NCBI RefSeq assembly: GCF_008000995.1
Contig: NZ_CP042828.1
Span: 3,710,882-3,774,881, forward strand
Direction of reading: 5' to 3'
Origin: Ruania zhangjianzhongii
GTDB taxonomy: Bacteria; Actinomycetota; Actinomycetes; Actinomycetales; Beutenbergiaceae
Length of the DNA: 64,000 nucleotides
A program made the translations under genes and the position numbers. Below are positions 1 through 64,000 of this stretch, in pieces. Under the pieces are notes generated by a model. The model saw only the letters and a program-made list of their open reading frames with translations, had not been told where the DNA came from and ran no database searches. Each line of letters begins with the position of its first letter. The first letter of the stretch is position 1.

Positions 1-936
1 CAGCACCAGCGGATCGACGTTCCCCCCGGAGAGAATCACCACGACCGGTCCCTCCAGCCGGCCCGGTCGCCGCATCAGCTCGGCCACCCCTGCCGCACCG
101 GAGGGTTCCACCACGAGCTTGGCCCGCTCGGCCAGCACGAGCAAGGCCCGGGAGAGGTCCTCCTCGCTGACTGTCTCCACCCGGCGCACGTGCTCGCGGA
201 CGATCCCCAGCGGCACCTGCCCCGGGGTGCCGATCGCGATCCCGTCGGCCATGGTGTGCATGCTCTCCAGCGGCACCGGGCGGCCCGCGGCCAGAGATGC
301 CGGATAGGCGGCAGCTCCCTCGGCCTGGACGCCGACGATCTGCACCTCGGGGCCCAGCGTGGCGTGCGCGGCGGTCGCGATGCCGGCGAGCAGGCCGCCG
401 CCGCCGGTGGGCACCACGATGGTGCGTGCGGTCGGTACCTGCTCGGCCACCTCGAGGGCCACGGTCGCCTGCCCGGTCACGATGTCCTCGTGGTCGAACG
501 GGTGGATCACCACCTGGCCGGTGCGCTCGGACTCGGCTCGGGCCTCGGCGAGGGCCTCGTCCACCGTCCGGCCGTGGATGCGTACCTCGGCGCCGTAGCC
601 GCGGGTGGCAGCGAGCTTGGGCAGTGCAGCGCCCTGTGGCATGTAGATCGTGGCGGAGATGCCCAGCAGCCGAGCGGCCAGGGCCACCCCCTGGGCGTGG
701 TTACCGGCACTGGCCGCGAGCACGCCGGCAGCCTTCTGTTCGTCACTGAGCCGGCACATCCGGGTATAGGAGCCGCGGATCTTGAACGAGCCACCGGTCT
801 GCAGGTTCTCGCACTTCAGCCACACCTCGGCCCCGGCGAGCTCGCTGATCGCGCGGCTGTACTGCACCGGGGTCTCCTGCACCACCGGCCGCAGTGCGGC
901 AGCAGCCTCTCGAATCGCCTCGATCGTCACGCTCAT
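1..936 (-). CDS. Threonine dehydratase (threonine ammonia-lyase), C-terminus cut by window edge
   Basis: This fold-type II PLP enzyme deaminates threonine (and usually serine) to the 2-oxo acid in the cytosol. The visible 312 residues begin MSVTIEAIREAA, carry the PLP-lysine motif SFKIRGS, the asparagine-bearing SAGNHAQGVA loop and the phosphate-binding GGGGL loop, and run off the left edge near ILSGGNVDPLVL. The start ATG overlaps the stop of the upstream permease gene (ATGA), so the two are probably translated together. What remains beyond the edge is unknown, so the biosynthetic (IlvA, with a regulatory domain) and catabolic (TdcB-like) forms cannot be separated. Family assignment is firm. 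Confidence 0.93.
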   Translation of the reverse strand, partial: MSVTIEAIREAAAALRPVVQETPVQYSRAISELAGAEVWLKCENLQTGGSFKIRGSYTRMCRLSDEQKAAGVLAASAGNHAQGVALAARLLGISATIYMPQGAALPKLAATRGYGAEVRIHGRTVDEALAEARAESERTGQVVIHPFDHEDIVTGQATVALEVAEQVPTARTIVVPTGGGGLLAGIATAAHATLGPEVQIVGVQAEGAAAYPASLAAGRPVPLESMHTMADGIAIGTPGQVPLGIVREHVRRVETVSEEDLSRALLVLAERAKLVVEPSGAAGVAELMRRPGRLEGPVVVILSGGNVDPLVL

Positions 937-2306
937 GTGCGCCTGGCCCGCACCCGTTGGATCAGTGGCGGTATCTCCCGGTGCGGATCCTGGCCGCCGT
1001 TGAGATAGTGCAGCACCGTATTCGCCACCGCCACCACGGGTACTGCGAACAGGGCGCCGACCACGCCACCGACGATTGTTCCGGTGGACACGGCGAGCAG
1101 CACCGCCACCGGGTGCAGCTTCAGCGCCCGGCTCATCAGCAGCGGTTGGAGCAGATTGCTCTCCGCCTGCTGGACGAGCAGCACCACACCGAGCATCGCC
1201 AGGGCGATCCAGATGCCCTGGTCCACCAGTGCCACGGCGACCGCTACCGAGCCGGTCACCACGGCACCGACGATCGGGATGAACGATCCGAGGAACACCA
1301 GCACACCGAGCGGCAGCGCCAGCGGTACGCCGAGCAACCATGCGCCCAACCCGATGCCGACGCCGTCGATGAAGGCCACCATGATCTGGGTGCGGGCGTA
1401 GCTACTGAGGCTGAACCAGGCCTTCTGCCCAGCCACGTCCACGCGGTCGCGAGCGACCTGCGGGAACAGTTTAACCAGCCAGCTCCAGATGGTCGAGCCG
1501 TCCTTGAGGAAGAAGAACAGGCAGAACAGCGCGATCAGCGAGCCGGCGAGCACGTTGCCCACCGAGGTACCGACCGAGAGCGCACCCGAGGCGATGGTCT
1601 GCGCGTTCGACTCCAGCTGCGCCTGGATCTGCTGGACGTAGGTATCGATGTCCTCCTGGCTGAGTTGCAGCGGACCGGTGGACAGCCAGCTGAGCAGCCT
1701 CTGGATGCCCTCCCAGGCGGTCGCACTCAGATCTCGGATACCGGAGGCGATCGACGCGCCGGCCAGGGTGAGCAGCCCACTCAATAGCAGGACCATGGTC
1801 AGCAGGGTGATGAGGGTTCCGGCCGTCCGCGGAATCTTGTGCCGCTCCAGCCAGTTCACCGCAGGGCCGAGCAGCGAGGTGATCAGTGCAGCCACGAGGA
1901 TCGGCACGACGACCGTCTTGATCTGGATCAGCCCGTACCCAGCAACCACTCCGGCGGCGACGATCACCAGGAACCGCCAGGACCAGGCAGCCATTCCGCT
2001 GACCGCGGGGGTGACCGGGGACCGCTTCGGGTCGGACTCGACCACGGCGATCACGTCATCATCGTCCTGACGCTCGGCGGCGAGCGCGGCAGCGGCACCG
2101 ACCGCGATGTCCTCAGGCTCGGTGCGCCCCCGCTCGGCAGTCCCGTCGCGACCTGCGGCGACCGTGGCGTCGGCGGACTCGCGCCGCCCGTCCTGACCCT
2201 GACACTCGGCCCGGTTGCCCTGCTCCAGGTCCTGATCCTCGGGCGGGTGCTGCTCGTCCCGACCGCCAACAGGATCAGGTGTCGATCCTGGTTCACCCTT
2301 GTGCAT
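933..2306 (-). CDS. AI-2E family transporter (PerM/YhhQ-type permease)
   Basis: A 457-residue membrane protein of the AI-2E exporter family, whose members move varied small molecules or ions; the substrate cannot be told from sequence. Residues 1 to about 105 are hydrophilic and rich in Glu, Asp, Gly and Arg, probably a disordered cytoplasmic tail. About eight hydrophobic segments follow, with the family's central non-membrane region and a C-terminal part containing GSFIPIVGAVV. The ATG at 2306 was chosen because GAGAGGG lies just upstream; an open frame continues further upstream but has no domain. The gene overlaps the threonine dehydratase gene by four bases and is divergent from msrA. Confidence 0.85.
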   Translation of the reverse strand: MHKGEPGSTPDPVGGRDEQHPPEDQDLEQGNRAECQGQDGRRESADATVAAGRDGTAERGRTEPEDIAVGAAAALAAERQDDDDVIAVVESDPKRSPVTPAVSGMAAWSWRFLVIVAAGVVAGYGLIQIKTVVVPILVAALITSLLGPAVNWLERHKIPRTAGTLITLLTMVLLLSGLLTLAGASIASGIRDLSATAWEGIQRLLSWLSTGPLQLSQEDIDTYVQQIQAQLESNAQTIASGALSVGTSVGNVLAGSLIALFCLFFFLKDGSTIWSWLVKLFPQVARDRVDVAGQKAWFSLSSYARTQIMVAFIDGVGIGLGAWLLGVPLALPLGVLVFLGSFIPIVGAVVTGSVAVAVALVDQGIWIALAMLGVVLLVQQAESNLLQPLLMSRALKLHPVAVLLAVSTGTIVGGVVGALFAVPVVAVANTVLHYLNGGQDPHREIPPLIQRVRARRT

Positions 2307-2474
2307 GGCACCACCCTCTCTCGGACTGCATTCAGGGTACCTGGCGGGGAACATCTCGCCCTGGCGTAGCGTTGTCGTGGACGGCGCGAGTTCAGCGGAT
2401 CGATCCGCTCGCCCGTGGTCCACCTGCCACCGGGCGAAGGTTGCGCCGCACGAGCGCAGGAATGAGGGAGCCAG

Positions 2475-3191
2475 ATGATATTCGGTGCATGGACGAAGGC
2501 CACGATGGTCGCCCCCGAGGACGCTCTCTCCGGCCGGGAGGAACCGCTGCCGGTACCGGCCACGCACACCGTGCTGGGCACCTCGCTGCAGGGCCCCTGG
2601 CCGGCAGGCACCCGCACCGTCCAGGTGGGGATGGGCTGTTTCTGGGGCGCCGAACGCATCTTCTGGCGGCTGCCGGGCGTGGTGTCCACCGCCGCCGGGT
2701 ACGCCGGGGGCTACACCCCGAACCCCAGCTACGAGGAAGTGTGCACGGGGATGACCGGGCACACCGAGGCGGTGCTGGTGGCCTACGACCCGGAGCAGAT
2801 CGACCTGGAGCACCTGCTCAAGGAGTTCTGGGAGAACCACGATCCCACGCAGGGCTTCCGGCAGGGCAACGATCGCGGTACCCAGTACCGCTCGGCCATC
2901 TACTGGACCGACCCGGCCGACGAGGCCCTGGTGCGGGCCTCACGGGAGGCGATGAACGCCGTCGCCCACTCCAGCGGATTCGGTGAGATCACCACGGAGC
3001 TCGCCCCGGCGGGTGAGTTCTACTACGCCGAGGACTACCACCAGCAATACCTGCACAAGAATCCGGGCGGCTACTGCAACCACGGCCCGAACGGGATGAG
3101 CTGCCCGGTGGGGGTGCTGCGCCAGGACCAGGTACCGAGCCAGGAGTCGGTGCTCGCGAACCAGCGGGAGGCGCGGCCCGAGACCGCCTGA
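2475..3191 (+). CDS. msrA: Peptide-methionine (S)-S-oxide reductase MsrA
   Basis: Repairs oxidised proteins by reducing methionine S-sulfoxide, using thioredoxin-type reductants in the cytosol. The 238-residue product has the catalytic motif GCFWGAE with the nucleophilic cysteine at about residue 55, then the family blocks [32 protein letters not shown] and QYRSAIY. A GAGGGAG ribosome site precedes the ATG; a second in-frame Met at residue 11 is possible. There is no MsrB domain fused to it. It is divergent from the AI-2E family gene and convergent with the next hydrolase gene, so it is probably transcribed alone. Confidence 0.95.
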
Positions 3192-3216
3192 TTCCACGAA
3201 GTGGGACCGCGACGTT

Positions 3217-3240
3217 TCACCACCCGGTCCCGGGTGGTGA
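3217..3240. terminator. Hairpin between convergent genes
   Basis: TCACCACCCGG and CCGGGTGGTGA form an 11-bp perfect stem around a two-base centre, between the stop of msrA and the 3' end of the convergent alpha/beta hydrolase gene. It could act as a bidirectional terminator, but neither side has a clear run of T residues. Confidence 0.5.
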
Positions 3241-3318
3241 TACATCGGCAGCGGTGTCGGGCACCCACGGGGTCTGGCCGGCGTCGAGCACCTCGCGCGG
3301 CCCGGCCGGGAACCACCC

Positions 3319-4161
3319 TCACGAGGTGTGCCGCAGGATGGCCTCGGTCACGATCGGCCAGATCATCCGCGGTAGGCCCTGGCCGATGCCGGGCAGCGTG
3401 ATCAGTTCAGCGCCAGGGATCTCCGCAGCCAGCGCCACCCCGTTTCCGTGCGGGAAGAACAGATCCTCCTCGCCGTGCAGCACCAGGGTCGGCGCGGTGA
3501 CCTCGCCGAGGCGCTCGCGCCACCGCGGCGTGCAGTCGATCGCCGCGAACACGGTGCCCAGCTGGCTCGCCTGCTGCGCGGCCGGGGTCGGCGCCGCCCG
3601 GTCGAACACCGCGCCGGCACTCGCGCGAACCTCCTGCTCGTCGAAACCCCGCGAGCCGGACGTCAACCGGGCGGAACCGGTCATGTACTCCACCACGCTG
3701 GCTCGATCGGTCCAGTCCGGCTCGGAGGCCGAGAACATCTGCCCCATCAGCTCCGGGTCGTGGTCGGGCAGGTCAGGATCGACCGGACCGGGTGCGACCG
3801 GGCGGGTGGCCACGAGCGTCAGCGACGCCACCTGCTCCGGATGGTCCAGCGCGAGCAGCTGGGCGATGAACCCGCCCACTCCCATCCCGACCACGTGCGC
3901 AGCACCCAGGCCCAGCGTCCGCAGCAGGTCTGCGGCGTCGGTGACCAGGTCGCGCAGGTCGTAGCCGGGGGCCTGCGGGTCCACGAACGTCGACCGGCCG
4001 GTATCGCGCAGGTCGTAGCGCAGCACGTATCGCCCGGCCAGCGCCGTACACAGCTCCGCCGGCCAGCTCAGCATGGTCACGCCGACCAGCAGCACCGGCG
4101 GATCCGCCGGATCCCCGAACGTCTCCACACACAGCTCCACGCCGTTCACCGCTACCTGCAT
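3319..4161 (-). CDS. Alpha/beta hydrolase-fold protein without catalytic Ser and His
   Basis: A 280-residue protein with the layout of soluble alpha/beta hydrolases: oxyanion-side strand PPVLLVG, RYDLRDTGRS, the turn after strand 5, a lid region at about 130-200, LVLHGEEDLFFP with the acid Asp at about 233, and a C-terminal LPGIGQGLP. The nucleophile elbow reads GMGVGG at residues 92-97, with Gly94 where the family has Ser, and Gln261 stands where the catalytic His is expected. The DNA supports both readings without ambiguity of frame. It may be a non-catalytic binding protein or a dead enzyme. A GAAGGGA site precedes the ATG. Confidence 0.8.
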   Translation of the reverse strand: MQVAVNGVELCVETFGDPADPPVLLVGVTMLSWPAELCTALAGRYVLRYDLRDTGRSTFVDPQAPGYDLRDLVTDAADLLRTLGLGAAHVVGMGVGGFIAQLLALDHPEQVASLTLVATRPVAPGPVDPDLPDHDPELMGQMFSASEPDWTDRASVVEYMTGSARLTSGSRGFDEQEVRASAGAVFDRAAPTPAAQQASQLGTVFAAIDCTPRWRERLGEVTAPTLVLHGEEDLFFPHGNGVALAAEIPGAELITLPGIGQGLPRMIWPIVTEAILRHTS

Positions 4162-4258
4162 ACCGTGTCCCTTCCGCCTTCATGATGGATCGCCTCATCA
4201 CCTGGTACGACCCGGCGTGCGCAAACTCATCGCCGCGGCTGGCCCCACCCTGTGCCGA

Positions 4259-6592
4259 TCAGCGGGTGGACGCCGCTGGCGGGCCGGAGCGTCGCGATGA
4301 CCACACGCCGTCGAGAGCGCCGCGGCCGTCCCGGAGCAAGTAGGCCCCCTCGACGTAGACGGTGTCGAACGGGCCGCCGACCACGTGGAAGGACGTGGCC
4401 CGGTTCGGCCCGGCCGCGATGTGCGCGGACATCGGGTCCGTGGCGCAGTGGTACATCCAGATCCCGGCCCGCCCCGCGGTGAAGGTGTAGCGGAGCGAGG
4501 CCCCCGGCGCGATCGTGCGCATCGGCCCGTCCGGGGCGAGGGCCCCGGCGTGGAAGTCGATCGAGTGCCCCATCGATCCGTCGTTGACCAGCGTGACCTC
4601 GAACGTGTCCCCCACCCGGCCGTGCAGTGTGGGCCCCGGTACCGTGCCGCCGAAGGTCCAGCGCCGCTGCCACACCCCGGGCGCCACCTCGAGCTCGACC
4701 TCCTGCACCTCGAGGGTGAGCCGGTGGGTGCTCTCCTCGGTCAGCTCCGGCAGCTGCGGATCGATCACGTTCTCGACGGCGGGGCTCACCTGGGCGGTAT
4801 CCGCACTATGGTCCGCGCTGCTGTGCTCCCCGTCGACGGCGGCGCCCGGCGGGGCGGTGGTCTCACCCTGGTCGGTGCTCGTCTGGTCCCGACCGGCCTC
4901 GGCGGTGGCTCCGGAGGCCACCAGGGTCAGCGTCATTCCCAGCTGCCGATGCCCGGCGACAGTGCACCAGCCCTCCAGGTCCCCGCCGACCACACCGATG
5001 TCCAGACGCTGGCTCTCGCCGGGGGCAAGCCGTTCGGAGGTCGCGCCGCCGACGGTCAGGTCGTGCACGTTCTGCGGATCGTCGTTGGTCAGCTCGATCA
5101 CCAGCCGGTCACCGGCTGGCACGCTGAGCGTGGCCGGGACGTAGCGCATGTCCTGCGCGCTGACCTGCACAGTGGTGGTCTCGCCGGTGGCGGCCACGTC
5201 GCGGTGGGCACTGCCGGCTGCGTTCAGTCCGGCCGCTGCCGGGTCGATACCCACGCCGATGCTGACCGCGAGCAGCACTGCCACCACGGCGACCACCAGC
5301 TGAGAGCGGCGCCAGAACACCGCCTCCTGCGCAGCGGGTGGGGCCGGCGCCCCGTGCCCGGCCTCGCCGGCGGTGCGGCGGGACCGGATCGCGCCCACCA
5401 TCATCGGTAGGAACGAGGCGAGGCCCACCAGCACCAGCACCGAGCAGGCCACCCGCACCCAGCTCGGCACCGGCAGCAGGCACAGCAGCAGGGCGACGTT
5501 CGTGGTCACGATCCGCACCGCTCCGTACCGGTCGAACCACGCACTGGCGGCCTTCAGCTTCGCCGGTCCCCCGCCCAGGGCCACCGGGAGCAGGTAGGAC
5601 AACGCGCCGAGCAGCACCTGAGCAGCCACTCCGACCACGAAGATCACCGTGGCCGGGGTGAACGCGCCCGCCACCTGTTCCCAGGAGTCGGCGCGCGCCG
5701 TGGCCACCGCCACCACCACGAGCCCGGCCAACAGCCAGACCAGGGCGGCTGCCACCGACGCCGCCGGGAACGAGCGGGGCGGACGCGCGATCGCGGGCCG
5801 AGCCAACGCCCGGCCCCAGCCGAGCACACCGAGGGTGTAGGTCGCGATCCCGGCCACGGTGACCCAGCGCAGGTCCGCGACTGCGCCAGCGAGCGTGGCC
5901 AGCAGGCCCAGCAGCAGCACCGGCAGCGCCTGGCGTGCCCAGCGTTCGGCACGCTCGTCGATCCGCGTGCGCAGGATCGTCGGCCAGAGGGTGAGCAGCG
6001 TTCCGGTCACGGTCAGGCCCACCCAGCCGAGCAGGTTGACCATCGTGTGCCCCACCAGCAGTCGGCCATGCCAGTCGCCGGGCAGCCCGCGCGCGAGCAG
6101 TACGCCGAGCACCGCACCGACCGGGAGCATGCCGCAGGCGCCGAGGTAGTAGCGGATGGTGATCCGAAACCGGCCCGGCAGCGCCCGGCGGAGCCGGCGC
6201 ACCAGCTGCACCCCGTGCCAGAGCACAGCAGCCACGACAGCACCCGCACCGGCGATGACCACGGGGAGGGACGCCGTCGGCACGCCGATCAGCACAGCAG
6301 TCACGCCGGCCAGCAGTAGCCAGAGCCGCCGGGACTGGACGCGGCGGTCGTCCAGCGTGGGCGGGGTCTTCAACAGCGCCTGGGCGAAGTAGGTGCTCCA
6401 CACCATGATCGCGTGCGTGATCGCCCCGAGCAGCACCAGATGCACCATCAGCCAGCGAGCGGAGGGGACCGCCTGGTGCGCCACCGCGAGGATCGCCGCC
6501 AGCACGAGCCAGAGCACCGCCGGATAGTCTCGCAGCGGCCATCGGCCCCGGGAGGCCACCGGACGAGATCTCGGACCGCCGGAGCTGGTCAT
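4259..6592 (-). pseudogene. Membrane-anchored multicopper oxidase / NirK-like protein, internally deleted and C-truncated
   Basis: The 777-residue frame has three parts: about twelve membrane segments (residues 20-430), a plastocyanin-like cupredoxin with a complete type-1 copper set (His510, Cys543, His548, Met553), and the start of a NirK-type oxidase. In the oxidase part His676, His681, His715, Cys716 and His724 match copper ligands, but AHIAAG runs directly into PNRATSFHVVGG. Pro729 thus stands where the type-1 Met belongs, and the segment normally between the two cupredoxin halves is absent. After LLRDGRGALDG the reading continues into an unrelated tail and stops. From family knowledge this would abolish nitrite reductase activity; the membrane part and first cupredoxin remain intact. 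It lies nine bases after the DUF2249 gene. Confidence 0.75.
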
Positions 6593-6600
6593 CGCTGCAG

Positions 6601-6915
6601 TCAGCCCTGCCGGGTCAGCCGCAACGTCCAGGCTTGCGGGCCCTCCTGCAGGTAGGTGACCTGCACCGGGTCCCGGTCGGCGATCTGGGCGAGCAGCGGC
6701 TTCGGGTCGTGCGGGGCGACCAGGTCCAGCGATCCTCCGGCGGGTACGGCGCCGAGGGCGCCGAACACGGTGGCGTGCCGGATGGCATGGGGGATCTCCC
6801 GCACGTCCAGCATCGGGATTCCCTCGTCCGTGCAGCCGCATGCGCACCCGGAGGCGCTCACATCGGTCACCGGCAGCGTCGCGGGAGCGGCGGGCTGTGC
6901 TTGGGGATCGGTCAT
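6601..6915 (-). CDS. DUF2249 domain protein
   Basis: A 104-residue cytosolic protein matching the small DUF2249 family, common beside denitrification and nitrate reductase genes but without an assigned reaction. The domain (residues about 35-102) shows LDVREIP, then RHATVFGALGAVPAGGSLDLVAPHDPKPLL and the closing strand WTLRLTRQG. Before it is a cysteine cluster, GCACGC, that could bind metal. The gene is first in a two-gene unit with the multicopper oxidase gene and is divergent from the regulator gene, so both probably answer to the same control region. Confidence 0.82.
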   Translation of the reverse strand: MTDPQAQPAAPATLPVTDVSASGCACGCTDEGIPMLDVREIPHAIRHATVFGALGAVPAGGSLDLVAPHDPKPLLAQIADRDPVQVTYLQEGPQAWTLRLTRQG

Positions 6916-6988
6916 CGTTCCTCCTCATGTTGGGCGCATCGCCGTGGCGAGAAACCACTGGTCGATTCCGGTGGTGGACCACCTCCTC

Positions 6989-7018
6989 GAATATTACACT
7001 CCGAATTGTGAATAATTC
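6989..7018. promoter_or_regulatory. Imperfect palindrome over the regulator start
   Basis: GAATATTACAC and GTGAATAATTC form an imperfect inverted repeat (8 of 11 positions pair) with an 8-base centre. It is a marked AT-rich island in GC-rich DNA, lies between the divergent DUF2249 and regulator genes and includes the regulator's GTG start. It is a candidate operator for autoregulation and for the DUF2249/oxidase unit. Confidence 0.5.
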
Positions 7019-7721
7019 TGCTGCCTTCGGGCCGGTGCCGACGCCGGAGCCTTCGGCCGCTCCCGGTCCGGCGCAGCGCGTCCTGTCGACTCTCGGCCCG
7101 GCCGGCCAGACCGCCTCCGTGACGGACCTGAGCGCGGCCACCGGCACCCACCCGAACACCGTGCGCCGGGCCTTGTCGGACCTGCACACCGCCGGCCTGG
7201 TGCAGCGCTCCCGGGTACCCACCGGCGGTCGCGGCCGGCCGCACTACACCTACTCCCTGACCACCGCCGGCCGGCACGCCCAGCCGACCGGCAGGGCCTT
7301 CCGCGAGTACCGCAGCCTCACCGAGGCATTCGCCACCCACCTAGCGCAACGCTCCGACGATGCCGGGGCCGACGCCCGTGCGATCGGGCGGACCTGGGGC
7401 GCCTCGCTGGCCGAAGAACAGAACAGCAGCGCCCGCCCGGCCGCTGAGGACCGGGTGACCGACCTGCTCGCCGAGCTCGGCTTCGGGCCAGTGCCTGACG
7501 ACGAGGGCACCGCCCTGCGCACCTGCCCACTGCTGGAACTGGCCAAGGAGATGCCCGAGGTCATCTGTCAGGTGCACCAGGGCCTGGTGGAGGGCGCACT
7601 GGAGAGCTATGGCGCACCCGCCGGCGACGTGCAGCTGACTCCGTTCGCCGAAGTCGGGGCCTGCCGGCTGCGCCTGCACGCCGAGCCGAGCCGAGCCGAG
7701 CCAATTCTCCGCTACCGCTGA
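7008..7721 (+). CDS. Winged-helix regulator of the ArsR/SufR type with putative Fe-S ligands
   Basis: A 237-residue transcription factor. Residues about 24-90 form a winged helix (VTDLSAATGTHPNTVRRALSDLH as recognition region, then a wing with GGRGRPHYTY). The C-terminal half carries Cys173 (RTCPLLELA), Cys187 and His190 (VICQVHQG) and Cys219 (GACRL), the ligand pattern of SufR-like regulators that hold an iron-sulfur cluster. From the family and its place between the DUF2249/copper oxidase unit and narGHJI, it may sense NO, oxygen or cluster status; this is inference. The GTG start at 7008 is preferred because the upstream open frame lacks a domain and the AT-rich operator lies there. Confidence 0.78.
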   Translation: MNNSAAFGPVPTPEPSAAPGPAQRVLSTLGPAGQTASVTDLSAATGTHPNTVRRALSDLHTAGLVQRSRVPTGGRGRPHYTYSLTTAGRHAQPTGRAFREYRSLTEAFATHLAQRSDDAGADARAIGRTWGASLAEEQNSSARPAAEDRVTDLLAELGFGPVPDDEGTALRTCPLLELAKEMPEVICQVHQGLVEGALESYGAPAGDVQLTPFAEVGACRLRLHAEPSRAEPILRYR

Positions 7722-7769
7722 CGGAGAACCGGAAAGCGAACAATGAATCGCCCACTGAACTTCACGCAC

Positions 7770-7783
7770 ATTTCCGCGGAAAT
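7770..7783. promoter_or_regulatory. Perfect 14-bp palindrome upstream of nar
   Basis: ATTTCCGCGGAAAT is a perfect palindrome inside the 209-base gap between the regulator gene and the nar leader. Its position, about 90 bases before the predicted -35 box, fits an activator site, but no known factor is recognised. Confidence 0.4.
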
Positions 7784-7802
7784 TAGTGCCGCCGAGCCGG
7801 CT

Positions 7803-7834
7803 CGATTTAAGCGACGTGAGCGTGCGGTAAATCG
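7803..7834. promoter_or_regulatory. CGATTTA/TAAATCG inverted repeat upstream of nar
   Basis: CGATTTA and TAAATCG are perfect 7-base arms separated by 18 bases, about 25 bases before the predicted -35 box of the nar operon. This spacing fits a bound activator dimer. It is not a classical FNR or NarL site. Confidence 0.4.
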
Positions 7835-7859
7835 CCCTGGAAATCGCAGTTCGTGCTGG

Positions 7860-7888
7860 TTGCCGCCCCTATTCGGTCGGGTTATGTT
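7860..7888 (+). promoter_or_regulatory. Predicted promoter of the nar operon
   Basis: TTGCCG and TATGTT are separated by 17 bases and end 42 bases before the leader ORF. The boxes match the housekeeping consensus partly, as expected for a promoter that needs an activator. Confidence 0.45.
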
Positions 7889-7930
7889 AGGACGAAATAC
7901 TCACTCGTCTGCAGTTCCTCAGGAGGGCAC

Positions 7931-8050
7931 ATGCTCGCCCCAGCAGTTACTGATCTGCCGATCGCGGCCGGGGGTGGTGCAGTGGGTCCGTGGCGGCGCG
8001 GGCTGCCGGCGCCGGCAGGCACCGAGCCCAGGGCGGGTGGCTCGCGATGA
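7931..8050 (+). CDS. Short leader ORF coupled to narG
   Basis: A 39-codon frame starting MLAPAVTDLPIAAGG has the strongest ribosome site in this area (AGGAGGG, seven bases before the ATG) and ends in a TGA that overlaps the narG ATG (ATGA). narG itself has no convincing ribosome site, so ribosomes ending the leader probably restart on narG. The peptide is Gly/Pro/Arg-rich, has no domain and no membrane segment. It may be a real small protein, a translational coupling device, or a remnant of a larger gene once in front of narG. Confidence 0.5.
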   Translation: MLAPAVTDLPIAAGGGAVGPWRRGLPAPAGTEPRAGGSR

Positions 8051-11000
8051 CCCCGAGCAAGCTGTCCGTCGAGGGGCCGCTGGGGGCTGCGCTGGTGCAG
8101 ACCCGCCGATTCTTCACCGCTGACGCCGAGGTCTCCGACGACAACCGCACCCTCAGTCTGACCGGTGGGCGCTCCGGCGATTCCTTCTACCGGGACCGGT
8201 GGAGCCACGACAAGGTGGTCCGCTCCACCCACGGGGTGAACTGCACCGGCTCGTGCTCGTGGAAGGTCTACGTCAAGGACGGGATCATCACCTGGGAGGC
8301 GCAGCAGACCGACTACCCCTCCGTAGGTGATGACCGGCCCGAGTACGAACCTCGCGGCTGCCCCCGTGGTGCGGCGTTCTCCTGGTACACCTACTCCCCC
8401 ACCCGGGTGCGCTACCCGTACGTGCGCGGCACGTTGCTGTCGATGTTCCGCGAGGCCCGGGCACGCCTGGGCGATCCGGTGCTGGCCTGGGCCGAGATCG
8501 TGCAGGACCCGGAGAAGACCACGCGCTACAAGTCCGGGCGTGGCAAGGGCGGCCTGGTGCGAGCGACCTGGTCGGAGGCGGTGGAGCTGATCGCGGCCGC
8601 GCACGTGTACACGATCAAGCGCTGGGGTCCGGACCGGATCGCCGGGTTCTCCCCCATCCCGGCGATGTCGATGGTCAGCTATGCCTCCGGCGCCCGGTTC
8701 AACGAGCTCATCGGCGCTCCGATGCTCAGCTTCTACGACTGGTACGCCGACCTGCCGGTGGCCTCACCGCAGGTCTTCGGCGACCAGACCGACGTCCCCG
8801 AGTCCGGGGACTGGTGGGATGCTGCCCTGCTGATGATGTGGGGCTCGAACGTCCCGCTGACCCGCACCCCGGATGCGCACTGGATGACCGAGGCGCGCTA
8901 CCGCGGCCAGAAGGTGATCGCGGTCGCTCCCGACTACGCCGAGAACGTCAAGTTCGCCGATGAGTGGATCTCTCCGGCTCCCGGCACCGACGCCGCTCTC
9001 GCCCTGGCGATGGGGCACGTGGTACTCAAAGAGTTCTTCGTAGACCGCAGCACGCCTTTCTTCGACGAATACGTGAAAACCTTCACCGACCTTCCTTTCT
9101 TGGTGCGGTTGGACAAGGCCGACGACGGAACGTGGCGTCCGGGGAAATTCCTCCTCGCCGCAGACTTCGACAATCCCGAGTCGACAGCAGAGAATTCTGA
9201 ATTCAAACCCGCGGTCCTGGACCGGATCACCGATGCGCCGGTGGTCCCGAACGGGACGCTCGGGCACCGGTACGGCGACGAGGGCGAAGGTCGGTGGAAC
9301 CTCGACCTGGGCGACGTGGACCCCGTGCTCACCCTGCACGCCGAGGGAGGCCCGAGCGAGCAGGTGCTGCTGCCCCGGTTCGACGCCCCGGACGGGAAGG
9401 TCGCCCACGAGCCGCGCGGCGTGCCGACCCGGCGCATCGGGGAGCACCTGGTGACCACGGTGTTCGACCTGATGCTGGCCCAGTACGGCGTGGCCCGGCC
9501 CGGACTCAGCGGCACCTGGCCGAGCGGGTACGACGATCCGACCACGGCCGCCACCCCCGCCTGGGCGTCCGAGATCACCTCGGTGCCGATGGAGAAGATC
9601 ATCCGCCTGGGCCGGGAGTTCGCGCAGAACTCCGAGGACTCCCGGGGTCGGTCGATGATCCTGATGGGGGCCGGCACCAACCACTGGTACCACTCCGACC
9701 TGATCTACCGGGCGATGCTGATGCTCACCACGATCACCGGCTGCCAGGGGCGTAACGGCGGCGGGTGGGCGCACTACGTGGGGCAGGAGAAGGTGCGCCC
9801 GTTGACCGGGTTCCAGCACAGCGCGTTCGCCCTGGACTGGAGCCGGCCGCCGCGGCACATGAACCAGACCGCCTACTGGTACGTGAACACCAGCCAGTAC
9901 CGGTACGACACCTACGACGCGGACACGGTCGGCGCCGGCACCGGCGCGTTCGCCGGGCAGTCGGTGATGGACCTACTGTCTCTGTCGGTACGGCTCGGAT
10001 GGACGCCCAGCTACCCCACCTTCGACCGGAGCTCGCTGACGATCGCCGACCAGGCGGCCGAGGCCGGACAGGACCCGGTGAGCTACGCCGTCGACGAGCT
10101 GGCGAGCGGGCGGATGCGCTTCGCCGTCGAAGATCCGGAGGCGGAGGAGAACTGGCCCCGCCTGCTCACCCTGTGGCGCTCGAACCTGTTCGGCTCCAGT
10201 GCCAAGGGCAGCGAGTACTTCCTCAAGCACCTGCTCGGTACCGACCACGCGGTGACCGCCACTGAGGCCCCCGAGCGGCAACGCCCGGCGGGTGTGGAGT
10301 GGCCGGAGCAGGCACCGCAGGGCAAGCTCGACCTGCTGATGACGATCGACTTCCGGATGACCAGCTCGACCATTCTCTCCGACGTGGTGCTACCGGCGGC
10401 CACCTGGTACGAGAAGTACGACATCAACACCACGGACATGCACCCGTACGTGAACACCTTCAGCCCGGCCATCCCGCCGCCCTGGCAGTCGAAGACCGAC
10501 TGGGACGCATGGAAGGCGATCGCCAAGACGTTCTCCGAGCTGGCCGGCACCCACCTGGGCACCCGGACCGACCTCGTCGCCAAACCGCTCTGGCACGACA
10601 CTCCGGAGGCGATGGCCACCCCCCGCGGCGAGGTGAAGGACTGGCGGGCCGGGGAGTGTGCGCCGGTACCCGGCAAGACGCTGCCGGTGCTGGTCCCGGT
10701 GGAGCGGGACTACGCCGCCGTCTACGAAAAGATGACCTCGGTAGGGCCGCTGCTGGACCGGCTCGGCACCACCACCAAGGGCATCACCTACGACGTGCGG
10801 CCCGAGCTGGATCTGATCGCGGGACGAAACGGGCGCCGTCAGGGTGGCGTGGCCGATGGCCGCCCCGCGCTGGACACCGATGTGCAGGTGGCCGAGCTGA
10901 TGCTGACGCTCTCCGGCACCACGAACGGGCGGCTGGCCACCGAAGGGTTCAAGACCTTGGAGAAGCGGGTCGGCCGGAACGACCTGCACCACCTGGCGGC

Positions 11001-11742
11001 GGAGAACGAGGGCAAGCGGATCACCTTCGCCGACGCCCAGATCGCGCCGGTGCCGGTGATCACCTCCCCGGAGTGGTCCGGTTCCGAAGCCGGCGGGCGA
11101 CGGTACAGCCCGTTCACCATCAACATCGAGCACCTGAAACCGTTCCACACCCTCACCGGTCGCCAGCACTTCTACCTGGACCACGACTGGATGCAGGCGA
11201 TGGGCGAGGCGCTGCCTGTCTACCGGCCGCCGCTGAACATGACCGAGCTGTTCGGCGAGGCGAAGATCGGCGAACAGAACGAGCTCGGGGTCTCGGTGCG
11301 CTACCTCACCCCGCACAACAAGTGGTCCATCCACTCCGAGTACCAGGACAACCTGTTCATGCTCAGCCTCTCCCGGGGCGGGCAGACGGTATGGATGTCC
11401 GACCGGGACGCGGCCAAGGTGGGGATCGCGGACAACGACTGGATCGAGCTGACCAACCGCAACGGCGTGGTGGCCGCACGCGCGGTGGTCAGCCACCGGA
11501 TGCCCGAAGGCACCGTGTACATGCATCACGCCCAGGACCGGCTGATCGACGTGCCGCTGACCGAGCGGGACCGCAAGCGCGGCGGGATCCACAACTCGAT
11601 GACCCGGATCATGGTCAAACCCAGCCACATCATCGGCGGCTACGCCCAGCTCGCGTACCAGTTCAACTACATCGGCCCGACCGGGAACAACCGGGACGAG
11701 GTCACGATGATCCGCAAGCGCACCGCGCCGGTGGAGTACTGA
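8047..11742 (+). CDS. narG: Respiratory nitrate reductase, alpha subunit
   Basis: Catalytic subunit of membrane-bound nitrate reductase, reducing nitrate to nitrite on the cytoplasmic face with electrons from quinol via NarH and NarI. The 1,231-residue length is normal. The FS0 cluster ligands are visible as His62, Cys66, Cys70 (HGVNCTGSC) and Cys105 (RGCPRG). The molybdenum-site region AMSMVSYASGARFNELIG is followed by SFYDWYADLP, where the Asp ligand of NarG lies. The dinucleotide-binding C-terminal domain follows (MHHAQDR, GYAQLAYQFNYIGP). No twin-arginine signal is needed or seen. The ATG at 8047 matches the family N-terminus and overlaps the leader stop. Confidence 0.97.
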   Translation: MTPSKLSVEGPLGAALVQTRRFFTADAEVSDDNRTLSLTGGRSGDSFYRDRWSHDKVVRSTHGVNCTGSCSWKVYVKDGIITWEAQQTDYPSVGDDRPEYEPRGCPRGAAFSWYTYSPTRVRYPYVRGTLLSMFREARARLGDPVLAWAEIVQDPEKTTRYKSGRGKGGLVRATWSEAVELIAAAHVYTIKRWGPDRIAGFSPIPAMSMVSYASGARFNELIGAPMLSFYDWYADLPVASPQVFGDQTDVPESGDWWDAALLMMWGSNVPLTRTPDAHWMTEARYRGQKVIAVAPDYAENVKFADEWISPAPGTDAALALAMGHVVLKEFFVDRSTPFFDEYVKTFTDLPFLVRLDKADDGTWRPGKFLLAADFDNPESTAENSEFKPAVLDRITDAPVVPNGTLGHRYGDEGEGRWNLDLGDVDPVLTLHAEGGPSEQVLLPRFDAPDGKVAHEPRGVPTRRIGEHLVTTVFDLMLAQYGVARPGLSGTWPSGYDDPTTAATPAWASEITSVPMEKIIRLGREFAQNSEDSRGRSMILMGAGTNHWYHSDLIYRAMLMLTTITGCQGRNGGGWAHYVGQEKVRPLTGFQHSAFALDWSRPPRHMNQTAYWYVNTSQYRYDTYDADTVGAGTGAFAGQSVMDLLSLSVRLGWTPSYPTFDRSSLTIADQAAEAGQDPVSYAVDELASGRMRFAVEDPEAEENWPRLLTLWRSNLFGSSAKGSEYFLKHLLGTDHAVTATEAPERQRPAGVEWPEQAPQGKLDLLMTIDFRMTSSTILSDVVLPAATWYEKYDINTTDMHPYVNTFSPAIPPPWQSKTDWDAWKAIAKTFSELAGTHLGTRTDLVAKPLWHDTPEAMATPRGEVKDWRAGECAPVPGKTLPVLVPVERDYAAVYEKMTSVGPLLDRLGTTTKGITYDVRPELDLIAGRNGRRQGGVADGRPALDTDVQVAELMLTLSGTTNGRLATEGFKTLEKRVGRNDLHHLAAENEGKRITFADAQIAPVPVITSPEWSGSEAGGRRYSPFTINIEHLKPFHTLTGRQHFYLDHDWMQAMGEALPVYRPPLNMTELFGEAKIGEQNELGVSVRYLTPHNKWSIHSEYQDNLFMLSLSRGGQTVWMSDRDAAKVGIADNDWIELTNRNGVVAARAVVSHRMPEGTVYMHHAQDRLIDVPLTERDRKRGGIHNSMTRIMVKPSHIIGGYAQLAYQFNYIGPTGNNRDEVTMIRKRTAPVEY

Positions 11743-11772
11743 CGTGGCCACACCTACCCGTAGGGAGTCAGC

Positions 11773-13449
11773 ATGAAGGTCATGGCGCAGATGGCCATGG
11801 TGATGAACCTGGACAAGTGCATCGGCTGCCACACCTGCTCGGTGACCTGCAAGCAGGCGTGGACCAACCGGTCGGGCATGGAGTACGTCTGGTTCAACAA
11901 CGTGGAGACCCGGCCCGGGCTCGGCTACCCGCGCGGGTACGAGGACCAGGAGAAGTGGCAGGGCGGCTGGGTCCGTGGCAAGAACGGCCGGCTCCAGCTG
12001 CGGGCCGGCGGGCGGGTGAAGAAGCTGCTGACCATCTTCTCCAACCCCAAGATGCCCTCCATCCAGGACTACTACGAACCCTGGACCTACGACTACGAGA
12101 CGTTGCTGAACGCCCCGGCCCAGGACCAGGTACCGGTCGCCCAGCCGTACTCGCTGATCTCCGGGCAGAAGCACCAGATCACCTGGTCGGCGAACTGGGA
12201 CGACGACCTCGGCGGCAGCCAGGAGCACGCAGTCAACGACCCGATGCTCAAGGGCCTCGAGGACAAGGTGAAGATGGAGTTCGAGGAGACCTTCATGTTC
12301 TACCTCCCTCGCATCTGCGAGCACTGCCTGAACCCCAGCTGTGCGGCCTCCTGCCCGTCCGGGGCGATCTACAAGCGGTCCGAGGACGGCATCGTGCTGG
12401 TGGACCAGGACAAGTGCCGCGGCTGGCGAATGTGCGTGACCGGCTGCCCGTACAAGAAGGTCTACTTCAACCACAAGACCGGCAAGGCGGAGAAGTGCAC
12501 GTTCTGCTATCCGCGGATCGAGGTGGGCATCCCCACAGTGTGTGCGGAGACCTGCGTGGGCCGGCTGCGCTACATCGGGCTGGTGCTCTACGACGCCGAC
12601 AAGGTGCTCGAGGCCGCGTCGGTCGAGGATGAGCATGAGCTGTACGACGCTCAGCGTGAGGTGTTCCTGGACCCCCACGATCCGCAGGTGCAGCGCGCGG
12701 CCGAGGCCGAGGGGATCCCGCTGGACTGGATCGAAGCCGCGCAGCGCTCCCCGATCTACACGCTGATCAACAAGTACAAGGTGGCGCTGCCGCTGCACCC
12801 GGAATACCGCACCATGCCGATGGTCTGGTACATCCCGCCGCTGTCCCCGGTGGTGGATGCCGTCTCCGATACCGGAGCCGACGCTGAGGACGCCCCGACC
12901 CTGTTCGCGGCGATCGAGAAGATGCGCATCCCGATGGAGTACCTGGCGAACCTGTTCACCGCCGGGGATACCGCACCGATCGAGCGGGTGCTGCGCCGGA
13001 TGGCTGCGATGCGCTCCTACATGCGAGACATCAACCTGGACAACGACACCCAGCCGGAGATTCCCGCGTCGGTGGGGATGACCGAGGACGAGATGTACGC
13101 GATGTACCGGCTGCTCGCCCTGGCCAAGTACGACGAGCGGTACGTGATCCCCTCGGCGCACGGCGAGGAGGCACACGCGCTGGAGGAGCTGGCCACCGAC
13201 TGCCCGGTGAGTGGCTTCGACGAGGAGCTCACCCGCGGGTCCGGACCGTTCGGCGAGGGCTCGGGCGGCTACTCCACCGTCGCGGTGGAGAACTTCCAGA
13301 TGCTGCAGAACCGGCAGACCTCGGACCAGCTGGCCGGTGGTGGGTCCAAAGCCGGCCGGGTGAACCTGCTGAACTGGGACGGCAAGGGGATGCCTCCGGG
13401 TCTGTTCCCCGAGCCCGACGGCGAACGTGAGCCTTCGGACCAGCCATGA
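11773..13449 (+). CDS. narH: Respiratory nitrate reductase, beta subunit
   Basis: Electron-transfer subunit carrying four iron-sulfur clusters between NarI hemes and NarG. In 558 residues the first cluster motif is CIGCHTCSVTCKQ (Cys16, 19, 22, 26). Later come CEHCLNPSCAASCPSG, then CRGWRMCVTGCPY, where the Trp in place of Cys marks the 3Fe-4S site as in other NarH, and CTFCYPR / CAETCVGR. An AGGGAG ribosome site stands before the ATG, 30 bases after narG. The stop overlaps the narJ start (ATGA). Confidence 0.97.
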   Translation: MKVMAQMAMVMNLDKCIGCHTCSVTCKQAWTNRSGMEYVWFNNVETRPGLGYPRGYEDQEKWQGGWVRGKNGRLQLRAGGRVKKLLTIFSNPKMPSIQDYYEPWTYDYETLLNAPAQDQVPVAQPYSLISGQKHQITWSANWDDDLGGSQEHAVNDPMLKGLEDKVKMEFEETFMFYLPRICEHCLNPSCAASCPSGAIYKRSEDGIVLVDQDKCRGWRMCVTGCPYKKVYFNHKTGKAEKCTFCYPRIEVGIPTVCAETCVGRLRYIGLVLYDADKVLEAASVEDEHELYDAQREVFLDPHDPQVQRAAEAEGIPLDWIEAAQRSPIYTLINKYKVALPLHPEYRTMPMVWYIPPLSPVVDAVSDTGADAEDAPTLFAAIEKMRIPMEYLANLFTAGDTAPIERVLRRMAAMRSYMRDINLDNDTQPEIPASVGMTEDEMYAMYRLLALAKYDERYVIPSAHGEEAHALEELATDCPVSGFDEELTRGSGPFGEGSGGYSTVAVENFQMLQNRQTSDQLAGGGSKAGRVNLLNWDGKGMPPGLFPEPDGEREPSDQP

Positions 13450-14273
13450 TGCGCACCTGGCGCCGGCACCGGCGCACCCGACCGGCGATGGAGGCGCGCC
13501 AGCAGGCTGCGGTGTGGCAGTGCGTGTCGCTGCTGCTGGAGTATCCCGAGCCGGCGTTGGTCGAGCGGCTGGACCTGCTTGCCGAGGTCGCCGGTGAGCT
13601 TCCTCCAGCGGCCGGGGAGCCGATCGGCGCCCTGGTGGCCCACCTGCAGGACCGAGGCTTGCGCGAGCTGCAGGTGGAGTATGTGGACACCTTCGACGTG
13701 ACCCGCAAGTGCAGTCTGCACCTGACCTACTTCACCGATGGCGACACCCGCAAGCGTGGTGTCTCGCTGGTCCAGTTCAAGCAGGCCTACCGCCGCGGCG
13801 GCGTGCACCTGACCGATGAGCAGGCGGAGCTGCCGGACCACCTGTGCGTGCTGCTGGAGTTCGGTGCGGTGCACGATCCGGACACCGCCTGGCGGCTGCT
13901 GAACGACCACCGGGTGGGCATCGAGCTGCTGAACCGGGCCCTGGAGCAGCGCACCTCACCCTGGCGGTATGCGATACGGGCACTGCGAGCCACGCTGCCC
14001 GAGCTCGGTGGGGATGACGAGGACGCACTGCGCCGGCTGATCGCCGAAGGCCCGCCGAGCGAACAGGTGGGGCTGGACTCCTCCCCCTACGCCGCCTTCG
14101 ACCCGGCACTGGATGGCCCGGCCGAACGGCACCCGCTGGCACAGGACCCGCACGCCTCCGGCCCGCCCGGGGTCGGCGTCCCTGCTGGCGTGGCTGGACA
14201 GCCCGCCGGCGCGGGGCGGCCCGGCGAGGTGGCACACCTGGGGCCCACCATCGACGTCGGGCACCGACGATGA
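13446..14273 (+). CDS. narJ: Nitrate reductase assembly chaperone NarJ
   Basis: Cytosolic chaperone that binds NarG and allows molybdenum cofactor insertion before membrane docking; not part of the final enzyme. Of 275 residues, about 18-200 show the helical NarJ fold: SLLLEYPEPALVERL, LRELQVEYVDTFD, then the signature RKCSLHLTYFTDGDTRKRG and LPDHLCVLLEFGA. The last 60 residues are Gly/Pro/Ala-rich and probably disordered. The ATG overlaps the narH stop by four bases. A second Met at residue 15 is a possible alternative start. Confidence 0.93.
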   Translation: MMRTWRRHRRTRPAMEARQQAAVWQCVSLLLEYPEPALVERLDLLAEVAGELPPAAGEPIGALVAHLQDRGLRELQVEYVDTFDVTRKCSLHLTYFTDGDTRKRGVSLVQFKQAYRRGGVHLTDEQAELPDHLCVLLEFGAVHDPDTAWRLLNDHRVGIELLNRALEQRTSPWRYAIRALRATLPELGGDDEDALRRLIAEGPPSEQVGLDSSPYAAFDPALDGPAERHPLAQDPHASGPPGVGVPAGVAGQPAGAGRPGEVAHLGPTIDVGHRR

Positions 14274-14307
14274 CCCCCTGCAGACCGACTCGGATCGGAG
14301 CCTGGCG

Positions 14308-15045
14308 ATGAACATCGCACTGTGGATCGTCTTCCCCTACGTCTGTCTCGCGATCTTCATCGGCGGACACATCTGGCGCTACCAGTACGACAAGTTCGGC
14401 TGGACGACCCGGTCCTCACAGCTGTACGAGCGCAAGCTGCTGCGGATCGCCAGCCCGCTGTTCCACTTCGGCATGCTCGGGGTGGCGGCTGGCCACTTCC
14501 TCGGCCTGGTGATCCCGCAAACCTGGACGGACGGCATCGGGCTGAGCCACACCGCCTACCACGTGATTGCGATGGCCGCTGGTATCCCCGCCGGGATCGC
14601 CTCCCTGGCCGGGCTCGCTCTGTTGATCTACCGACGGCGGACCGTCGGCCCGGTCTTCCGCGCCACCACGATCAACGACAAGGTGATGTACGCGATGCTC
14701 GCCTTGGTGATGGTGCTCGGGATCTGGAACACGATCGCCGGTGGGGTGTTCAACCTCGGCGGGGAGTACAACTACCGCGAGGGTGTCTCCATCTACTTCC
14801 GGGAGATCTTCTACCTGCAGCCGGACGCGACCCTGATGGAGTTCGCGCCGTTCGGCTTCCAGGCGCACGCTCTTGCCGCGTTCGGGTTGTTTGCGATCTG
14901 GCCGTTCACCCGGCTGGTGCACGTGTTCAGCGCGCCGATCGGGTACCTCACCCGGCCGTACATCGTCTACCGCAGCCGGGACAGCCGCACCGGGTCCGGG
15001 ACCGGGTCTCGGGCCCCGAAACGCGGCTGGGAAAAGGTGCAGTGA
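14308..15045 (+). CDS. narI: Respiratory nitrate reductase, gamma subunit (cytochrome b)
   Basis: Membrane anchor that oxidises quinol and passes electrons through two b hemes to NarH. The 245-residue protein has five hydrophobic segments. The heme histidines fall at 53 and 63 (HFGMLGVAAGH) and at 187 and 205 (FQAHAL, TRLVHVF); the last two have the same numbers as in E. coli NarI. The ATG at 14308 is preceded by GGAG; a longer open frame upstream overlaps narJ and is not hydrophobic. The last codons overlap the GTG start of the mobA-like gene. Confidence 0.96.
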   Translation: MNIALWIVFPYVCLAIFIGGHIWRYQYDKFGWTTRSSQLYERKLLRIASPLFHFGMLGVAAGHFLGLVIPQTWTDGIGLSHTAYHVIAMAAGIPAGIASLAGLALLIYRRRTVGPVFRATTINDKVMYAMLALVMVLGIWNTIAGGVFNLGGEYNYREGVSIYFREIFYLQPDATLMEFAPFGFQAHALAAFGLFAIWPFTRLVHVFSAPIGYLTRPYIVYRSRDSRTGSGTGSRAPKRGWEKVQ

Positions 15046-15797
15046 CGCCGCACGAGGGGGCTGTAGCCGGTGCGGGAGACGGTTCCACTGGGCCCGGAAC
15101 GGTCAGCGGCGGATCTGGTGGACTAGGCGGATCCGGCGGGCCAGGCAGACCCGGGGGGCCAGGCAGACCCGGGGGGCCAGGCGGGCCAGCCAGACCCGGG
15201 GCGCCAGGCGAGCCAGGTGAATCCAGAAGGCCCACGTTCGACGCGCTGATCCTCGCCGGCGGGCAGGGCCGGCGCCTGGGCGGGCGGGACAAGGCCACAC
15301 TGCCGGTGGCCGGGCAACCGCTGCTGCAACGGGTACTTGCCGCGTGTACCGGGGCGCAGCGGGTGGTGCTGGTGGGCCCGGGCCCAGCGCCGGACGGCGT
15401 GCTGCGAGTTCAGGAGGACCCCCCTGGCGGCGGACCGGTGGCCGGGATCGTGGCCGGCCTGGCGCAGGTGCGCAGCCCCTGGGTGCTGGTGCTGGCGGTG
15501 GACCAGCCGGATGCGGCCCGGGCGACACCGGCCCTGGTGGCCGCTCTCGCCGATGAGCCGGAGGCCGATCTGCTCTGCCACCGGGACGGTACCGGGCACC
15601 CGCAGTGGCTGCTCGGCGCCTATCGCGCGCGGGCGCTGCGCGAGGTGCTCGCACCGTTGGGGGCCGGGCACGGTGTTCCGGTGGCACGGGTGGCCGACGG
15701 ACTGCGGATGGTCGAGATCAGCGACGGCGCCGCGCATGTGGGCGATATCGACACCTGGGACGATCACGCCGCTTGGGAGCGCCGCCTGCGCGACTAG
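15042..15797 (+). CDS. mobA: Molybdenum cofactor guanylyltransferase (MobA) with collagen-like N-terminal extension
   Basis: Attaches GMP to molybdopterin to form the bis-MGD cofactor required by NarG, which explains its place as last gene of the nar operon. The nucleotidyltransferase domain spans residues about 66-251 with ALILAGGQGRRLGGRDKATL, ending in a conserved acidic GDIDTWDD. Before it stand about 65 residues rich in Gly, Pro, Arg and Ser. At 32-60 they form GGP/GRP/GAP/GEP triplets, encoded by tandem DNA repeats at about 15120-15215. No start codon exists between these triplets and the domain, so the extension is probably translated. The GTG overlaps the narI stop (GTGA). Confidence 0.88.
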   Translation: MTPHEGAVAGAGDGSTGPGTVSGGSGGLGGSGGPGRPGGPGRPGGPGGPARPGAPGEPGESRRPTFDALILAGGQGRRLGGRDKATLPVAGQPLLQRVLAACTGAQRVVLVGPGPAPDGVLRVQEDPPGGGPVAGIVAGLAQVRSPWVLVLAVDQPDAARATPALVAALADEPEADLLCHRDGTGHPQWLLGAYRARALREVLAPLGAGHGVPVARVADGLRMVEISDGAAHVGDIDTWDDHAAWERRLRD

Positions 15798-15832
15798 CAC
15801 CGCCCGCCACACACTCCGCGTCACCCACCCAT

Positions 15833-15896
15833 CGGAGGTAGGTTGCGGGATCGGAGCGAAGCTAGAAGTCGCCTCCGATCCCGCAACCTACCTCCG
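15833..15896. repeat. Palindromic dispersed repeat, copy 1
   Basis: Perfect 24-base arms (15833-15856 and 15873-15896) beginning CGGAGGTAGGTTGCGGGATC surround a 16-base centre. It follows the mobA stop by 35 bases, so it may end nar operon transcripts, but has no T run. A second copy with the same left arm lies at 52150-52221. Confidence 0.8.
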
Positions 15897-15995
15897 TTGG
15901 GGCGGGCGGCGAGTGCCGGGTGGAGCGGCGATGACCGGGCAGCTGGGGCGCCGACTACTCGAGGCGGGTGGGGAGCGGATACCCGGACACGGTGC

Positions 15996-16412
15996 TCAGC
16001 GGGCGTTCAGGATGTCGACGACGAACACCAGGGTGTCGTCGCCGCCGATGCCCGCCTGCGGCACGCCGCGGGGGCCGTAACCCTCGTGCGGCGGGATCGC
16101 CACCAGCACCCGGGAGCCGATCGGCTGACCGACCAGGCTGTTGTCCCAGCCGGCGATCACCGTGCCGACGCCGATCGGGAACTCGATCGACGAGCCGCGG
16201 TCGTAGGAGTTGTCGAACATCGACCCGCCCCAGACCTCGCCGTAGTAGTTCACCTCGATGGTCTGGCCGGCCTCCACCAGTGGGCCGTCGCCCGGGCTGA
16301 GCACCTGGATGGCGAGCTCGGCCGGTGCCGGGCTGTCCGGGAAGGTGAGCGTGGGCTTATCGCCGAAGGAACCGGAGGCGGTGGGCAGATCGGTCATCAG
16401 GGGTCCGTTCAT
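15996..16412 (-). CDS. FKBP-type peptidyl-prolyl cis-trans isomerase
   Basis: A 138-residue cytosolic folding helper that isomerises Xaa-Pro bonds. Residues about 30-138 are a single FKBP domain: VEAGQTIEVNYYGEVWGG, FDNSYDRGSSIEFPIGVG, the active-site stretch VIAGWDNSLVGQPIGSRVLVAIPP, GYGPRG and the final strand TLVFVVDILNA. There is no signal peptide or trigger-factor domain. AGGAAAG precedes the ATG; a second Met at residue 6 is possible. Confidence 0.92.
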   Translation of the reverse strand: MNGPLMTDLPTASGSFGDKPTLTFPDSPAPAELAIQVLSPGDGPLVEAGQTIEVNYYGEVWGGSMFDNSYDRGSSIEFPIGVGTVIAGWDNSLVGQPIGSRVLVAIPPHEGYGPRGVPQAGIGGDDTLVFVVDILNAR

Positions 16413-16723
16413 GGTCGGGAGCTTTCCTGCTCCACCCTACGGGCGGCCACCCGCCGCACACCAACCCCGGGCCTCCCACGCCCCGCCTCCGCAGACAAGC
16501 TCGCGCCACCAGGCCGGCATGGCAGCGGCCCGCGCCCCCAGGCACACCAGCTTGGCCGGGCAACCGGATCAGGCCCGAGTCCCGGCCATCGCTAGGCGAG
16601 CGCCCGGCATGCGAAACGGGCGCCCGGACAATGCCGGCCGCCCGTCTCGCGCACCTCGAGAAGTGCAGGGCCGTCCAGCGCCGTCGCGCAGCGCTGGACG
16701 AGGAACGCCTGTCGTTCGGTGGC
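16413..16723. other. 311-base gap between FKBP and Bax inhibitor genes
   Basis: No open frame with domain content was seen. It carries the FKBP gene's ribosome site at its left end and two hairpins near its right end, downstream of the Bax inhibitor gene: the terminator candidate at 16616-16645 and a GTCCAGCGC/GCGCTGGAC stem at 16673-16699. Confidence 0.6.
16616..16645 (-). terminator. Possible terminator after the Bax inhibitor gene
   Basis: Read on the minus strand, ACGGGCG and CGCCCGT form a 7-bp stem around 16 bases and are followed by TTTC. It lies about 80 bases past the stop of the Bax inhibitor gene. The T run is short. Confidence 0.4.
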
Positions 16724-17635
16724 TCAGTCGCCGCCGCGCAGGATCGCCAGGATGCGGAGGAACTCGATGTACAGCCAGATCAGCGTCACGGTGATGCCGA
16801 AGGCAGCGGCCCAGGCGAACTTGCGCGGCGCACCGGCCTCCACACCCCGCTTGATCGCATCGAAGTCCATGACCAGGCTCATCGCGGCCAGCAGCACAGC
16901 AACCGCGCCGATCACCACGCCGATTGGGAGACCGAAGATCTCCATGCTGCGCATCCCGAAGGCGCCACCCATGTCGGTGAACCACATGACGCCCAGGTTC
17001 ACCAGGCAGAAGATGCCGTAGCTGATCAACCCGATCATCAGGACCTTGGTGAACTTCGGGGTCACCCGCACCTTGCCGGACTTGAACAGCGCGAGGGTCA
17101 CACCGAAGGTGACGAACGTGGCCAGTACGGCCTGGACCACGATCCCGGGCCAGAGCGTCTCGAAGAACCCGGAGATCATCCCCAGGAACACACCTTCCAG
17201 GGCTGCGTAGCCGAGGATCAGCGCCGGGCTGGGCTCCCGCTTGAACGCGTTCACCAGGCCGAGCACGAACCCGCCGAGGGCTCCGACGATCATCGCGGGG
17301 AGCGTCAGTGCGGGTGGCACCAGGAACCAGGAGGCGACCGCGACGCCGACCACCACGGCCAGCACACCCGCGGTCTTCATGATCACGTCGTCATAGGTGA
17401 GCCGTCCGGTCTGCGCCGACCCGGCGGATGGGCCGTAGAAGGACTGCTCCACCCCGGCGAACTGCTGCTCGTAGCCCGGCGTGGCCGTGGCCTGCGCGCC
17501 GCCCGGGATCGGCTGGTTGCCCCACGGGCCGCCCTGCTGCTGCGCCTGGCCCCGTGCCTGGCCGCGACTCGGGTAGGGGTTGACTGCTCTGCGTTCCCCG
17601 AAGATCTTGCTGTTACTGAAGTACGGATTGCTCAT
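16724..17635 (-). CDS. Bax inhibitor-1/YccA family membrane protein
   Basis: A 303-residue inner-membrane protein. The first 80 residues are hydrophilic and rich in Gln, Gly, Pro and Ala; about seven membrane segments follow (about 95-300). Recognisable family stretches are VLGLVNAFKREPSPALILGYAALEG in part, and the last helix with MSLVMDFDAIKRGVE and YIEFLRILAILRG, whose conserved Asp pairs belong to the pH-sensing calcium leak of characterised BI-1 proteins. Function in this organism is unknown. AGGAGGC precedes the ATG. Confidence 0.88.
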   Translation of the reverse strand: MSNPYFSNSKIFGERRAVNPYPSRGQARGQAQQQGGPWGNQPIPGGAQATATPGYEQQFAGVEQSFYGPSAGSAQTGRLTYDDVIMKTAGVLAVVVGVAVASWFLVPPALTLPAMIVGALGGFVLGLVNAFKREPSPALILGYAALEGVFLGMISGFFETLWPGIVVQAVLATFVTFGVTLALFKSGKVRVTPKFTKVLMIGLISYGIFCLVNLGVMWFTDMGGAFGMRSMEIFGLPIGVVIGAVAVLLAAMSLVMDFDAIKRGVEAGAPRKFAWAAAFGITVTLIWLYIEFLRILAILRGGD

Positions 17636-18031
17636 CGTGCCTCCTGGTCGCGACGGCCAGGCCGCGGTCGCGGACTGACGGGGGCGTTCCTGAACCCCAT
17701 CCTAGGTGTCATACCCCGCGTGAACCGACCGGCCGCGGCAGAATTTCTCCCACTGTGACCGGTCCGTGACACATCGGGTGCGTCTACCCATGCAACGACC
17801 GACCAGTGCGCGATGTTCCCCGTCACCGCCAGGAGTTTCCGCGCGCGCCGCCGCCGGCAGGTGAGCCACACCACCAGAGCTCCGACCTAAGGATGAGTTC
17901 TCCGCCCCCGGACCGACCCTCGGGCCGGTGCAGAATCCCCCTACAGCAGGTGTCCTCAGCCGTTCCGGCGCAATAACGTGGGACACGGATCGGCGATACA
18001 GCGCATGATCGCGACAGAGAGCGAGACCACC
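17636..18031. other. 396-base divergent intergenic region
   Basis: Separates the Bax inhibitor gene (left) from the ABC/two-component operon (right). It should hold promoters for both, but no pair of boxes with good match and spacing was found, and no open frame shows domain content. Confidence 0.5.
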
Positions 18032-18964
18032 ATGATCGAGGCACACGGCCTGACGAAGAGATACGGCGAGAAGACCGCCGTCGACAATGTGTCCTTCACG
18101 GTCGAGCCCGGCCGGGTGACCGGCTTCCTCGGCCCGAACGGTGCCGGGAAGTCGACCACCATGCGGATGGCGGTCGGGCTGGACCACCCCACGGCCGGCC
18201 ACATCACCGTCAACGGCAAGCCCTTCAGCCAGCACAAGGCCCCGCTGCGCGAGGTCGGTGCCCTGCTGGAGGCCAAAGCGGTGCACACCGGCCGGAACGC
18301 CACCAACCACCTGCGCGGCCTGGCTGCTACCCACGGCATCGGCCGCAAGCGGGTGAACGAGGTCATCGAGATGACCGGCCTGGGTGCGGTCGCTGGTAAG
18401 CGCGTCGGCGGCTTCTCCCTCGGGATGGGCCAGCGGCTCGGTATCGCTGCCGCCATGCTGGGCGACCCGCGCACGCTGATCCTGGACGAGCCGGTGAACG
18501 GCCTCGACCCGGAGGGTGTGAAGTGGGTGCGGACCTTGGTCCGCTACCTGGCCGACGAGGGCCGCACCGTCTTCCTCTCCTCACACCTGATGAGCGAGAT
18601 GGCCATCACTGCGGACTCGCTGATCGTGATCGGCCGCGGCAAGATCATCGCCCAGGGTCCGGTGCAGGCGATCATCGACTCCTCCAGCACCGCCTCGGTG
18701 CGGGTGCGTTCGCCGCAGTCCGGCGATCTGGCCACCCGGTTGCACGGTGACGGCGTGACCGTCACCTCCGTGGAGGGCTCGCTGCTGGAGGTCTCCGGAC
18801 TGACAGCAGAGCAGGTCGGTGAGGCCGCTGCCGCCGCCGGCATCGTCCTGCACGAGCTCACCCCCCAGCGCGCCTCCCTCGAGGACGCGTTCATGTCCCT
18901 GACCGCGGACGATGTGGAGTACCACTCCACGGACGTCCCGGAGAACGAAGGAGCCCTGCAGTGA
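18032..18964 (+). CDS. ABC exporter ATP-binding protein
   Basis: A 310-residue ATPase of the class-2 bacterial export type. Walker A GPNGAGKST, the signature region FSLGMGQRLGIAAAML (a variant of LSGGQ), Walker B LILDEPVNGLDPEG and the H-loop SSHLMSEM are all present in residues 1-210; a C-terminal accessory domain of about 100 residues follows. With the next gene it forms a half-transporter pair for an unknown substrate, often a lipid or an antibiotic peptide in this family. The ATG at 18032 follows a purine-rich stretch; an in-frame ATG at 18005 is a weaker choice. Confidence 0.9.
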   Translation: MIEAHGLTKRYGEKTAVDNVSFTVEPGRVTGFLGPNGAGKSTTMRMAVGLDHPTAGHITVNGKPFSQHKAPLREVGALLEAKAVHTGRNATNHLRGLAATHGIGRKRVNEVIEMTGLGAVAGKRVGGFSLGMGQRLGIAAAMLGDPRTLILDEPVNGLDPEGVKWVRTLVRYLADEGRTVFLSSHLMSEMAITADSLIVIGRGKIIAQGPVQAIIDSSSTASVRVRSPQSGDLATRLHGDGVTVTSVEGSLLEVSGLTAEQVGEAAAAAGIVLHELTPQRASLEDAFMSLTADDVEYHSTDVPENEGALQ

Positions 18965-19797
18965 CCGCCGCCGCCACCGCCCGTCGCGCCGACCCGCTGG
19001 CCGGCGCCCATGTCACCTTCGGCCGAGTGCTGGGCTCGGAGTGGATCAAGTTCACCAGCCTGCGCTCCACCGTCTGGACGATCGCCGTCACCCTGGTGGT
19101 GATGGTCGGCTTCGCCCTGCTGATGGCCTGGGGGATGTCCTTCGCCAACGAGGCACCCGCGGGCGCTGAGGCGCCGCCGATGCCCGACGGTGCCATGCTC
19201 GGCCTGGCCGCAGTGACTACCAGTTACGGCCTGGCACAGATCGTCATGGCGGTCTGGGGTGTGCTGGTGATCAGCGGTGAGTACAGCACCGGCCAGATCC
19301 GCTCCACCCTCACCGCAGTACCCACCCGCCTGCCGGTGCTCGCCGCCAAGGGCCTGCTGATGGCTCTCGCCTCGTTCATCGTCGGTGCCCTCGGCGTAGC
19401 GCTCTCGGTGCTGGCAACGGCTCCGATCCTGTCCTCGAACGACATGGCGCTGGACCTCGGCGACAGCGCGACCCAACAGGTGCTGATCGGCGTGCCGCTG
19501 TACCTGACCGGTATCACGCTGCTCGCCCTCGGGATCGGCGCCCTGGTGCGACACTCCGCCGGAGGGATCGCGGTGGTGCTCGGTCTGATCATCGTGCTGC
19601 CGATCCTGACCACCATCCCGCTGGACTTCATCGACACGATCGCTCCGTACTTCCCGTCCGCCGCCGGTGAGCGGATCGTGATGGGGGAGATGACCGGCGC
19701 GGTCCTTACTCCGTGGCAGGGCTACGGCGTGTTCATGATCTACGTGGTCGCCGCTCTGGCGGCTGCGGGTGTGCTGCTGCGTCGGAGGGACGCCTGA
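18961..19797 (+). CDS. ABC-2 type permease
   Basis: Membrane partner of the preceding ATPase, 278 residues with six hydrophobic segments and the common first-helix entry SEWIKFTSLRSTVWT. The segment VISGEYSTGQIRSTLTAVPTR is typical of this ABC-2 group. GTG start overlaps the ATPase stop (GTGA). It is followed by a histidine kinase gene, the usual layout for exporters controlled by a local two-component system. Confidence 0.88.
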   Translation: MTAAATARRADPLAGAHVTFGRVLGSEWIKFTSLRSTVWTIAVTLVVMVGFALLMAWGMSFANEAPAGAEAPPMPDGAMLGLAAVTTSYGLAQIVMAVWGVLVISGEYSTGQIRSTLTAVPTRLPVLAAKGLLMALASFIVGALGVALSVLATAPILSSNDMALDLGDSATQQVLIGVPLYLTGITLLALGIGALVRHSAGGIAVVLGLIIVLPILTTIPLDFIDTIAPYFPSAAGERIVMGEMTGAVLTPWQGYGVFMIYVVAALAAAGVLLRRRDA

Positions 19798-19847
19798 GCA
19801 CACGTGGAGGGCAGACGCCGGCGGGTACCCACCCGCCGGCGTCTGGT

Positions 19848-21152
19848 GTGTGCGGGACCGAACCGGACACGCTCGACGGCGCAGGTCCCGGGGAAGAGGT
19901 CGTCGCACCTCCCGTAGTGGCCGAGGAGGACTTTGCGCGCCGAGGGCCGGTGCGCCGGTTCATTCGCCGCCACCCCTGGGTGATGGACCTGGTGGTAGTC
20001 GCGGTCTTCCTCCTGCCGAACGTCATCTCGACGACGTTCATCGGCTCCGCCTGGATGCACCTGACAGTGGCCGTGGTGATCGCCGTCGCACTGATGTGGC
20101 GGCGTAAGTACCCGATCGCGGTGACGGCACTGTCGGTGGTGCTGGGCGTAGCTGCCATCGGCTCCTCCGGTACACCCGGCGATGCCGACCTGGCGGTCGC
20201 ATTCGGCCTCTACGCCGTAGTCACCGTACGAGGCAGCCGGACCGGCTGGCTCTGCCTCGCGGGCACGACAGTGGCGTACTCGCTGGCGTTGTCGGCCTGG
20301 GCCCAGCCGGCCGTGCTGGACCTCTTCGGCGCGCCGTCGATCGGGCGCCCGCAGTTCGTGATAAGCAACGTGGCATCGTTGCTGGTTCTCTGGCTGATCG
20401 CCGTCGCCATCGGCTTGAACGTACGCAACCGGCGCGATCAGATCCAGCGCCTGGTGGACCAGGCGAACCAGTTCCGCCTGGAACGGGACCAGCGGGAACT
20501 GCTCGCCGCCGCCTCCGAACGAGCGCGGATCGCTCGGGAGATGCACGACGTCGTCGCGCACAGCCTGTCCGTGATGGTCGCCCTCGCCGATGGTGCACAG
20601 GCGAGCCTGCGCAAGACACCGGACCGGTCCGCGACAGCCCTGACCGAGCTGTCCGGAACCGGCCGGGCCGCCCTGACCGATATGCGCCGCATCCTCGGCG
20701 TGCTGCGAGCCGAGCCCACGGACGCCGAGGCCGCGCTCAGCCCACAGCCGGGGGCGCCTGCGCTGGAGGACCTGATCGACCGGTTCCGCGCCACCGGGCT
20801 GGACGTCGCCTACAGCCACACCGGCCCGCCGTTGCCGGAGGACGCCGGACTGCAGCTGACCACCTACCGGGTGGTGCAGGAGGGGCTGACGAATGTGCTC
20901 CGGCACGCACCTGGGGCGGGTGGGATCGCCGTCTCCGTGCTGCACCAGGGGGAGATGGTGACCATCCGGGTGCGCAACGACCGGCCGGCCCGGCCCGGGG
21001 AGGCACGCGCCGGAAGCGGTCAGGGGCTGGTCGGCATGCGCCAGCGCGCCGCGGTCTACGATGGCACCGTGGAAGCCGGGCCGGACGGGGGCGGATGGAC
21101 GATGACCGCGCGCCTGCACGTCCCGAACGGCATCGAAGCGGGGGCCTCATGA
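19848..21152 (+). CDS. Sensor histidine kinase (NarL-partner type, HisKA_3)
   Basis: Membrane kinase of about 434 residues that should phosphorylate the response regulator encoded next. Several hydrophobic segments occupy about 45-190, then a linker helix, the phosphoacceptor motif [14 protein letters not shown] with His at about residue 233, and an HATPase domain with LTNVLRHAP and [11 protein letters not shown]. The start is uncertain. GTG 19848 is the first usual start in frame after the permease stop, but the frame is open further back, and a CTG at 19794 lies just behind GGAGGG and overlaps the permease stop. The next gene overlaps by four bases. Confidence 0.82.
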
Positions 21153-21823
21153 TCTCCGTGCTGCTGGTGGACGACCAGTCGCTGCTCCGGCTCGGTTTCC
21201 GGATGGTGCTCGAGGCCGAGGACGATCTCGACGTGGTCGGTGAGGCCGGCGACGGTGCCACGGCCGTGCGGATGGCCCGCGAGCTGAACCCGGACGTCGT
21301 GCTGATGGACGTGCGGATGCCGGGGACGAACGGGATCGAGGCGACCGGTCAGATCACCGCCACACTGCCGGAGACCAAAGTGATTATCCTCACCACCTTC
21401 GATCTGGACGAATATGCCTTCGCGGGGCTGCGTGCCGGTGCTTCCGGCTTCCAGCTGAAGGACTCCGAACCGGCCGAACTGGTCGGTGCGATCCGCACCG
21501 TGCACAGCGGTGATGCGGTCGTTTCCCCCAGGATCACGCGGCGAATGCTGGAGATGTTCGCCGATCGGCTCCCCCAGGACGCCGAGGGCGCGGTGGCCGA
21601 TCCGACCAGCGCCGGCCCGGCCTCGCACCTCACGGAGAGGGAGCGTGAGGTACTCCTGGCCATCGCCCACGGACTGTCCAACTCCGAAATTGCTGCCCGT
21701 TTGTACGTGTCCGAGGCGACAGTGAAGACTCATGTGGGTAAGGTGCTGGCAAAACTGGGGTTGCGAGATCGCGTCCAGGCAGTCGTGTATGCCTATGAAA
21801 CCGGGTTGATCCGCCCCGCGTGA
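21149..21823 (+). CDS. NarL/LuxR-family response regulator
   Basis: A 224-residue DNA-binding regulator. Receiver domain residues 1-120 with acidic pocket DD at 8-9, phosphorylation site Asp54 ([10 protein letters not shown]), Thr at ILTTFD and Lys at QLKDSE; LuxR helix-turn-helix at about 155-224 with [22 protein letters not shown] and [14 protein letters not shown]. Its ATG overlaps the kinase stop. By position it probably controls the upstream ABC exporter genes. Confidence 0.92.
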
Positions 21824-21856
21824 ACGCATGGTGCTCGCGCACCGGGAAGGGCATGA

Positions 21857-22408
21857 ATGGCTGAGCAGGTCCGCCAGGGCTCGGTGGGTGTCCGGGCAGC
21901 CGGCCCGGAGGACGCCGAGTTCCTCGTCGACATGCTCCTCGAGGCCTTCAACTGGTCGGGTGAAGAACGCTTCACCCGCAAGCAGATCCTCAAGGACAAG
22001 TCGACCTCGCTGTACGTCGCCGGCTGGCAGCGCGAGGGAGACCTGGGCGTGATCGCCGTCGACCTGGCCGGCCCGAGCGGGCTGCAGATCCCGATCGGCG
22101 CCGCCTGGCTGCGCCGATTCCCCGCCCGCAACCCCGGGTACGGCTTCGTCGCCGAAGACGTGCCCGAGCTGTCCATCGCCGTCGCCAAGGCCCACCGCGG
22201 CCGTGGTATCGGCACCGGCCTGCTCCGCTCCCTGGCGAGCAAGGCCCGCGAGCAGGGGGTGGGCCGGATCAGCCTGAGCGTCGAGCACGGCAACCCCGCC
22301 AAGGAGCTCTACACCTCACTGGGGTTCACGACCTTCTCCGAGCAGGAGAACGCGGTCACCCTGGTGCTGGACCTGCGCACCTCGCCGCTGGGCCAGCCGG
22401 CGCGCTGA
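21857..22408 (+). CDS. GNAT-family N-acetyltransferase
   Basis: A 183-residue acetyl-CoA dependent transferase of unknown substrate. The GNAT core is visible at about 10-160: VRAAGPEDAEFLVDMLLEAF, an inserted region with RFPARNPGYGF, then the acetyl-CoA loop VAKAHRGRGIGTGLLRSLASKAREQG and LSVEHGNPAKELYTSLGF. GGGAAGGG stands before the ATG at 21857. It lies 33 bases after the response regulator gene and may share its transcript. Confidence 0.88.
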   Translation: MAEQVRQGSVGVRAAGPEDAEFLVDMLLEAFNWSGEERFTRKQILKDKSTSLYVAGWQREGDLGVIAVDLAGPSGLQIPIGAAWLRRFPARNPGYGFVAEDVPELSIAVAKAHRGRGIGTGLLRSLASKAREQGVGRISLSVEHGNPAKELYTSLGFTTFSEQENAVTLVLDLRTSPLGQPAR

Positions 22409-22414
22409 GCCTCT

Positions 22415-22484
22415 AAGCGCGCGAGCCGGTCAGAGCGAGCCGGTCAGCCTCAAGCGCGCGAGCCGGTCAGAGCGAGCCGGTCAG
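22415..22484. repeat. 37-base tandem duplication
   Basis: A 33-base block starting AAGCGCGCGAGCCGGTCAG occurs at 22415-22447 and again at 22452-22484, identical, four bases apart. Inside each block AGCCGGTCAG occurs twice. The second copy covers the stop codon of the lipoprotein gene. Confidence 0.8.
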
Positions 22485-23314
22485 ACCGTGCGCTGGAACA
22501 CCACGGTGCGGTCCGGCACGTCCACGCTGAACTGCGCCACCACCTGGTCGATGCCGGTGACGGCATAGACCCGGCGCGTTCCGTCGTCGGTGGGCATCGG
22601 CATCTCCACCAGGGACAGACCAGGGCTGGCTTCGATCACCGACTGGAGCACCTCCAGCTCGGTCCGGTCACTGTTCGCTCCGCCGGAGAACCGCGCGAGG
22701 GCTTCCCATCGGGACTGGCCCACCAGGTCCAGAAACCGGTCCACCGCCCCGGTCGGAGAGCCGAGACCGACACCGGCATCGACCAGCACCGCTCCGTCGT
22801 CGCGAGCCAGCGGGGCGAGGTACTCCAGCGTGCCGCCGGTCCAAGACAGCAGGTACTCGTACTCGCTCTCCGTGGTGGGCCCGGGGGAACCGGTCGTGGT
22901 GATCGCGAGGCTCACCTGCGCCAGCGGGTTCCCGTGCCAGCTGCCCACTACGCGCGCGTTGGAGACCTGCACGTCCACCTCCGCGACCGGGTCCCGATCC
23001 GCCCAGTCCTGCGCCCAGGCGGCGGCCACGGCAGCCACCTGATCGCTCAGCTGCAGCTGCGCGCGCAGGTCGGCGACGGCGACCTGCACCGTGGAGTCCG
23101 GTTCGATCAGCTCGTTCCCGTCTGTCTCCCGGGTGCCGAACGCCGTCGCGATCTCGCCGAGCATCTCGGTCAGCTCAGCACTGGCGCCGCTGACCGAGGG
23201 CGCCGGAACAGGTGCCGGTTCCGGTTCGCGGTAGGCCTGGGTGGAACATCCGGCAAGGCCCACCGCCAGCAGCACCGCACTGAAAGGCGCCCCTATCCGC
23301 AGGCGGCGTGGCAT
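22481..23314 (-). CDS. Lipoprotein of unknown function
   Basis: A 277-residue secreted lipoprotein. A signal peptide with lipobox VGLAGC puts the lipidated cysteine at residue 23; a Pro-rich linker (EPEPAPVPAPS) follows. The rest is soluble and acidic with mixed strands and helices, and no domain is recognised. GGGGGAAGGA precedes the ATG at 23314. It is divergent from the membrane Ser/Thr kinase gene with only 88 bases between them, so a link to kinase signalling is possible but unproven. Confidence 0.7.
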   Translation of the reverse strand: MPRRLRIGAPFSAVLLAVGLAGCSTQAYREPEPAPVPAPSVSGASAELTEMLGEIATAFGTRETDGNELIEPDSTVQVAVADLRAQLQLSDQVAAVAAAWAQDWADRDPVAEVDVQVSNARVVGSWHGNPLAQVSLAITTTGSPGPTTESEYEYLLSWTGGTLEYLAPLARDDGAVLVDAGVGLGSPTGAVDRFLDLVGQSRWEALARFSGGANSDRTELEVLQSVIEASPGLSLVEMPMPTDDGTRRVYAVTGIDQVVAQFSVDVPDRTVVFQRTV

Positions 23315-23402
23315 CGTCGTCCTTCCCCCTAGGATCAGTGGCAGCGGCGAACAGGTCGGTCCCGATCGTAGACCATCCGTACACCAGCGCAGAGGAGGGT
23401 GA

Positions 23403-25256
23403 ATGCCGGAACCGGAACGCAGGCCGCCGGAGATTCCCGGCTTCACCTTTCAGCGGCTCATCGGGCGGGGTGGCTTCTCCGACGTGTACCTGTACCGGCA
23501 GCGCATGCCGACCCGGGACGTCGCGGTGAAAGTGCTGCGTACCGAGGACTTCAGCGAGGCCAGCCGTGCCCAGTTCGCCGCTGAGGCGAACCTGATGGCC
23601 CGGGTCTCCAGCCATACCGCGATCGCCTCGATCTTCACCGCCGACGTCGATGACGACGGTGAACCGTACCTGGTGATGGAGTACTGCTCGGGCGGGAGCC
23701 TGGGCGGGGTCTACCGCAAGACTCCGTTATCCGTGGCCCGCACGCTCCGCCTCGGAGTCCGGCTGGCGAGCGCGCTGGAGTGCGCCCACCGGGTCGGGAT
23801 CGTGCACCGGGACGTGAAGCCGGCGAACATCCTGTTCACCGAGTATGACGTCGCCGTGCTCAGCGACTTCGGCATCTCCACTATCGACGACGAGTTCCCG
23901 GAGGCCACGCTGGCGCGCGAACAGGTGTACTCCGGGGGGATCGAGGACTCCACCACGGTGGGCCTGAGCCTGCCGTGGGCGGCACCGGAGTCGCTGGGTG
24001 AACGGCCGGTAGCGGATACCCGCTCGGACCGGTTCAGCCTGGCTGCCACGCTGTACACGCTGGTGGAGGGCCGCTCGCCCCGGGAGGTACCAGACGGACC
24101 GAACGGTGCCACCGCTATCCGCGCCCGGATCCAGACCGGGTTCATCGCCCAGATGCAGCGCCCCGGGGTTCCCGAGTCGTTCCAGGAGGTGCTGCGCCAG
24201 GGAATGTCTTACGACCCGAGCCAGCGGTTCTCCAGCATGCTGGAGCTGGCCCGGGCGCTCCAGCAGGTGCAGCGTGAGCTCGGTGGTGAGATCACCCCGG
24301 TGGAGGTGCCTGGGGCGGAAGCCTACGACGACGTTCCTCCCCCGGGTGCGGCGCTCACCGCTGCCGGGGGTGCTCCGGATGGCAAGGCCGGCGAGGTCGA
24401 GGCCGACTCGGCCCCGTCTGCTCCGGCCGAGGACACCTGGCTGCCGGCCGATGCAGCACTGCCGCCGCCGGACACCAAGGACCGGGTACCGCTGCCTCCT
24501 CCCGAGCCGCGCAGTGCTGAGTCCCCCCAGCACGCCCTGCGACTGCCGCACGAGCACACCGGCGCCGCTGGCCCGGTGCACACCGGCTTCCCCGACCCGC
24601 GCACGGTTGACCCGCATCTGCACGGCACGTTCGCCCCGGCCGGAGGCCCGGCCTCCTCCACGCCACCCGCCGGCCCAGCGATCCTGCCGATGGCCCCGGA
24701 GGACATCAGCTCACCCCCGCCGCGCTCGGCCACCACGAAGAAGCTGGAACGTGGCGCGCTCGTGGCTGGTGTGGTGTTCGTGGTGGTGGCTCTGATCGTC
24801 GGATCCAGCGTGCTGATCCGGCACTTCCAAGAACCGCACTTCACCGGTGCCGCGATCGACAACCTCACCGTCACCGAGACCTCCGCCGACGCCTACGACG
24901 TCGCCATTCCCGAGGGTCTCGAGCTCCCTGAGGATCTGCAGATCCGGGTACTCGACCCGGGAGAGGGGGAAGCACTGACGGAGTTCGGCTACGCGTTCGT
25001 CTCCACCGACCACTCCACCTGGCCACCGGGTGAGACGGTCACGCTGAACCCCTGGGCCAGCGATGTCGCCAATGACAACGTGGGCATCGACGCCCGCGAT
25101 CTGCGCACTGAGCTCGCCCTCCCGGATGACCTGGAACTCCGGCCGGGCACGATCCTGCTGGCTGTGGCCCCGCGGGCGTACTTCGCCAACCGAGCACCCG
25201 ATCTCGGGATCACCGACGGCGACTCGGTGCTGGCGGTCGTCACCATCGTGGGCTAG
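23403..25256 (+). CDS. Membrane-bound Ser/Thr protein kinase
   Basis: A 617-residue Hanks-type kinase. Kinase domain at about 12-285: glycine loop IGRGGFSDVYLY, Lys43 (AVKV), catalytic Asp137 in HRDVKPANILF, DFG at 155-157. The usual SDVYSLG motif reads SDRFSLA here. A Pro/Ala-rich linker of about 160 residues leads to one membrane helix (about 447-470), leaving about 145 residues outside. This outer part has no PASTA repeat or other domain I know, so the signal sensed is unknown. GAGGAGGG precedes the ATG. It is divergent from a lipoprotein gene. Confidence 0.9.
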   Translation: MPEPERRPPEIPGFTFQRLIGRGGFSDVYLYRQRMPTRDVAVKVLRTEDFSEASRAQFAAEANLMARVSSHTAIASIFTADVDDDGEPYLVMEYCSGGSLGGVYRKTPLSVARTLRLGVRLASALECAHRVGIVHRDVKPANILFTEYDVAVLSDFGISTIDDEFPEATLAREQVYSGGIEDSTTVGLSLPWAAPESLGERPVADTRSDRFSLAATLYTLVEGRSPREVPDGPNGATAIRARIQTGFIAQMQRPGVPESFQEVLRQGMSYDPSQRFSSMLELARALQQVQRELGGEITPVEVPGAEAYDDVPPPGAALTAAGGAPDGKAGEVEADSAPSAPAEDTWLPADAALPPPDTKDRVPLPPPEPRSAESPQHALRLPHEHTGAAGPVHTGFPDPRTVDPHLHGTFAPAGGPASSTPPAGPAILPMAPEDISSPPPRSATTKKLERGALVAGVVFVVVALIVGSSVLIRHFQEPHFTGAAIDNLTVTETSADAYDVAIPEGLELPEDLQIRVLDPGEGEALTEFGYAFVSTDHSTWPPGETVTLNPWASDVANDNVGIDARDLRTELALPDDLELRPGTILLAVAPRAYFANRAPDLGITDGDSVLAVVTIVG

Positions 25257-25294
25257 CTGGGCGAGAACAGCTCCCGCCGCTGGCTCCCCTGCCG

Positions 25295-25320
25295 CCTCTA
25301 GCGCCCCTAGCGCCCCTAGC
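25295..25320. repeat. 9-base tandem repeat over a stop codon
   Basis: TAGCGCCCC-like units repeat almost three times (tctagcgcccctagcgcccc, then tagcgc). The repeat supplies the TAG stop of the response regulator gene (25316-25318), so slippage here would alter little of the protein. Confidence 0.6.
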
Positions 25321-25960
25321 GCAGGATGCCGGCGTGCAACGCCCGGAGTACCGCATTGGTTCGATCGCGGGCGGAGAACTTGTCCAGGATCGTGGAGACG
25401 TGGTTCTTCACCGTGCCCTCGGCCAGGAACAGCACGCCGGCGATCTCCCGGTTGCTGTAGCCCTCGGCGAGCAACCGGAGCACCTCCACCTCGCGGGCGG
25501 TGAGCGGCTGCACCGGTGGCAGCCCTTCGGCTTCCGGGGATGCTCCGGACCGGATCGCCCGGAGCATGCGATCGGTGATCGACGGCGCGACGAACGTGCC
25601 GCCGTCGGCCAGGGACTGCACCGCATGGGTCAGCTGTTCGACCGTGACGTCCTTGAGCAGGTAACCGCGCGCCCCGGCGCGCAGGGCCTCGAGCACCAGC
25701 GTGTCGTCGTCGAACGTGGTCAGCACCAGCACCGGGGTGTCGATCCCGAGATCACGTAGCTGCTGCAGCGTCCAGAGCCCGTCGTAGCCGGGCATGCGCA
25801 GGTCGAGCAGGATCACGTCCGGAGCGCACTGCGCGATCACGTCCAGGCCGGCTCGTCCGTCGTCGGCCTCGCCGACCACCTCGACGTTCGCGATCTCCAG
25901 CAGGCTGCGGATCCCGTGCCGCACCAGGGTCTGGTCGTCCACCAGCACCACCCGGGTCAT
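25316..25960 (-). CDS. NarL/LuxR-family response regulator
   Basis: A 214-residue regulator: receiver domain with DD at 8-9, phosphorylation site Asp53 (VILLDLRMPGYDG), LTTFDD and LLKDV; LuxR helix-turn-helix at about 150-214 with LTAREVEVLRLLAEGYSNREIA and GTVKNHVSTILDKFSARDR. It follows the histidine kinase gene with a one-base overlap (TGATG). The divergent ABC exporter genes at 27170-28671 are its likely targets. Confidence 0.93.
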   Translation of the reverse strand: MTRVVLVDDQTLVRHGIRSLLEIANVEVVGEADDGRAGLDVIAQCAPDVILLDLRMPGYDGLWTLQQLRDLGIDTPVLVLTTFDDDTLVLEALRAGARGYLLKDVTVEQLTHAVQSLADGGTFVAPSITDRMLRAIRSGASPEAEGLPPVQPLTAREVEVLRLLAEGYSNREIAGVLFLAEGTVKNHVSTILDKFSARDRTNAVLRALHAGILR

Positions 25961-27057
25961 CAGCTCGGTACCTGGGCGGTCACCCGGAAGCCCGCGCTTC
26001 CGTCGAAGGTGATCGCGCCGCCGAGGGCCTCGAACCGTTCGGCGAGCCCGGCCAGGCCGTGCCCGGGTGCCGGATCGGGGTGACCGTACCCGTCGTCGAC
26101 AGCAGTCAGTACCGTGCCTGTCCCATCGGCGCGCACCTCGATGTGCAGGCGCCGGGCCTCGGAGTGCCGGATGGTGTTCGTGGCGATCTCCTGAGCCGCA
26201 CGGACGAACGCGGCGGTCCGCTCCTCGTCCAGGCGGAGATCGTCATCGATCTCGACAGTGGCCTGCAGCCCGGGGAGGTCGCCGACCACCTCACGCAGAG
26301 CGGCCGGCAGGTGGGACGGCGCAGCGCGGAGCTCACCCACGGTCTCCCGCACGTCACGGAGCAGGTCGCGGGCCACCTGGTTGGCCCGGTCCACGTGGTT
26401 CCGGGCCTGGTCACCGTCACGGTGCCGCGCCGCCTCCAGCTCCAGCGTGAGCACCGTGAGCTGGTGCCCGATCAGGTCGTGCAGCTCCCGGGAGATCCGC
26501 AGCCGCTCTGTGGTCCTGGCCGACTCGGAGAGCAGAGCACTCGCCGCCCGCAGCTCCACGTGCGCGGCGGTGAGCTCACGGCGGGTGTGCTGCTCGCGGA
26601 TGAAGGCGTGCGAGCTCAGCAGTGAGGCGAGCTGGATCACCAGGTAGAAGGCGACCACCACGACCGACTCGGACGGGCCGTCTCCACGGGCGGTCTTGAT
26701 CCAGATGATCACCCCGGTGTTCGCCGCGATCACCACCAGACCCACCGGCACTGGCACGACGGACGCGCTCACCGCGGCGACCAGCACCAGCAGGATCCAG
26801 AGCATGTCCATCGCCATCGCGGTGAGCACCACCGACCAGGAGATCAGCACAGTGACGGCGAAAGCGGTGTACCGGACCTGAGGCCGCTCTGCCACCACAG
26901 CCACCAGGAGCACGCCGAGGAAGAGGGCGAAGAGGGTGGACCAGCCGGCGCGTGGGATGTCCGGCGGCACCATCCCCACCAACACTGGTGTGCCCACCGC
27001 AATGGCTGCGACGAGCATGAACAGCCCCGCCCACTCGTTGGAGCCGAACCGCCGCAT
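25960..27057 (-). CDS. Sensor histidine kinase (HisKA_3 type)
   Basis: A 365-residue membrane kinase partnered with the response regulator downstream. About five to six hydrophobic segments fill residues 8-145, then a coiled linker (REQHTRRELTAAHVELRAAS), phosphoacceptor motif SRELHDLIGHQLTVL with His at about 193, and an HATPase domain with EIATNTIRHSEARR and GHGLAGLAERF. There is no large outer sensor domain, so it probably senses within the membrane, as in many exporter-linked kinases. Confidence 0.9.
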   Translation of the reverse strand: MRRFGSNEWAGLFMLVAAIAVGTPVLVGMVPPDIPRAGWSTLFALFLGVLLVAVVAERPQVRYTAFAVTVLISWSVVLTAMAMDMLWILLVLVAAVSASVVPVPVGLVVIAANTGVIIWIKTARGDGPSESVVVVAFYLVIQLASLLSSHAFIREQHTRRELTAAHVELRAASALLSESARTTERLRISRELHDLIGHQLTVLTLELEAARHRDGDQARNHVDRANQVARDLLRDVRETVGELRAAPSHLPAALREVVGDLPGLQATVEIDDDLRLDEERTAAFVRAAQEIATNTIRHSEARRLHIEVRADGTGTVLTAVDDGYGHPDPAPGHGLAGLAERFEALGGAITFDGSAGFRVTAQVPS

Positions 27058-27169
27058 CCCGTCACTCTAGGCGGACTCGGCGTGTACCCTCCAGTGCCAG
27101 AAGTCATGGCGCCACGTGATGACCAGCGGCACAGGCGCCGGAGTGCTGGTTCTTCCTAGCGTGGTCGTC

Positions 27170-27907
27170 ATGACCACGAACAGCACTGCCATCGAGGCGA
27201 CCGGCCTGCAGAAGAGGTACCGCGACGTCGTCGCCGTGGCCGACGTCAGCCTGACCATCGGCGCCGGCGAGGTGTTCGGTGTACTCGGCGCGAACGGCGC
27301 CGGGAAGACCACCACGATGGAGATGATCGCCGGTCTGCGTGCACCCGACCAAGGACTCATCCGCGTTCTCGGTCTGGATCCGCAGCGGGACCGCGCCAAG
27401 CTCCGGCAGGTGCTCGGGGTCCAGCTACAGGAGGCCTACCTGCACGGCGCCCTCACCGTCAGCGAGCTGATCGGGCTGTATCGCAGCTTCTACCCGCGGC
27501 CACGGCCGGCAGCGGAGCTGATGGAGCTGGTCGGGCTGACCGAGCAGAAGCGCACCCGGTTCGAGCGGCTCTCCGGTGGTCAGCAGCAACGGCTGTCCAT
27601 CGCCCTCGCGCTGGCCGGCCGGCCACGGGTGGTGATCCTCGACGAGCTCAGCACCGGCCTGGATCCACGAGCGCGGCGGCAGATCTGGCGCACGGTGGAG
27701 CAACTGCGCGACGACGGTGTCACCGTGCTGCTGGTCAGCCATGCGATGGAGGAGATCGAGCGGCTCTGCGACCGGATCGCCCTGCTGGACGGCGGGCGTG
27801 TGATCGCCCTGGACACCCCCGCCGCAGTCGTCGCCCGGTCCGGGGCACCCACTCTGGACGACGCCTTCGTGGCGCTCACCGGAAAAGAGCTGGAGGTCAG
27901 CGAATGA
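27170..27907 (+). CDS. ABC exporter ATP-binding protein
   Basis: A 245-residue ATPase: Walker A GANGAGKTTT, Q-loop QLQEAYLHG, signature LSGGQQQRLSIALAL, Walker B VVILDELSTGLDPRAR (Leu-Ser in place of the common Pro-Thr) and switch His in LLVSHAMEE. It pairs with the next gene as an ABC-2 exporter of unknown substrate. The ATG at 27170 has no ribosome site in front; leaderless translation or an upstream start is possible. Divergent from the histidine kinase gene. Confidence 0.9.
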   Translation: MTTNSTAIEATGLQKRYRDVVAVADVSLTIGAGEVFGVLGANGAGKTTTMEMIAGLRAPDQGLIRVLGLDPQRDRAKLRQVLGVQLQEAYLHGALTVSELIGLYRSFYPRPRPAAELMELVGLTEQKRTRFERLSGGQQQRLSIALALAGRPRVVILDELSTGLDPRARRQIWRTVEQLRDDGVTVLLVSHAMEEIERLCDRIALLDGGRVIALDTPAAVVARSGAPTLDDAFVALTGKELEVSE

Positions 27908-28671
27908 GTATCGCCATCGAAGCCCACCGACCGGGTGCGCGGTCCCTGATGATCATGGTTGCCGGTGAGGCAAAGATGGTCATCCGGGACACCGCCGGTC
28001 TGGTCATCCCCCTCGCCCTCCCGCTGCTGATCATGCTGATGAGCGCCTCGGCCGCCGGCGAGGAGGTGGTGGCCAACGGACGAACGGTGCTGGAGGTCTT
28101 CGTTCTCCCGCTGGCTCTGACGATGGTGGTCGCCACGATCGGGATCATCAACATGCCCAGCTTCCTGGCCTACTACCGGCGGTCCGGGATCCTGCGCCGG
28201 CTGGCGGTCACCCCCGCGTCCGCGGTCATGGTGCTCACCGCCCAGGTGATCGTCAGCGCCGCGCAGACCGTGATCGGCGTGGCGATCGCCATGACGGTGG
28301 CGATGATCGGGTTCGGCGCACAGCTGCCGGTGCACCTGGGCGCGGCGCTGGCAGTGTTCGCGCTCGCCGCGGCGGCGATGTACGCCCTGGGCATGGTGGT
28401 GGCGGCGATCGCACCGACGCCGAACTCGGCGGTGGCGATCGGGCTGATCGGCTTCTTCGCGATCGGTGCGCTGGGTGGCATGTTCGGCGGGCGGGATGCA
28501 CTGCCCGAACCGCTCGCGCGAATCGGTGAGCTGCTGCCCTTCGGCGCTTCGATCGACGCCCTCGGAGCAGCCTGGGTCGGCGCCACCCTTCCCCTGGAAG
28601 CGCTGATCAGCATGGCCGTGACCATTGCGGCTGGCACCACGATCGCCGCCACCCTGTTCCGCTGGGGCTGA
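27904..28671 (+). CDS. ABC-2 type permease
   Basis: A 255-residue membrane protein with six hydrophobic segments, partner of the preceding ATPase. The stretch FLAYYRRSGILRRLAVTPASAVMV is typical of drug/antibiotic-type ABC-2 permeases. The last coding part carries LPEPLARIGELLPFGASIDALGAAW, also common in this group. Its ATG overlaps the ATPase stop (ATGA). Confidence 0.88.
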   Translation: MSIAIEAHRPGARSLMIMVAGEAKMVIRDTAGLVIPLALPLLIMLMSASAAGEEVVANGRTVLEVFVLPLALTMVVATIGIINMPSFLAYYRRSGILRRLAVTPASAVMVLTAQVIVSAAQTVIGVAIAMTVAMIGFGAQLPVHLGAALAVFALAAAAMYALGMVVAAIAPTPNSAVAIGLIGFFAIGALGGMFGGRDALPEPLARIGELLPFGASIDALGAAWVGATLPLEALISMAVTIAAGTTIAATLFRWG

Positions 28672-28715
28672 GCGAGTAGCATCAGGGACCCGTCGACAGC
28701 CGCGACCTGAGGGGC

Positions 28716-29306
28716 ATGATGTCTGGCCGTTTCGTGTACTGGATGAACATCTCCATCGATGCCCGGATCGAGAGCGACCCGGCAACGCCGGGCGGCGGTG
28801 ACTGGCTGCAGATCACCGAGGAGCTGCACCGGGAGTTCAACGCCCGAGCGCGTGCGCTGGCGCTGATGGTGCAGGGCCGCAAGGTGTATGAGCTGATGGA
28901 CCCGTTCTGGCCAAATGCCCGGGACGACGCCTCGCTGCCCGACTACCTGCGGGAGTACGGCGAGATCTGGACCTCGAAACCGAAGATCCTCGTCTCCCGC
29001 ACCCGCTCCAGTGCCGAGCACAACACCCGGGTGATCGGCGGCGATGACGCGATCGACCAGCTCGCCGAGGTCCGGGCCCGCACCGACGGCGCAATCGGCG
29101 TCGGGGGCGCCACCCTCGCCAGCCAGCTGCTGCGCGCCCAGCTGCTCGACGAGCTGCTGCTGTTCGTTCACCCGGCGTGGTTGGGGTACGGCCGACCGCT
29201 GTTCGACCCGCCGCAGGAGCCGCTCGATCTGGAACTGCTCGAGCACCAAACGTTCGACGGCGGAGCTGCCCTACACCACTATGCGGTCCGCGGCGTAGCG
29301 GGCTGA
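28716..29306 (+). CDS. Dihydrofolate reductase-like (RibD C-terminal fold) protein
   Basis: A 196-residue cytosolic protein of the DHFR/RibD_C superfamily, NADPH-dependent reductases of mostly unknown substrate. Family marks are the start MSGRFVYWMNISIDARI, MVQGRKVYELM, PKILVSRTR, IGVGGATLASQLLRAQLLDELLLFVHPAWLGYGRPLF. GAGGGG precedes the ATG. It stands alone behind the ABC exporter. True folate metabolism is unlikely because such proteins usually sit outside that pathway. Confidence 0.85.
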   Translation: MMSGRFVYWMNISIDARIESDPATPGGGDWLQITEELHREFNARARALALMVQGRKVYELMDPFWPNARDDASLPDYLREYGEIWTSKPKILVSRTRSSAEHNTRVIGGDDAIDQLAEVRARTDGAIGVGGATLASQLLRAQLLDELLLFVHPAWLGYGRPLFDPPQEPLDLELLEHQTFDGGAALHHYAVRGVAG

Positions 29307-29310
29307 GCAG

Positions 29311-29871
29311 TCACGGGCCCTCACCGGCCATCGTGTAGGCGCCCCCGTCGAGTCGGTCGATCAGCTCCTGGGTCCACGCGATGGCACTGTCGGCGGTGCT
29401 CGCCCAGAGTCGGATCGCCTCGACGTGATGCTGCCAGTCCTCGTCCAGACTCTGCTCGTACTCATCGACGACCCGAGCTCGCTTCAGCTGGTAGGCCGCC
29501 ACGCGCTCGCGCAGCAGCTCGAGCACCCGGTCGCGCGGCAGCACCGTCATGAACCCGATTCCGGCGATAGCCTCGGCCAGGCCGCCATCGGCCGAACGCA
29601 GCGAGGCCTCGAGCAGCGTGAAGAACTCCCGCTCGCCTGAAGCGGTCAGGGAGTACTCGGTGCGAGCCGGTCCGGCCGGCTCTCCGACGCCGGTGACTTC
29701 GCGGACCAGATGTTGATCGTGCAGGCGTTTCAGCCCGTGATAGATCGACCCCTGTTTCAGACTCCCCCACAGACCCGCGCTCCATGACTCCAGATCGAGC
29801 CGGACCTGGTACCCGTGAGCGATCCCTCGTTCTCGGATGGCGCCGAGGATGAGCAGTCGGGTCGCGGTCAT
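29311..29871 (-). CDS. PadR-family transcriptional regulator
   Basis: A 186-residue repressor-type regulator. The winged helix at residues 1-80 reads RLLILGAIRERGIAHGYQVRLDLESW, GSIYHGLKRLHDQHLV and an EYSLTASG wing. A C-terminal dimerisation helix region of about 100 residues follows. GGAAGGAG precedes the ATG. It is divergent from a small membrane protein gene, and the 150-base gap holds a long inverted repeat, so autoregulation plus control of that gene is likely. Confidence 0.9.
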   Translation of the reverse strand: MTATRLLILGAIRERGIAHGYQVRLDLESWSAGLWGSLKQGSIYHGLKRLHDQHLVREVTGVGEPAGPARTEYSLTASGEREFFTLLEASLRSADGGLAEAIAGIGFMTVLPRDRVLELLRERVAAYQLKRARVVDEYEQSLDEDWQHHVEAIRLWASTADSAIAWTQELIDRLDGGAYTMAGEGP

Positions 29872-29919
29872 CGGTCAGCTCCTTCCCGGTCGAAACGCTC
29901 GAAACGCTCGACACCAACC

Positions 29920-29970
29920 TAGTACATCTTGACTAGTTGACGTAGGCTTCTGACTAGTCAAGTTGTACTA
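29920..29970. promoter_or_regulatory. Long inverted-repeat operator, probably for PadR
   Basis: TAGTACATCTTGACTAGT and ACTAGTCAAGTTGTACTA pair at 17 of 18 positions around a 15-base centre. Each arm holds TTGACT, so -35 boxes for both divergent genes may lie inside the arms. This symmetry fits repression of both the padR gene and the membrane protein gene. Confidence 0.7.
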
Positions 29971-30021
29971 CTCATCCACCCGGTCGACTCCGCACCGGGC
30001 CGACGCTCAACCGGAGGACCA

Positions 30022-30432
30022 ATGACAGTTCGAGGCACGCGATGGCTCAGGGTGGGATACCTCGGGGACGGGCTGTTCAAAGCAGTCCTGGCCGCCGTCT
30101 ACGCCCTGGCTGCGGCACCGATCGGCCGGCTCCTCGGTGTGGACGTTCCGCTGATCCTCCTCACTGCGGGGATCCTGCTGCTGAGCGGCGTGGCTGAGAT
30201 CGTGTTCGCGCGGCGCCGAGCGGCTCAGCCGTACATCTGGTACCTGGTGGGTTACGACTCGGGCTGGCTGGTGCTCACCGCCCTGGCCCTCATCCTTGCT
30301 GGGCAAGGCAGTTCGGCCGGCGGAGAGCTCTGGTTCGCCTACCAGGCGCTCGGATCAGTGGTGCTGGCGACGGCGTTCGCGATCGGTGCCCGGTCACGCC
30401 CGGCGAGTCAACGTGCTGCAGCCGGCACCTGA
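30022..30432 (+). CDS. Small membrane protein of unknown function
   Basis: A 136-residue protein with four hydrophobic segments and no recognised family. It begins MTVRGTRWLRVGYLGDGLFK, and has short charged turns (FARRRAAQPY) between helices. Being divergent from padR across a shared operator, it is the probable PadR target; PadR targets are often membrane proteins or pumps, but no transport motif is visible. CGGAGG precedes the ATG. Confidence 0.7.
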   Translation: MTVRGTRWLRVGYLGDGLFKAVLAAVYALAAAPIGRLLGVDVPLILLTAGILLLSGVAEIVFARRRAAQPYIWYLVGYDSGWLVLTALALILAGQGSSAGGELWFAYQALGSVVLATAFAIGARSRPASQRAAAGT

Positions 30433-30462
30433 TCGTTGGCCGGCCTCAAGGAATGGCCTCCG

Positions 30463-31434
30463 TCAGAGGCAGCCACCCCAGGCAGCCAGCAGCAGGGGCA
30501 GGTGGACGGCGGCGTTCACCACGGCGAGACCGGTCAGCAAGACGGCGACAACGGCCGCGGGACCATGGCCGCCGGCTTCCGGTGGGCAGACCAGGTGCCG
30601 GATGCGATCTGGTCCGGCGGCGTGCAGCACCTCCGGACCGGCTCCGGTGAACGCTGCCGGTTCGGCCCGCTCCCCCAGCCGGAGCAGCGCACTGGCCAAG
30701 GCCGGGGTGCCGGCGCGGCGCCGAGCGGCATCGTCGGCGGCAATCTCCAGGTAGTGCGGCAGCGCTGCCCGGATGGCCGCCAACAGCGGCACCCAGGACA
30801 GTGCGCGCACCAGGGCGCCGACGAGCGCGAGGACGAGATGGTGACGTTGCTGCACATGCGCCTGTTCGTGGGCCAGCACTGCGGCCAGTTCGTCCTCTTC
30901 CAGCGTGCCCAGACACCCATCGGAGACCACGATCCCGCCGTGCCGGGCCGGGAGCGCGAAGGCATACGGGCGCTGGTCCGGCACTCGCCACACCTGGTGA
31001 CCGAGCACCGTGGCAGGCTCGCCGAGGAGCTGCGCCGCCACCCCCGCGGTCCGCCGTCGGCGGCGGCGCACCTCCGCCACCCCGGCACCGACCAGCAGCG
31101 CACCGCCGAGCACCGGGATGCCGAGCAGCGCGACGGTGGGCACGATCGTGCTCACCGCGGAGCTGCCGAACGGGTTGGCCGAGTCCAGGCACCGCTGGCA
31201 GACCTCGCCGGCCGGACCGGTGAGCAACGCCGGACCGTCGTTGACCCAGGAGAGCATCGGACCGAGTGCCAGCAGCGTGAGCACCCAGAGCCCCGCCGTC
31301 GCGAGCAGTGCGACGGCGGCCAGGCGTGGCACGCGAACCAGTACGGGGACTGCTCGGCGGACCAGCCACGGTCCGCCTACTCCCGCCACGATCAGCCCAA
31401 ACCCGAGTAGCAGTACCAGGAGCAGCGCTGTCAC
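30463..31434 (-). CDS. M56-family (BlaR1-type) membrane metalloprotease
   Basis: A 323-residue protein with about four to five membrane helices and a cytosolic zinc-protease motif HEQAH (His189, Glu190, His193), followed by YLEIAADDAARRR, which holds the third-ligand Glu. In this family the protease cleaves the BlaI-type repressor when a signal is sensed. No penicillin-binding sensor domain is present, as is normal for actinobacterial members. GTG start overlaps the blaI-like gene stop (GTGA). Confidence 0.88.
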   Translation of the reverse strand: MTALLLVLLLGFGLIVAGVGGPWLVRRAVPVLVRVPRLAAVALLATAGLWVLTLLALGPMLSWVNDGPALLTGPAGEVCQRCLDSANPFGSSAVSTIVPTVALLGIPVLGGALLVGAGVAEVRRRRRRTAGVAAQLLGEPATVLGHQVWRVPDQRPYAFALPARHGGIVVSDGCLGTLEEDELAAVLAHEQAHVQQRHHLVLALVGALVRALSWVPLLAAIRAALPHYLEIAADDAARRRAGTPALASALLRLGERAEPAAFTGAGPEVLHAAGPDRIRHLVCPPEAGGHGPAAVVAVLLTGLAVVNAAVHLPLLLAAWGGCL

Positions 31435-31820
31435 GTCTGCTCTCCCTGCCGGTCGAGATACTCGCGCAGCAGGTCCAGGTCACCGGCAGGCATCGTCTCT
31501 ACGAAGTGCAGGATGGAGGCGGCCCGGTCCTTGCTGGCATCCAGCGCATAGCCCATCACCGCGGCCGTGTGCTCGCCGCGGCTGAGGGCGGGACGGTACC
31601 GGGTGGAGTGGCTGGACCGCTCAGCGGTGACCAGCTCCTTCCGATTCAGGTTCGAGAGCACGGTGGCGATCGTGGTGTAGGCCGGCGTTCCGCCGAGCCC
31701 GTCGATCAACTGACGCACGGTCTGGCCCGGCTGGTCCCACAAGGCGTCCATCACCTGAGCCTCCAGGGCGCCGAGGCGGGGCGGCTCTGGCCGAGCCGAG
31801 CCTTCGGACGCGCCGGTCAC
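31431..31820 (-). CDS. BlaI/MecI/CopY-family repressor
   Basis: A 129-residue winged-helix repressor: LGALEAQVMDALWDQPGQTVRQLID, AYTTIATVLSNLNRKELV as recognition region, then a dimerisation tail. Homologues are inactivated by the neighbouring M56 protease. GTG start overlaps the stop of the CPVCNK membrane protein gene; the longer open frame upstream lies inside that gene. The repressor's likely sites are the tandem dyads at 32378-32408. Confidence 0.9.
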   Translation of the reverse strand: MTGASEGSARPEPPRLGALEAQVMDALWDQPGQTVRQLIDGLGGTPAYTTIATVLSNLNRKELVTAERSSHSTRYRPALSRGEHTAAVMGYALDASKDRAASILHFVETMPAGDLDLLREYLDRQGEQT

Positions 31821-32356
31821 CGGGCCACCTGGACATCGCCCGCCGGGAGGGGGCAAGCCACCTGGCCGCGCAACCGCCAGTACAGGCCCAGGCCGGTGAG
31901 CAGCAGAGCGCCCAGTGCCAGCACCGGCTGCAGCGGCGCGAACCAGGTGAGCGCCCCCGTGTAGCCGAGAGCGATCAGGGCGATCTTGTTGCACACCGGA
32001 CAGCCCACGGCGAACCAACCGAGCACGGCACCCGCGACCCCGAACCGTCCGCTGCGCTGCTCGGTCTGCTGGTCAGTGCGCACATAGGTGGCGAGCAGCA
32101 GGCCGGCCAGCAGTGAGGTCAACAGCCACACCGGGTAGTTCCACCACACTGGCGGGATGTCGCGGGTGAACACCGAGTTCGGGATCAGCACAGTAGCCAC
32201 TCCCATCAGCAGGGCGATCGCCACGCTCGCGATGGCGGCGATCGCGATCTGCTTACCGGTCCAGCTGCGCAGCGCCAGCAGCACCTGAACAACAGAGGGC
32301 CGGCCCGGGCGCGGTGGCGCTTCCTGGGCAAGATCAGGGCGGTCGGCAGTGGTCAT
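31817..32356 (-). CDS. Membrane protein with CPVCNK motif
   Basis: A 179-residue protein with about four hydrophobic segments and one pair of cysteines, Cys119 and Cys122, in GCPVCNKIALIALGY near a membrane face. The family has no proven function; the thioredoxin-like CxxC pair and the neighbouring DsbA-like and CcdA genes suggest a redox or metal role. It is the first gene of a unit with blaI and the M56 protease gene. The ATG at 32356 was chosen over 32389 because the latter lies near the operators. Confidence 0.72.
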   Translation of the reverse strand: MTTADRPDLAQEAPPRPGRPSVVQVLLALRSWTGKQIAIAAIASVAIALLMGVATVLIPNSVFTRDIPPVWWNYPVWLLTSLLAGLLLATYVRTDQQTEQRSGRFGVAGAVLGWFAVGCPVCNKIALIALGYTGALTWFAPLQPVLALGALLLTGLGLYWRLRGQVACPLPAGDVQVAR

Positions 32357-32377
32357 CGAGCCAGTATGGCATGTTCT

Positions 32378-32408
32378 ACTATGGTGCATAGTTACTATGC
32401 TTCATAGT
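32378..32408. promoter_or_regulatory. Two tandem perfect dyads, probable BlaI operators
   Basis: ACTATG-GTG-CATAGT (32378-32392) and ACTATG-CTT-CATAGT (32394-32408) are perfect 6-base inverted repeats with three-base centres, one base apart. They occupy the 69-base gap between the divergent CPVCNK and DsbA-like genes. Known BlaI/CopY sites are dyads with TACA/TGTA cores, so this is a related but different sequence. Confidence 0.72.
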
Positions 32409-32425
32409 CGACCGAGGGAGCCTTC

Positions 32426-33178
32426 GTGACCACTACGCCCGGACGCCGATCGCCGCTCGTGCCGGTACTGGTCAGTGCGGTGGCGATCGCGTTGATCGTC
32501 CTGGTGTTGGCGCTGCGCGGCGGCGGCGACGAACCGCCCGCCGCACTCGAGGAGGAGGCGACCACCGCTGGCACGGGAGAGGGCAGCGGACAGGAACCGA
32601 CCGCCGTCGAGAATCCGGACGAACCGGACCTGACCGTGATCGAGCAACGCGACGCGGATGACCCGCTCGCCGCGGGTCCGGTCGATGCGCCGGTGGGCCT
32701 GGTGGTCTTCTCCGACTACCAGTGCCCGTTCTGTGCCACCTGGAGTCGCGAGACGCTGCCGGTGCTGATGGAGCACGTGGAGGCCGGGGACCTACGGATC
32801 GAGTGGCGGGACGTGAACGTCTTCGGCGAGGACTCCGTCCGCGCTTCTCAGGCCGCCTACGCCGCGGCGCAGCAGGACGAGTTCTGGGCCTACCACGACG
32901 CTCTGTTCGCTGATGGCCAGACGCGGCCTGCCGGCGCCCTGACCCGGGAGGCCCTGGTGGACCTGGCCGGCGAGCTCGGCCTGGACGTTGAGGAGTTCAG
33001 CACAGACCTGGATTCGGCGCAGACCGCCGAGGCGGTGACGGTGAACGCTGAGCTGGGCCACGGACTCGGCGTGTACTCCACCCCGGCCTTCGTCCTGGCT
33101 GGGGAACCGATCCTCGGTGCTCAGCCGACCGAGGTGTTCGTGACCGCCTACGAGCAGGCCTTGGCGGAGGCGGGCTGA
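32426..33178 (+). CDS. DsbA-family thioredoxin-fold protein, membrane-anchored
   Basis: A 250-residue protein with one N-terminal membrane helix (about 10-30), an acidic linker and an extracellular DsbA-like domain. The active site is CPFC (Cys100, Cys103); the cis-proline loop is VYSTPAFVLAG. It probably oxidises, isomerises or reduces disulfides of exported proteins, with electrons from the CcdA protein encoded next. GAGGGAG precedes the GTG start. Shares its control gap with the BlaI-linked unit. Confidence 0.88.
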   Translation: MTTTPGRRSPLVPVLVSAVAIALIVLVLALRGGGDEPPAALEEEATTAGTGEGSGQEPTAVENPDEPDLTVIEQRDADDPLAAGPVDAPVGLVVFSDYQCPFCATWSRETLPVLMEHVEAGDLRIEWRDVNVFGEDSVRASQAAYAAAQQDEFWAYHDALFADGQTRPAGALTREALVDLAGELGLDVEEFSTDLDSAQTAEAVTVNAELGHGLGVYSTPAFVLAGEPILGAQPTEVFVTAYEQALAEAG

Positions 33179-34063
33179 TGGACATCGGCCTGCTCGCCGC
33201 GTTCCTCGGCGGTGTCCTGGCGCTGCTCAGCCCGTGCGGGGCACTGCTGCTGCCGGCATTCTTCGCCTCCTCCGTGGGCGGCGGCCTCCGGCTGGGACTG
33301 CACGCGCTGGTCTTCTACCTCGGGCTCGTGGTGGTCCTGGTCCCGCTCGGACTGGGCATCGGCGCGCTGGGCGCGTTGTTCGTCACCTATCGGACCACGA
33401 TCGTGGTGGTCGCCTCGGTGCTGCTGATCGGATTCGGCGTGCTGCAGCTGCTCGGGCTCGGATTCAATCCGGCGCGGCTGATCCCCGGCGCCCAGGGCCT
33501 GCAGCAGAAGGCGGCTGCCCGAACGGGCCTGGTGAAGACTCTGCTGCTCGGCGCCGCGAGCGGGTTGGCCGGAGTCTGCTCCGGACCGATCCTGGGGCGC
33601 CGTACTCACCCTGGCCGCAGCCCGAGGAGATGCGATCCTCGCCGGCGCCCTGCTGGCGGTGTACGCAGGCGGAATGGTGGTGCCGCTGGTGCTGATCGCC
33701 TGGGCCTGGACGCGGATGAGCGACCGCGCCCGGCGTGCGCTGCGGGGACGGTCGTTCACTGTGCTCGGGCGCGAGCTGCACACCACGTCGGTACTCACCG
33801 GACTGCTGCTGATCGGCGTCGGCGTCCTGTTCTGGGTCACGAACGGGCTGGTGAGCGCTCCGGCGCTGGTCCCCTCCGGAGTGCAGCTGTGGCTCCAGGA
33901 GCGCAGCGCACTGCTGTCCGGGCCAGTCGTGGACATCGTCGCCATCGTGGTGGTAGCCGGGGTGATCCTGGCTGTGTGGGCGCGGCGCGGGAAGCGACGT
34001 CGGCCGCCGGAGCCGGTGGCCGACGAGCCGGATCACACCGGCGGCGACAGGGCGAGGCGTTGA
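33178..34063 (+). pseudogene. CcdA/DsbD-like membrane protein gene with a one-base frameshift
   Basis: CcdA moves electrons across the membrane to thioredoxin-fold proteins. The first frame gives DIGLLAAFLGGVLALLSPCG and runs to GVCSGPILG, then loses sense; the frame one base over (to 34063) continues AVLTLAAARG and three to four more membrane helices. The break is in GGGG at 33594-33597, where one G fewer would restore one 294-residue protein with both conserved cysteines. The zero frame stays open into the next gene, so a naive reading gives a false 724-residue fusion. Sequencing error, real loss and phase variation all remain possible. Confidence 0.8.
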
Positions 34064-35352
34064 TGCGGCGGCACACGCCAGCGGTTGCCGGCGCCGGGCT
34101 GCTGGCCGTGGCGCTGGCCGGATGCACCGGCTCGGCAGAGGAGCCCGAGGGCGCCACGCCCGTCGAGCAGCTCGACCTACAGCGCGAGCCTCAGCTCAGT
34201 GACGACCCCCTCCCCGAGGTGAATCCTGAGGACCTGTGGCTGCCGTACCAGATCGAGCAGCTCGCCCTGGTGGCCCCGCCGTGGCCCATCGGGGCTGCCC
34301 AGGAACACCACGGCGTGTTCGTGGCTCCGCAGGAGACCGACGGCGCGCTCGAGTTCCGGGCCGTCGACGCCGACGGGAGCATCCTGTGGTGGGCGCAGCG
34401 ACCGGCCAGCTGTACCGGCTTCGTGCTGACCAGCACGACCGAGGGACAGGACATCGCCGTGCTCGCTGATGTGGGCGGTCCATCGGCGGAGCTGGCCACT
34501 ACCGTCAGCGCCCACGATCTGCACACCGGCGACCTGGTCTGGGGCCCGGTCGAGGTACCCGGTCCGCACCGGGGCCCGGGACTGGTGTACGCCGAGATGC
34601 CAGACACCTTCGGTCAACCGGCGGGGACCGTCGCACTGGACGCCGACACCGGGCGGACCCTCGACGTGGCCGACCCTGTGGACACCCGGATGGTGGGCGA
34701 GTACGACGGCGTGCTGCTGGCCGTCGACGAGACGGAGCTGACCGCACTGGAGTCGGGCGGCGGGAACGGACTGGAGGTCCGCTGGCAGGTGCCGCTGAGC
34801 GACTACGGCTGGTCGGCAGATGAGGTCGCCGCGGCCGCCGGCACCAACCCGGGCCAGGACGTCGCGCTGCTGGACGTCGGAGCCGAGGGGCACAGCCTGC
34901 TGGATCTCACCGACGGTGCGGTGCTTGCCGAAGGCGTACGGGATGCGGTCACCGACGCGGCCACCGGTGCCCGGGTGCTGCTGGACGCGGACGGGCTGCA
35001 CGGCCTCGACCCCGAGGGCGAGGCGTCCTGGTCAGCACCGGCCGGAGCAGAGGCGCAGTTCCGGGCCGTCGGGGGTGCGTTGGTCTACCTGCTCGACGGC
35101 GGCGCGGTCCGGGTGCACAACACCCTCACCGGGGAGATCGCGGTCGGCTACGACTCGGCAGGGTCGGGCGACATCGCGATCCCGGAACTGATCGCCCCGA
35201 CCGGTGCCGTCCTGCTGACCGCCGGCGACCAGAGCGTGCTCGCGACCACCCAGCAGGGGCCATCGGGCGATGCCGCGAACGGTGCTGAGGGCGGTGGCAC
35301 GATCGGTCGAGCGAATAGTGCTGAGCCCTCTCGCGGGATACGGCGCCGATAA
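34063..35352 (+). CDS. Lipoprotein with beta-propeller-like repeats
   Basis: A 429-residue exported lipoprotein: signal peptide with lipobox ALAGC, lipidated Cys21. The mature part has repeated short blades such as ALEFRAVDADGSILWW, SAHDLHTGDLVWGP, VALDADTGRTLDV and VRVHNTLTGEIAVGY, resembling PQQ-type beta-propellers, which usually bind or scaffold outside the membrane. The ATG shares one base with the ccdA stop (TGATG), so the two are coupled. The last 30 residues are low-complexity and may be decayed, since an ATPase remnant follows. Confidence 0.72.
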   Translation: MRRHTPAVAGAGLLAVALAGCTGSAEEPEGATPVEQLDLQREPQLSDDPLPEVNPEDLWLPYQIEQLALVAPPWPIGAAQEHHGVFVAPQETDGALEFRAVDADGSILWWAQRPASCTGFVLTSTTEGQDIAVLADVGGPSAELATTVSAHDLHTGDLVWGPVEVPGPHRGPGLVYAEMPDTFGQPAGTVALDADTGRTLDVADPVDTRMVGEYDGVLLAVDETELTALESGGGNGLEVRWQVPLSDYGWSADEVAAAAGTNPGQDVALLDVGAEGHSLLDLTDGAVLAEGVRDAVTDAATGARVLLDADGLHGLDPEGEASWSAPAGAEAQFRAVGGALVYLLDGGAVRVHNTLTGEIAVGYDSAGSGDIAIPELIAPTGAVLLTAGDQSVLATTQQGPSGDAANGAEGGGTIGRANSAEPSRGIRRR

Positions 35353-35378
35353 GACCGATCCGGACGCCTTGTAGCGTT

Positions 35379-35930
35379 GTGCCTGACCGGTCCCGACGGG
35401 CCACCGAGATCTGGATCACGGCCCTGCACCGACGGCTGATCCTCTCCCCTCTGCTCACCGTTCCACTGATTTACCTGACCATCGTCCTCGTACTCGTGCC
35501 CGGGTGGCGATTCCCCGGCCGGGAGGCGGTCTGCGTGCTGATCGCGGTGCCGGTCGTCACCTGGGCGGCCTGGCCGTTCCACCGTGCCACCCCCGAGGAC
35601 ACGGATTCACTTCCAGGCCGGGGCTCGGCGCCTCGGCACATGTCGACGGTCAACTCGCCGGTAGTGCGGACCTGATCCGCGAGCACGAGATACCGATCCC
35701 CGCTGCCCTGCGCCACGACGCCGATCAGGGCTTGGGCCCCGGGGTACACCGTGGTCCTCCTCGCCCGCGGGCAGGAGGTGGTCGGCGCCCTCTGGCCGGC
35801 CGACCGGCTTCGCCCGCACGCGCAGAACCTGCAGACCGTTCTGCTCACCGGCGATGGTGAGCGCGCAGCACGCGGGTAGCCGATCAGCTGGGTATCAAGG
35901 AGGTCCGGGCTGGTGTGCTACCGGCACGTC
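35379..35930 (+). pseudogene. Remnant of a heavy-metal P1B-type ATPase
   Basis: Pieces of a metal-exporting ATPase in three frames. Piece one (35379 to about 35590, GTG start) gives two membrane helices ending VVTWAAWPFHRA, the usual sequence before helix 3. Piece two (about 35640-35740) resembles the nucleotide-binding region, DLIREHEIPIPAALRHDAD. Piece three reads YTVVLLARGQEVVGALWPAD and then TVLLTGDGERAAR up to a TAG at 35877; one missing base after it restores VADQLGIKEVRAGVLP. The phosphorylation motif DKTG is gone. The gene is dead. Confidence 0.75.
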
Positions 35931-35955
35931 GGCACCCACCATTCGGGGACTTCAC

Positions 35956-35984
35956 TTGACCCGTGCGCACGCTCTGTTGATAAT
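35956..35984 (+). promoter_or_regulatory. Near-consensus promoter of the FecBCD-type operon
   Basis: TTGACC and GATAAT with 17 bases between them, the best match to a housekeeping promoter seen in this window. Transcription would begin near 35991, inside the dyad at 35986-36002, so the promoter is probably strong and held off by a repressor. Confidence 0.7.
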
Positions 35985-35985
35985 A

Positions 35986-36002
35986 GTTCTCATTATGAGA
36001 AC
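35986..36002. promoter_or_regulatory. Perfect dyad over the predicted transcription start
   Basis: GTTCTCATTATGAGAAC is a perfect 8-base inverted repeat around one T, directly after the -10 box. Position and AT-rich form suit a metal-responsive repressor of the Fur/Zur or DtxR group; which one cannot be told from this sequence alone. Confidence 0.65.
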
Positions 36003-36023
36003 AGCACTCTTCTGCGACAACTG

Positions 36024-37124
36024 ATGCCGGCTGGCCCTGAGCTGACCGCACTGCGGCCTGCACCCGCGCCCGACGGCGACCGGTCCACTGGTTCCCGCCG
36101 CGCCGCCGTTCTCATGGCGGGTCTCACTGCTGCGCTGCTCGTCTCGATCCTTGTCGCGATCGGACTGGGATCGTCCCTGGTTCCTCCGGCCGATACCGCT
36201 CGCTACCTCTGGGCGGCGGTGACGGGTGGGACGATCTCCGCCGACGAGGTCACCCGCTACCAGATCATCTGGCAGATCCGGACGCCTCGGGTACTCCTGG
36301 CCGCAACCGTTGGCGCGGGGCTCGCGACGGTGGGCGCCACGATTCAGGCATTGGTGAGAAACGCTCTGGCCGACCCCTACATCCTCGGGGTCTCGTCGGG
36401 TGCGTCGGTCGGGGCCGTCACCGTGTCGCTGTTCGGAGCACTGTCGGCGCTCGGGATCTATGCGGTCTCCGTCGGCGCGTTCATCGGCGCGATCGGGGCG
36501 ACCGTTCTGGTGTACACGATCGCCTATGGAAAGACCGGCGCTAGCCCGCTACGACTTGTCCTCACCGGCGTGGCGCTCTCGTTCGGGTTCCAAGCGGTGA
36601 TGAGCGTGATGATCTACTTCGCCCCCACCGGTGAGGCCACAAGTACGGTGTTGTTCTGGACGATGGGCTCCTTCGGCGCCGCGACCTGGGGAGCTTTGCC
36701 GATTGCTGCTGGCGTCGTGATGGCGGGAACTGTCGTGATCCGCAGGTTCAGCCGACCACTCGACGTGATGTCTCTGGGCGACGAGACGGCAGCAAGTCTC
36801 GGGATCGATGCGACGCGGACCCGGAAGTCGCTCTTCGTGATCACCGCTGTGATGACCGGCGCGATGGTCGCCGTCAGTGGAACGATCGGATTCATCGGAC
36901 TGGTCACGCCGCACATCACCCGCATGCTGATCGGCGCGACCCACGCACGGCTACTCCTGATCACCCCTCTCATCGGCGCGTCCTTGATGGTCTGGGTGGA
37001 CCTGCTCGCCCGGACGCTCGCTGCCCCACGGGAACTACCCGTCGGGGTTCTCACCGCGATCATCGGTGTGCCCGTGTTCATCTACCTGATGCGTCGCAAA
37101 GGCTACGTCTTCGGGGGCAAGTGA
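36024..37124 (+). CDS. FecCD-family ABC transporter permease
   Basis: A 366-residue inner-membrane permease with about ten helices, of the BtuC/FecCD family that imports ferric siderophores, heme, cobalamin or zinc chelates. Marks: RTPRVLLAATVGAGLATVGATIQALVRNALADP and the C-terminal IGFIGLVTPHITRMLIG coupling region. The ATG at 36024 was preferred because upstream in-frame codons lie in the promoter. It is the first gene of an import operon and may work as a homodimer, as no second permease gene is present. Confidence 0.93.
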   Translation: MPAGPELTALRPAPAPDGDRSTGSRRAAVLMAGLTAALLVSILVAIGLGSSLVPPADTARYLWAAVTGGTISADEVTRYQIIWQIRTPRVLLAATVGAGLATVGATIQALVRNALADPYILGVSSGASVGAVTVSLFGALSALGIYAVSVGAFIGAIGATVLVYTIAYGKTGASPLRLVLTGVALSFGFQAVMSVMIYFAPTGEATSTVLFWTMGSFGAATWGALPIAAGVVMAGTVVIRRFSRPLDVMSLGDETAASLGIDATRTRKSLFVITAVMTGAMVAVSGTIGFIGLVTPHITRMLIGATHARLLLITPLIGASLMVWVDLLARTLAAPRELPVGVLTAIIGVPVFIYLMRRKGYVFGGK

Positions 37125-37942
37125 TGGAACTGCACATTGACGAGCTGACCGTCACCATGGATGGGCGCGACCTGGTCCAGCGGTTGAGCCTGACGGCACT
37201 CGTCGGCGAGGTCGTCGGCCTGGTCGGGCCAAACGGCTCCGGGAAGTCGACAGCGCTACGTTGCGTGTACCGCGCGCTGAAACCCTCCAGCGGCGTGGTG
37301 CGGGTCGGCGGGGATCAGATCTGGCAGCTCCCACTTCGGGAAAGCGCACAGCGGACGGCAGCGCTGACCCAGGAGAGTGGAGCGGATTTCGACTTCACCG
37401 TCGCCGAGGTGGTCGCTCTTGGCCGGACACCGCACACTCGCGGGAACGAACCTCTCAACGAGGCCGGGCGACAACTCTGCCAGCGCGCGATGCGACAGAT
37501 GGATGTCCTGCACCTTGAGCACAGAGGGATCCTCGAACTCTCCGGCGGCGAGAAGCAGCGCGTCCTGATCGCCAGGGCGCTGGTGCAACAACCCCGGGTA
37601 CTGGTCCTGGATGAACCGACCAACCACCTGGACCTCCGCCACCAGATCCAGATCCTGGGATACCTGCGACGCTGCGGCCTCACCGTCGTCGTCGTCCTCC
37701 ACGACCTGAACCTCGCCGCAGCCGCCTGCGACCGGATCGGTGTTCTCGCGGACGGGCAGCTCATCGCCAACGGAACGCCCCGGGATGTGCTGACCGAAAC
37801 CCTGATCGCTCAGGTTTTCGGCGTGCAGGTCTCCATCGTGAACCACCCGATCACCGACGACCCTCAACTGCTCTTCGATCTCACCGCCGAGCCCATGCAG
37901 CCCACCGCCGAGCCAGTCCCCACGATGAGAGGAACCCAGTGA
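37124..37942 (+). CDS. FecE-type ABC transporter ATP-binding protein
   Basis: A 272-residue ATPase that drives the FecCD permease. Walker A GPNGSGKST, signature LSGGEKQRVLIARAL, Walker B LVLDEPTNHLDLRH and switch region VVVLHDLNLAAAACDR are complete. The C-terminal tail (about 245-272) is Pro/Glu-rich and likely disordered. The ATG shares a base with the permease stop (TGATG); a GTG three bases earlier is equally possible. Confidence 0.93.
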   Translation: MELHIDELTVTMDGRDLVQRLSLTALVGEVVGLVGPNGSGKSTALRCVYRALKPSSGVVRVGGDQIWQLPLRESAQRTAALTQESGADFDFTVAEVVALGRTPHTRGNEPLNEAGRQLCQRAMRQMDVLHLEHRGILELSGGEKQRVLIARALVQQPRVLVLDEPTNHLDLRHQIQILGYLRRCGLTVVVVLHDLNLAAAACDRIGVLADGQLIANGTPRDVLTETLIAQVFGVQVSIVNHPITDDPQLLFDLTAEPMQPTAEPVPTMRGTQ

Positions 37943-38961
37943 TGACGCCCATCGCACGTAGCCGAACGAGAGTCGCGGCGATCATGGCGACCGCAGCAGG
38001 AGCACTCCTGCTGGCAGGATGCGGCGCACAGATCGACGCCCCCGACGAGGGGGACGACACAGCGTCGACCGTCACCGTCAACCGGTGTGGTGAAGCCGTG
38101 GAGTACACCACCCCACAGCGTGCCGTCGTCTACGAGGGGGGTAGCGCCGACAAGATGTTCGCACTAGGGCTGGCCAATCACGTGCACGGATATGTCCTCC
38201 CACCCGCGAACCCTCCGGTCAGCGAATCCCCGTGGGCGGCCGAGTACGAGAGCGTGGAGTTCCTCTCGGATGATCTCCTCAATCGCGAACTCGTCGTCGA
38301 CGCGAATGCAGACTTCGTGGTCGCCGGGTGGAACTCTGGGTTCTCCGATTCGCGCGGTATCACCCCGGAGATTCTGGACACGCTCGGCATCCAGAGCTTC
38401 ATGCACGCCGAATCGTGCTTCAACTACCCGGGCTACCCCGAAGAACACACCCCGTTCGAAGGCCTGTACACAGACCTTGAGCGCCTCGGCCAGATCTTCG
38501 ACGTCGAGGATCGCTCGGCCGACCTCGTCGCCAACTACAGGCAGCGGGTCCAAGCGGTGCAGGAGCGGGCCCCGGAGGGCGACCCGATCAACGTCTTCCT
38601 GTACGACTCCGGCACCGATAAGCCTTTCACCGCAGCCAGCCAGGTCCCGCCGAACGACATCATCACCTTCGCCGGCGGAGTGAACATCTTCGGCGACGTC
38701 GAAGCGCGCTGGACCGAGGCCACCTGGGAGGCGGTGGTCGAAGCAGAACCCGAGGTGATCATCATCCTGGAGTATCAGGACCAGCCGGCCACGGAGAAGA
38801 TCGACTTCCTGAAGTCCAACCCTGCGACGGCAACACTGCCCGCTGTGGTCAACGAGAACTTCTACATCCTCGATTACAACGAGGCGATCTCCAGTCCGCG
38901 AAACATCGATGGCCTCGAACGCTTCGCCGACTATCTCCGTGAGTACGCCGAGTCCCGGTAG
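37942..38961 (+). CDS. ABC transporter substrate-binding lipoprotein (FecB/BtuF fold)
   Basis: A 339-residue extracellular binding protein: signal peptide with LLLAGC, lipidated Cys27, then two lobes. VTVNRCGEAVEYTTPQRAVVY opens lobe one, VSESPWAAEYESVEFLSDD follows, and lobe two starts at about 200. An internal pair, Cys33-type in NRCGE and CFNY, may form a disulfide. The ligand is unknown; the relatives I recall bind siderophores or other metal chelates. The ATG shares a base with the ATPase stop. Confidence 0.88.
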   Translation: MTPIARSRTRVAAIMATAAGALLLAGCGAQIDAPDEGDDTASTVTVNRCGEAVEYTTPQRAVVYEGGSADKMFALGLANHVHGYVLPPANPPVSESPWAAEYESVEFLSDDLLNRELVVDANADFVVAGWNSGFSDSRGITPEILDTLGIQSFMHAESCFNYPGYPEEHTPFEGLYTDLERLGQIFDVEDRSADLVANYRQRVQAVQERAPEGDPINVFLYDSGTDKPFTAASQVPPNDIITFAGGVNIFGDVEARWTEATWEAVVEAEPEVIIILEYQDQPATEKIDFLKSNPATATLPAVVNENFYILDYNEAISSPRNIDGLERFADYLREYAESR

Positions 38962-40165
38962 GGCTGACGGTCCCAGACTGACCGCACCGGACCACTTGAT
39001 CGTTCGAGCGTTGTGGCCAGTGCTCCTCGCGGCCGTGATCAGCCTGTTCCCGTTCACGATCTTCTCCACCTTTCTCGTCCCGATTGCCGCAGCCGCGAAT
39101 GAGGAGACGTCGGTGGTGGGGATGCTTCGGGGACTCGGCGGAGTCGCGGCGCTCGTCACCGGGATCGGGATCGCGCCACTGATCGCACGATGGTCAGCAC
39201 CGCATACCACCGCCGCCAGCCTCGTGATGCTGTCCGGCACGAGCCTGATCGCCACCGTTGGCACGCTTCCAACTCTCATCGTCTTCTGCGTGGGTATTGG
39301 TGCGGCGACGGCGATCCTCACGCCCACGCTGCTCCTGACCGCGACCACCAGGTACCCGAACCGGGGCGACTCCGGACGGGCGGCAACGATCGTCACCGCC
39401 ACACAGTCCCTCGCAGCAGTGCTTGCCGCGCCCGTGATCGGTGGAATCGCCCTCTGGCGCGGCTGGCAGGGCGTCCTGTGGATCACCGCCATCGCCGCCT
39501 CGATCCTCGCCGTGTTCTTCCTCCGGGCATCGCGAGTTCCCCGGGCCGGCAGTGCACCACGCCTTCCGTACGCGGTGTCCTTCGCGCAGTTGCGCCACCG
39601 CCACGATCTTCTCGCGTTGGTCGCGATCGCCTTCCTACGCACCACGGCGTTCATGGGCTACCTCGCCGTCCTCGCGGCGCACTACCACGACCGCTTCGGC
39701 CTCGAACCGACCGCAGTCACGCTCGTCTGGACCCTCAGCGGGGCGTCGTTCTTCACCGGTAACTTCCTCGCCGGCCGCTGGGCGAGAGGAGGTCGCCGTC
39801 GGCAGAAGCTGCTCCTCGCCCTGGGACTGATCGGGGCCGCCATCGCACTCATCGCTCTGTTCACCACAGAGGTCCTCGCCGGGGCGTTGATCGCGACGGT
39901 TCTGATGGGCTTCTGCCACGCCATCGTCGCAGCGTTGATCACCACGCTGATCGCAGAGCGGGGCGACGAGCTGACGGCAGCCGCCTACAGCATCAACGCG
40001 GCTGGGATGAGCCTGGGCGTGTTTACCGGCGCACTCCTCGCTGGGGCGGGACTCGCTTTCGGCGGAGGCGGTGCCATCGCGTGGGCGCTGGGCATCCCTA
40101 CCCTTCTCGCACTAGTGTTCGTTCCAGTCGCCACTGGCCGAACAGCGGTCCACAACGGCCCGTGA
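38939..40165 (+). CDS. MFS transporter linked to the metal-uptake operon
   Basis: A 408-residue membrane protein with twelve helices of the major facilitator superfamily, with ALVTGIGIAPLIARWSAP between helices 2 and 3 and a hydrophilic loop in the middle (RASRVPRAGSAPRL). It overlaps the end of the binding-protein gene by about 20 bases and so belongs to the same operon. It may export a metallophore or free ligand; this is inference from context. GTG 38939 was chosen; an ATG at 38909 would extend the overlap. Confidence 0.82.
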   Translation: MSTPSPGRADGPRLTAPDHLIVRALWPVLLAAVISLFPFTIFSTFLVPIAAAANEETSVVGMLRGLGGVAALVTGIGIAPLIARWSAPHTTAASLVMLSGTSLIATVGTLPTLIVFCVGIGAATAILTPTLLLTATTRYPNRGDSGRAATIVTATQSLAAVLAAPVIGGIALWRGWQGVLWITAIAASILAVFFLRASRVPRAGSAPRLPYAVSFAQLRHRHDLLALVAIAFLRTTAFMGYLAVLAAHYHDRFGLEPTAVTLVWTLSGASFFTGNFLAGRWARGGRRRQKLLLALGLIGAAIALIALFTTEVLAGALIATVLMGFCHAIVAALITTLIAERGDELTAAAYSINAAGMSLGVFTGALLAGAGLAFGGGGAIAWALGIPTLLALVFVPVATGRTAVHNGP

Positions 40166-40347
40166 ACGGGACCAGGAGCTGCGCAGTCGCCGCACCGCGA
40201 GTTCGTCACCGTCGTCCCAAGGTGTGCCAGCTCAACCAGCAACGTCCCGGCACTGGAAGGCGGCGAACCCGGTCACCAGCAGCGCGTGAGGCGGGCGATC
40301 CAGATCTGGCTGGAAGCTCGACGAAACGCACGTCCTGACCGCTCCGG

Positions 40348-40421
40348 TGCCCCCACTGGGACTCGAACCCAGACTGAACCGATTTTAAGTCGGCTGCCTC
40401 TGCCGGTTGGGCTATAGGGGC
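40348..40421 (-). tRNA. tRNA with anticodon UAA (Leu), class-I shape with short variable loop
   Basis: The minus strand folds into a full cloverleaf of 74 bases: acceptor stem GCCCCTA/TGGGGGC with discriminator A, D arm GCC...GGC, anticodon stem GCCGA/TCGGT with loop CTTAAAA (anticodon UAA), variable loop of only about five bases (TCAGT) and T arm CTGGG-TTCGAGT-CCCAG. Bacterial tRNA-Leu is normally class II with a long variable arm, so this is a tRNA with leucine anticodon but class-I body. CCA is not encoded. No overlap with a coding frame. Confidence 0.9.
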
Positions 40422-40591
40422 GGCTGCTCTGGGCATCCTACGGGCAGCTGACCTACCAGTTGGAGACACGCGTCTGCAGCACGATGCGGTACCTGCAGGT
40501 CCTTTCCGTGTGCGTCAGATACCACCGCGAACTACAGACCGTCATGCGGCGACGCGGAGCGCATGGCGCCCCGGTCACCGGTCCGAGCGCG

Positions 40592-41989
40592 CTACTTGCC
40601 CACCGGCTCCTTGTTCGCCCGGTCCGCCCGGTCCGCGGCTGCGGCAGTGAAAGCCTCACGCGGGCTCTGCAGCGACCCGAGGGCCACCATCTCCCGGTTG
40701 AAGATCAGCGCAGTGGTCCAGTCCAGCAGGATGCGGGCCTTGCGGTTGAAGCTCGGCATGGCCCACATGTGATAGGTCCGGTGCATGAACCAGGCGAGCG
40801 GGCCACGGAACTTGATCCCCTGGATCTGCGCGACCCCCTTGTACAGCCCGAGCGAGGCGACCGTGCCCATGTTCTTGTGCGAGTAGTCGGTGACCGCCTC
40901 ACCACCGAGGTGCCGGACGATATTGTCGCCCAGATGCCGGGCCTGACGCACCGCATGCTGCGCCGTCGGGCCGCAGTAGACGTCCGGCTCGCCGGTGGAG
41001 ATGTCCGGGACACCGGCGCAGTCCCCTGCGGCCCAGGCTCCCTCGACCACGGAGCCTTCGTCATCGACCACCTGCAAAGTGGGCAGGGTGCGCACCCGGC
41101 CCTGCTTGTCGATCGGCAGGTCAGAGGCGGCGATCACCGGGTTGGCCTTCACCCCAGCGGTCCAGACCAGGGTGTCCGAGTCGAACTCGTCCCCGTCGGA
41201 GCAGACCATGTGCCCGTCCTCGGCAGAGTTCAGGAACGTGTTCAGCTTGATCTCGATACCGCGGCGGCGCAGCTGTTCGAGCGCGTAGCCGCCGAGCTCG
41301 TCGCCCACCTCGGGCAGGATCCGGCGGGTGCCCTCGATGAGCACGAACCGCAGGTCCTCGGGGCGGATGGAGTCGAAGTCCTTGCAGGCGGCGCGCGCCA
41401 TGTCCTCGATCTCGCCGATCGCCTCGATTCCGGCGAAGCCGCCACCCACGAAGGTGAAGGTGAGCATCCGGCGCCGTGCCTCCGGGTCCCAGGTGGAGGC
41501 GGCCACATCCATCTTGTTCAGCACCTGGTTCCGCAGGGCGATCGCTTCTTCGATCTGCTTGAACCCGATGCCATTCTCAGCCAGGCCCGGGATCGGCAGC
41601 ACGCGCGCGACCGCGCCGAGGGCGACCACCACGTGGTCGTAGGAGACGTCGTAGGACTCCCCTTCCACCGGAGTGATCGTGGCCTTGCGAGCGCCGTGGT
41701 TCAGGTCGGTCACCCGCCCGGAGAGCACCGTGGACCCGCGGAGCAGCCGGCGGTGCGGGGCGACCACGTGCCGCGGCTCGATCGACCCGGCAGCCGCCTC
41801 AGGCAGGAATGGCTGATAGGTCATGTAGGAGCGGGGATCCACCACCACGATCGCCGCTTCGCGCCGGCCCATCCGCTTGCGGATCTGCAGTGCGGTGAAC
41901 AACCCGACATAGCCTCCGCCCAGAACCAGGATCCGGGGGACCTTACGGGCCCGGCCGGTGCGGGCACTGAGGGTAGGTGCTTCGCTCAT
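40592..41989 (-). CDS. ndh: Type II NADH dehydrogenase (NDH-2)
   Basis: A 465-residue membrane-attached flavoprotein that passes electrons from NADH to quinone without pumping protons. FAD-binding Rossmann motif ILVLGGGYVGLFTAL at about 20; NADH-binding second Rossmann motif FTFVGGGFAGIEAIGE at about 176; FAD closure WAAGDCAGVPD. The C-terminal region with amphipathic residues (ARILLDWTTALIFNREMV) anchors it to the membrane. It could feed electrons to menaquinol used by the nitrate reductase. Gene appears monocistronic. Confidence 0.93.
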   Translation of the reverse strand: MSEAPTLSARTGRARKVPRILVLGGGYVGLFTALQIRKRMGRREAAIVVVDPRSYMTYQPFLPEAAAGSIEPRHVVAPHRRLLRGSTVLSGRVTDLNHGARKATITPVEGESYDVSYDHVVVALGAVARVLPIPGLAENGIGFKQIEEAIALRNQVLNKMDVAASTWDPEARRRMLTFTFVGGGFAGIEAIGEIEDMARAACKDFDSIRPEDLRFVLIEGTRRILPEVGDELGGYALEQLRRRGIEIKLNTFLNSAEDGHMVCSDGDEFDSDTLVWTAGVKANPVIAASDLPIDKQGRVRTLPTLQVVDDEGSVVEGAWAAGDCAGVPDISTGEPDVYCGPTAQHAVRQARHLGDNIVRHLGGEAVTDYSHKNMGTVASLGLYKGVAQIQGIKFRGPLAWFMHRTYHMWAMPSFNRKARILLDWTTALIFNREMVALGSLQSPREAFTAAAADRADRANKEPVGK

Positions 41990-42133
41990 ACCTCCACTCT
42001 AGGGTGAGCGGCCGAGGCCGGCACCGTGGTCTTGCACACGCTCGCAACCGGGGGCTTGCCCGCCCCGAACCAGAGTACGAACGCGCAGCGAGCACGCCGA
42101 CCAACCATCGACCGGCTCGAGCGAAGGGACCGG

Positions 42134-42982
42134 TCAGACGTCCCGCGCCCGGGTGAGAACGCCGTCGAGCATCTCCTCGGTGAGCCGGCCGGTGAAGGTG
42201 TTCTGCTGGGAGACGTGGTAACAGCCGAACACGTGCACCGGCGCACGTCCCCCACCGCGGCGCTCGGGTGGGAACACCAGCGCCTCTGCCCCGTGACCGA
42301 ACTTCGGCAGCGGCCGTGGCACCGTCCAGCCGAGCCGGCGCAGTGCGGCGAACGTGGCCTGCCAGCCGATCCCGCCCAGAGCGAGGATCGCCGTCACCGT
42401 GGGGGTAAGCAGCTCGATCTCCCGGTCCAGCCAGCCGGCGCAGGTGTGCCGCTCGTCGGGGCTGGGGGCGTTGTCCGGCGGCGCGCAGCGCACAGCGGCG
42501 ACCATCCGGGCATCGGTGAGGGCCAGCCCGTCCGCGGCGTCCACGCTGAGCGGCTGGTTCGCATAGCCGGCGCGGTGCAGCGCGGCGAAGATCCAGTCCC
42601 CGGACCGGTCGCCGGTGAACACCCGCCCGGTGCGATTCGCCCCGTGCGCGGCCGGGGCCAGGCCCACGAGAAGCAGCCGAGCCTTCGGGTCTCCAAAGCC
42701 CGGTGCCGGCCTGCCCCAATACGGTTGGTCGGCGAACGCACGCCGACGGCGGTGGGCCACCTCCTCGCGCCACGCCACCAGCCGCGGGCAGGCCTGGCAG
42801 ACGCTCGAGCGGGCATCGAGCACCTCGAGGCTGCGGGCGGAGGCGGCCAGGCGCTTGACCTGGTCGCCGTTCTGGGCACGGGTGGTCCGCGGTGCTGCCG
42901 GATCACCGGGCCAACCGGTGCCGGGCGGCACCGGGGACGGGTAGAGGTCACCGGTGCGCGGGTGTGGCAGCTGCTCGCTCAC
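42134..42982 (-). CDS. Family 5 uracil-DNA glycosylase (UdgB)
   Basis: A 282-residue DNA repair enzyme removing uracil and other deaminated bases. Motif GLAPAAHGANRTG (about 107-119) is the family 5 signature, and HVSQQNTFTGRLT near the C-terminus is the second active-site motif. Four cysteines, Cys62, Cys65, Cys166 and Cys181, are placed as ligands of the family's 4Fe-4S cluster. GTG start overlaps the stop of the YbaK-like gene (GTGA). Confidence 0.92.
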   Translation of the reverse strand: MSEQLPHPRTGDLYPSPVPPGTGWPGDPAAPRTTRAQNGDQVKRLAASARSLEVLDARSSVCQACPRLVAWREEVAHRRRRAFADQPYWGRPAPGFGDPKARLLLVGLAPAAHGANRTGRVFTGDRSGDWIFAALHRAGYANQPLSVDAADGLALTDARMVAAVRCAPPDNAPSPDERHTCAGWLDREIELLTPTVTAILALGGIGWQATFAALRRLGWTVPRPLPKFGHGAEALVFPPERRGGGRAPVHVFGCYHVSQQNTFTGRLTEEMLDGVLTRARDV

Positions 42983-43461
42983 GACGGCGCAGGGTCAGTC
43001 ACGTCCGCCACCTCCGCGTGCAGGTGGTCGGTCAGGGCGTCCCCGTCGACCGTGGCGGCAATGCCGTGCCCGCCGGCCCCGATCGAGACCCGGCGGCCAC
43101 GGATCCGCTCGTCGGCGACCACCGGCCACGCCTGGGTAGCGCCGAACGGGGTGATGGTGCCGCGCTCGTACCCGGTGACGTCCTTCGCCGTGGCGGCATC
43201 GGGCATGGAGAGCCGGTTCACCCCGAGCAGCGTGCGCAGCTTCGGCCAGGAGATCGCCCGGTCCCCGGGAACCAGCACGAACAGGTAGTCGCCCTTGCCG
43301 CGGCGCACCACCATCGTCTTCACGATGTCGCCGGGGTCCACACCGCGGGCGGAGGCTGCCTCGGCCAGCGAGCGCACCGGGCCGTGCCGGGTGACCTCGT
43401 GTGCCAGGCCGGAGGCGGCCAGCGCCTCAGTGGCGGGGGTACCGGGTGCGTCGTCGGTCAT
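42979..43461 (-). CDS. YbaK/EbsC-type aminoacyl-tRNA deacylase
   Basis: A 160-residue single-domain protein of the YbaK/ProX group, which hydrolyse mischarged tRNAs such as Cys-tRNA-Pro. Marks are VKTMVVRRGKGDYLFVLVPGD with the conserved Lys, the GVNRLSMPDA region and TPFGATQAWPVVADERI. Substrate preference cannot be read. It is the first gene of a pair with udgB. Confidence 0.88.
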   Translation of the reverse strand: MTDDAPGTPATEALAASGLAHEVTRHGPVRSLAEAASARGVDPGDIVKTMVVRRGKGDYLFVLVPGDRAISWPKLRTLLGVNRLSMPDAATAKDVTGYERGTITPFGATQAWPVVADERIRGRRVSIGAGGHGIAATVDGDALTDHLHAEVADVTDPAPS

Positions 43462-43533
43462 TTGTTCACTGTACCGAGCCGGCGCTGCGCGGCCCGCCGC
43501 TCGCTAACTCCCGGCAGGCCTGCTCAGGCGCCG

Positions 43534-44160
43534 CTACCGCACAGCACCGGCGCGGGCAGCCCCCGTGCGGCGGAAGGTGTTCACGACGACCCCGGTGGAG
43601 AGGGGCTCGGTCTCGACCCGGGCGAAGGTCGAGGCGGGGAACCCCTCACCGAACAGCTTCGTGCCCCGGCCCAGCACCAGCGGGTAGAGCGCCAGCCGGT
43701 ACTCGTCGACGAGGTCGTTCTCGGCGAGCGTGCGGATCAGCTGCGTACTGCCCCAGACGCGGATCTCGCCGTCGATCTGATCCTTCAGCCTTCTCGCAGC
43801 AGCAGGTACATCCGCATCGAGGAGGTGGGAGTCCTTCCAGCCAAGCTCGGTCAACGTCGTGGAGGCGACGAACTTCGGCACCCGGTTGTAGCGGCGCGTC
43901 AGCTCTCCTTCCAGCCCGCCGGCGTTCTCGTCCCAGACGCCCCAGGCTCCCGCCCAGATCTCGTAGGTGATCCGGCCCAGCAACAGAGCGGCCGTCCGCG
44001 TCTCCCACTGCCGGACCAGCGCGTTGATCTCTTCACCACCGTGCTCGGCGTCATAGTCGAGCGTCCAGTTCGGCTGCTCCATCGGCGTCTCGTCCTCTTC
44101 GTTGCTCGACTGCACCACGCCGTCGAGGGTGAGGAATGCCTGCACCACGATCGCGCCCAT
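43534..44160 (-). CDS. Dihydrofolate reductase-like (RibD C-terminal fold) protein
   Basis: A 208-residue relative of bacterial RibD_C reductases: VVQAFLTLDGVVQSSNEE, LLLGRITYEIWAGAW, KFVASTTLTELGWKDSHLL, IRVWGSTQLIRTLAENDLVDEYRLALYPLVLGRGTKLF. Homologues are usually NADPH-dependent reductases of unknown substrate. It is divergent from an HxlR-type regulator gene, the layout typical of regulated reductases. Different subgroup from the 28716 gene. Confidence 0.87.
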   Translation of the reverse strand: MGAIVVQAFLTLDGVVQSSNEEDETPMEQPNWTLDYDAEHGGEEINALVRQWETRTAALLLGRITYEIWAGAWGVWDENAGGLEGELTRRYNRVPKFVASTTLTELGWKDSHLLDADVPAAARRLKDQIDGEIRVWGSTQLIRTLAENDLVDEYRLALYPLVLGRGTKLFGEGFPASTFARVETEPLSTGVVVNTFRRTGAARAGAVR

Positions 44161-44245
44161 ACCCTGTCCTCTCGTTTCCGCTACCGCCCGCTCTACTGCG
44201 GCGATTGCGTTGCTGTACGTCCTTGTTGGAACAGTTCCTTTTGAA

Positions 44246-44269
44246 CTTCATTTAGTGAAGCGTACTTCA
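44246..44269. promoter_or_regulatory. Operator-like CTTCA repeats between divergent genes
   Basis: CTTCA-TTTAG-TGAAG (44246-44260) is a perfect 5-base inverted repeat, followed four bases later by a third ACTTCA (44264-44269). It lies in an AT-rich part of the gap between the DHFR-like and HxlR-type genes and is a candidate HxlR site. Confidence 0.5.
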
Positions 44270-44300
44270 TGGCTATCAGTCAAGACGTACACTGGATCGC

Positions 44301-44999
44301 ATGCGAGATCGTTCCTACGGCCAGTTCTGTGGGCTGGCACATGCCGCGGAGTTGCTGGGTCAGCGCTGGACGATCCTGGTGCTACGCGATCTGCTCCTCG
44401 CACCGCGCCGCTACTCCGAGCTGCAGGAAGGACTGCCGGGCATCCCGTCCAATGGGCTGGCACGCCGACTCAAGGAGCTGGAGGCCGACGGACTGATCGT
44501 GCGCGAGCTCAGCGAGGCGCCGGACCGGTCAGTCCGCTACCGGGTGAGCGAGCGTGGGCAGGAGCTCATCCCTGCCCTGGATGCCCTGGCGCGATGGGGT
44601 GCCGCGGACATGCGGGAACCGCGCCCCGGCGAGGTCGTGACCGCCGCGTCGCTGGCGAGTGCGCTGCGATCGGGCATCCGCTCGAGCACGGCGGCTGCGG
44701 ACCGGACCGGCAGGACCGTCTACCAGGTCCGGGTGGGTGATGCTGTGGCACATGCTGTCCTCGAGGACGGCGTGGTGCAGGTGGGCGTAGGTCCGCGCGA
44801 GGACGCCACTCTCAGCCTCGAGGGTGGTCCAGCCTTTCGCGACGTACTGGCCGGGGACTTGGAACTGGCAGACGCCGTCGATCGTGGCGAGATCACCGCG
44901 CACGGTGACCATGGCCTGTTCGAGGCCTTCACCGCCACGTTCCAGGTGCCCTATCGGAACGCGAACCCGCCGGTCGAAGCGGCTCCGTCTGGACGTTGA
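44301..44999 (+). CDS. HxlR-family regulator with SCP2-like C-terminal domain
   Basis: A 232-residue transcription factor. Residues 1-105 are an HxlR winged helix with GLAHAAELLGQRWTILVLRDLL, RRYSELQEGLPGIPSNGLARRLKEL and VRYRVSERG, including the early Cys11 that HxlR-type redox sensors often use. Residues about 125-222 look like an SCP2/sterol-carrier domain (DGVVQVGVGPREDATLSLEG, FRDVLAGDLELADAV), which can bind a hydrophobic ligand. It likely controls the divergent DHFR-like gene in response to a ligand or redox signal. Confidence 0.85.
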   Translation: MRDRSYGQFCGLAHAAELLGQRWTILVLRDLLLAPRRYSELQEGLPGIPSNGLARRLKELEADGLIVRELSEAPDRSVRYRVSERGQELIPALDALARWGAADMREPRPGEVVTAASLASALRSGIRSSTAAADRTGRTVYQVRVGDAVAHAVLEDGVVQVGVGPREDATLSLEGGPAFRDVLAGDLELADAVDRGEITAHGDHGLFEAFTATFQVPYRNANPPVEAAPSGR

Positions 45000-45118
45000 G
45001 CTGGCGGCGCCGCCAGCGAGGTGTGGTGCAGTCCACACTCGACGCGCGCACCGCCGCCGGAGGCCGTAGCCTCACTGCCACGGCGCTGAGTACCGGCGCC
45101 GAGGGAGGAGCGGTCGTC

Positions 45119-46573
45119 GTGGAGGACAAGCCGGCAGTCAACCGTCTGAATGCCCGCGTGGTCGGGATCTGCATCGCCGCAGCGCTCGGCGGATTCCTCT
45201 TCGGTTTCGACACTGCGGTGATCAACGGTGCCGTCGATGCGCTGGCCGGGCAGTTCGAGCTGGGTGCCGGCCTGAAGGGGTTCGCGGTCTCCTCGGCGCT
45301 GCTCGGCTGCGCGGTGGGGGCCTGGTTCGCGGGGCCGGTGGCGAACAAGCTCGGCCGGGTTCCGACGATGATGATCGCGGCGGTACTGTTCTTCATCTCC
45401 GCAATCGGCTCGGGCCTGGCGTTCGGCGTGGTGGATCTGATCGTCTGGCGGGTGATCGGCGGCTTCGGCGTCGGCGCCGCGTCGGTGATCGCGCCCGCGT
45501 ACATCGCGGAGGTCTCCCCCGCCCGGGTGCGCGGCCGGCTCGGGTCGCTGCAGCAGCTGGCGATCGTGACCGGTATCTTCACCGCCCTGCTCTCCGACGC
45601 GCTCCTGGCGAACACTGCCGGTGGTGCCGCCGAGATGCTCTGGTTCGGCCAGGAAGCGTGGCGGTGGATGTTCCTGGCCGAGGCCATCCCGGCGGCCGTC
45701 TACGGGATCATCGCGATCAAGCTGCCCGAGTCACCGCGGTTCCTGGTGGCCCGCGGGAAGCTGGACAAGGCGTCCCAGGTGCTGCACGACTTCACCGGTG
45801 AGCTGGACGTCAACCTGAAGATCGAGCAGATCCGCAAGACCCTGCAAGTGGAGAAGCGAGAGTCCCTGGGCGATCTGCGCGGCCATCGGCTGGGGCTGAA
45901 GCCGATCGTCTGGGTAGGCATCCTGCTCTCGGTGTTCCAGCAGTTCGTCGGTATCAACGTGATCTTCTACTACTCCACCACGCTGTGGCGCTCGGTCGGG
46001 TTCGAGGAGTCCGATGCGCTGACCATCACGGTGATCACCTCGGTGACGAACATCGTGGTGACGATCGTGGCGATCCTGCTGGTGGACAAGGTGGGGCGGC
46101 GACCCATCCTGCTCGCCGGGTCGGTGCTGATGACGCTCTCCCTGGGCTTGATGGCCCTGGCGTTCTCCTTCGCCACGATGGTCACCGGCCCGGACGGCGA
46201 GGCCACGGCCGAGCTCGGTGAACCGTGGTCCTTGGTGGCGCTGATCAGCGCGAACGTGTTCGTCGTCGGGTTCGGGGCGAGCTGGGGACCGCTGGTGTGG
46301 GTGCTGCTCGGAGAGATGTTCCCGAACCGGATCCGGGCAGCCGCACTCTCGGTGGCGGCAGCAGCGCAGTGGGTGGCCAACTTCTTCATCTCGACGACGT
46401 TCCCCGCCTTCGCGGAGATCGGCCTCACCTTCGCGTACGGGTTCTATGCCACCTTCGCGCTGCTCTCGTTCTTCTTCGTGCTCTGGAAGATCCCGGAGAC
46501 GAAGGGGCTCGAGCTGGAGGACATGGGCGAGAACCCGGTGGTCAGGCGCGGCAAGGTGGTCAAGGCGGACTGA
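45119..46573 (+). CDS. Sugar porter family MFS transporter
   Basis: A 484-residue twelve-helix sugar symporter. Marks: GGFLFGFDTAVINGA in helix 1, ANKLGRVPTMM, PAYIAEVSPARVRGRLGSLQQLAI, the PESPRFL motif, QQFVGINVIFYYS in helix 7 and IPETKGLELEDMG at the end. The pattern matches xylose, glucose or inositol porters; the sugar cannot be fixed. The GTG at 45119 was chosen because GAGGGAGGAG stands eight bases upstream; the open frame extends further but the extra residues are not conserved-like. Confidence 0.92.
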   Translation: MEDKPAVNRLNARVVGICIAAALGGFLFGFDTAVINGAVDALAGQFELGAGLKGFAVSSALLGCAVGAWFAGPVANKLGRVPTMMIAAVLFFISAIGSGLAFGVVDLIVWRVIGGFGVGAASVIAPAYIAEVSPARVRGRLGSLQQLAIVTGIFTALLSDALLANTAGGAAEMLWFGQEAWRWMFLAEAIPAAVYGIIAIKLPESPRFLVARGKLDKASQVLHDFTGELDVNLKIEQIRKTLQVEKRESLGDLRGHRLGLKPIVWVGILLSVFQQFVGINVIFYYSTTLWRSVGFEESDALTITVITSVTNIVVTIVAILLVDKVGRRPILLAGSVLMTLSLGLMALAFSFATMVTGPDGEATAELGEPWSLVALISANVFVVGFGASWGPLVWVLLGEMFPNRIRAAALSVAAAAQWVANFFISTTFPAFAEIGLTFAYGFYATFALLSFFFVLWKIPETKGLELEDMGENPVVRRGKVVKAD

Positions 46574-46639
46574 GCTGGGGCGACCGCCGGGCTGGTGTGG
46601 CTGCCGACCGTCCCCTCTTGACGCCCGTGGCTGGTCGGA

Positions 46640-46652
46640 GCAGAGTCTCTGC
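46640..46652. promoter_or_regulatory. GCAGAG-T-CTCTGC dyad upstream of the VOC gene
   Basis: A perfect 6-base inverted repeat around one base. A TTGACG (46618-46623) lies 17 bases before it, so it may cover the -10 region of the VOC gene promoter. Function is a guess. Confidence 0.35.
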
Positions 46653-46680
46653 CACCAACGATCGCTACGGAGGGCCTCTC

Positions 46681-47043
46681 ATGGCGCACGGCGACATCAC
46701 CCACATCGATATTCCGGTCGGCGACCTGGACCGGGCCACCCGCTTCTACCACGAGCTGTTCGGCTGGCAGATCAGCGAGATCCCCGGCTTCGAGGGCTAC
46801 CCGATGTGGCGAGCTCCGAACCAGATCAGCGGCGGCGGGCTGGCTCCGCGTGGCGAGGGTTTCACCCAGCCACGGTCCTACGTCGAGGTCGACTCGATCG
46901 AGGACACCCTGGCCAAGGTCACCGCGCTCGGCGGTGAGGTGGTGATGGGCAGGAGCCCGATCTCCGACACCAGTGGGTTCGCCGTGTTCACCGACGCCGA
47001 CGGCAACACCATCGGCCTGTACGAGGGCGTCACCGAGAGCTGA
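46681..47043 (+). CDS. VOC/glyoxalase superfamily protein
   Basis: A 120-residue single-module protein of the vicinal oxygen chelate fold: ITHIDIPVGDLDRATRFYHELFGWQ as the first metal-ligand strand with His7-type ligand, then SYVEVDSIEDTLAKVTALGGEVV and the closing FAVFTDADGNTIGLYE. Substrate unknown; members include glyoxalases and antibiotic-resistance proteins. GGAGGG stands before the ATG. Confidence 0.88.
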   Translation: MAHGDITHIDIPVGDLDRATRFYHELFGWQISEIPGFEGYPMWRAPNQISGGGLAPRGEGFTQPRSYVEVDSIEDTLAKVTALGGEVVMGRSPISDTSGFAVFTDADGNTIGLYEGVTES

Positions 47044-47054
47044 TCGGCTCCCGC

Positions 47055-47123
47055 TCGCGGACCGCTCTCTGGCACCGCAGTGCGCGCGATGGCGCCGCGC
47101 GAACCTGCGTTCGCGGACCGCTC
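47055..47123. repeat. 13-base direct repeats flanking the VOC-ppx gap
   Basis: TCGCGGACCGCTC occurs at 47055-47067 and 47111-47123. The 85-base gap between the convergent genes is otherwise without a clear feature. Confidence 0.5.
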
Positions 47124-47128
47124 CGACC

Positions 47129-48067
47129 TCAGACCGAGAGGGCGATACCGTCCAGGATGTCGTGCTCACTGGTGATGACCTCGTCCAGGTGACCTCCGCC
47201 GTCGGCGACCGCCTGGGCGACCCGATCGACCACCTCGGCCCAGATCAGGGCTCCGGCACCGATCACGTCCACCCGGCCCGTGTGCATGAAGGCGAGGGCG
47301 CCCCGTTCCTGGCGCGACATGGTGAGCAGCGCTTGCGCGGCGGCCCGCACGTGTTCGAGCGAGAGCCGCGCTCCGTTGATCTGCTCCGGACGGTAGGCGT
47401 CCAGCCCGAGGGCGAGCGCGGTCAGCGTGGTCACCGACCCGGCCACCCCCACCAGCGTGCGCACCCGGCTCAGGTCCAGCTCGTCAGCGGCCCGGTCCAG
47501 GGCGGCGCCGATGTCCCCGCGGGCGGCAGCCACCTGCTCCGGGGCCGGCGGGTCGGTGCGGATGTGCCGCTCGGTCATCCGCACCGAGCCGATGTCCAGC
47601 GAGATCGCCCGGTCCACCTGGCGCTCACCCAGCACCAGCTCGGTGGAACCGCCACCGATGTCCACCACCAGATTCGGTGCCGGGTCCTGCGCACCAAGGA
47701 TGCTCACCGCGCCAGCGAAGGAGAGGGCGGCTTCTTCCTCGCCGGTGATCACCTCCACCTCGACGCCGAGCGCTTCGCGCACCCCGGCGAAGAACTCCTC
47801 CCGGTTCTCAGCGTCCCGGGTGGCGGAGGTGGCCACGAACCGCAGGGCCTGCACGCCGTGGGTGCGGCACTCGGCGGCGTAGTCCCGGGTCGCGGCCAGG
47901 GTGCGTTCCAGCGCTTGTGGGTCCAGTCTGCCGGTGCGGTCCACCCCCTGCCCGAGCCGGACGATCTCCATCCGGCGCACCACATCGACGAGGGCACCCT
48001 CGGCCCGGTCGGCGATGAGCAGGCGGATGGAGTTGGTCCCACAGTCGATGGCTGCCACACGAGTCAC
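47129..48067 (-). CDS. ppx: Ppx/GppA-family exopolyphosphatase
   Basis: A 312-residue cytosolic enzyme of the ASKHA fold that cleaves polyphosphate or pppGpp. Phosphate-1 motif VAAIDCGTNSIRLLIAD, phosphate-2 NLVVDIGGGSTELVLG and adenosine motif TLVGVAGSVTTLTALAL are complete. It is of the short actinobacterial type without the C-terminal HD domain. GTG start at 48067, upstream open frame not domain-bearing. Last gene of the ftsB-DUF501-ppx set, here separated by a DUF1206 gene. Confidence 0.93.
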   Translation of the reverse strand: MTRVAAIDCGTNSIRLLIADRAEGALVDVVRRMEIVRLGQGVDRTGRLDPQALERTLAATRDYAAECRTHGVQALRFVATSATRDAENREEFFAGVREALGVEVEVITGEEEAALSFAGAVSILGAQDPAPNLVVDIGGGSTELVLGERQVDRAISLDIGSVRMTERHIRTDPPAPEQVAAARGDIGAALDRAADELDLSRVRTLVGVAGSVTTLTALALGLDAYRPEQINGARLSLEHVRAAAQALLTMSRQERGALAFMHTGRVDVIGAGALIWAEVVDRVAQAVADGGGHLDEVITSEHDILDGIALSV

Positions 48068-48185
48068 GGCGCCTACCTTGCCACGTCTGACCCGGCACTC
48101 GCCGCACTCGCCGCACGGCAGCCCGGAACGGGCACCGAGACGGCAGGCGCGGCCGCGGGCTCGGCCGACGACCACTGCGACCCGG

Positions 48186-49019
48186 TCAGCGGGACAGGTG
48201 CCGCGCCCAGGCGAAGCAGTACAGGCCGAAGCAGGTGAATCCGGCGGCCACGATCACCAGGGCCGCTGGACCGAAAGGTTGCTCGAGCAGCCGAGCCAGG
48301 GCCTCGTCGAGCCCACCGGAGCGCTCCGGGTCCCGGGTTGCTGCTGCCCAGACGAACAACAGCCCAACGAGGAGGAAACCCACGGCCCGCGCCGTGTAGC
48401 CGACCTTCGCAAAGGCACCGATGGCCTTACCGCGGGCGCCGACGACGCCTCTGCTCTCCAGATTCTCCTCGAACCGCCTGGACAGGGCCCAGTAGACGGT
48501 ACCCACGGCGTAACCGATCGCGGCCACTCCCACAGCCGCGACCAGCACGCTTCCATAGGGCATGTCCATCAGTCGAGCGCTGAGAGTGTCCGGCCGGGTC
48601 TGCGTGCCGCTCGAGCTCGAGCCGAGGGCGATCTTCACCGCACTCACCCCGAGAGCGCCGTACATCACCGCCCGGCCGAGTGAGACCGCCCGCCGAAGGG
48701 CACGCTGTACCCCCTGCTGGCTGCGGTGCCCGACGAACGTCTCCAGCAGCTGCCAGAGCACCAGCGCAGCGAATCCGGCTCCGAGGATGACCAGAAGACC
48801 CCGCCCGGCGGTGCCTCCCGCCAACGCACGCAGCGCGCCCGAGGTGCTCACGTCGGCATTGCGGGACCCCAACGCCAGCTGGAGCATCAGCCAGGCGAGC
48901 AGCAGGTGCACCACCCCGTAGGAGCTCAGCCCTACCCGCACCGCGCGGTCGAGCGCTGTGCTCGACTCCGCCTGACGGCCTGCGTCCTTCGCCGTCTTCG
49001 TCACGTCGTCGACGCCCAT
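48186..49019 (-). CDS. DUF1206 membrane protein
   Basis: A 277-residue protein with six hydrophobic segments in three similar pairs, each pair containing a GYxxxA or SYGVVHLLLAW-like turn; this triple repeat defines DUF1206. No function is known. Its N-terminus (MGVDDVTKTAKDAGRQAE) is soluble. It interrupts the usual DUF501-ppx adjacency but on the same strand. Confidence 0.88.
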   Translation of the reverse strand: MGVDDVTKTAKDAGRQAESSTALDRAVRVGLSSYGVVHLLLAWLMLQLALGSRNADVSTSGALRALAGGTAGRGLLVILGAGFAALVLWQLLETFVGHRSQQGVQRALRRAVSLGRAVMYGALGVSAVKIALGSSSSGTQTRPDTLSARLMDMPYGSVLVAAVGVAAIGYAVGTVYWALSRRFEENLESRGVVGARGKAIGAFAKVGYTARAVGFLLVGLLFVWAAATRDPERSGGLDEALARLLEQPFGPAALVIVAAGFTCFGLYCFAWARHLSR

Positions 49020-49153
49020 CAGAGCCTTTCTCCACTCGCCGCAGAATCGGGCTCACAGTACCGGCAATGCCCGCAGCCAGCCCGGTCAACGCGCCCCACA
49101 TCCGACCCGCTACTGATGGTGGCGACCGCCCGGGAGTAGCGGCGCCGGCAGTC

Positions 49154-49657
49154 TCAGCAGGTGCACCGGTCCGGGCGCCACACGTGGGCGATCAGCTCCA
49201 GCGCCTCGTCCCCGAGCGGGTTGACCCCCGGCCCGACGGCCAGCGAGTGCGCCACCAGCACGTGCAGGCACTTCACCCGGGTGGGCATGCCACCGGCGGA
49301 GATGCCCTCGATCTCGGCCACCTCGCCGAGTTCGGCGCGGCGGCGCAGGTAGTCGGTGTGGGCGCGTTGGTAGGCGGCGGCCAGCCCCTCGTCCTCAGCG
49401 AGGCGGTCGGTCATCTCCCGCATCATGCCGTCGGCCTCCAGGGTGCCGACCGCTTTCACCGCACCGGGTACGGTCAGGTAGAACGTCGTGGGAAACGGGG
49501 TCCCGTCCTCCAGCCGTGGCGCCGTGCGCACCACCAACGGGCGCGAGCACACGCACCGTGCGGCCACCCCCACGACTCCGCGGGGTGGGCGGCCCAGCTG
49601 CTCGGCGATCACGTCGAGGTCGCCGGCGCGCAGTGGTCCGGGCGCCTCAGCGCTCAC
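49154..49657 (-). CDS. DUF501 domain protein
   Basis: A 167-residue cytosolic protein of the DUF501 family, found beside ftsB and ppx in most Actinobacteria but without a known role. Marks are IAEQLGRPPRGVVGVAARC, TPFPTTFYLTVPGAVKAVGTLEADGMM and ISAGGMPTRVKCLHVLVAHSLA, ending in the DRCTC tail. Cysteines occur in CVCSRP, KC and the CTC tail. GTG start overlaps the ftsB stop (GTGA). Confidence 0.9.
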   Translation of the reverse strand: MSAEAPGPLRAGDLDVIAEQLGRPPRGVVGVAARCVCSRPLVVRTAPRLEDGTPFPTTFYLTVPGAVKAVGTLEADGMMREMTDRLAEDEGLAAAYQRAHTDYLRRRAELGEVAEIEGISAGGMPTRVKCLHVLVAHSLAVGPGVNPLGDEALELIAHVWRPDRCTC

Positions 49658-50319
49658 TCGTCGGCCTCGCCTGCCACCTGGACGGATTCCCAGACGGTGA
49701 GGTACCAGGGGCCCTCCTGGGGCACCGAGACGGGGCCGTCCTCACCGAGCTCATCAGGCACCTCCTCACCGGTCACGGTCTGCGGGTCGACCACACGGTA
49801 CGGCGTCTCCCCCGGCATCACGAAACCGAGCCGCTCGCGGGCGCGGGCCTGCACGAAGGCCGGGTCGTCCCACTTGTCGATCTCATCCTGCAGCACGACG
49901 TTGCGCTCCTCGGTGGCCACGATCTGGGCGGCGAGCTCGCGGTGCTGCTCCTGTTGGGCGACATAGGCGCGCAGCGTGGGGGCGAGCACGATGAAGGCCA
50001 TCAGCACCACAACGAAAAGCACCAGGCCGCGGACGGTGATCTGCCGCGGCTCGTTCGCTGTCTCGCTCTGGGCTGGCGCCTTCCGGGCGGAACCTCTGCG
50101 GGTCGCGGACTTGGCCCCCGGTTTCCCGCGCGGGCGGGGCGGGACCGAGGGCGGAGCCTTGCGGGTGCCGGTCGCGGCGCTGCCCTTGGTGCCGGTGGCC
50201 GCCGGCCGCCGAGGGCTGGTGCTCCGCGATCGTGCGGAGCCGCTGCTCGTGCGAGCCGACGCCCCGGTCCCCGCAGCCCGCGTACGGCTGCGCGGCGTGG
50301 GTGGGCGTCGCGTGTTCAC
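49654..50319 (-). CDS. ftsB: FtsB/DivIC-family septum formation initiator
   Basis: A 221-residue cell-division protein that joins FtsQ and FtsL in the divisome. The first 95 residues are a basic, Pro/Ser/Thr-rich cytoplasmic tail, longer than in proteobacteria but usual in Actinobacteria; one membrane helix (about 98-118, RGLVLFVVVLMAFIVLAP) and a coiled coil (QQEQHRELAAQIVATEERN) follow, then the family segment RARERLGFVMPGETPYRVVDP. GTG start near 50319. Confidence 0.9.
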   Translation of the reverse strand: MNTRRPPTPRSRTRAAGTGASARTSSGSARSRSTSPRRPAATGTKGSAATGTRKAPPSVPPRPRGKPGAKSATRRGSARKAPAQSETANEPRQITVRGLVLFVVVLMAFIVLAPTLRAYVAQQEQHRELAAQIVATEERNVVLQDEIDKWDDPAFVQARARERLGFVMPGETPYRVVDPQTVTGEEVPDELGEDGPVSVPQEGPWYLTVWESVQVAGEADE

Positions 50320-50653
50320 CTGCTCATAGTCTCGCAGCGTCCGCCGATTGGCCGGGAGCGCAGCGGCGCGAGTCGCCGGGTAGCACTGCCCATCTGCCAC
50401 CGACCGAGGTCGCGCCAGCCATCTCGCCGAGTGGTCACCTGAGCCGGGGCGCAGCGCTGAGGACCCTGCACACGCGACCACTCGAGCCCTGGCGGTTGGC
50501 GTCGGTTGACCCACTGTGCGGGCCCAGGAGAAGTGCAGCCGGCTTGCCCGGAGGAGAACAACGACGGCGGAGCCCACCGTGGCACGGTGGGCTCCGCCGT
50601 CGTTGTAGTGCTCTGGGTGAGCGGGCCCGGCGGGGCCGATCAGACTCGGCTGA
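50320..50653. other. 334-base gap between ftsB and eno
   Basis: Holds the eno terminator hairpin and presumably the promoter of the ftsB unit. No coding content with a recognised domain was seen. Confidence 0.6.
50558..50606 (-). terminator. Strong hairpin terminator of eno
   Basis: Perfect 23-base arms (50558-50580, 50584-50606; core CGGCGGAGCCCACCG) around the three-base loop GGC, 48 bases past the eno stop. On the minus strand the arm ends GTTGTTCTCC, a weak T-rich tail. Long stems with poor tails are common terminators in high-GC Actinobacteria. Confidence 0.75.
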
Positions 50654-52217
<1,564 letters not shown>

Positions 52218-52221
<4 letters not shown>

Positions 52222-53000
52222 GATCGGGCGGCCTCAGCGGCGTGCACTGTGGCCTCCACGTCGCGGATTCGGGAGCGCAGCGCTGCCTCGGCATCGATAC
52301 CCTCGGTGCGGGCACGGCGGACGGCGGCGAGCAGGTCGTCGGCGACGGAGCCGACAGGGCCAGTCGGGTGCGGGTGCGGGACCGGGTCCGCCGCCGCGCC
52401 AGCCAGCGTCGTGGCCGTCGGGGCGGGGTGGGGGCCCGGGTCTGGCTCCGGGTCTGGGTCCGACGACGCTCGGTCAGCCGCCACCGGATGCAGGTCGATA
52501 CCGGCACGCTCCGCGCGGGAAAGCACCTTCTGTGCACGTGCCAGTGCGGGCAGCGCGGCTGGGATGCCCTCCAGCACGGAGCTGCGCGGCTTCTCGGTGG
52601 CCTTGATCTCGTCCCAGCGCTGGTTCACCTCGTCCGGCGTGCTGGCGGCCCCGTCGGCGAACACGTGCGGGTGCCGCCGGACCAGCTTGGCGATCAGAGT
52701 GGCGGCCACGTCGTCGATGTCGAACGGTGCGCCGAGGGTTCCCTCGGTACCCACTCGGGCGTGGAAGAGCACCTGCAGCAGCAGATCACCGAGCTCCTCC
52801 ACCAGCGCGTCCCGGTCACCGGTCTCAGCGACCTCGGCCAGCTCATGCGCCTCTTCCACGGCGTAGGGTGCCAGCGAGGCGTGCGTCTGTTCGGCGTCCC
52901 ACGGGCAGCCACCCGGTGAGCGGAGCCGGTCCATCACGGCGACGGCGTCCAGCAGGGTGCGTCCTGCCGGTTCGGCTGGCGAGGTGGTCACGTTGGACAC
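52218..53000 (-). CDS. mazG: MazG-family nucleoside triphosphate pyrophosphohydrolase
   Basis: A 260-residue house-cleaning enzyme removing non-standard or excess NTPs. One MazG domain at about 12-120: RLRSPGGCPWDAEQTH, the metal-binding YAVEEAHELAEVAE and VEELGDLLLQVLFHARV (EExxE and ExxD), and HPHVFAD. The C-terminal part contains an inserted Asp/Pro/His-rich stretch (about 180-222, DPDPEPDPGPHP) made by short DNA repeats. GTG start six bases after the SurA-like gene stop; the stop lies in the palindromic repeat. Confidence 0.9.
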
Positions 53001-53006
53001 GGTGGC

Positions 53007-53573
53007 TCAGCCGAGCGGTTGCTCGGTCTCGTCGGTCGGGGCGAGGATCCACTCCGGCGTGATCGGCGCGATGAAGCTGCCGCCGGCGGCCTCCGGGTCC
53101 CACTCTCCGTAGCGGGGTGAGAGCTCCACATCGAGCTCATTGATCCGCTCGGTCAGGTCAGCGGAGACCTGCTGGGGGTCCACGCTGCCACCGTTGAGTA
53201 CCTCGACGACGATCTGCATCCTGGCCACCTCAACGGCACCGTCCGGGTACTCCTCCGGCGGCGTCACCTGCGCCTGCTCGGCCCGGTCGTCCAGGTACTG
53301 CACGGCGTCATCCACGGAGGCGCCGATGCCGTGATCGGCGGCAACGTCCAGCAGCACCGGCGCTTGGATCATCGGCGCGAGCATCGCGGCCGGGCTGAGC
53401 CGGTCCTGCAGCAGCGGCTGCCAGATCTCCACGGTCTGCGCCACGTCGTTCTCGGAGATCCGCTGACCGTCCACCACGGCGGCCGCACCGGGCTGGCCCG
53501 AGCAGGCCGTCAGCGCGAGCCCTGCTGCGGTCAGAGACGCTGCGATACCGAGCAGTCGAGACTTACGTGCCAC
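53007..53573 (-). CDS. SurA N-domain-like lipoprotein
   Basis: A 188-residue exported lipoprotein with signal peptide, lipobox LALTAC and lipidated Cys24, followed by a helical SurA/PrsA-type N-terminal domain starting AAVVDGQRISENDVAQTVE. No PPIase (parvulin) domain is present, as in the actinobacterial homologues that precede mazG. Probably a chaperone-like protein at the outer face of the membrane. GTG with AAGGG eight bases upstream was chosen. Confidence 0.85.
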   Translation of the reverse strand: MARKSRLLGIAASLTAAGLALTACSGQPGAAAVVDGQRISENDVAQTVEIWQPLLQDRLSPAAMLAPMIQAPVLLDVAADHGIGASVDDAVQYLDDRAEQAQVTPPEEYPDGAVEVARMQIVVEVLNGGSVDPQQVSADLTERINELDVELSPRYGEWDPEAAGGSFIAPITPEWILAPTDETEQPLG

Positions 53574-53885
53574 CGATGGACCCTTCGCCGATGCGATCGT
53601 TGCTGGCACCATGGTAGGCGAGGACGCCGATGGTGATGCGCAGCTGCAGCTCCGAGGCACCAGGTAGCGATGCGCAGCCGTGCCTACGCGGTGCCGGATA
53701 GGCCCGTTCCACAGTAGTGCCAGGGCCTCATCGAGTCGGGACGGATCCGGACATCGTGGCACCGACGAGGCCGCGCGGGAGCACCTGTTCTATTTAGGCC
53801 TGTCCGCATTGCCTATTCAGTAGGCGACAATACTCCTGGTGGTCGATAGGGTGTGAGCAACGGACGAGTCGAACAGGAGGCATCG
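53574..53885. other. 312-base divergent gap
   Basis: Separates the SurA-like gene from the hydrolase gene. It holds a short dyad GCCTA-TTCAG-TAGGC at 53811-53825 in an AT-rich stretch, perhaps the control site of the hydrolase gene. The mfd gene that often stands near here in relatives is not seen. Confidence 0.5.
53811..53825. promoter_or_regulatory. GCCTA dyad upstream of the hydrolase gene
   Basis: GCCTATTCAGTAGGC has 5-base arms and a 5-base centre, 60 bases before the hydrolase start. TTGCCT overlaps its left arm as a possible -35 box. Function is a guess. Confidence 0.4.
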
Positions 53886-54980
53886 ATGCCCGGCACTGAG
53901 CACAGCAGCCGGCTGAGCGTGAGCCTGACTGAGCTGAACACCGGCTCCGATGCACCGGAGATCCTCCCCGAGGGCCAGGAATGGCCGGACCGCCGAGCGT
54001 TGATCGAGAGCGTGTGGCGGGACTTCATCGGCGTCCTCGATGAACCGGGAACCGGCGATCTCACCGTGCGGGAGAAGTCTCGTGAGGACGGTGAAGCCTT
54101 CGAACGGTGGTCCGTGCAGATCGACGGCGGCGACATCGGTCCGATACCGGCGCACCTGCTGGTTCCGGATGGTGCCCTGACCGCGGCCACCGGCACCATC
54201 CCGGCGCCCGCGATGATCGCCTGCCACCCCACGAACCCGGACGGCCAGGCAGCCATCACCACCGAGTCCGGCGAGGGCCGCCGGCCGTATGGGCTGGAGC
54301 TCGCCCGGCGCGGGTACGTGGTGATCGCACCGGACTGTCTGAGCGCCGGTGAGCGGATCTACGACGGCCACAAGGCGTATCGGACCAGCCCGTTCTACCG
54401 CGAACATCCGGACCGCACCATCGTGGCGCGCAACATCTCCGACCATCAGAGTGCACTGAATGCGCTGTGCCAGCTACCGTTCGTCGATGCCGACCGGATC
54501 GGGGCGATCGGGCACTCGTTGGGCGGCTACAACGCCTACTTTCTGGCTGGCCTCGACCCGCGCGTGCGCGCGGTGGTGAGCTCCTGCGGATTCGGCCCGT
54601 TTCGCCACGATCCGCGCCCCGGCCGCTGGGGCCGGCGGGACTGGTACACGCACCTCCCGGCGATCACCGACGAATTGGAGCAGGGCCGGGTGCCGTTCGA
54701 CTTCGGCCAGATCGCTGCACTGGTGGCCCCGCGCCCGTTCTTCCACTACTTCGGGCAGACGGATGCGATCTTCCCGCACTGGCAGGCCATCAGCGAAGCC
54801 CTGCAGGGCATCCGGCAGCTCTACGACTCCCTCGGTCACGTGCAACGGTTCGAGATGCTGATGGGCGGTGGATCGCACGACTTTCCGGCCGAGATTCGGC
54901 AGCTGTCCTATCAGTTCCTGGACCACTGGCTGGATGCGAGCGACCCCTCGGGGGCCTCGGCGTCAGTCGGCGACGGCTAG
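53886..54980 (+). CDS. Alpha/beta hydrolase, carbohydrate-esterase-like
   Basis: A 364-residue hydrolase of the dienelactone hydrolase/acetyl xylan esterase type without signal peptide. Active-site elbow GHSLGG with Ser, acid Asp in GQTDAIFPHW and His in GGGSHDFPAE are all in place. ELARRGYVVIAPDCLSAGERIYDGHKAYR is a typical large-loop segment of carbohydrate esterases. Close to the PL6 lyase and solute-binding genes, it may deacylate sugars taken up. GGAGG stands before ATG 53886. Confidence 0.82.
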   Translation: MPGTEHSSRLSVSLTELNTGSDAPEILPEGQEWPDRRALIESVWRDFIGVLDEPGTGDLTVREKSREDGEAFERWSVQIDGGDIGPIPAHLLVPDGALTAATGTIPAPAMIACHPTNPDGQAAITTESGEGRRPYGLELARRGYVVIAPDCLSAGERIYDGHKAYRTSPFYREHPDRTIVARNISDHQSALNALCQLPFVDADRIGAIGHSLGGYNAYFLAGLDPRVRAVVSSCGFGPFRHDPRPGRWGRRDWYTHLPAITDELEQGRVPFDFGQIAALVAPRPFFHYFGQTDAIFPHWQAISEALQGIRQLYDSLGHVQRFEMLMGGGSHDFPAEIRQLSYQFLDHWLDASDPSGASASVGDG

Positions 54981-55081
54981 GACGTCGGCGGGCCGCGGCC
55001 GAGAGGGCGAGACCGGCTGCCGCCCGACGGACCGGGTAGGCCTTCGGCGGGCCGGAGTTCAGGACGAGCCGGCTGAGGTAC

Positions 55082-56569
55082 TCACTGCCACGGCCAGGTC
55101 GGGCCGACGTCGCTCTTGGTCAGCGGGAGGGTCGTCATGTTGTGCCGGAGCGGACTGGTCTCGGCGTACCTGTAGGTGCCGTCAGCCTGCTCCATCAGGC
55201 CCGGATCGGCGACCTCGATGCCGGGGACGTCGCCGAGCTCGTCGACATTGCCGCCGAAGAACAGATTGCCCTGGTAGACGTCGCCGACGGGCGGGTCGAT
55301 CTCCTCGATCAATGAGATCGGGGAGGCGTCGTCGCCGAGGATGGCGTTCTCCCGGTAGGTGACGTTCTCGACCGGGACGTCGATCCCGTTCTCCGGGTCG
55401 TAGAGCTTCCCGACGACGACGGACCGGTAGTTCTCGATGAACGTGTTGTTCTCGACGACCACATCCTTGGTCGGGTAATAGCTACCGACACCGGGACCGT
55501 TGTCGGCGTTGCCCTCGAACAGCTCCAAGGCTCCCCGACCACTCTGGCTGCATCCCTGGACGTAGTTCTGCCGGATCACGTGGCCCTCACCGATCATCAG
55601 CATCCCGCCGGTGTAGAACCCCTCCTGCTCCTCGAGACCGGGGAGGATGAAGTTCCGTTCGACGGTGTTGAAGCTTCCCGACCGGCTGCAGATGGAGCCC
55701 GATGCTCGCCGGAAGGTGTTGTCCCGGATGGTGCTGTTGCTGCACTTCAGGCTGACGATCCGGCCTCGGCCCTGCATGTCCTCGAAGAGATTCTGTTCGA
55801 TCACCGAGCTGCCATCGGTCAGCGAGTCGGTCTTGTCCAGGGTGATGGCCACCGACCCCGCGCTGTAGGGGGTGTCGACGACGTTGCCGAAGTAATTGTT
55901 GTCTACCTGGAAGTAGCTCGCCTGTTCGTCGAAGCCTCGACCGACGATCACCTTGGAGCGACTCGTCTTGCCGAGGAATGCGCAGTGGTCGACCCGGTTG
56001 TGCTGACCCCACAGACTGACCCAGATATCCGTACCTTCCGGAGCAGGCGCCAGCTCCTTGTTGAAGGCGTCGACGACCACATTGGTGAGGCGGCAGTGGT
56101 TGGCGTAGGTCACGCCCGGAGTCTCCTTGCCGTCGTCCCCGGCATCGCCGAAGCCGATCACCTGCTGCGTCTGCAGCGGAGCCGCCCCGTCCCGGAAGGT
56201 CAGGCCGTCGACCACCAGATGGTCGCCGACGATCTGCAGGTACGACTCCCCGGAGATGATCACCTGGCCGGCGGACTCGGCGCGCAAGGTGATCGGCGAG
56301 CTCGCGCTGCCGGTGGCCCGGAACGCGACCTTGATGTCCCGCCAGGTACCGTTCTTCATCGCGATCGTCTCGCCCGGGAGCGCTGCTGCGATCGCCGCCT
56401 CGAGCTCCGCCGGAGTTCCGACCAGAACCGTCCGCGCGGCCTGAGCGGGGGTGGCATCCAGGCCGGCGATGCCGATACCTCCGGCGCCGGCCATCGCCAG
56501 GAATCCTCTCCGCGACCAACGAGGGGACCGGACCGGAAGATCGGACTCTTCTGCAGTGGCGTGCGACAT
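55082..56569 (-). CDS. Polysaccharide lyase family 6 (alginate/chondroitin lyase), Tat-exported
   Basis: A 495-residue secreted right-handed beta-helix enzyme that cuts uronate-containing polymers by beta-elimination. Tat signal SRRGFLAMAG (Arg20, Arg21), cleavage likely after AQA at 44. Repeated helix turns such as VTYANHCRLTNVVVDAFN, HNRVDHCAFLGKTS, IRDNTFRRASG and VVENNTFIENY follow. Lys275 (SLKCSNS) and Arg296 (CSRSGS) are 21 apart, the same as Lys250 and Arg271 of chondroitinase B. Substrate (alginate, chondroitin or a related uronan) is not decided. It follows the SBP gene by 49 bases. Confidence 0.88.
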   Translation of the reverse strand: MSHATAEESDLPVRSPRWSRRGFLAMAGAGGIGIAGLDATPAQAARTVLVGTPAELEAAIAAALPGETIAMKNGTWRDIKVAFRATGSASSPITLRAESAGQVIISGESYLQIVGDHLVVDGLTFRDGAAPLQTQQVIGFGDAGDDGKETPGVTYANHCRLTNVVVDAFNKELAPAPEGTDIWVSLWGQHNRVDHCAFLGKTSRSKVIVGRGFDEQASYFQVDNNYFGNVVDTPYSAGSVAITLDKTDSLTDGSSVIEQNLFEDMQGRGRIVSLKCSNSTIRDNTFRRASGSICSRSGSFNTVERNFILPGLEEQEGFYTGGMLMIGEGHVIRQNYVQGCSQSGRGALELFEGNADNGPGVGSYYPTKDVVVENNTFIENYRSVVVGKLYDPENGIDVPVENVTYRENAILGDDASPISLIEEIDPPVGDVYQGNLFFGGNVDELGDVPGIEVADPGLMEQADGTYRYAETSPLRHNMTTLPLTKSDVGPTWPWQ

Positions 56570-56618
56570 GCCTTCTCCCTTGATGAGCTGATGAGCACGG
56601 ACAGGTGAGGGCGCCCGC

Positions 56619-58421
56619 TTACGCTGCGCCGTCGTCGACCCAGATGTCCTTGAAGTAGTAGCGCTCGGACTGGGTGTGCAGCTCCAGACCCTGCACGCGC
56701 GGCTGGGCCACCATCACTGCTGACCCCCAGAACACCGGGATGGAGACCTCGGACTCCTCTCGCAGCGTTGCCGCCTCAGCGAGGATCGCGTTCTGCTCCG
56801 CCACGACGGCGGTCTCGCTAGCGTCCGCGACGCGTTCGGCGTAGGCCTGTGCTTCTGGGGCAGACTCGGTGGCCAGGATCTCCTCGAGCTGGTCGTTCCG
56901 GTCGGTCAGGCTGAGGTCGGAGTTCTGGTTCACCTCCAGGTACTGCGCGTACCCGTCGGCATTGAGTGCGAACTCCCGGGTGAAGGTCGGGTTCCAGAGC
57001 TGCTGGACCTGGTGGGACCAGGTGCTGAGTCCACCGAATGAGCCATACCAGAAGCCGACGTAGTCCTCCTCGTGCAGCTCGGCCCGGCGCTCGACGTAGA
57101 CACCGGCCTCCACCACGTCCTTGTTCACGGTGATCCCGAGGTTGGTCTGCCAGGTGTCCACCATCGCGTCCAGCTCCGGAAAGTCAGCGGCCGCAAGCAG
57201 GTTGATGGTCGGCAGGCCCTCGCCGTCGGGGTAGCCGGCTTCGGCGAGCAGCCGCTGGCCCTCCGCGACGGCCTCCTCACCCCACATCTGGTCGTGGGCG
57301 GCGATGCTCTCGTCCCAACCGGGCACCAGTGGGGAGACCAGCGTGGATGCCGGCTGGTTCGTCTCGCTGATCCCGGCGATCTCCTCGCGGCCCAGACCCA
57401 GGCTCAGCGCGCTGCGTATCTGCGGGTCCTCCAGCACAGTGTTCCGGCTGCGCAGGAGGGTGAGGTAGTGAGTACTGGAGTTCTCCAGCACGTACAACTG
57501 GTCGGCCAACTCCGGGTCATTGATGAACGTGGCGATCTGTGCGGGTTCACTCAGATCTTGAATGTCCACTTCGCCGTTCTCGTACGGCACGGTGGTGTTG
57601 ATCGACCCCTGCTCGATCAGCTGGACGTCGATGCTGTCCAGGGCGACGTTCTCGGCGTCCCAGTACTCCTCGTTGCGCTCCAGGCGCATGCTCGAGTTGG
57701 CGACCCAGTCGGTCAGGTTGTACGGCCCGTTGCCGACCCAGTTCTCCGGCTGCTGCCAGTCGTCCTCACTCTCGACCGCCTCGGGGTACAGCGGGAGCAG
57801 CGAGGGGTGGGTCAGCCCCATCAGGAAGCCGGGGTTGGGGGCTTCCAGGGTGAACTCCAGCGTGGACTCATCGATCGCTTTCACTCCGACCTCGTCGAAG
57901 TCCTCCACCTCCCCGGAGTTGAACGCGGTGGCATTCTCAATGCCCATCCTCGCCTGGTAGGTGGTCTGCTGGACGCCCGGGCCACCAGCGCCGCGGTCCG
58001 GGTCGAGCAGGCGTTCGTAGGTCCAGGTGAAATCGTCGGCGGTGACCGGCTCGCCGTTGGACCAGGAGGCCTCGGGGTTGAGGTGGAAGGTGTAGGTCAT
58101 CCCGTCCTCGCTGACCTCCCACTCCTGCGCCACCCCCGGACGCACATCGGTGCCGTCCAAGGTCTGCAGCACCAGCCCCTCCAACACGCCTTGCTGCAGC
58201 AGCCACATCCCGAAACTGACCGTATGGGGATCGATGTGGGCGAAGTTCTCCGACTGGATGGTGATGTGCCCACCGCTGCTGGCGCCGCCGTCGCCCTCAC
58301 CGTCGGTAGCCCCGCCCCCGAACAGGTTGCACCCAGCCAGCACCAACGCGGCCGAGACTGTCAGGGCCGCTGCACCGGCCCGTCGACGAGGTGCGGTGCG
58401 CCCCCTGGCTCCAGCTGCCAT
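56619..58421 (-). CDS. ABC transporter family-5 solute-binding lipoprotein, paralogue A
   Basis: A 600-residue binding protein of the peptide/oligosaccharide (DppA/OppA) class: lipobox ALVLAGC with lipidated Cys31, Gly/Ser-rich linker, then VAQEWEVSEDGMTYTFHLNP, the family signature, and VGNGPYNLTDW. It forms a unit with the PL6 gene, suggesting an oligosaccharide ligand from lyase action. A sister gene at 62034 is highly similar and has the same 5' control block. GAGGAGG precedes the ATG. Confidence 0.9.
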   Translation of the reverse strand: MAAGARGRTAPRRRAGAAALTVSAALVLAGCNLFGGGATDGEGDGGASSGGHITIQSENFAHIDPHTVSFGMWLLQQGVLEGLVLQTLDGTDVRPGVAQEWEVSEDGMTYTFHLNPEASWSNGEPVTADDFTWTYERLLDPDRGAGGPGVQQTTYQARMGIENATAFNSGEVEDFDEVGVKAIDESTLEFTLEAPNPGFLMGLTHPSLLPLYPEAVESEDDWQQPENWVGNGPYNLTDWVANSSMRLERNEEYWDAENVALDSIDVQLIEQGSINTTVPYENGEVDIQDLSEPAQIATFINDPELADQLYVLENSSTHYLTLLRSRNTVLEDPQIRSALSLGLGREEIAGISETNQPASTLVSPLVPGWDESIAAHDQMWGEEAVAEGQRLLAEAGYPDGEGLPTINLLAAADFPELDAMVDTWQTNLGITVNKDVVEAGVYVERRAELHEEDYVGFWYGSFGGLSTWSHQVQQLWNPTFTREFALNADGYAQYLEVNQNSDLSLTDRNDQLEEILATESAPEAQAYAERVADASETAVVAEQNAILAEAATLREESEVSIPVFWGSAVMVAQPRVQGLELHTQSERYYFKDIWVDDGAA

Positions 58422-58732
58422 CGATTCCTCCTCGAAACGATCCCTACCATTTTATACTGTCCATAATACGGATAGTTTCTTGACCTTATATGGCTGCGCA
58501 AACGGGCGTCAATGCCTGCGCCGCAGGCGCCGGATGATCGGTGAAACTCCGCGCACCACTGCGCTCGCGCAGTGACCGAATCGCCCGACGGCAGAGCTCG
58601 CCGCCCTCGCGGCCGGTACGAGGGACCGCCAATTTGAGCTGTGCACATTTCGCCCTAGCACTCCGGCCCTACTGGCGGCGCGGCACGCTCCCGAACGCTA
58701 GGCTCAAGTCTTCGAGATCACCAGGAGGGCAG
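58422..58732. other. 311-base divergent control region
   Basis: Contains the operator and promoter block of SBP paralogue A, a 7-base perfect stem GCCTGCG-C-CGCAGGC (58514-58528) and, near the regulator gene, TTGAGC/TAGCAC boxes 16 bases apart. No further coding content was seen. Confidence 0.5.
58456..58476. promoter_or_regulatory. Shared operator in front of SBP paralogue A
   Basis: ACTGTCC-N7-GGATAGT (plus strand), 6 of 7 positions paired. On the minus strand it lies just upstream of TAAAAT, a likely -10 box, and a stretch identical to that at the sister gene follows up to the ATG (GATCGTTTCGAGGAGGAATC). The matching site stands at 61979-61999. Confidence 0.68.
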
Positions 58733-60106
58733 ATGAGCAGGCAGCGCAGCGGACCTGCACTGGAGGACGTCACCGTCGGAGTGGTCGGTGCAGACAACTT
58801 CCTGCACCGGGTCGCCGACGTCGCTCGTGCCGAGGTGCGCGCGCCGTACCGATTGGTGACCGCATCCGAGGCGGGCGCCAGCGGCGCGCAGGGGCAGGCG
58901 GTGCGGATCGCCAAGAGCGTGGACGTGCTGCTCTTCTCCGGACCGCTGCCCTATGACGTCGCCATGGCCGGCGAGCCGCTGCCGGTACCGGCGACCTTCG
59001 TCCCGCTCGGCGGGGTTGCGCTACCGACCGCTCTGCTGCGCGGCGCCCTGACCGGCACTGTCGACACCAGGCGCCTCAGCATCGACTCGGTCAACACCCG
59101 GGAAGTGCGCGAGACCTACGCAGAGCTCGAGCTGCCGATGGACGCCGTGCACGTGATCGAGTACCACGAGTCGGTCTCGGAGAAGGAGTTCTTCGAGTTC
59201 CATCTGGAGCATTATCGGGCCGGGCGGACCAGTGGCGTCATCACCACCGTGCCGACGGTCGCGGAGTGGTTGACCGCGGAGGACATCCCGAACCTGACGA
59301 TGGCACCTGCGCCACTGACCCTGCGCAACGCGCTGCGCACGGCACGGCTGCTGGCCAGCGGCGCGCGGATGGACGACTCCCGGATCGCGATCGTGATCGT
59401 CCGGCTGCCTGCGACGGCTCTGCCCAACCGGACCAGCTCCAGCAACTACTGGTTCCAGGAGCTCAAGCTCTTCCTGCACCGCACCCTGCTGCACGAGGCC
59501 CGCCGGATGGATGCCGCGGTGCTGCAGCGCGATGAGCAGAGCTATCTGGTGATCACGACGATGGGCTCACTGCGTGCCGGAACCGACGACCTGCGTCGGG
59601 CACCGTTCCTGGCCAAGGTCTCCGCGGACCTGGGCATCGACACCGAGGTCGGGATCGGGCTCGGGCGCACCACCCTGCAGGCGGAGGAGAACGCTCAGGA
59701 CGCGCTGAACCTCTCCGCCGAGCGCCCCGGCGACCGCGCGTACCTGATCGGCGGGCCGGGCGGACCGATCTCCCTGTCGGCGTTTCCCGATCACGATCCC
59801 GACACGCTCGCCCCGCCGGTCCCGGACCAGAAGAACGAGACCTTGCGGCAGATCATCGAAGCGTTGGACGCCGACGGGGACAGCAACCGCGTGGTCGACG
59901 CCGAACGGGTCGCGACCGTACAGGGCGTCACCCTGCGGACAGCCCGGCGAACCTTGCACAACCTCGTGGACGCGGGCCTCGCCTGGCCGATGCCGCCGGC
60001 CCGGCAGCAGAAGGTGGGCCGGCCACCGGTGCGCTATCAGTTGCTCGATGAACGACTCCAGGCTTCAGATTCGGCGACGCCGAAACCTAAATTCAACCTT
60101 GCCTAA
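58733..60106 (+). CDS. Unrecognised regulator: sensor region, GGDEF-like core, C-terminal winged helix
   Basis: A 457-residue cytosolic protein in three parts. Residues 1-180 alternate strands and helices (VTVGVVGADNFLHRVADVA, KSVDVLLFSGPLPYDVA) like a Rossmann-type ligand or response domain. Residues about 220-370 resemble a nucleotide-cyclase/GGDEF fold (SRIAIVIVRLPA, GIDTEVGIGLGRTTLQAEENAQDAL) with no active-site GGDEF. Residues about 390-445 form a winged helix (RVATVQGVTLRTARRTLHNLV, GRPPVRYQL). It probably controls the flanking SBP genes through the shared operators. AGGAGGG precedes the ATG. Confidence 0.72.
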   Translation: MSRQRSGPALEDVTVGVVGADNFLHRVADVARAEVRAPYRLVTASEAGASGAQGQAVRIAKSVDVLLFSGPLPYDVAMAGEPLPVPATFVPLGGVALPTALLRGALTGTVDTRRLSIDSVNTREVRETYAELELPMDAVHVIEYHESVSEKEFFEFHLEHYRAGRTSGVITTVPTVAEWLTAEDIPNLTMAPAPLTLRNALRTARLLASGARMDDSRIAIVIVRLPATALPNRTSSSNYWFQELKLFLHRTLLHEARRMDAAVLQRDEQSYLVITTMGSLRAGTDDLRRAPFLAKVSADLGIDTEVGIGLGRTTLQAEENAQDALNLSAERPGDRAYLIGGPGGPISLSAFPDHDPDTLAPPVPDQKNETLRQIIEALDADGDSNRVVDAERVATVQGVTLRTARRTLHNLVDAGLAWPMPPARQQKVGRPPVRYQLLDERLQASDSATPKPKFNLA

Positions 60107-60134
60107 ATCTCCTTGAGTCGGCAGGCTTGGGGAT

Positions 60135-61904
60135 GTGACGTCCCTCCCTGGCAACGATGCTCTGCCGCTGACCCTCTGGCCCTCCCCCGCCGACGCCGAG
60201 CAGGTGCCGTGGTCGGCGTATGCCGCCGAAGTGCTCGACCACGCCGGCTTCAGCTACGCGACCAGCACCGACCCGAGCGACCTGGCCCCTGGCGGCGTTC
60301 TCCTCCTCACCGCGGCGGTCAGCGCGCAGGAGGCTGACAGCGTGACCACCTGGGTCACCCGCGGCGGCACCGCCGTGCTCGCCACCGGCGCCGGGGTGCT
60401 GGCCGGTTCGGCCGACCTGGCCGCGTTGGCGGGGGTCAGCACCGGGCGCGGCATCGGCTCCGAGCCGGTGGAGTGCGCACCACTGTGGGCCGATCGCCCA
60501 CCCACGGCACTGCGGGCCCTGGCCGGACAGGCCCTGCACGCCGAGGAGGGCGCCGAGGTGCTCGCCACCTTCGCTGACGGGTCCGCAGCGATCACCCGCC
60601 GGCGGGTGGGTGCCGGTCTCGTCTTCACCTTCGGTGTGGACCTCTGGTACACGATCGTGCGCATCCAGCAGGGCTATCCGGTCACCGCTGACGGCATCCC
60701 GGCAGCCGACGGCACAGCGCCGATCGATGATGGTCTGCTCAAGGCCGAAGATGGGATGGCGCTGGATCTGGAGACCGACCGCTCCATGCCGCCCGGGTAT
60801 CCGGCCCTCACGGACGAGTACACCCACACCTACCCACCACCGGCCGCGGTGCCGATCTTCGGCCAGCCGCACGCCGACTGGTGGCGCTCCCTGCTGCTCC
60901 AGACGCTCTGGCAAGGAATCGAGCACAGCGAGGCGGCGCTCGTCTGGCTGGACTACTGGCCGGCAGGGATCGACGCGGTGGCCCATATGTCCCACGACGC
61001 CGACGGCAACGATCCTGAGGACGGCCGGGCCGCGCTCGATGCGTTCGCTGCCGCCGAGGTCGCGGTCACCTGGCACCAGGTCTTTCCCGGCGGCTACGAC
61101 GGCGAGCTGTTCGAGGCGATCGCCGCGGCCGGGCACGAACATGCGCTGCACTACAACGCGATGGCCGACACCGATCTCTCCACCTGGGGCTGGCCGCAGC
61201 TACGCGCGCAGTACGCCTGGGCACAGGCGGTCACGGGCCGTGAACGGATCGTCTCGAACAAGAACCACTACACCCGCTGGCAGGGGTGGACCGAGTTCTA
61301 CACCTGGTGCGAACGGGTGGGTCTGCAGATCGACTCCTCCCGCGGGCCGAGCAAACAGGGCACGGTCGGGTTTCCGTTCGGCACTGCGCACGTGTCCTAC
61401 CCCCTCACCCCGGCCGGCAACGAGCGGCGGTTCCACAACGTGCTGAACCTGCCCCTGCACACCCAGGACCTGGCCTGGGCGGGACACATCGCCGTCCGTG
61501 ATGTGATCCTCGACGGCGCACAGGCCCAGCACGGGGTGGCACACTTCCTGTTCCACGGACCGCACCTGAACCTGCGACCGTTGACCCGCCAGGCCTGTGT
61601 CGAGGTGGCCGCCGAAGCCCGCGGCCGGGGTATGCCCTGGTGGACCGCCGAGCAGATCAACACCTGGGAGCGCGCCCGTCGCGGCGTCCGGCTGCAGATC
61701 GAGACGGTCGACGGCGGTTGGCGGGTCAGCGCACACAGCTCAGTGGCCATGGTCGACGCGGCCCTGGTGCTCGCCCTGCCGGACTCCGTGCAGCCGGCGG
61801 ACGCCGGGGCCACGGTGCGCCCTGTGCACCGGCACGGCCATGAGTTCATCGAGCTCGGCGTCAACCTGCCCGCGGGGACCAGCACCTGGCTGTTGCACCG
61901 ATGA
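60135..61904 (+). CDS. Polysaccharide deacetylase-like (NodB fold) protein with N-terminal amidotransferase-like domain
   Basis: A 589-residue protein without signal peptide. Residues about 20-200 resemble a ThuA/glutamine-amidotransferase-like Rossmann domain (GGVLLLTAAVSAQEAD, RGGTAVLATGAG). Residues about 270-420 carry carbohydrate esterase 4 traits: SHDAD (His287, Asp288, Asp290) and a His cluster GHEHALHYN (His334, 336, 339), plus SSRGPSKQGTVGFPFGT. A beta-sandwich-like C-terminal part follows. It may remove acetyl groups from imported sugars. GTG start 28 bases after the regulator gene, so co-transcribed. Confidence 0.75.
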   Translation: MTSLPGNDALPLTLWPSPADAEQVPWSAYAAEVLDHAGFSYATSTDPSDLAPGGVLLLTAAVSAQEADSVTTWVTRGGTAVLATGAGVLAGSADLAALAGVSTGRGIGSEPVECAPLWADRPPTALRALAGQALHAEEGAEVLATFADGSAAITRRRVGAGLVFTFGVDLWYTIVRIQQGYPVTADGIPAADGTAPIDDGLLKAEDGMALDLETDRSMPPGYPALTDEYTHTYPPPAAVPIFGQPHADWWRSLLLQTLWQGIEHSEAALVWLDYWPAGIDAVAHMSHDADGNDPEDGRAALDAFAAAEVAVTWHQVFPGGYDGELFEAIAAAGHEHALHYNAMADTDLSTWGWPQLRAQYAWAQAVTGRERIVSNKNHYTRWQGWTEFYTWCERVGLQIDSSRGPSKQGTVGFPFGTAHVSYPLTPAGNERRFHNVLNLPLHTQDLAWAGHIAVRDVILDGAQAQHGVAHFLFHGPHLNLRPLTRQACVEVAAEARGRGMPWWTAEQINTWERARRGVRLQIETVDGGWRVSAHSSVAMVDAALVLALPDSVQPADAGATVRPVHRHGHEFIELGVNLPAGTSTWLLHR

Positions 61905-61978
61905 CGCACAGTCCAGGGTGATCAAGCCGTGATCTGAGATGCATTGACGGACGCCCCGACGCCACATAAAGTCAGGGC

Positions 61979-61999
61979 ACTACCCATATTTCGGACAGT
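61979..61999 (+). promoter_or_regulatory. Shared operator and promoter of SBP paralogue B
   Basis: ACTACCC-N7-GGACAGT stands directly before TAAAAT, the likely -10 box; the following bases match the SBP paralogue A upstream region up to the ATG, including GATCGTTTCGAGGAGGAATC. This gene thus has its own copy of the control block although it follows the deacetylase-like gene on the same strand. Confidence 0.68.
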
Positions 62000-62033
62000 C
62001 TAAAATGTCAGGGATCGTTTCGAGGAGGAATCG

Positions 62034-63833
62034 ATGACATCCAGCAGCACCCCCAGACGACGGATTCGCGCCGCCGCCCTGACCGCATCAGCCGCGTTGG
62101 TGCTGGCCGGGTGCAACCTGTTCGGTGACGGCGGCACCGACGGCGAGGGCGAGGGCGGCGACGGCGGGGCAAGCAGCGGTGGGCACATCACCGTCCAGGC
62201 CACGAACTTCGCCCACATCGACCCGCAGTCGATCACCTTCGGCATGTGGCTGGTGCAGAAGGGGCTGCTGGAAGGATTGGTGCTGCAGACCCCCGATGGC
62301 ACCGACGTCCGCCCAGCGGTCGCCCAGGAGTGGGAGGTCAGCGAGGACGGGATGACCTACACCTTCCACCTCAACCCCGAGGCCTCCTGGTCCAACGGTG
62401 AGCCGGTCACCGCCGACGACTTCGTCTGGACCTATCAGCGCCTGCTCGACCCGGACCGCGGTCCCGGTGGTGTCACCACTGAGGCCTCCTCCTACCAAGT
62501 GACGATGGGGATCGAGAACGCCGAGGCGTACAGCACCGGTGCCGAAGAGGACTTCGGGGCAGTCGGGGTGGAAGCGATCGACGAAGCCACGCTCGAGTTC
62601 ACTCTAGAAGCCCCCAACCCGGGCTTCGTGATGGGGCTGACCCACCCCTCGATGCTGCCGCTGCATCCGGAAACCCTCGAAGGTGAGGGCGACTGGCAGC
62701 AGCCGGAGAACTGGGTCGGCAACGGTCCCTACAACCTGACCGACTGGGTCGCCAACTCAAGCATGCGCCTGGAGCGCAACGAGGAGTACTGGGACGCCGA
62801 GAACGTCGCCCTGGACACGATCGACGTCCAGCTGATCGAGCAAGGATCGATCAACACCACCGTGCCGTACGAGAACGGCGAAGTGGACATCCAGGCCCTC
62901 GGCGAGCCGGCCGACGTCTCCCGGTTCATGAACGACCCGGAGCTGGCCGACCAGGTGCACGTGCTGGAGAACTCCGGCACCACGTATCTGGCCCGGCTGC
63001 ACAGCCAGAACACCTTGCTGGAGGACCCGCAGATCCGCAGCGCGCTGAGCCTGGGTCTGGGCCGCGAGGAGATCGCCGGGATCAGTCCGACCAGCCAGCC
63101 GGCCTCCACGCTGGTCTCCCCGCTGGTGCCGGGCTGGGACGAGAGCATCGCCGCCCACGACCAGATGTGGGGCGAGGAGGCCGTCGCGGAGGGCCAGCGT
63201 CTGCTCGCCGAAGCCGGCTACCCCGACGGCGAAGGCTTCCCCACGCTCCACCTGCTCGCCGGTTCGGACTTTCCGGAGCTGGACGCCGTCATCGACACCT
63301 GGCAGACCAACCTCGGGATCACTGTGAACAAGGACGTGGTGGAGGTCGGCGTCTACGTCGAGCGCCGGGCCGAGCTGCACGAGGAGGACTACCTCGGCTT
63401 CTGGTACGGCTCCTTCTCCGGGGTGAGTACCTGGCCCTATCAGGCCCAGCAGCTCTGGGACCCGACCTGGACCCGCGAGTACGCGCTCAGCGCCGACGGG
63501 TACCAGGAGTACCTGGAGGTCGGCCAGGACAGCAACCTGGGCGCAGTCGAGCGGAACGAGCAGCTCGAGGAGATCCTGGCGACCGAGTCTGCCCCGGAGG
63601 CTCAGGCCTATGCCGAAGGCGTCGAGGCGGCCGGTGAGACCGTTGTCGAGGAGGAGCAGCACGCGATCCTGGCGGAGGCAGCCGCCGCCCGTGAGCAGTC
63701 CCAGATCTTCATCCCGGCCACCTGGAGCTCCACGGTCATCGTGGCTCAGCCACGCGTGCAGGGCCTGGAGCTGCGGGCGCAGGCCGATCGCTACTACTTC
63801 AGGGACCTCTCGGTCGACGACGATGCGGAGTAA
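62034..63833 (+). CDS. ABC transporter family-5 solute-binding lipoprotein, paralogue B
   Basis: A 599-residue sister of the protein encoded at 56619-58421, with long identical blocks (for example NWVGNGPYNLTDWVANSS) and lipobox ALVLAGC, lipidated Cys27. Differences cluster in the C-terminal third and at ligand-facing loops, which may mean a different sugar. It begins a transport operon: a permease gene follows after 30 bases. GAGGAGG stands before the ATG. Confidence 0.92.
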   Translation: MTSSSTPRRRIRAAALTASAALVLAGCNLFGDGGTDGEGEGGDGGASSGGHITVQATNFAHIDPQSITFGMWLVQKGLLEGLVLQTPDGTDVRPAVAQEWEVSEDGMTYTFHLNPEASWSNGEPVTADDFVWTYQRLLDPDRGPGGVTTEASSYQVTMGIENAEAYSTGAEEDFGAVGVEAIDEATLEFTLEAPNPGFVMGLTHPSMLPLHPETLEGEGDWQQPENWVGNGPYNLTDWVANSSMRLERNEEYWDAENVALDTIDVQLIEQGSINTTVPYENGEVDIQALGEPADVSRFMNDPELADQVHVLENSGTTYLARLHSQNTLLEDPQIRSALSLGLGREEIAGISPTSQPASTLVSPLVPGWDESIAAHDQMWGEEAVAEGQRLLAEAGYPDGEGFPTLHLLAGSDFPELDAVIDTWQTNLGITVNKDVVEVGVYVERRAELHEEDYLGFWYGSFSGVSTWPYQAQQLWDPTWTREYALSADGYQEYLEVGQDSNLGAVERNEQLEEILATESAPEAQAYAEGVEAAGETVVEEEQHAILAEAAAAREQSQIFIPATWSSTVIVAQPRVQGLELRAQADRYYFRDLSVDDDAE

Positions 63834-63863
63834 GCGGGCACTGATGACGAGGAGGGGACAGCC

Positions 63864-64000
63864 GTGATCTCCTTCATCGCCCGCCGCGTGGTGCGGATGT
63901 TCGTCTCCCTGATCGCCGTCTCCATCCTGGCCTTCACCCTGTTGCAGATGGCGCCGGGAAGCTTCGCCGACATCCAGCGCGCCACCTCCGGAGCCACCGG
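63864..64000 (+). CDS. DppB/OppB-type ABC permease, cut by window edge
   Basis: The first 45 residues, ISFIARRVVRMFVSLIAVSIL followed by AFTLLQMAPGSF, show the first membrane helix of the family-5 transporter permease (MetI-like). GTG start with GGAGGGG in front. The operon continues past the window, most likely with the second permease and one or two ATPases. Confidence 0.88.
   Translation, partial: MISFIARRVVRMFVSLIAVSILAFTLLQMAPGSFADIQRATSGAT

Follow-up and report, generated by a model that had tools for sequence, protein, structure and literature searches.

A class I tRNA-Leu(UAA) lacking the long variable arm is the probable reader of the rare UUA codon in Ruania zhangjianzhongii

In teaching, tRNA-Leu is marked out by its long variable arm. 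A 2023 review describes tRNA-Leu as long-armed everywhere except in animal mitochondria, where tRNA-Leu(UUR) is charged through A73 and A14; it lists A73, A15-U48, G18G19 and A20a, and not the long arm, as essential for leucylation in E. coli, and states, citing Larkin 2002, that minimal laboratory variants of E. coli tRNA-Leu without anticodon arm and long arm are still leucylated (PMC9976931). Among bacterial class II tRNA-Leu(UAA), bldA of Streptomyces is described as a developmental switch (PMC4932002). The nearest printed case of a short form is a tRNA-Leu(TAG) with a short variable loop in the tRNA gene clusters of two Mycobacterium species, M. mucogenicum and M. phocaicum, which is a cluster-borne copy beside a normal class II tRNA-Leu(TAG) (PMC6582537). 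In another actinobacterial case, tRNA-ProX of Streptomyces and Kitasatospora, body and anticodon seemingly disagree and proline identity is kept under Ala, Asn or Thr anticodons (PMC11415595). Tools flag a leucine anticodon without a long arm as a conflict, as in a human example (PMC8450103). The literature searched, outside subscription papers and tRNA databases, does not mention a class I tRNA-Leu(UAA) from bacteria, a form with which specialists may be familiar; nor did it confirm the statement, in an earlier note on this DNA, that short tRNA-Leu(UAA)-like genes had been reported from some actinobacteria.

The stretch of DNA analysed here (the window, 64,000 nt) contains one tRNA gene, which ARAGORN places at 40346-40421 of the minus strand and calls tRNA-Leu(taa), and which matches Rfam RF00005 over the interval given in Table 1 with 57.2 bits (gathering 29, E 8.2e-11), a middling score among the tRNAs of the genome. 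The two programs agree on what the earlier note had read from the letters, a leucine anticodon on a class I body, and the variable loop of about five bases that it described is UCAGU, short of the ten or more bases of a class II arm. Read by script, the remaining parts are the acceptor stem GCCCCUA/UGGGGGC followed by A73, U8 A9 and the T loop UUCGAGU; the bases 3' of A73 are CCG, so that CCA is incompletely encoded. The covariance score bears out the fold as a full-length cloverleaf of 74 bases, but to call it perfect, as had been done, is slightly too strong, since 6-67 is a U-G pair and the D stem, with C13-A22 mismatched, has only three pairs (Rfam alignment and parts comparison). Folded as an unmodified sequence, the tRNA has a minimum free energy structure other than the cloverleaf (-30.4 kcal/mol, z -2.31), and 5 of 200 shuffles fold equally well; a family consensus, built after the comparison of relatives described below, has one match in the window and none in 100 shuffles. 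A consensus scan of the tRNA locus found no sigma-70 consensus promoter, and a scan for a terminator there found none.

Table 1. Features at the tRNA-Leu(UAA) locus, numbered from the first base of the window.
Feature	Position	Strand	Source	Remarks
tRNA-Leu(UAA), class I body	40348..40421	minus	ARAGORN, Rfam	74 bases; CCA not fully encoded
Anticodon UAA	40385..40387	minus	ARAGORN	in loop CUUAAAA; gene position 35
Variable region UCAGU	40373..40377	minus	parts read by script	five bases, ending in U48 (pairs with A15)
D arm GCCCAACCGGCAGAGGC	40396..40412	minus		A14, A15, G18G19, C20, A20a, G21; C12-G23; mismatch C13-A22
Discriminator base A73	40348..40348	minus		
-10-like hexamer TAGGAT	40435..40440	minus	by eye	13 bases before the tRNA gene
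NDH-2-like FAD/NAD oxidoreductase gene (Pyr_redox_2)	40592..41989	minus	Pfam PF07992	same-strand upstream neighbour

The 5.1-Mb genome has 45 tRNA genes of the Rfam tRNA family, all of which were read with ARAGORN. Its other four leucine tRNAs (CAA, CAG, GAG and TAG) are all class II, and the contrast that the earlier note drew with class II tRNA-Leu thus stands. It had also taken the short gene to be an extra tRNA, a view it would have given up for want of any other tRNA-Leu(UAA), and had proposed looking for a second one of class II. No second UAA tRNA of either class exists among the 45, and so the idea of an extra copy falls. As expected of a tRNA of the bldA type, the gene encodes the sole tRNA for UUA among these 45. 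We propose that it is a working leucine tRNA of class I, charged by LeuRS without a long arm and serving as the only dedicated UUA reader of its genome, and place the probability of this at roughly 0.88; in Ruania zhangjianzhongii it would accordingly be transcribed, leucylated and used in decoding.

That bacterial tRNA-Leu needs the long arm for LeuRS, as had been supposed, finds no support in the E. coli results that the review summarises, and the tRNA keeps every base listed there together with a leucine anticodon. In our model LeuRS would recognise it through A73, A15-U48, G18G19 and A20a-G21, presented in a D loop of the eleven-base leucine type, and would be expected to charge it from these bases, the long variable arm being dispensable. 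Among the 45 tRNAs of the genome, none but tRNA-Leu(UAA) and the four tRNA-Leu of class II has the 20-A20a-G21 segment of the D loop; A15-U48 is present in several of the 45. Among 111 distinct class I sequences that we compared (106 with UAA and 5 with CAA anticodons), A14A15, C12-G23 and C13-A22 occur in all, and U48 and A73 in 110 each, a conservation that is partly by construction because bases of the D arm and variable region were preset in the retrieval patterns; of the 23 distinct sequences that similarity alone retrieved, 23 have A15-U48 and 22 have A73. Many stem pairs change on both sides across the 106 distinct UAA sequences.

These features set the tRNA beside the described systems in different ways. 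With class II tRNA-Leu(UAA), bldA included, it shares the anticodon, A73, A15-U48, G18G19, A20a-G21 and the leucine-type D loop, and like bldA it belongs to a GC-rich actinobacterium in which its codon is rare, a likeness of sequence and codon; it differs in the absent arm and in having C12-G23 and C13-A22, whereas among 13 class II tRNA-Leu G12-C23 (9) and G13-A22 (11) predominate. Animal mitochondrial tRNA-Leu(UUR) likewise does without the arm but is organellar, whereas the tRNA here comes from a bacterium and has the full cloverleaf, its D- and T-loop bases being standard, and the resemblance is functional only. The minimal E. coli tRNA-Leu was engineered, while here the arm is naturally absent. 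The Mycobacterium tRNA-Leu(TAG) also has a short variable loop, with a different anticodon.

A similarity search of the genome and 58 relatives gave 30 loci including its own, a count that excludes weaker matches in other relatives. Class I UAA tRNAs are found at 28 of the 29 relatives' loci, and the same body with a CAA anticodon at the remaining one (L073); all seven congeners have the same anticodon and class. The oxidoreductase gene of Table 1, which from its family we take to be NDH-2, lies upstream on the same strand at 19 of the 29 (tblastn), and TAGGAT or TAAGAT stands 7-13 bases before the tRNA gene in 8/8 loci of the genus, our own included (by eye). Farther upstream, 2.6 kb from the tRNA on the same minus strand, is an aminoacyl-tRNA editing-domain gene (PF04073, window 42979-43461), whose product is presumably YbaK-like. 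At two loci from different families (L047 and L067) a near-identical stretch with an inverted repeat lies just downstream of the tRNA and is perhaps an integration remnant.

The earlier note had supposed UUA to be rare, and a count over 328 roughly called open reading frames, some of them likely spurious, gives 17 TTA among 122,046 codons. Conserved genes are almost free of it, again as for a bldA-type codon: there are no conserved TTA sites in comparison with E. coli, and among 18,302 codons aligned with a relative of smaller genome (G364) there is one, opposite Leu, which is too rare for a test. Within the window, a protein kinase-like gene (PF00069, 23403-25256) has one TTA codon and would therefore depend on tRNA-Leu(UAA). 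So rare a codon might be avoided or be read by near-cognate tRNAs, with the tRNA gene a pseudogene or an unexpressed relic; its near absence from conserved genes, the lack of a promoter consensus at the locus and the middling Rfam score would all suit such a relic, which we nonetheless judge very unlikely. Neither decayed stems nor loss in relatives is seen, the stem pairs co-vary across the 106 distinct UAA sequences, the location and the -10-like hexamer are conserved, and in G364, where TTA makes up 9.27 per 1000 codons of long open reading frames, the sole UAA tRNA is of class I.

What UUA means could be asked in G364 itself (1.34 Mb; 48.6% GC as measured over 400 kb), whose 37 tRNAs include a leucine set of GAG and TAG in class II and TAA and CAA in class I. 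Over 540 kb we read TTA as an unknown residue and scored the residues aligned with it by likelihood. Opposite E. coli, TTA aligns with Leu at 27 of 69 sites, the next residue being Met with 7, and Leu exceeds Met by 18.4 in ln-likelihood; opposite the Ruania genome it aligns with Leu at 94 of 166 sites, with a lead over Met of 74.1. A smaller run gave Leu at 14/40 sites. The share of Leu against E. coli is below that of TTG (88/159) and CTT (239/462). In a Corynebacterium (G572; 400 kb, 57% GC), where a class I UAA tRNA was the only one matched, by pattern and not from a full tRNA set, TTA stands opposite Leu at 24/46, 30/68 and 46/94 sites in three comparisons, with Leu ahead by 11.8, 4.2 and 37.0; the lead over Met against the Ruania genome is only the 4.2, and for the control codon CTA Met is ahead of Leu by 0.8 (n=26). 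UUA thus appears, as judged from these alignments, still to mean leucine in relatives that carry the class I UAA tRNA. The earlier note left the amino acid open; the codon evidence from G364 and G572 points to leucine, while for charging itself leucine is what we infer.

A non-leucine identity was considered and judged unlikely on account of these alignments. On such a view the gene would be an extra tRNA of hybrid identity that inserts a non-leucine residue at UUA, in a programmed mistranslation comparable to that of Streptomyces tRNA-ProX. The tRNA body is of class I and resembles certain class I tRNAs (Met, Lys and Asn) about as much as it does class II tRNA-Leu, the editing-domain gene is not far away, and UUA is very rare in the genome, all of which could be read in favour of such a tRNA. 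With a sole UAA tRNA, however, UUA would be reassigned and not ambiguous; in both relatives it reads as leucine; the leucine D-loop segment is absent from every non-leucine tRNA of the genome; and the tRNA is widely inherited, with no mismatch seen between its anticodon and a second identity. Whereas tRNA-ProX keeps proline determinants under foreign anticodons, here leucine determinants and a leucine anticodon go together, and no proline tRNA is found among the best fourteen closest bodies listed. We consider hybrid identity extremely unlikely and retain that of an ordinary leucine tRNA.

Two complete LeuRS genes, each of its own type, are present in the genome (G000:C2:4895472-4897853, L332:7389-9857, and G000:C2:2109984-2112812, L333). 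One of the enzymes, of about 978 residues, resembles those of G080 and G441, and the other, of 823 residues, is 54% identical to the sole LeuRS of G364. Both G441, with one LeuRS of the long type, and G364, with one of the short type, have a class I UAA tRNA, so that neither type is required, and the notion of a special LeuRS for the class I tRNA was rejected, the Ruania genome itself having both. The short LeuRS gene adjoins a gene of glycosyl-hydrolase family 116. That the second LeuRS serves self-resistance would be a guess.

For a wider survey we used a pattern running from T loop to D loop that measures the variable region by its spacing, so that most class assignments below are by spacing and not by folding of each gene. 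In the class Actinomycetes 183 of 246 genomes were matched and 63 had no match; among 143 listed of the 183, a hand count gives 134 with class I spacing (our own included) and 8 with class II, and one (G354, C44:28572-28613) has a UAA match in which the variable region measures about eight bases. The 40 matched genomes outside these 143 include the 25 Streptomyces-like ones (f21). Within the order of Ruania, 24 of 26 sampled genomes are class I by match length, again including our own, and two have no match. A sample of the phylum (108 genomes, 91 matched) has, among the matches listed, class I UAA tRNAs in at least 23 genomes and class II in at least 46, the latter spacing being seen in two Streptomyces-like genomes (f21). 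Class I CAA tRNAs occur in at least 8 of the 108, at least 4 of these with a class II UAA tRNA and one (G151) with a class I UAA tRNA; examples of the class I CAA form are L155 (of G364), L073, L074, L075 and L101. A search for the class I UAA pattern, in which the class is fixed by construction, returned at least 119 loci, and ARAGORN called 79 of the 80 listed as tRNA-Leu(taa) of 74-77 bases, the other lying at a locus end. Named holders among the matches listed include Mycobacterium, Mycolicibacterium, Nocardia, Gordonia, Rhodococcus, Corynebacterium, Amycolatopsis, Pseudonocardia, Saccharopolyspora, Arthrobacter, Kocuria, Microbacterium and Brachybacterium. A relaxed pattern on 25 unmatched genomes gave one class II-like match (G349) and one without tRNA features (G360) and left 23 unmatched; two of the 23 (G095 and G331) do carry a class I UAA tRNA by other searches. 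Some genomes thus escape the patterns, and the numbers from the survey should be taken as minima.

Much of the class Actinomycetes would have inherited the short form instead of a class II tRNA-Leu(UAA), with a few lineages carrying it as tRNA-Leu(CAA). A few records labelled Planctomycetota, Rokubacteria or Deltaproteobacteria also have the class I UAA pattern, with other acceptor stems; a record labelled Acidobacteria (L242) has an actinobacterial acceptor stem and may be mislabelled. By spacing, the phylum of the Rokubacteria-labelled genome has class I in 9 of 79 genomes, class II in 12 and no match in 58, and that of the Planctomycetota-labelled genome has class I in 8/79, two of them with class II as well; G712 and G727 from the latter phylum have both classes of UAA tRNA. 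We lean towards a broader reading, in which class I UUR tRNA-Leu is a standing bacterial kind of several phyla, the arm having been lost or gained, or the change having spread from phylum to phylum, several times, and the rule of a class II tRNA-Leu everywhere but in animal mitochondria being wrong. It takes in the usual UUA reader of most sampled Actinomycetes outside the Streptomyces-like group, with U34 or C34 and with either type of LeuRS, and rests also on the counts from these two phyla.

The origin of the short body was addressed with trees. When all 71 columns are used, a split supported at 0.94 unites class I UUR with class II tRNA-Leu, a single intruder being an E. coli Arg tRNA, and the class I clade (110 of the 111) takes in four class II tRNA-Leu(UAA) with support of 0.87-0.89. 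This grouping depends on the leucine-identity columns; once they are removed, class II tRNA-Leu as a whole and the class I sequences come apart. It is plausible from such comparisons that the arm was lost from a class II ancestor. A class II tRNA-Leu(UAA) of an actinobacterial genome (L092) already has C12-G23 and looks like a step between the classes, and the UAA match of G354 is possibly another intermediate. The same function might alternatively have arisen when a tRNA already of class I, such as one of the Asn, Lys or Met type, gained the leucine D loop and a UAA anticodon, which would fit the grouping lost with the identity columns and the C12-G23 and C13-A22 always found in class I, set against the mostly different pairs of class II. 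Against such a capture are the 0.94 split, the near-complete class I clade with its four class II members, the C12-G23 of L092, and the class II tRNA-Leu(CAA) of the Ruania genome, which falls in with the class I group when the columns are reduced in three of the ways tried; we regard capture as a tentative second choice.

The best reading is that of an unexpected class with an ordinary function, a real and conserved bacterial leucine tRNA without the long arm, for which charging by LeuRS is expected. In a large group of bacteria, UUA seems to be read by a leucine tRNA with a short arm. Should charging be confirmed, this would be a natural version of an experiment only suggested by the E. coli minimal tRNAs, and would bear on discrimination among LeuRS, SerRS and TyrRS, on the design of orthogonal tRNAs and on isotype calls made automatically. 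Relatives of class I and class II also provide testable pairs for a change of tRNA class at constant codon meaning.
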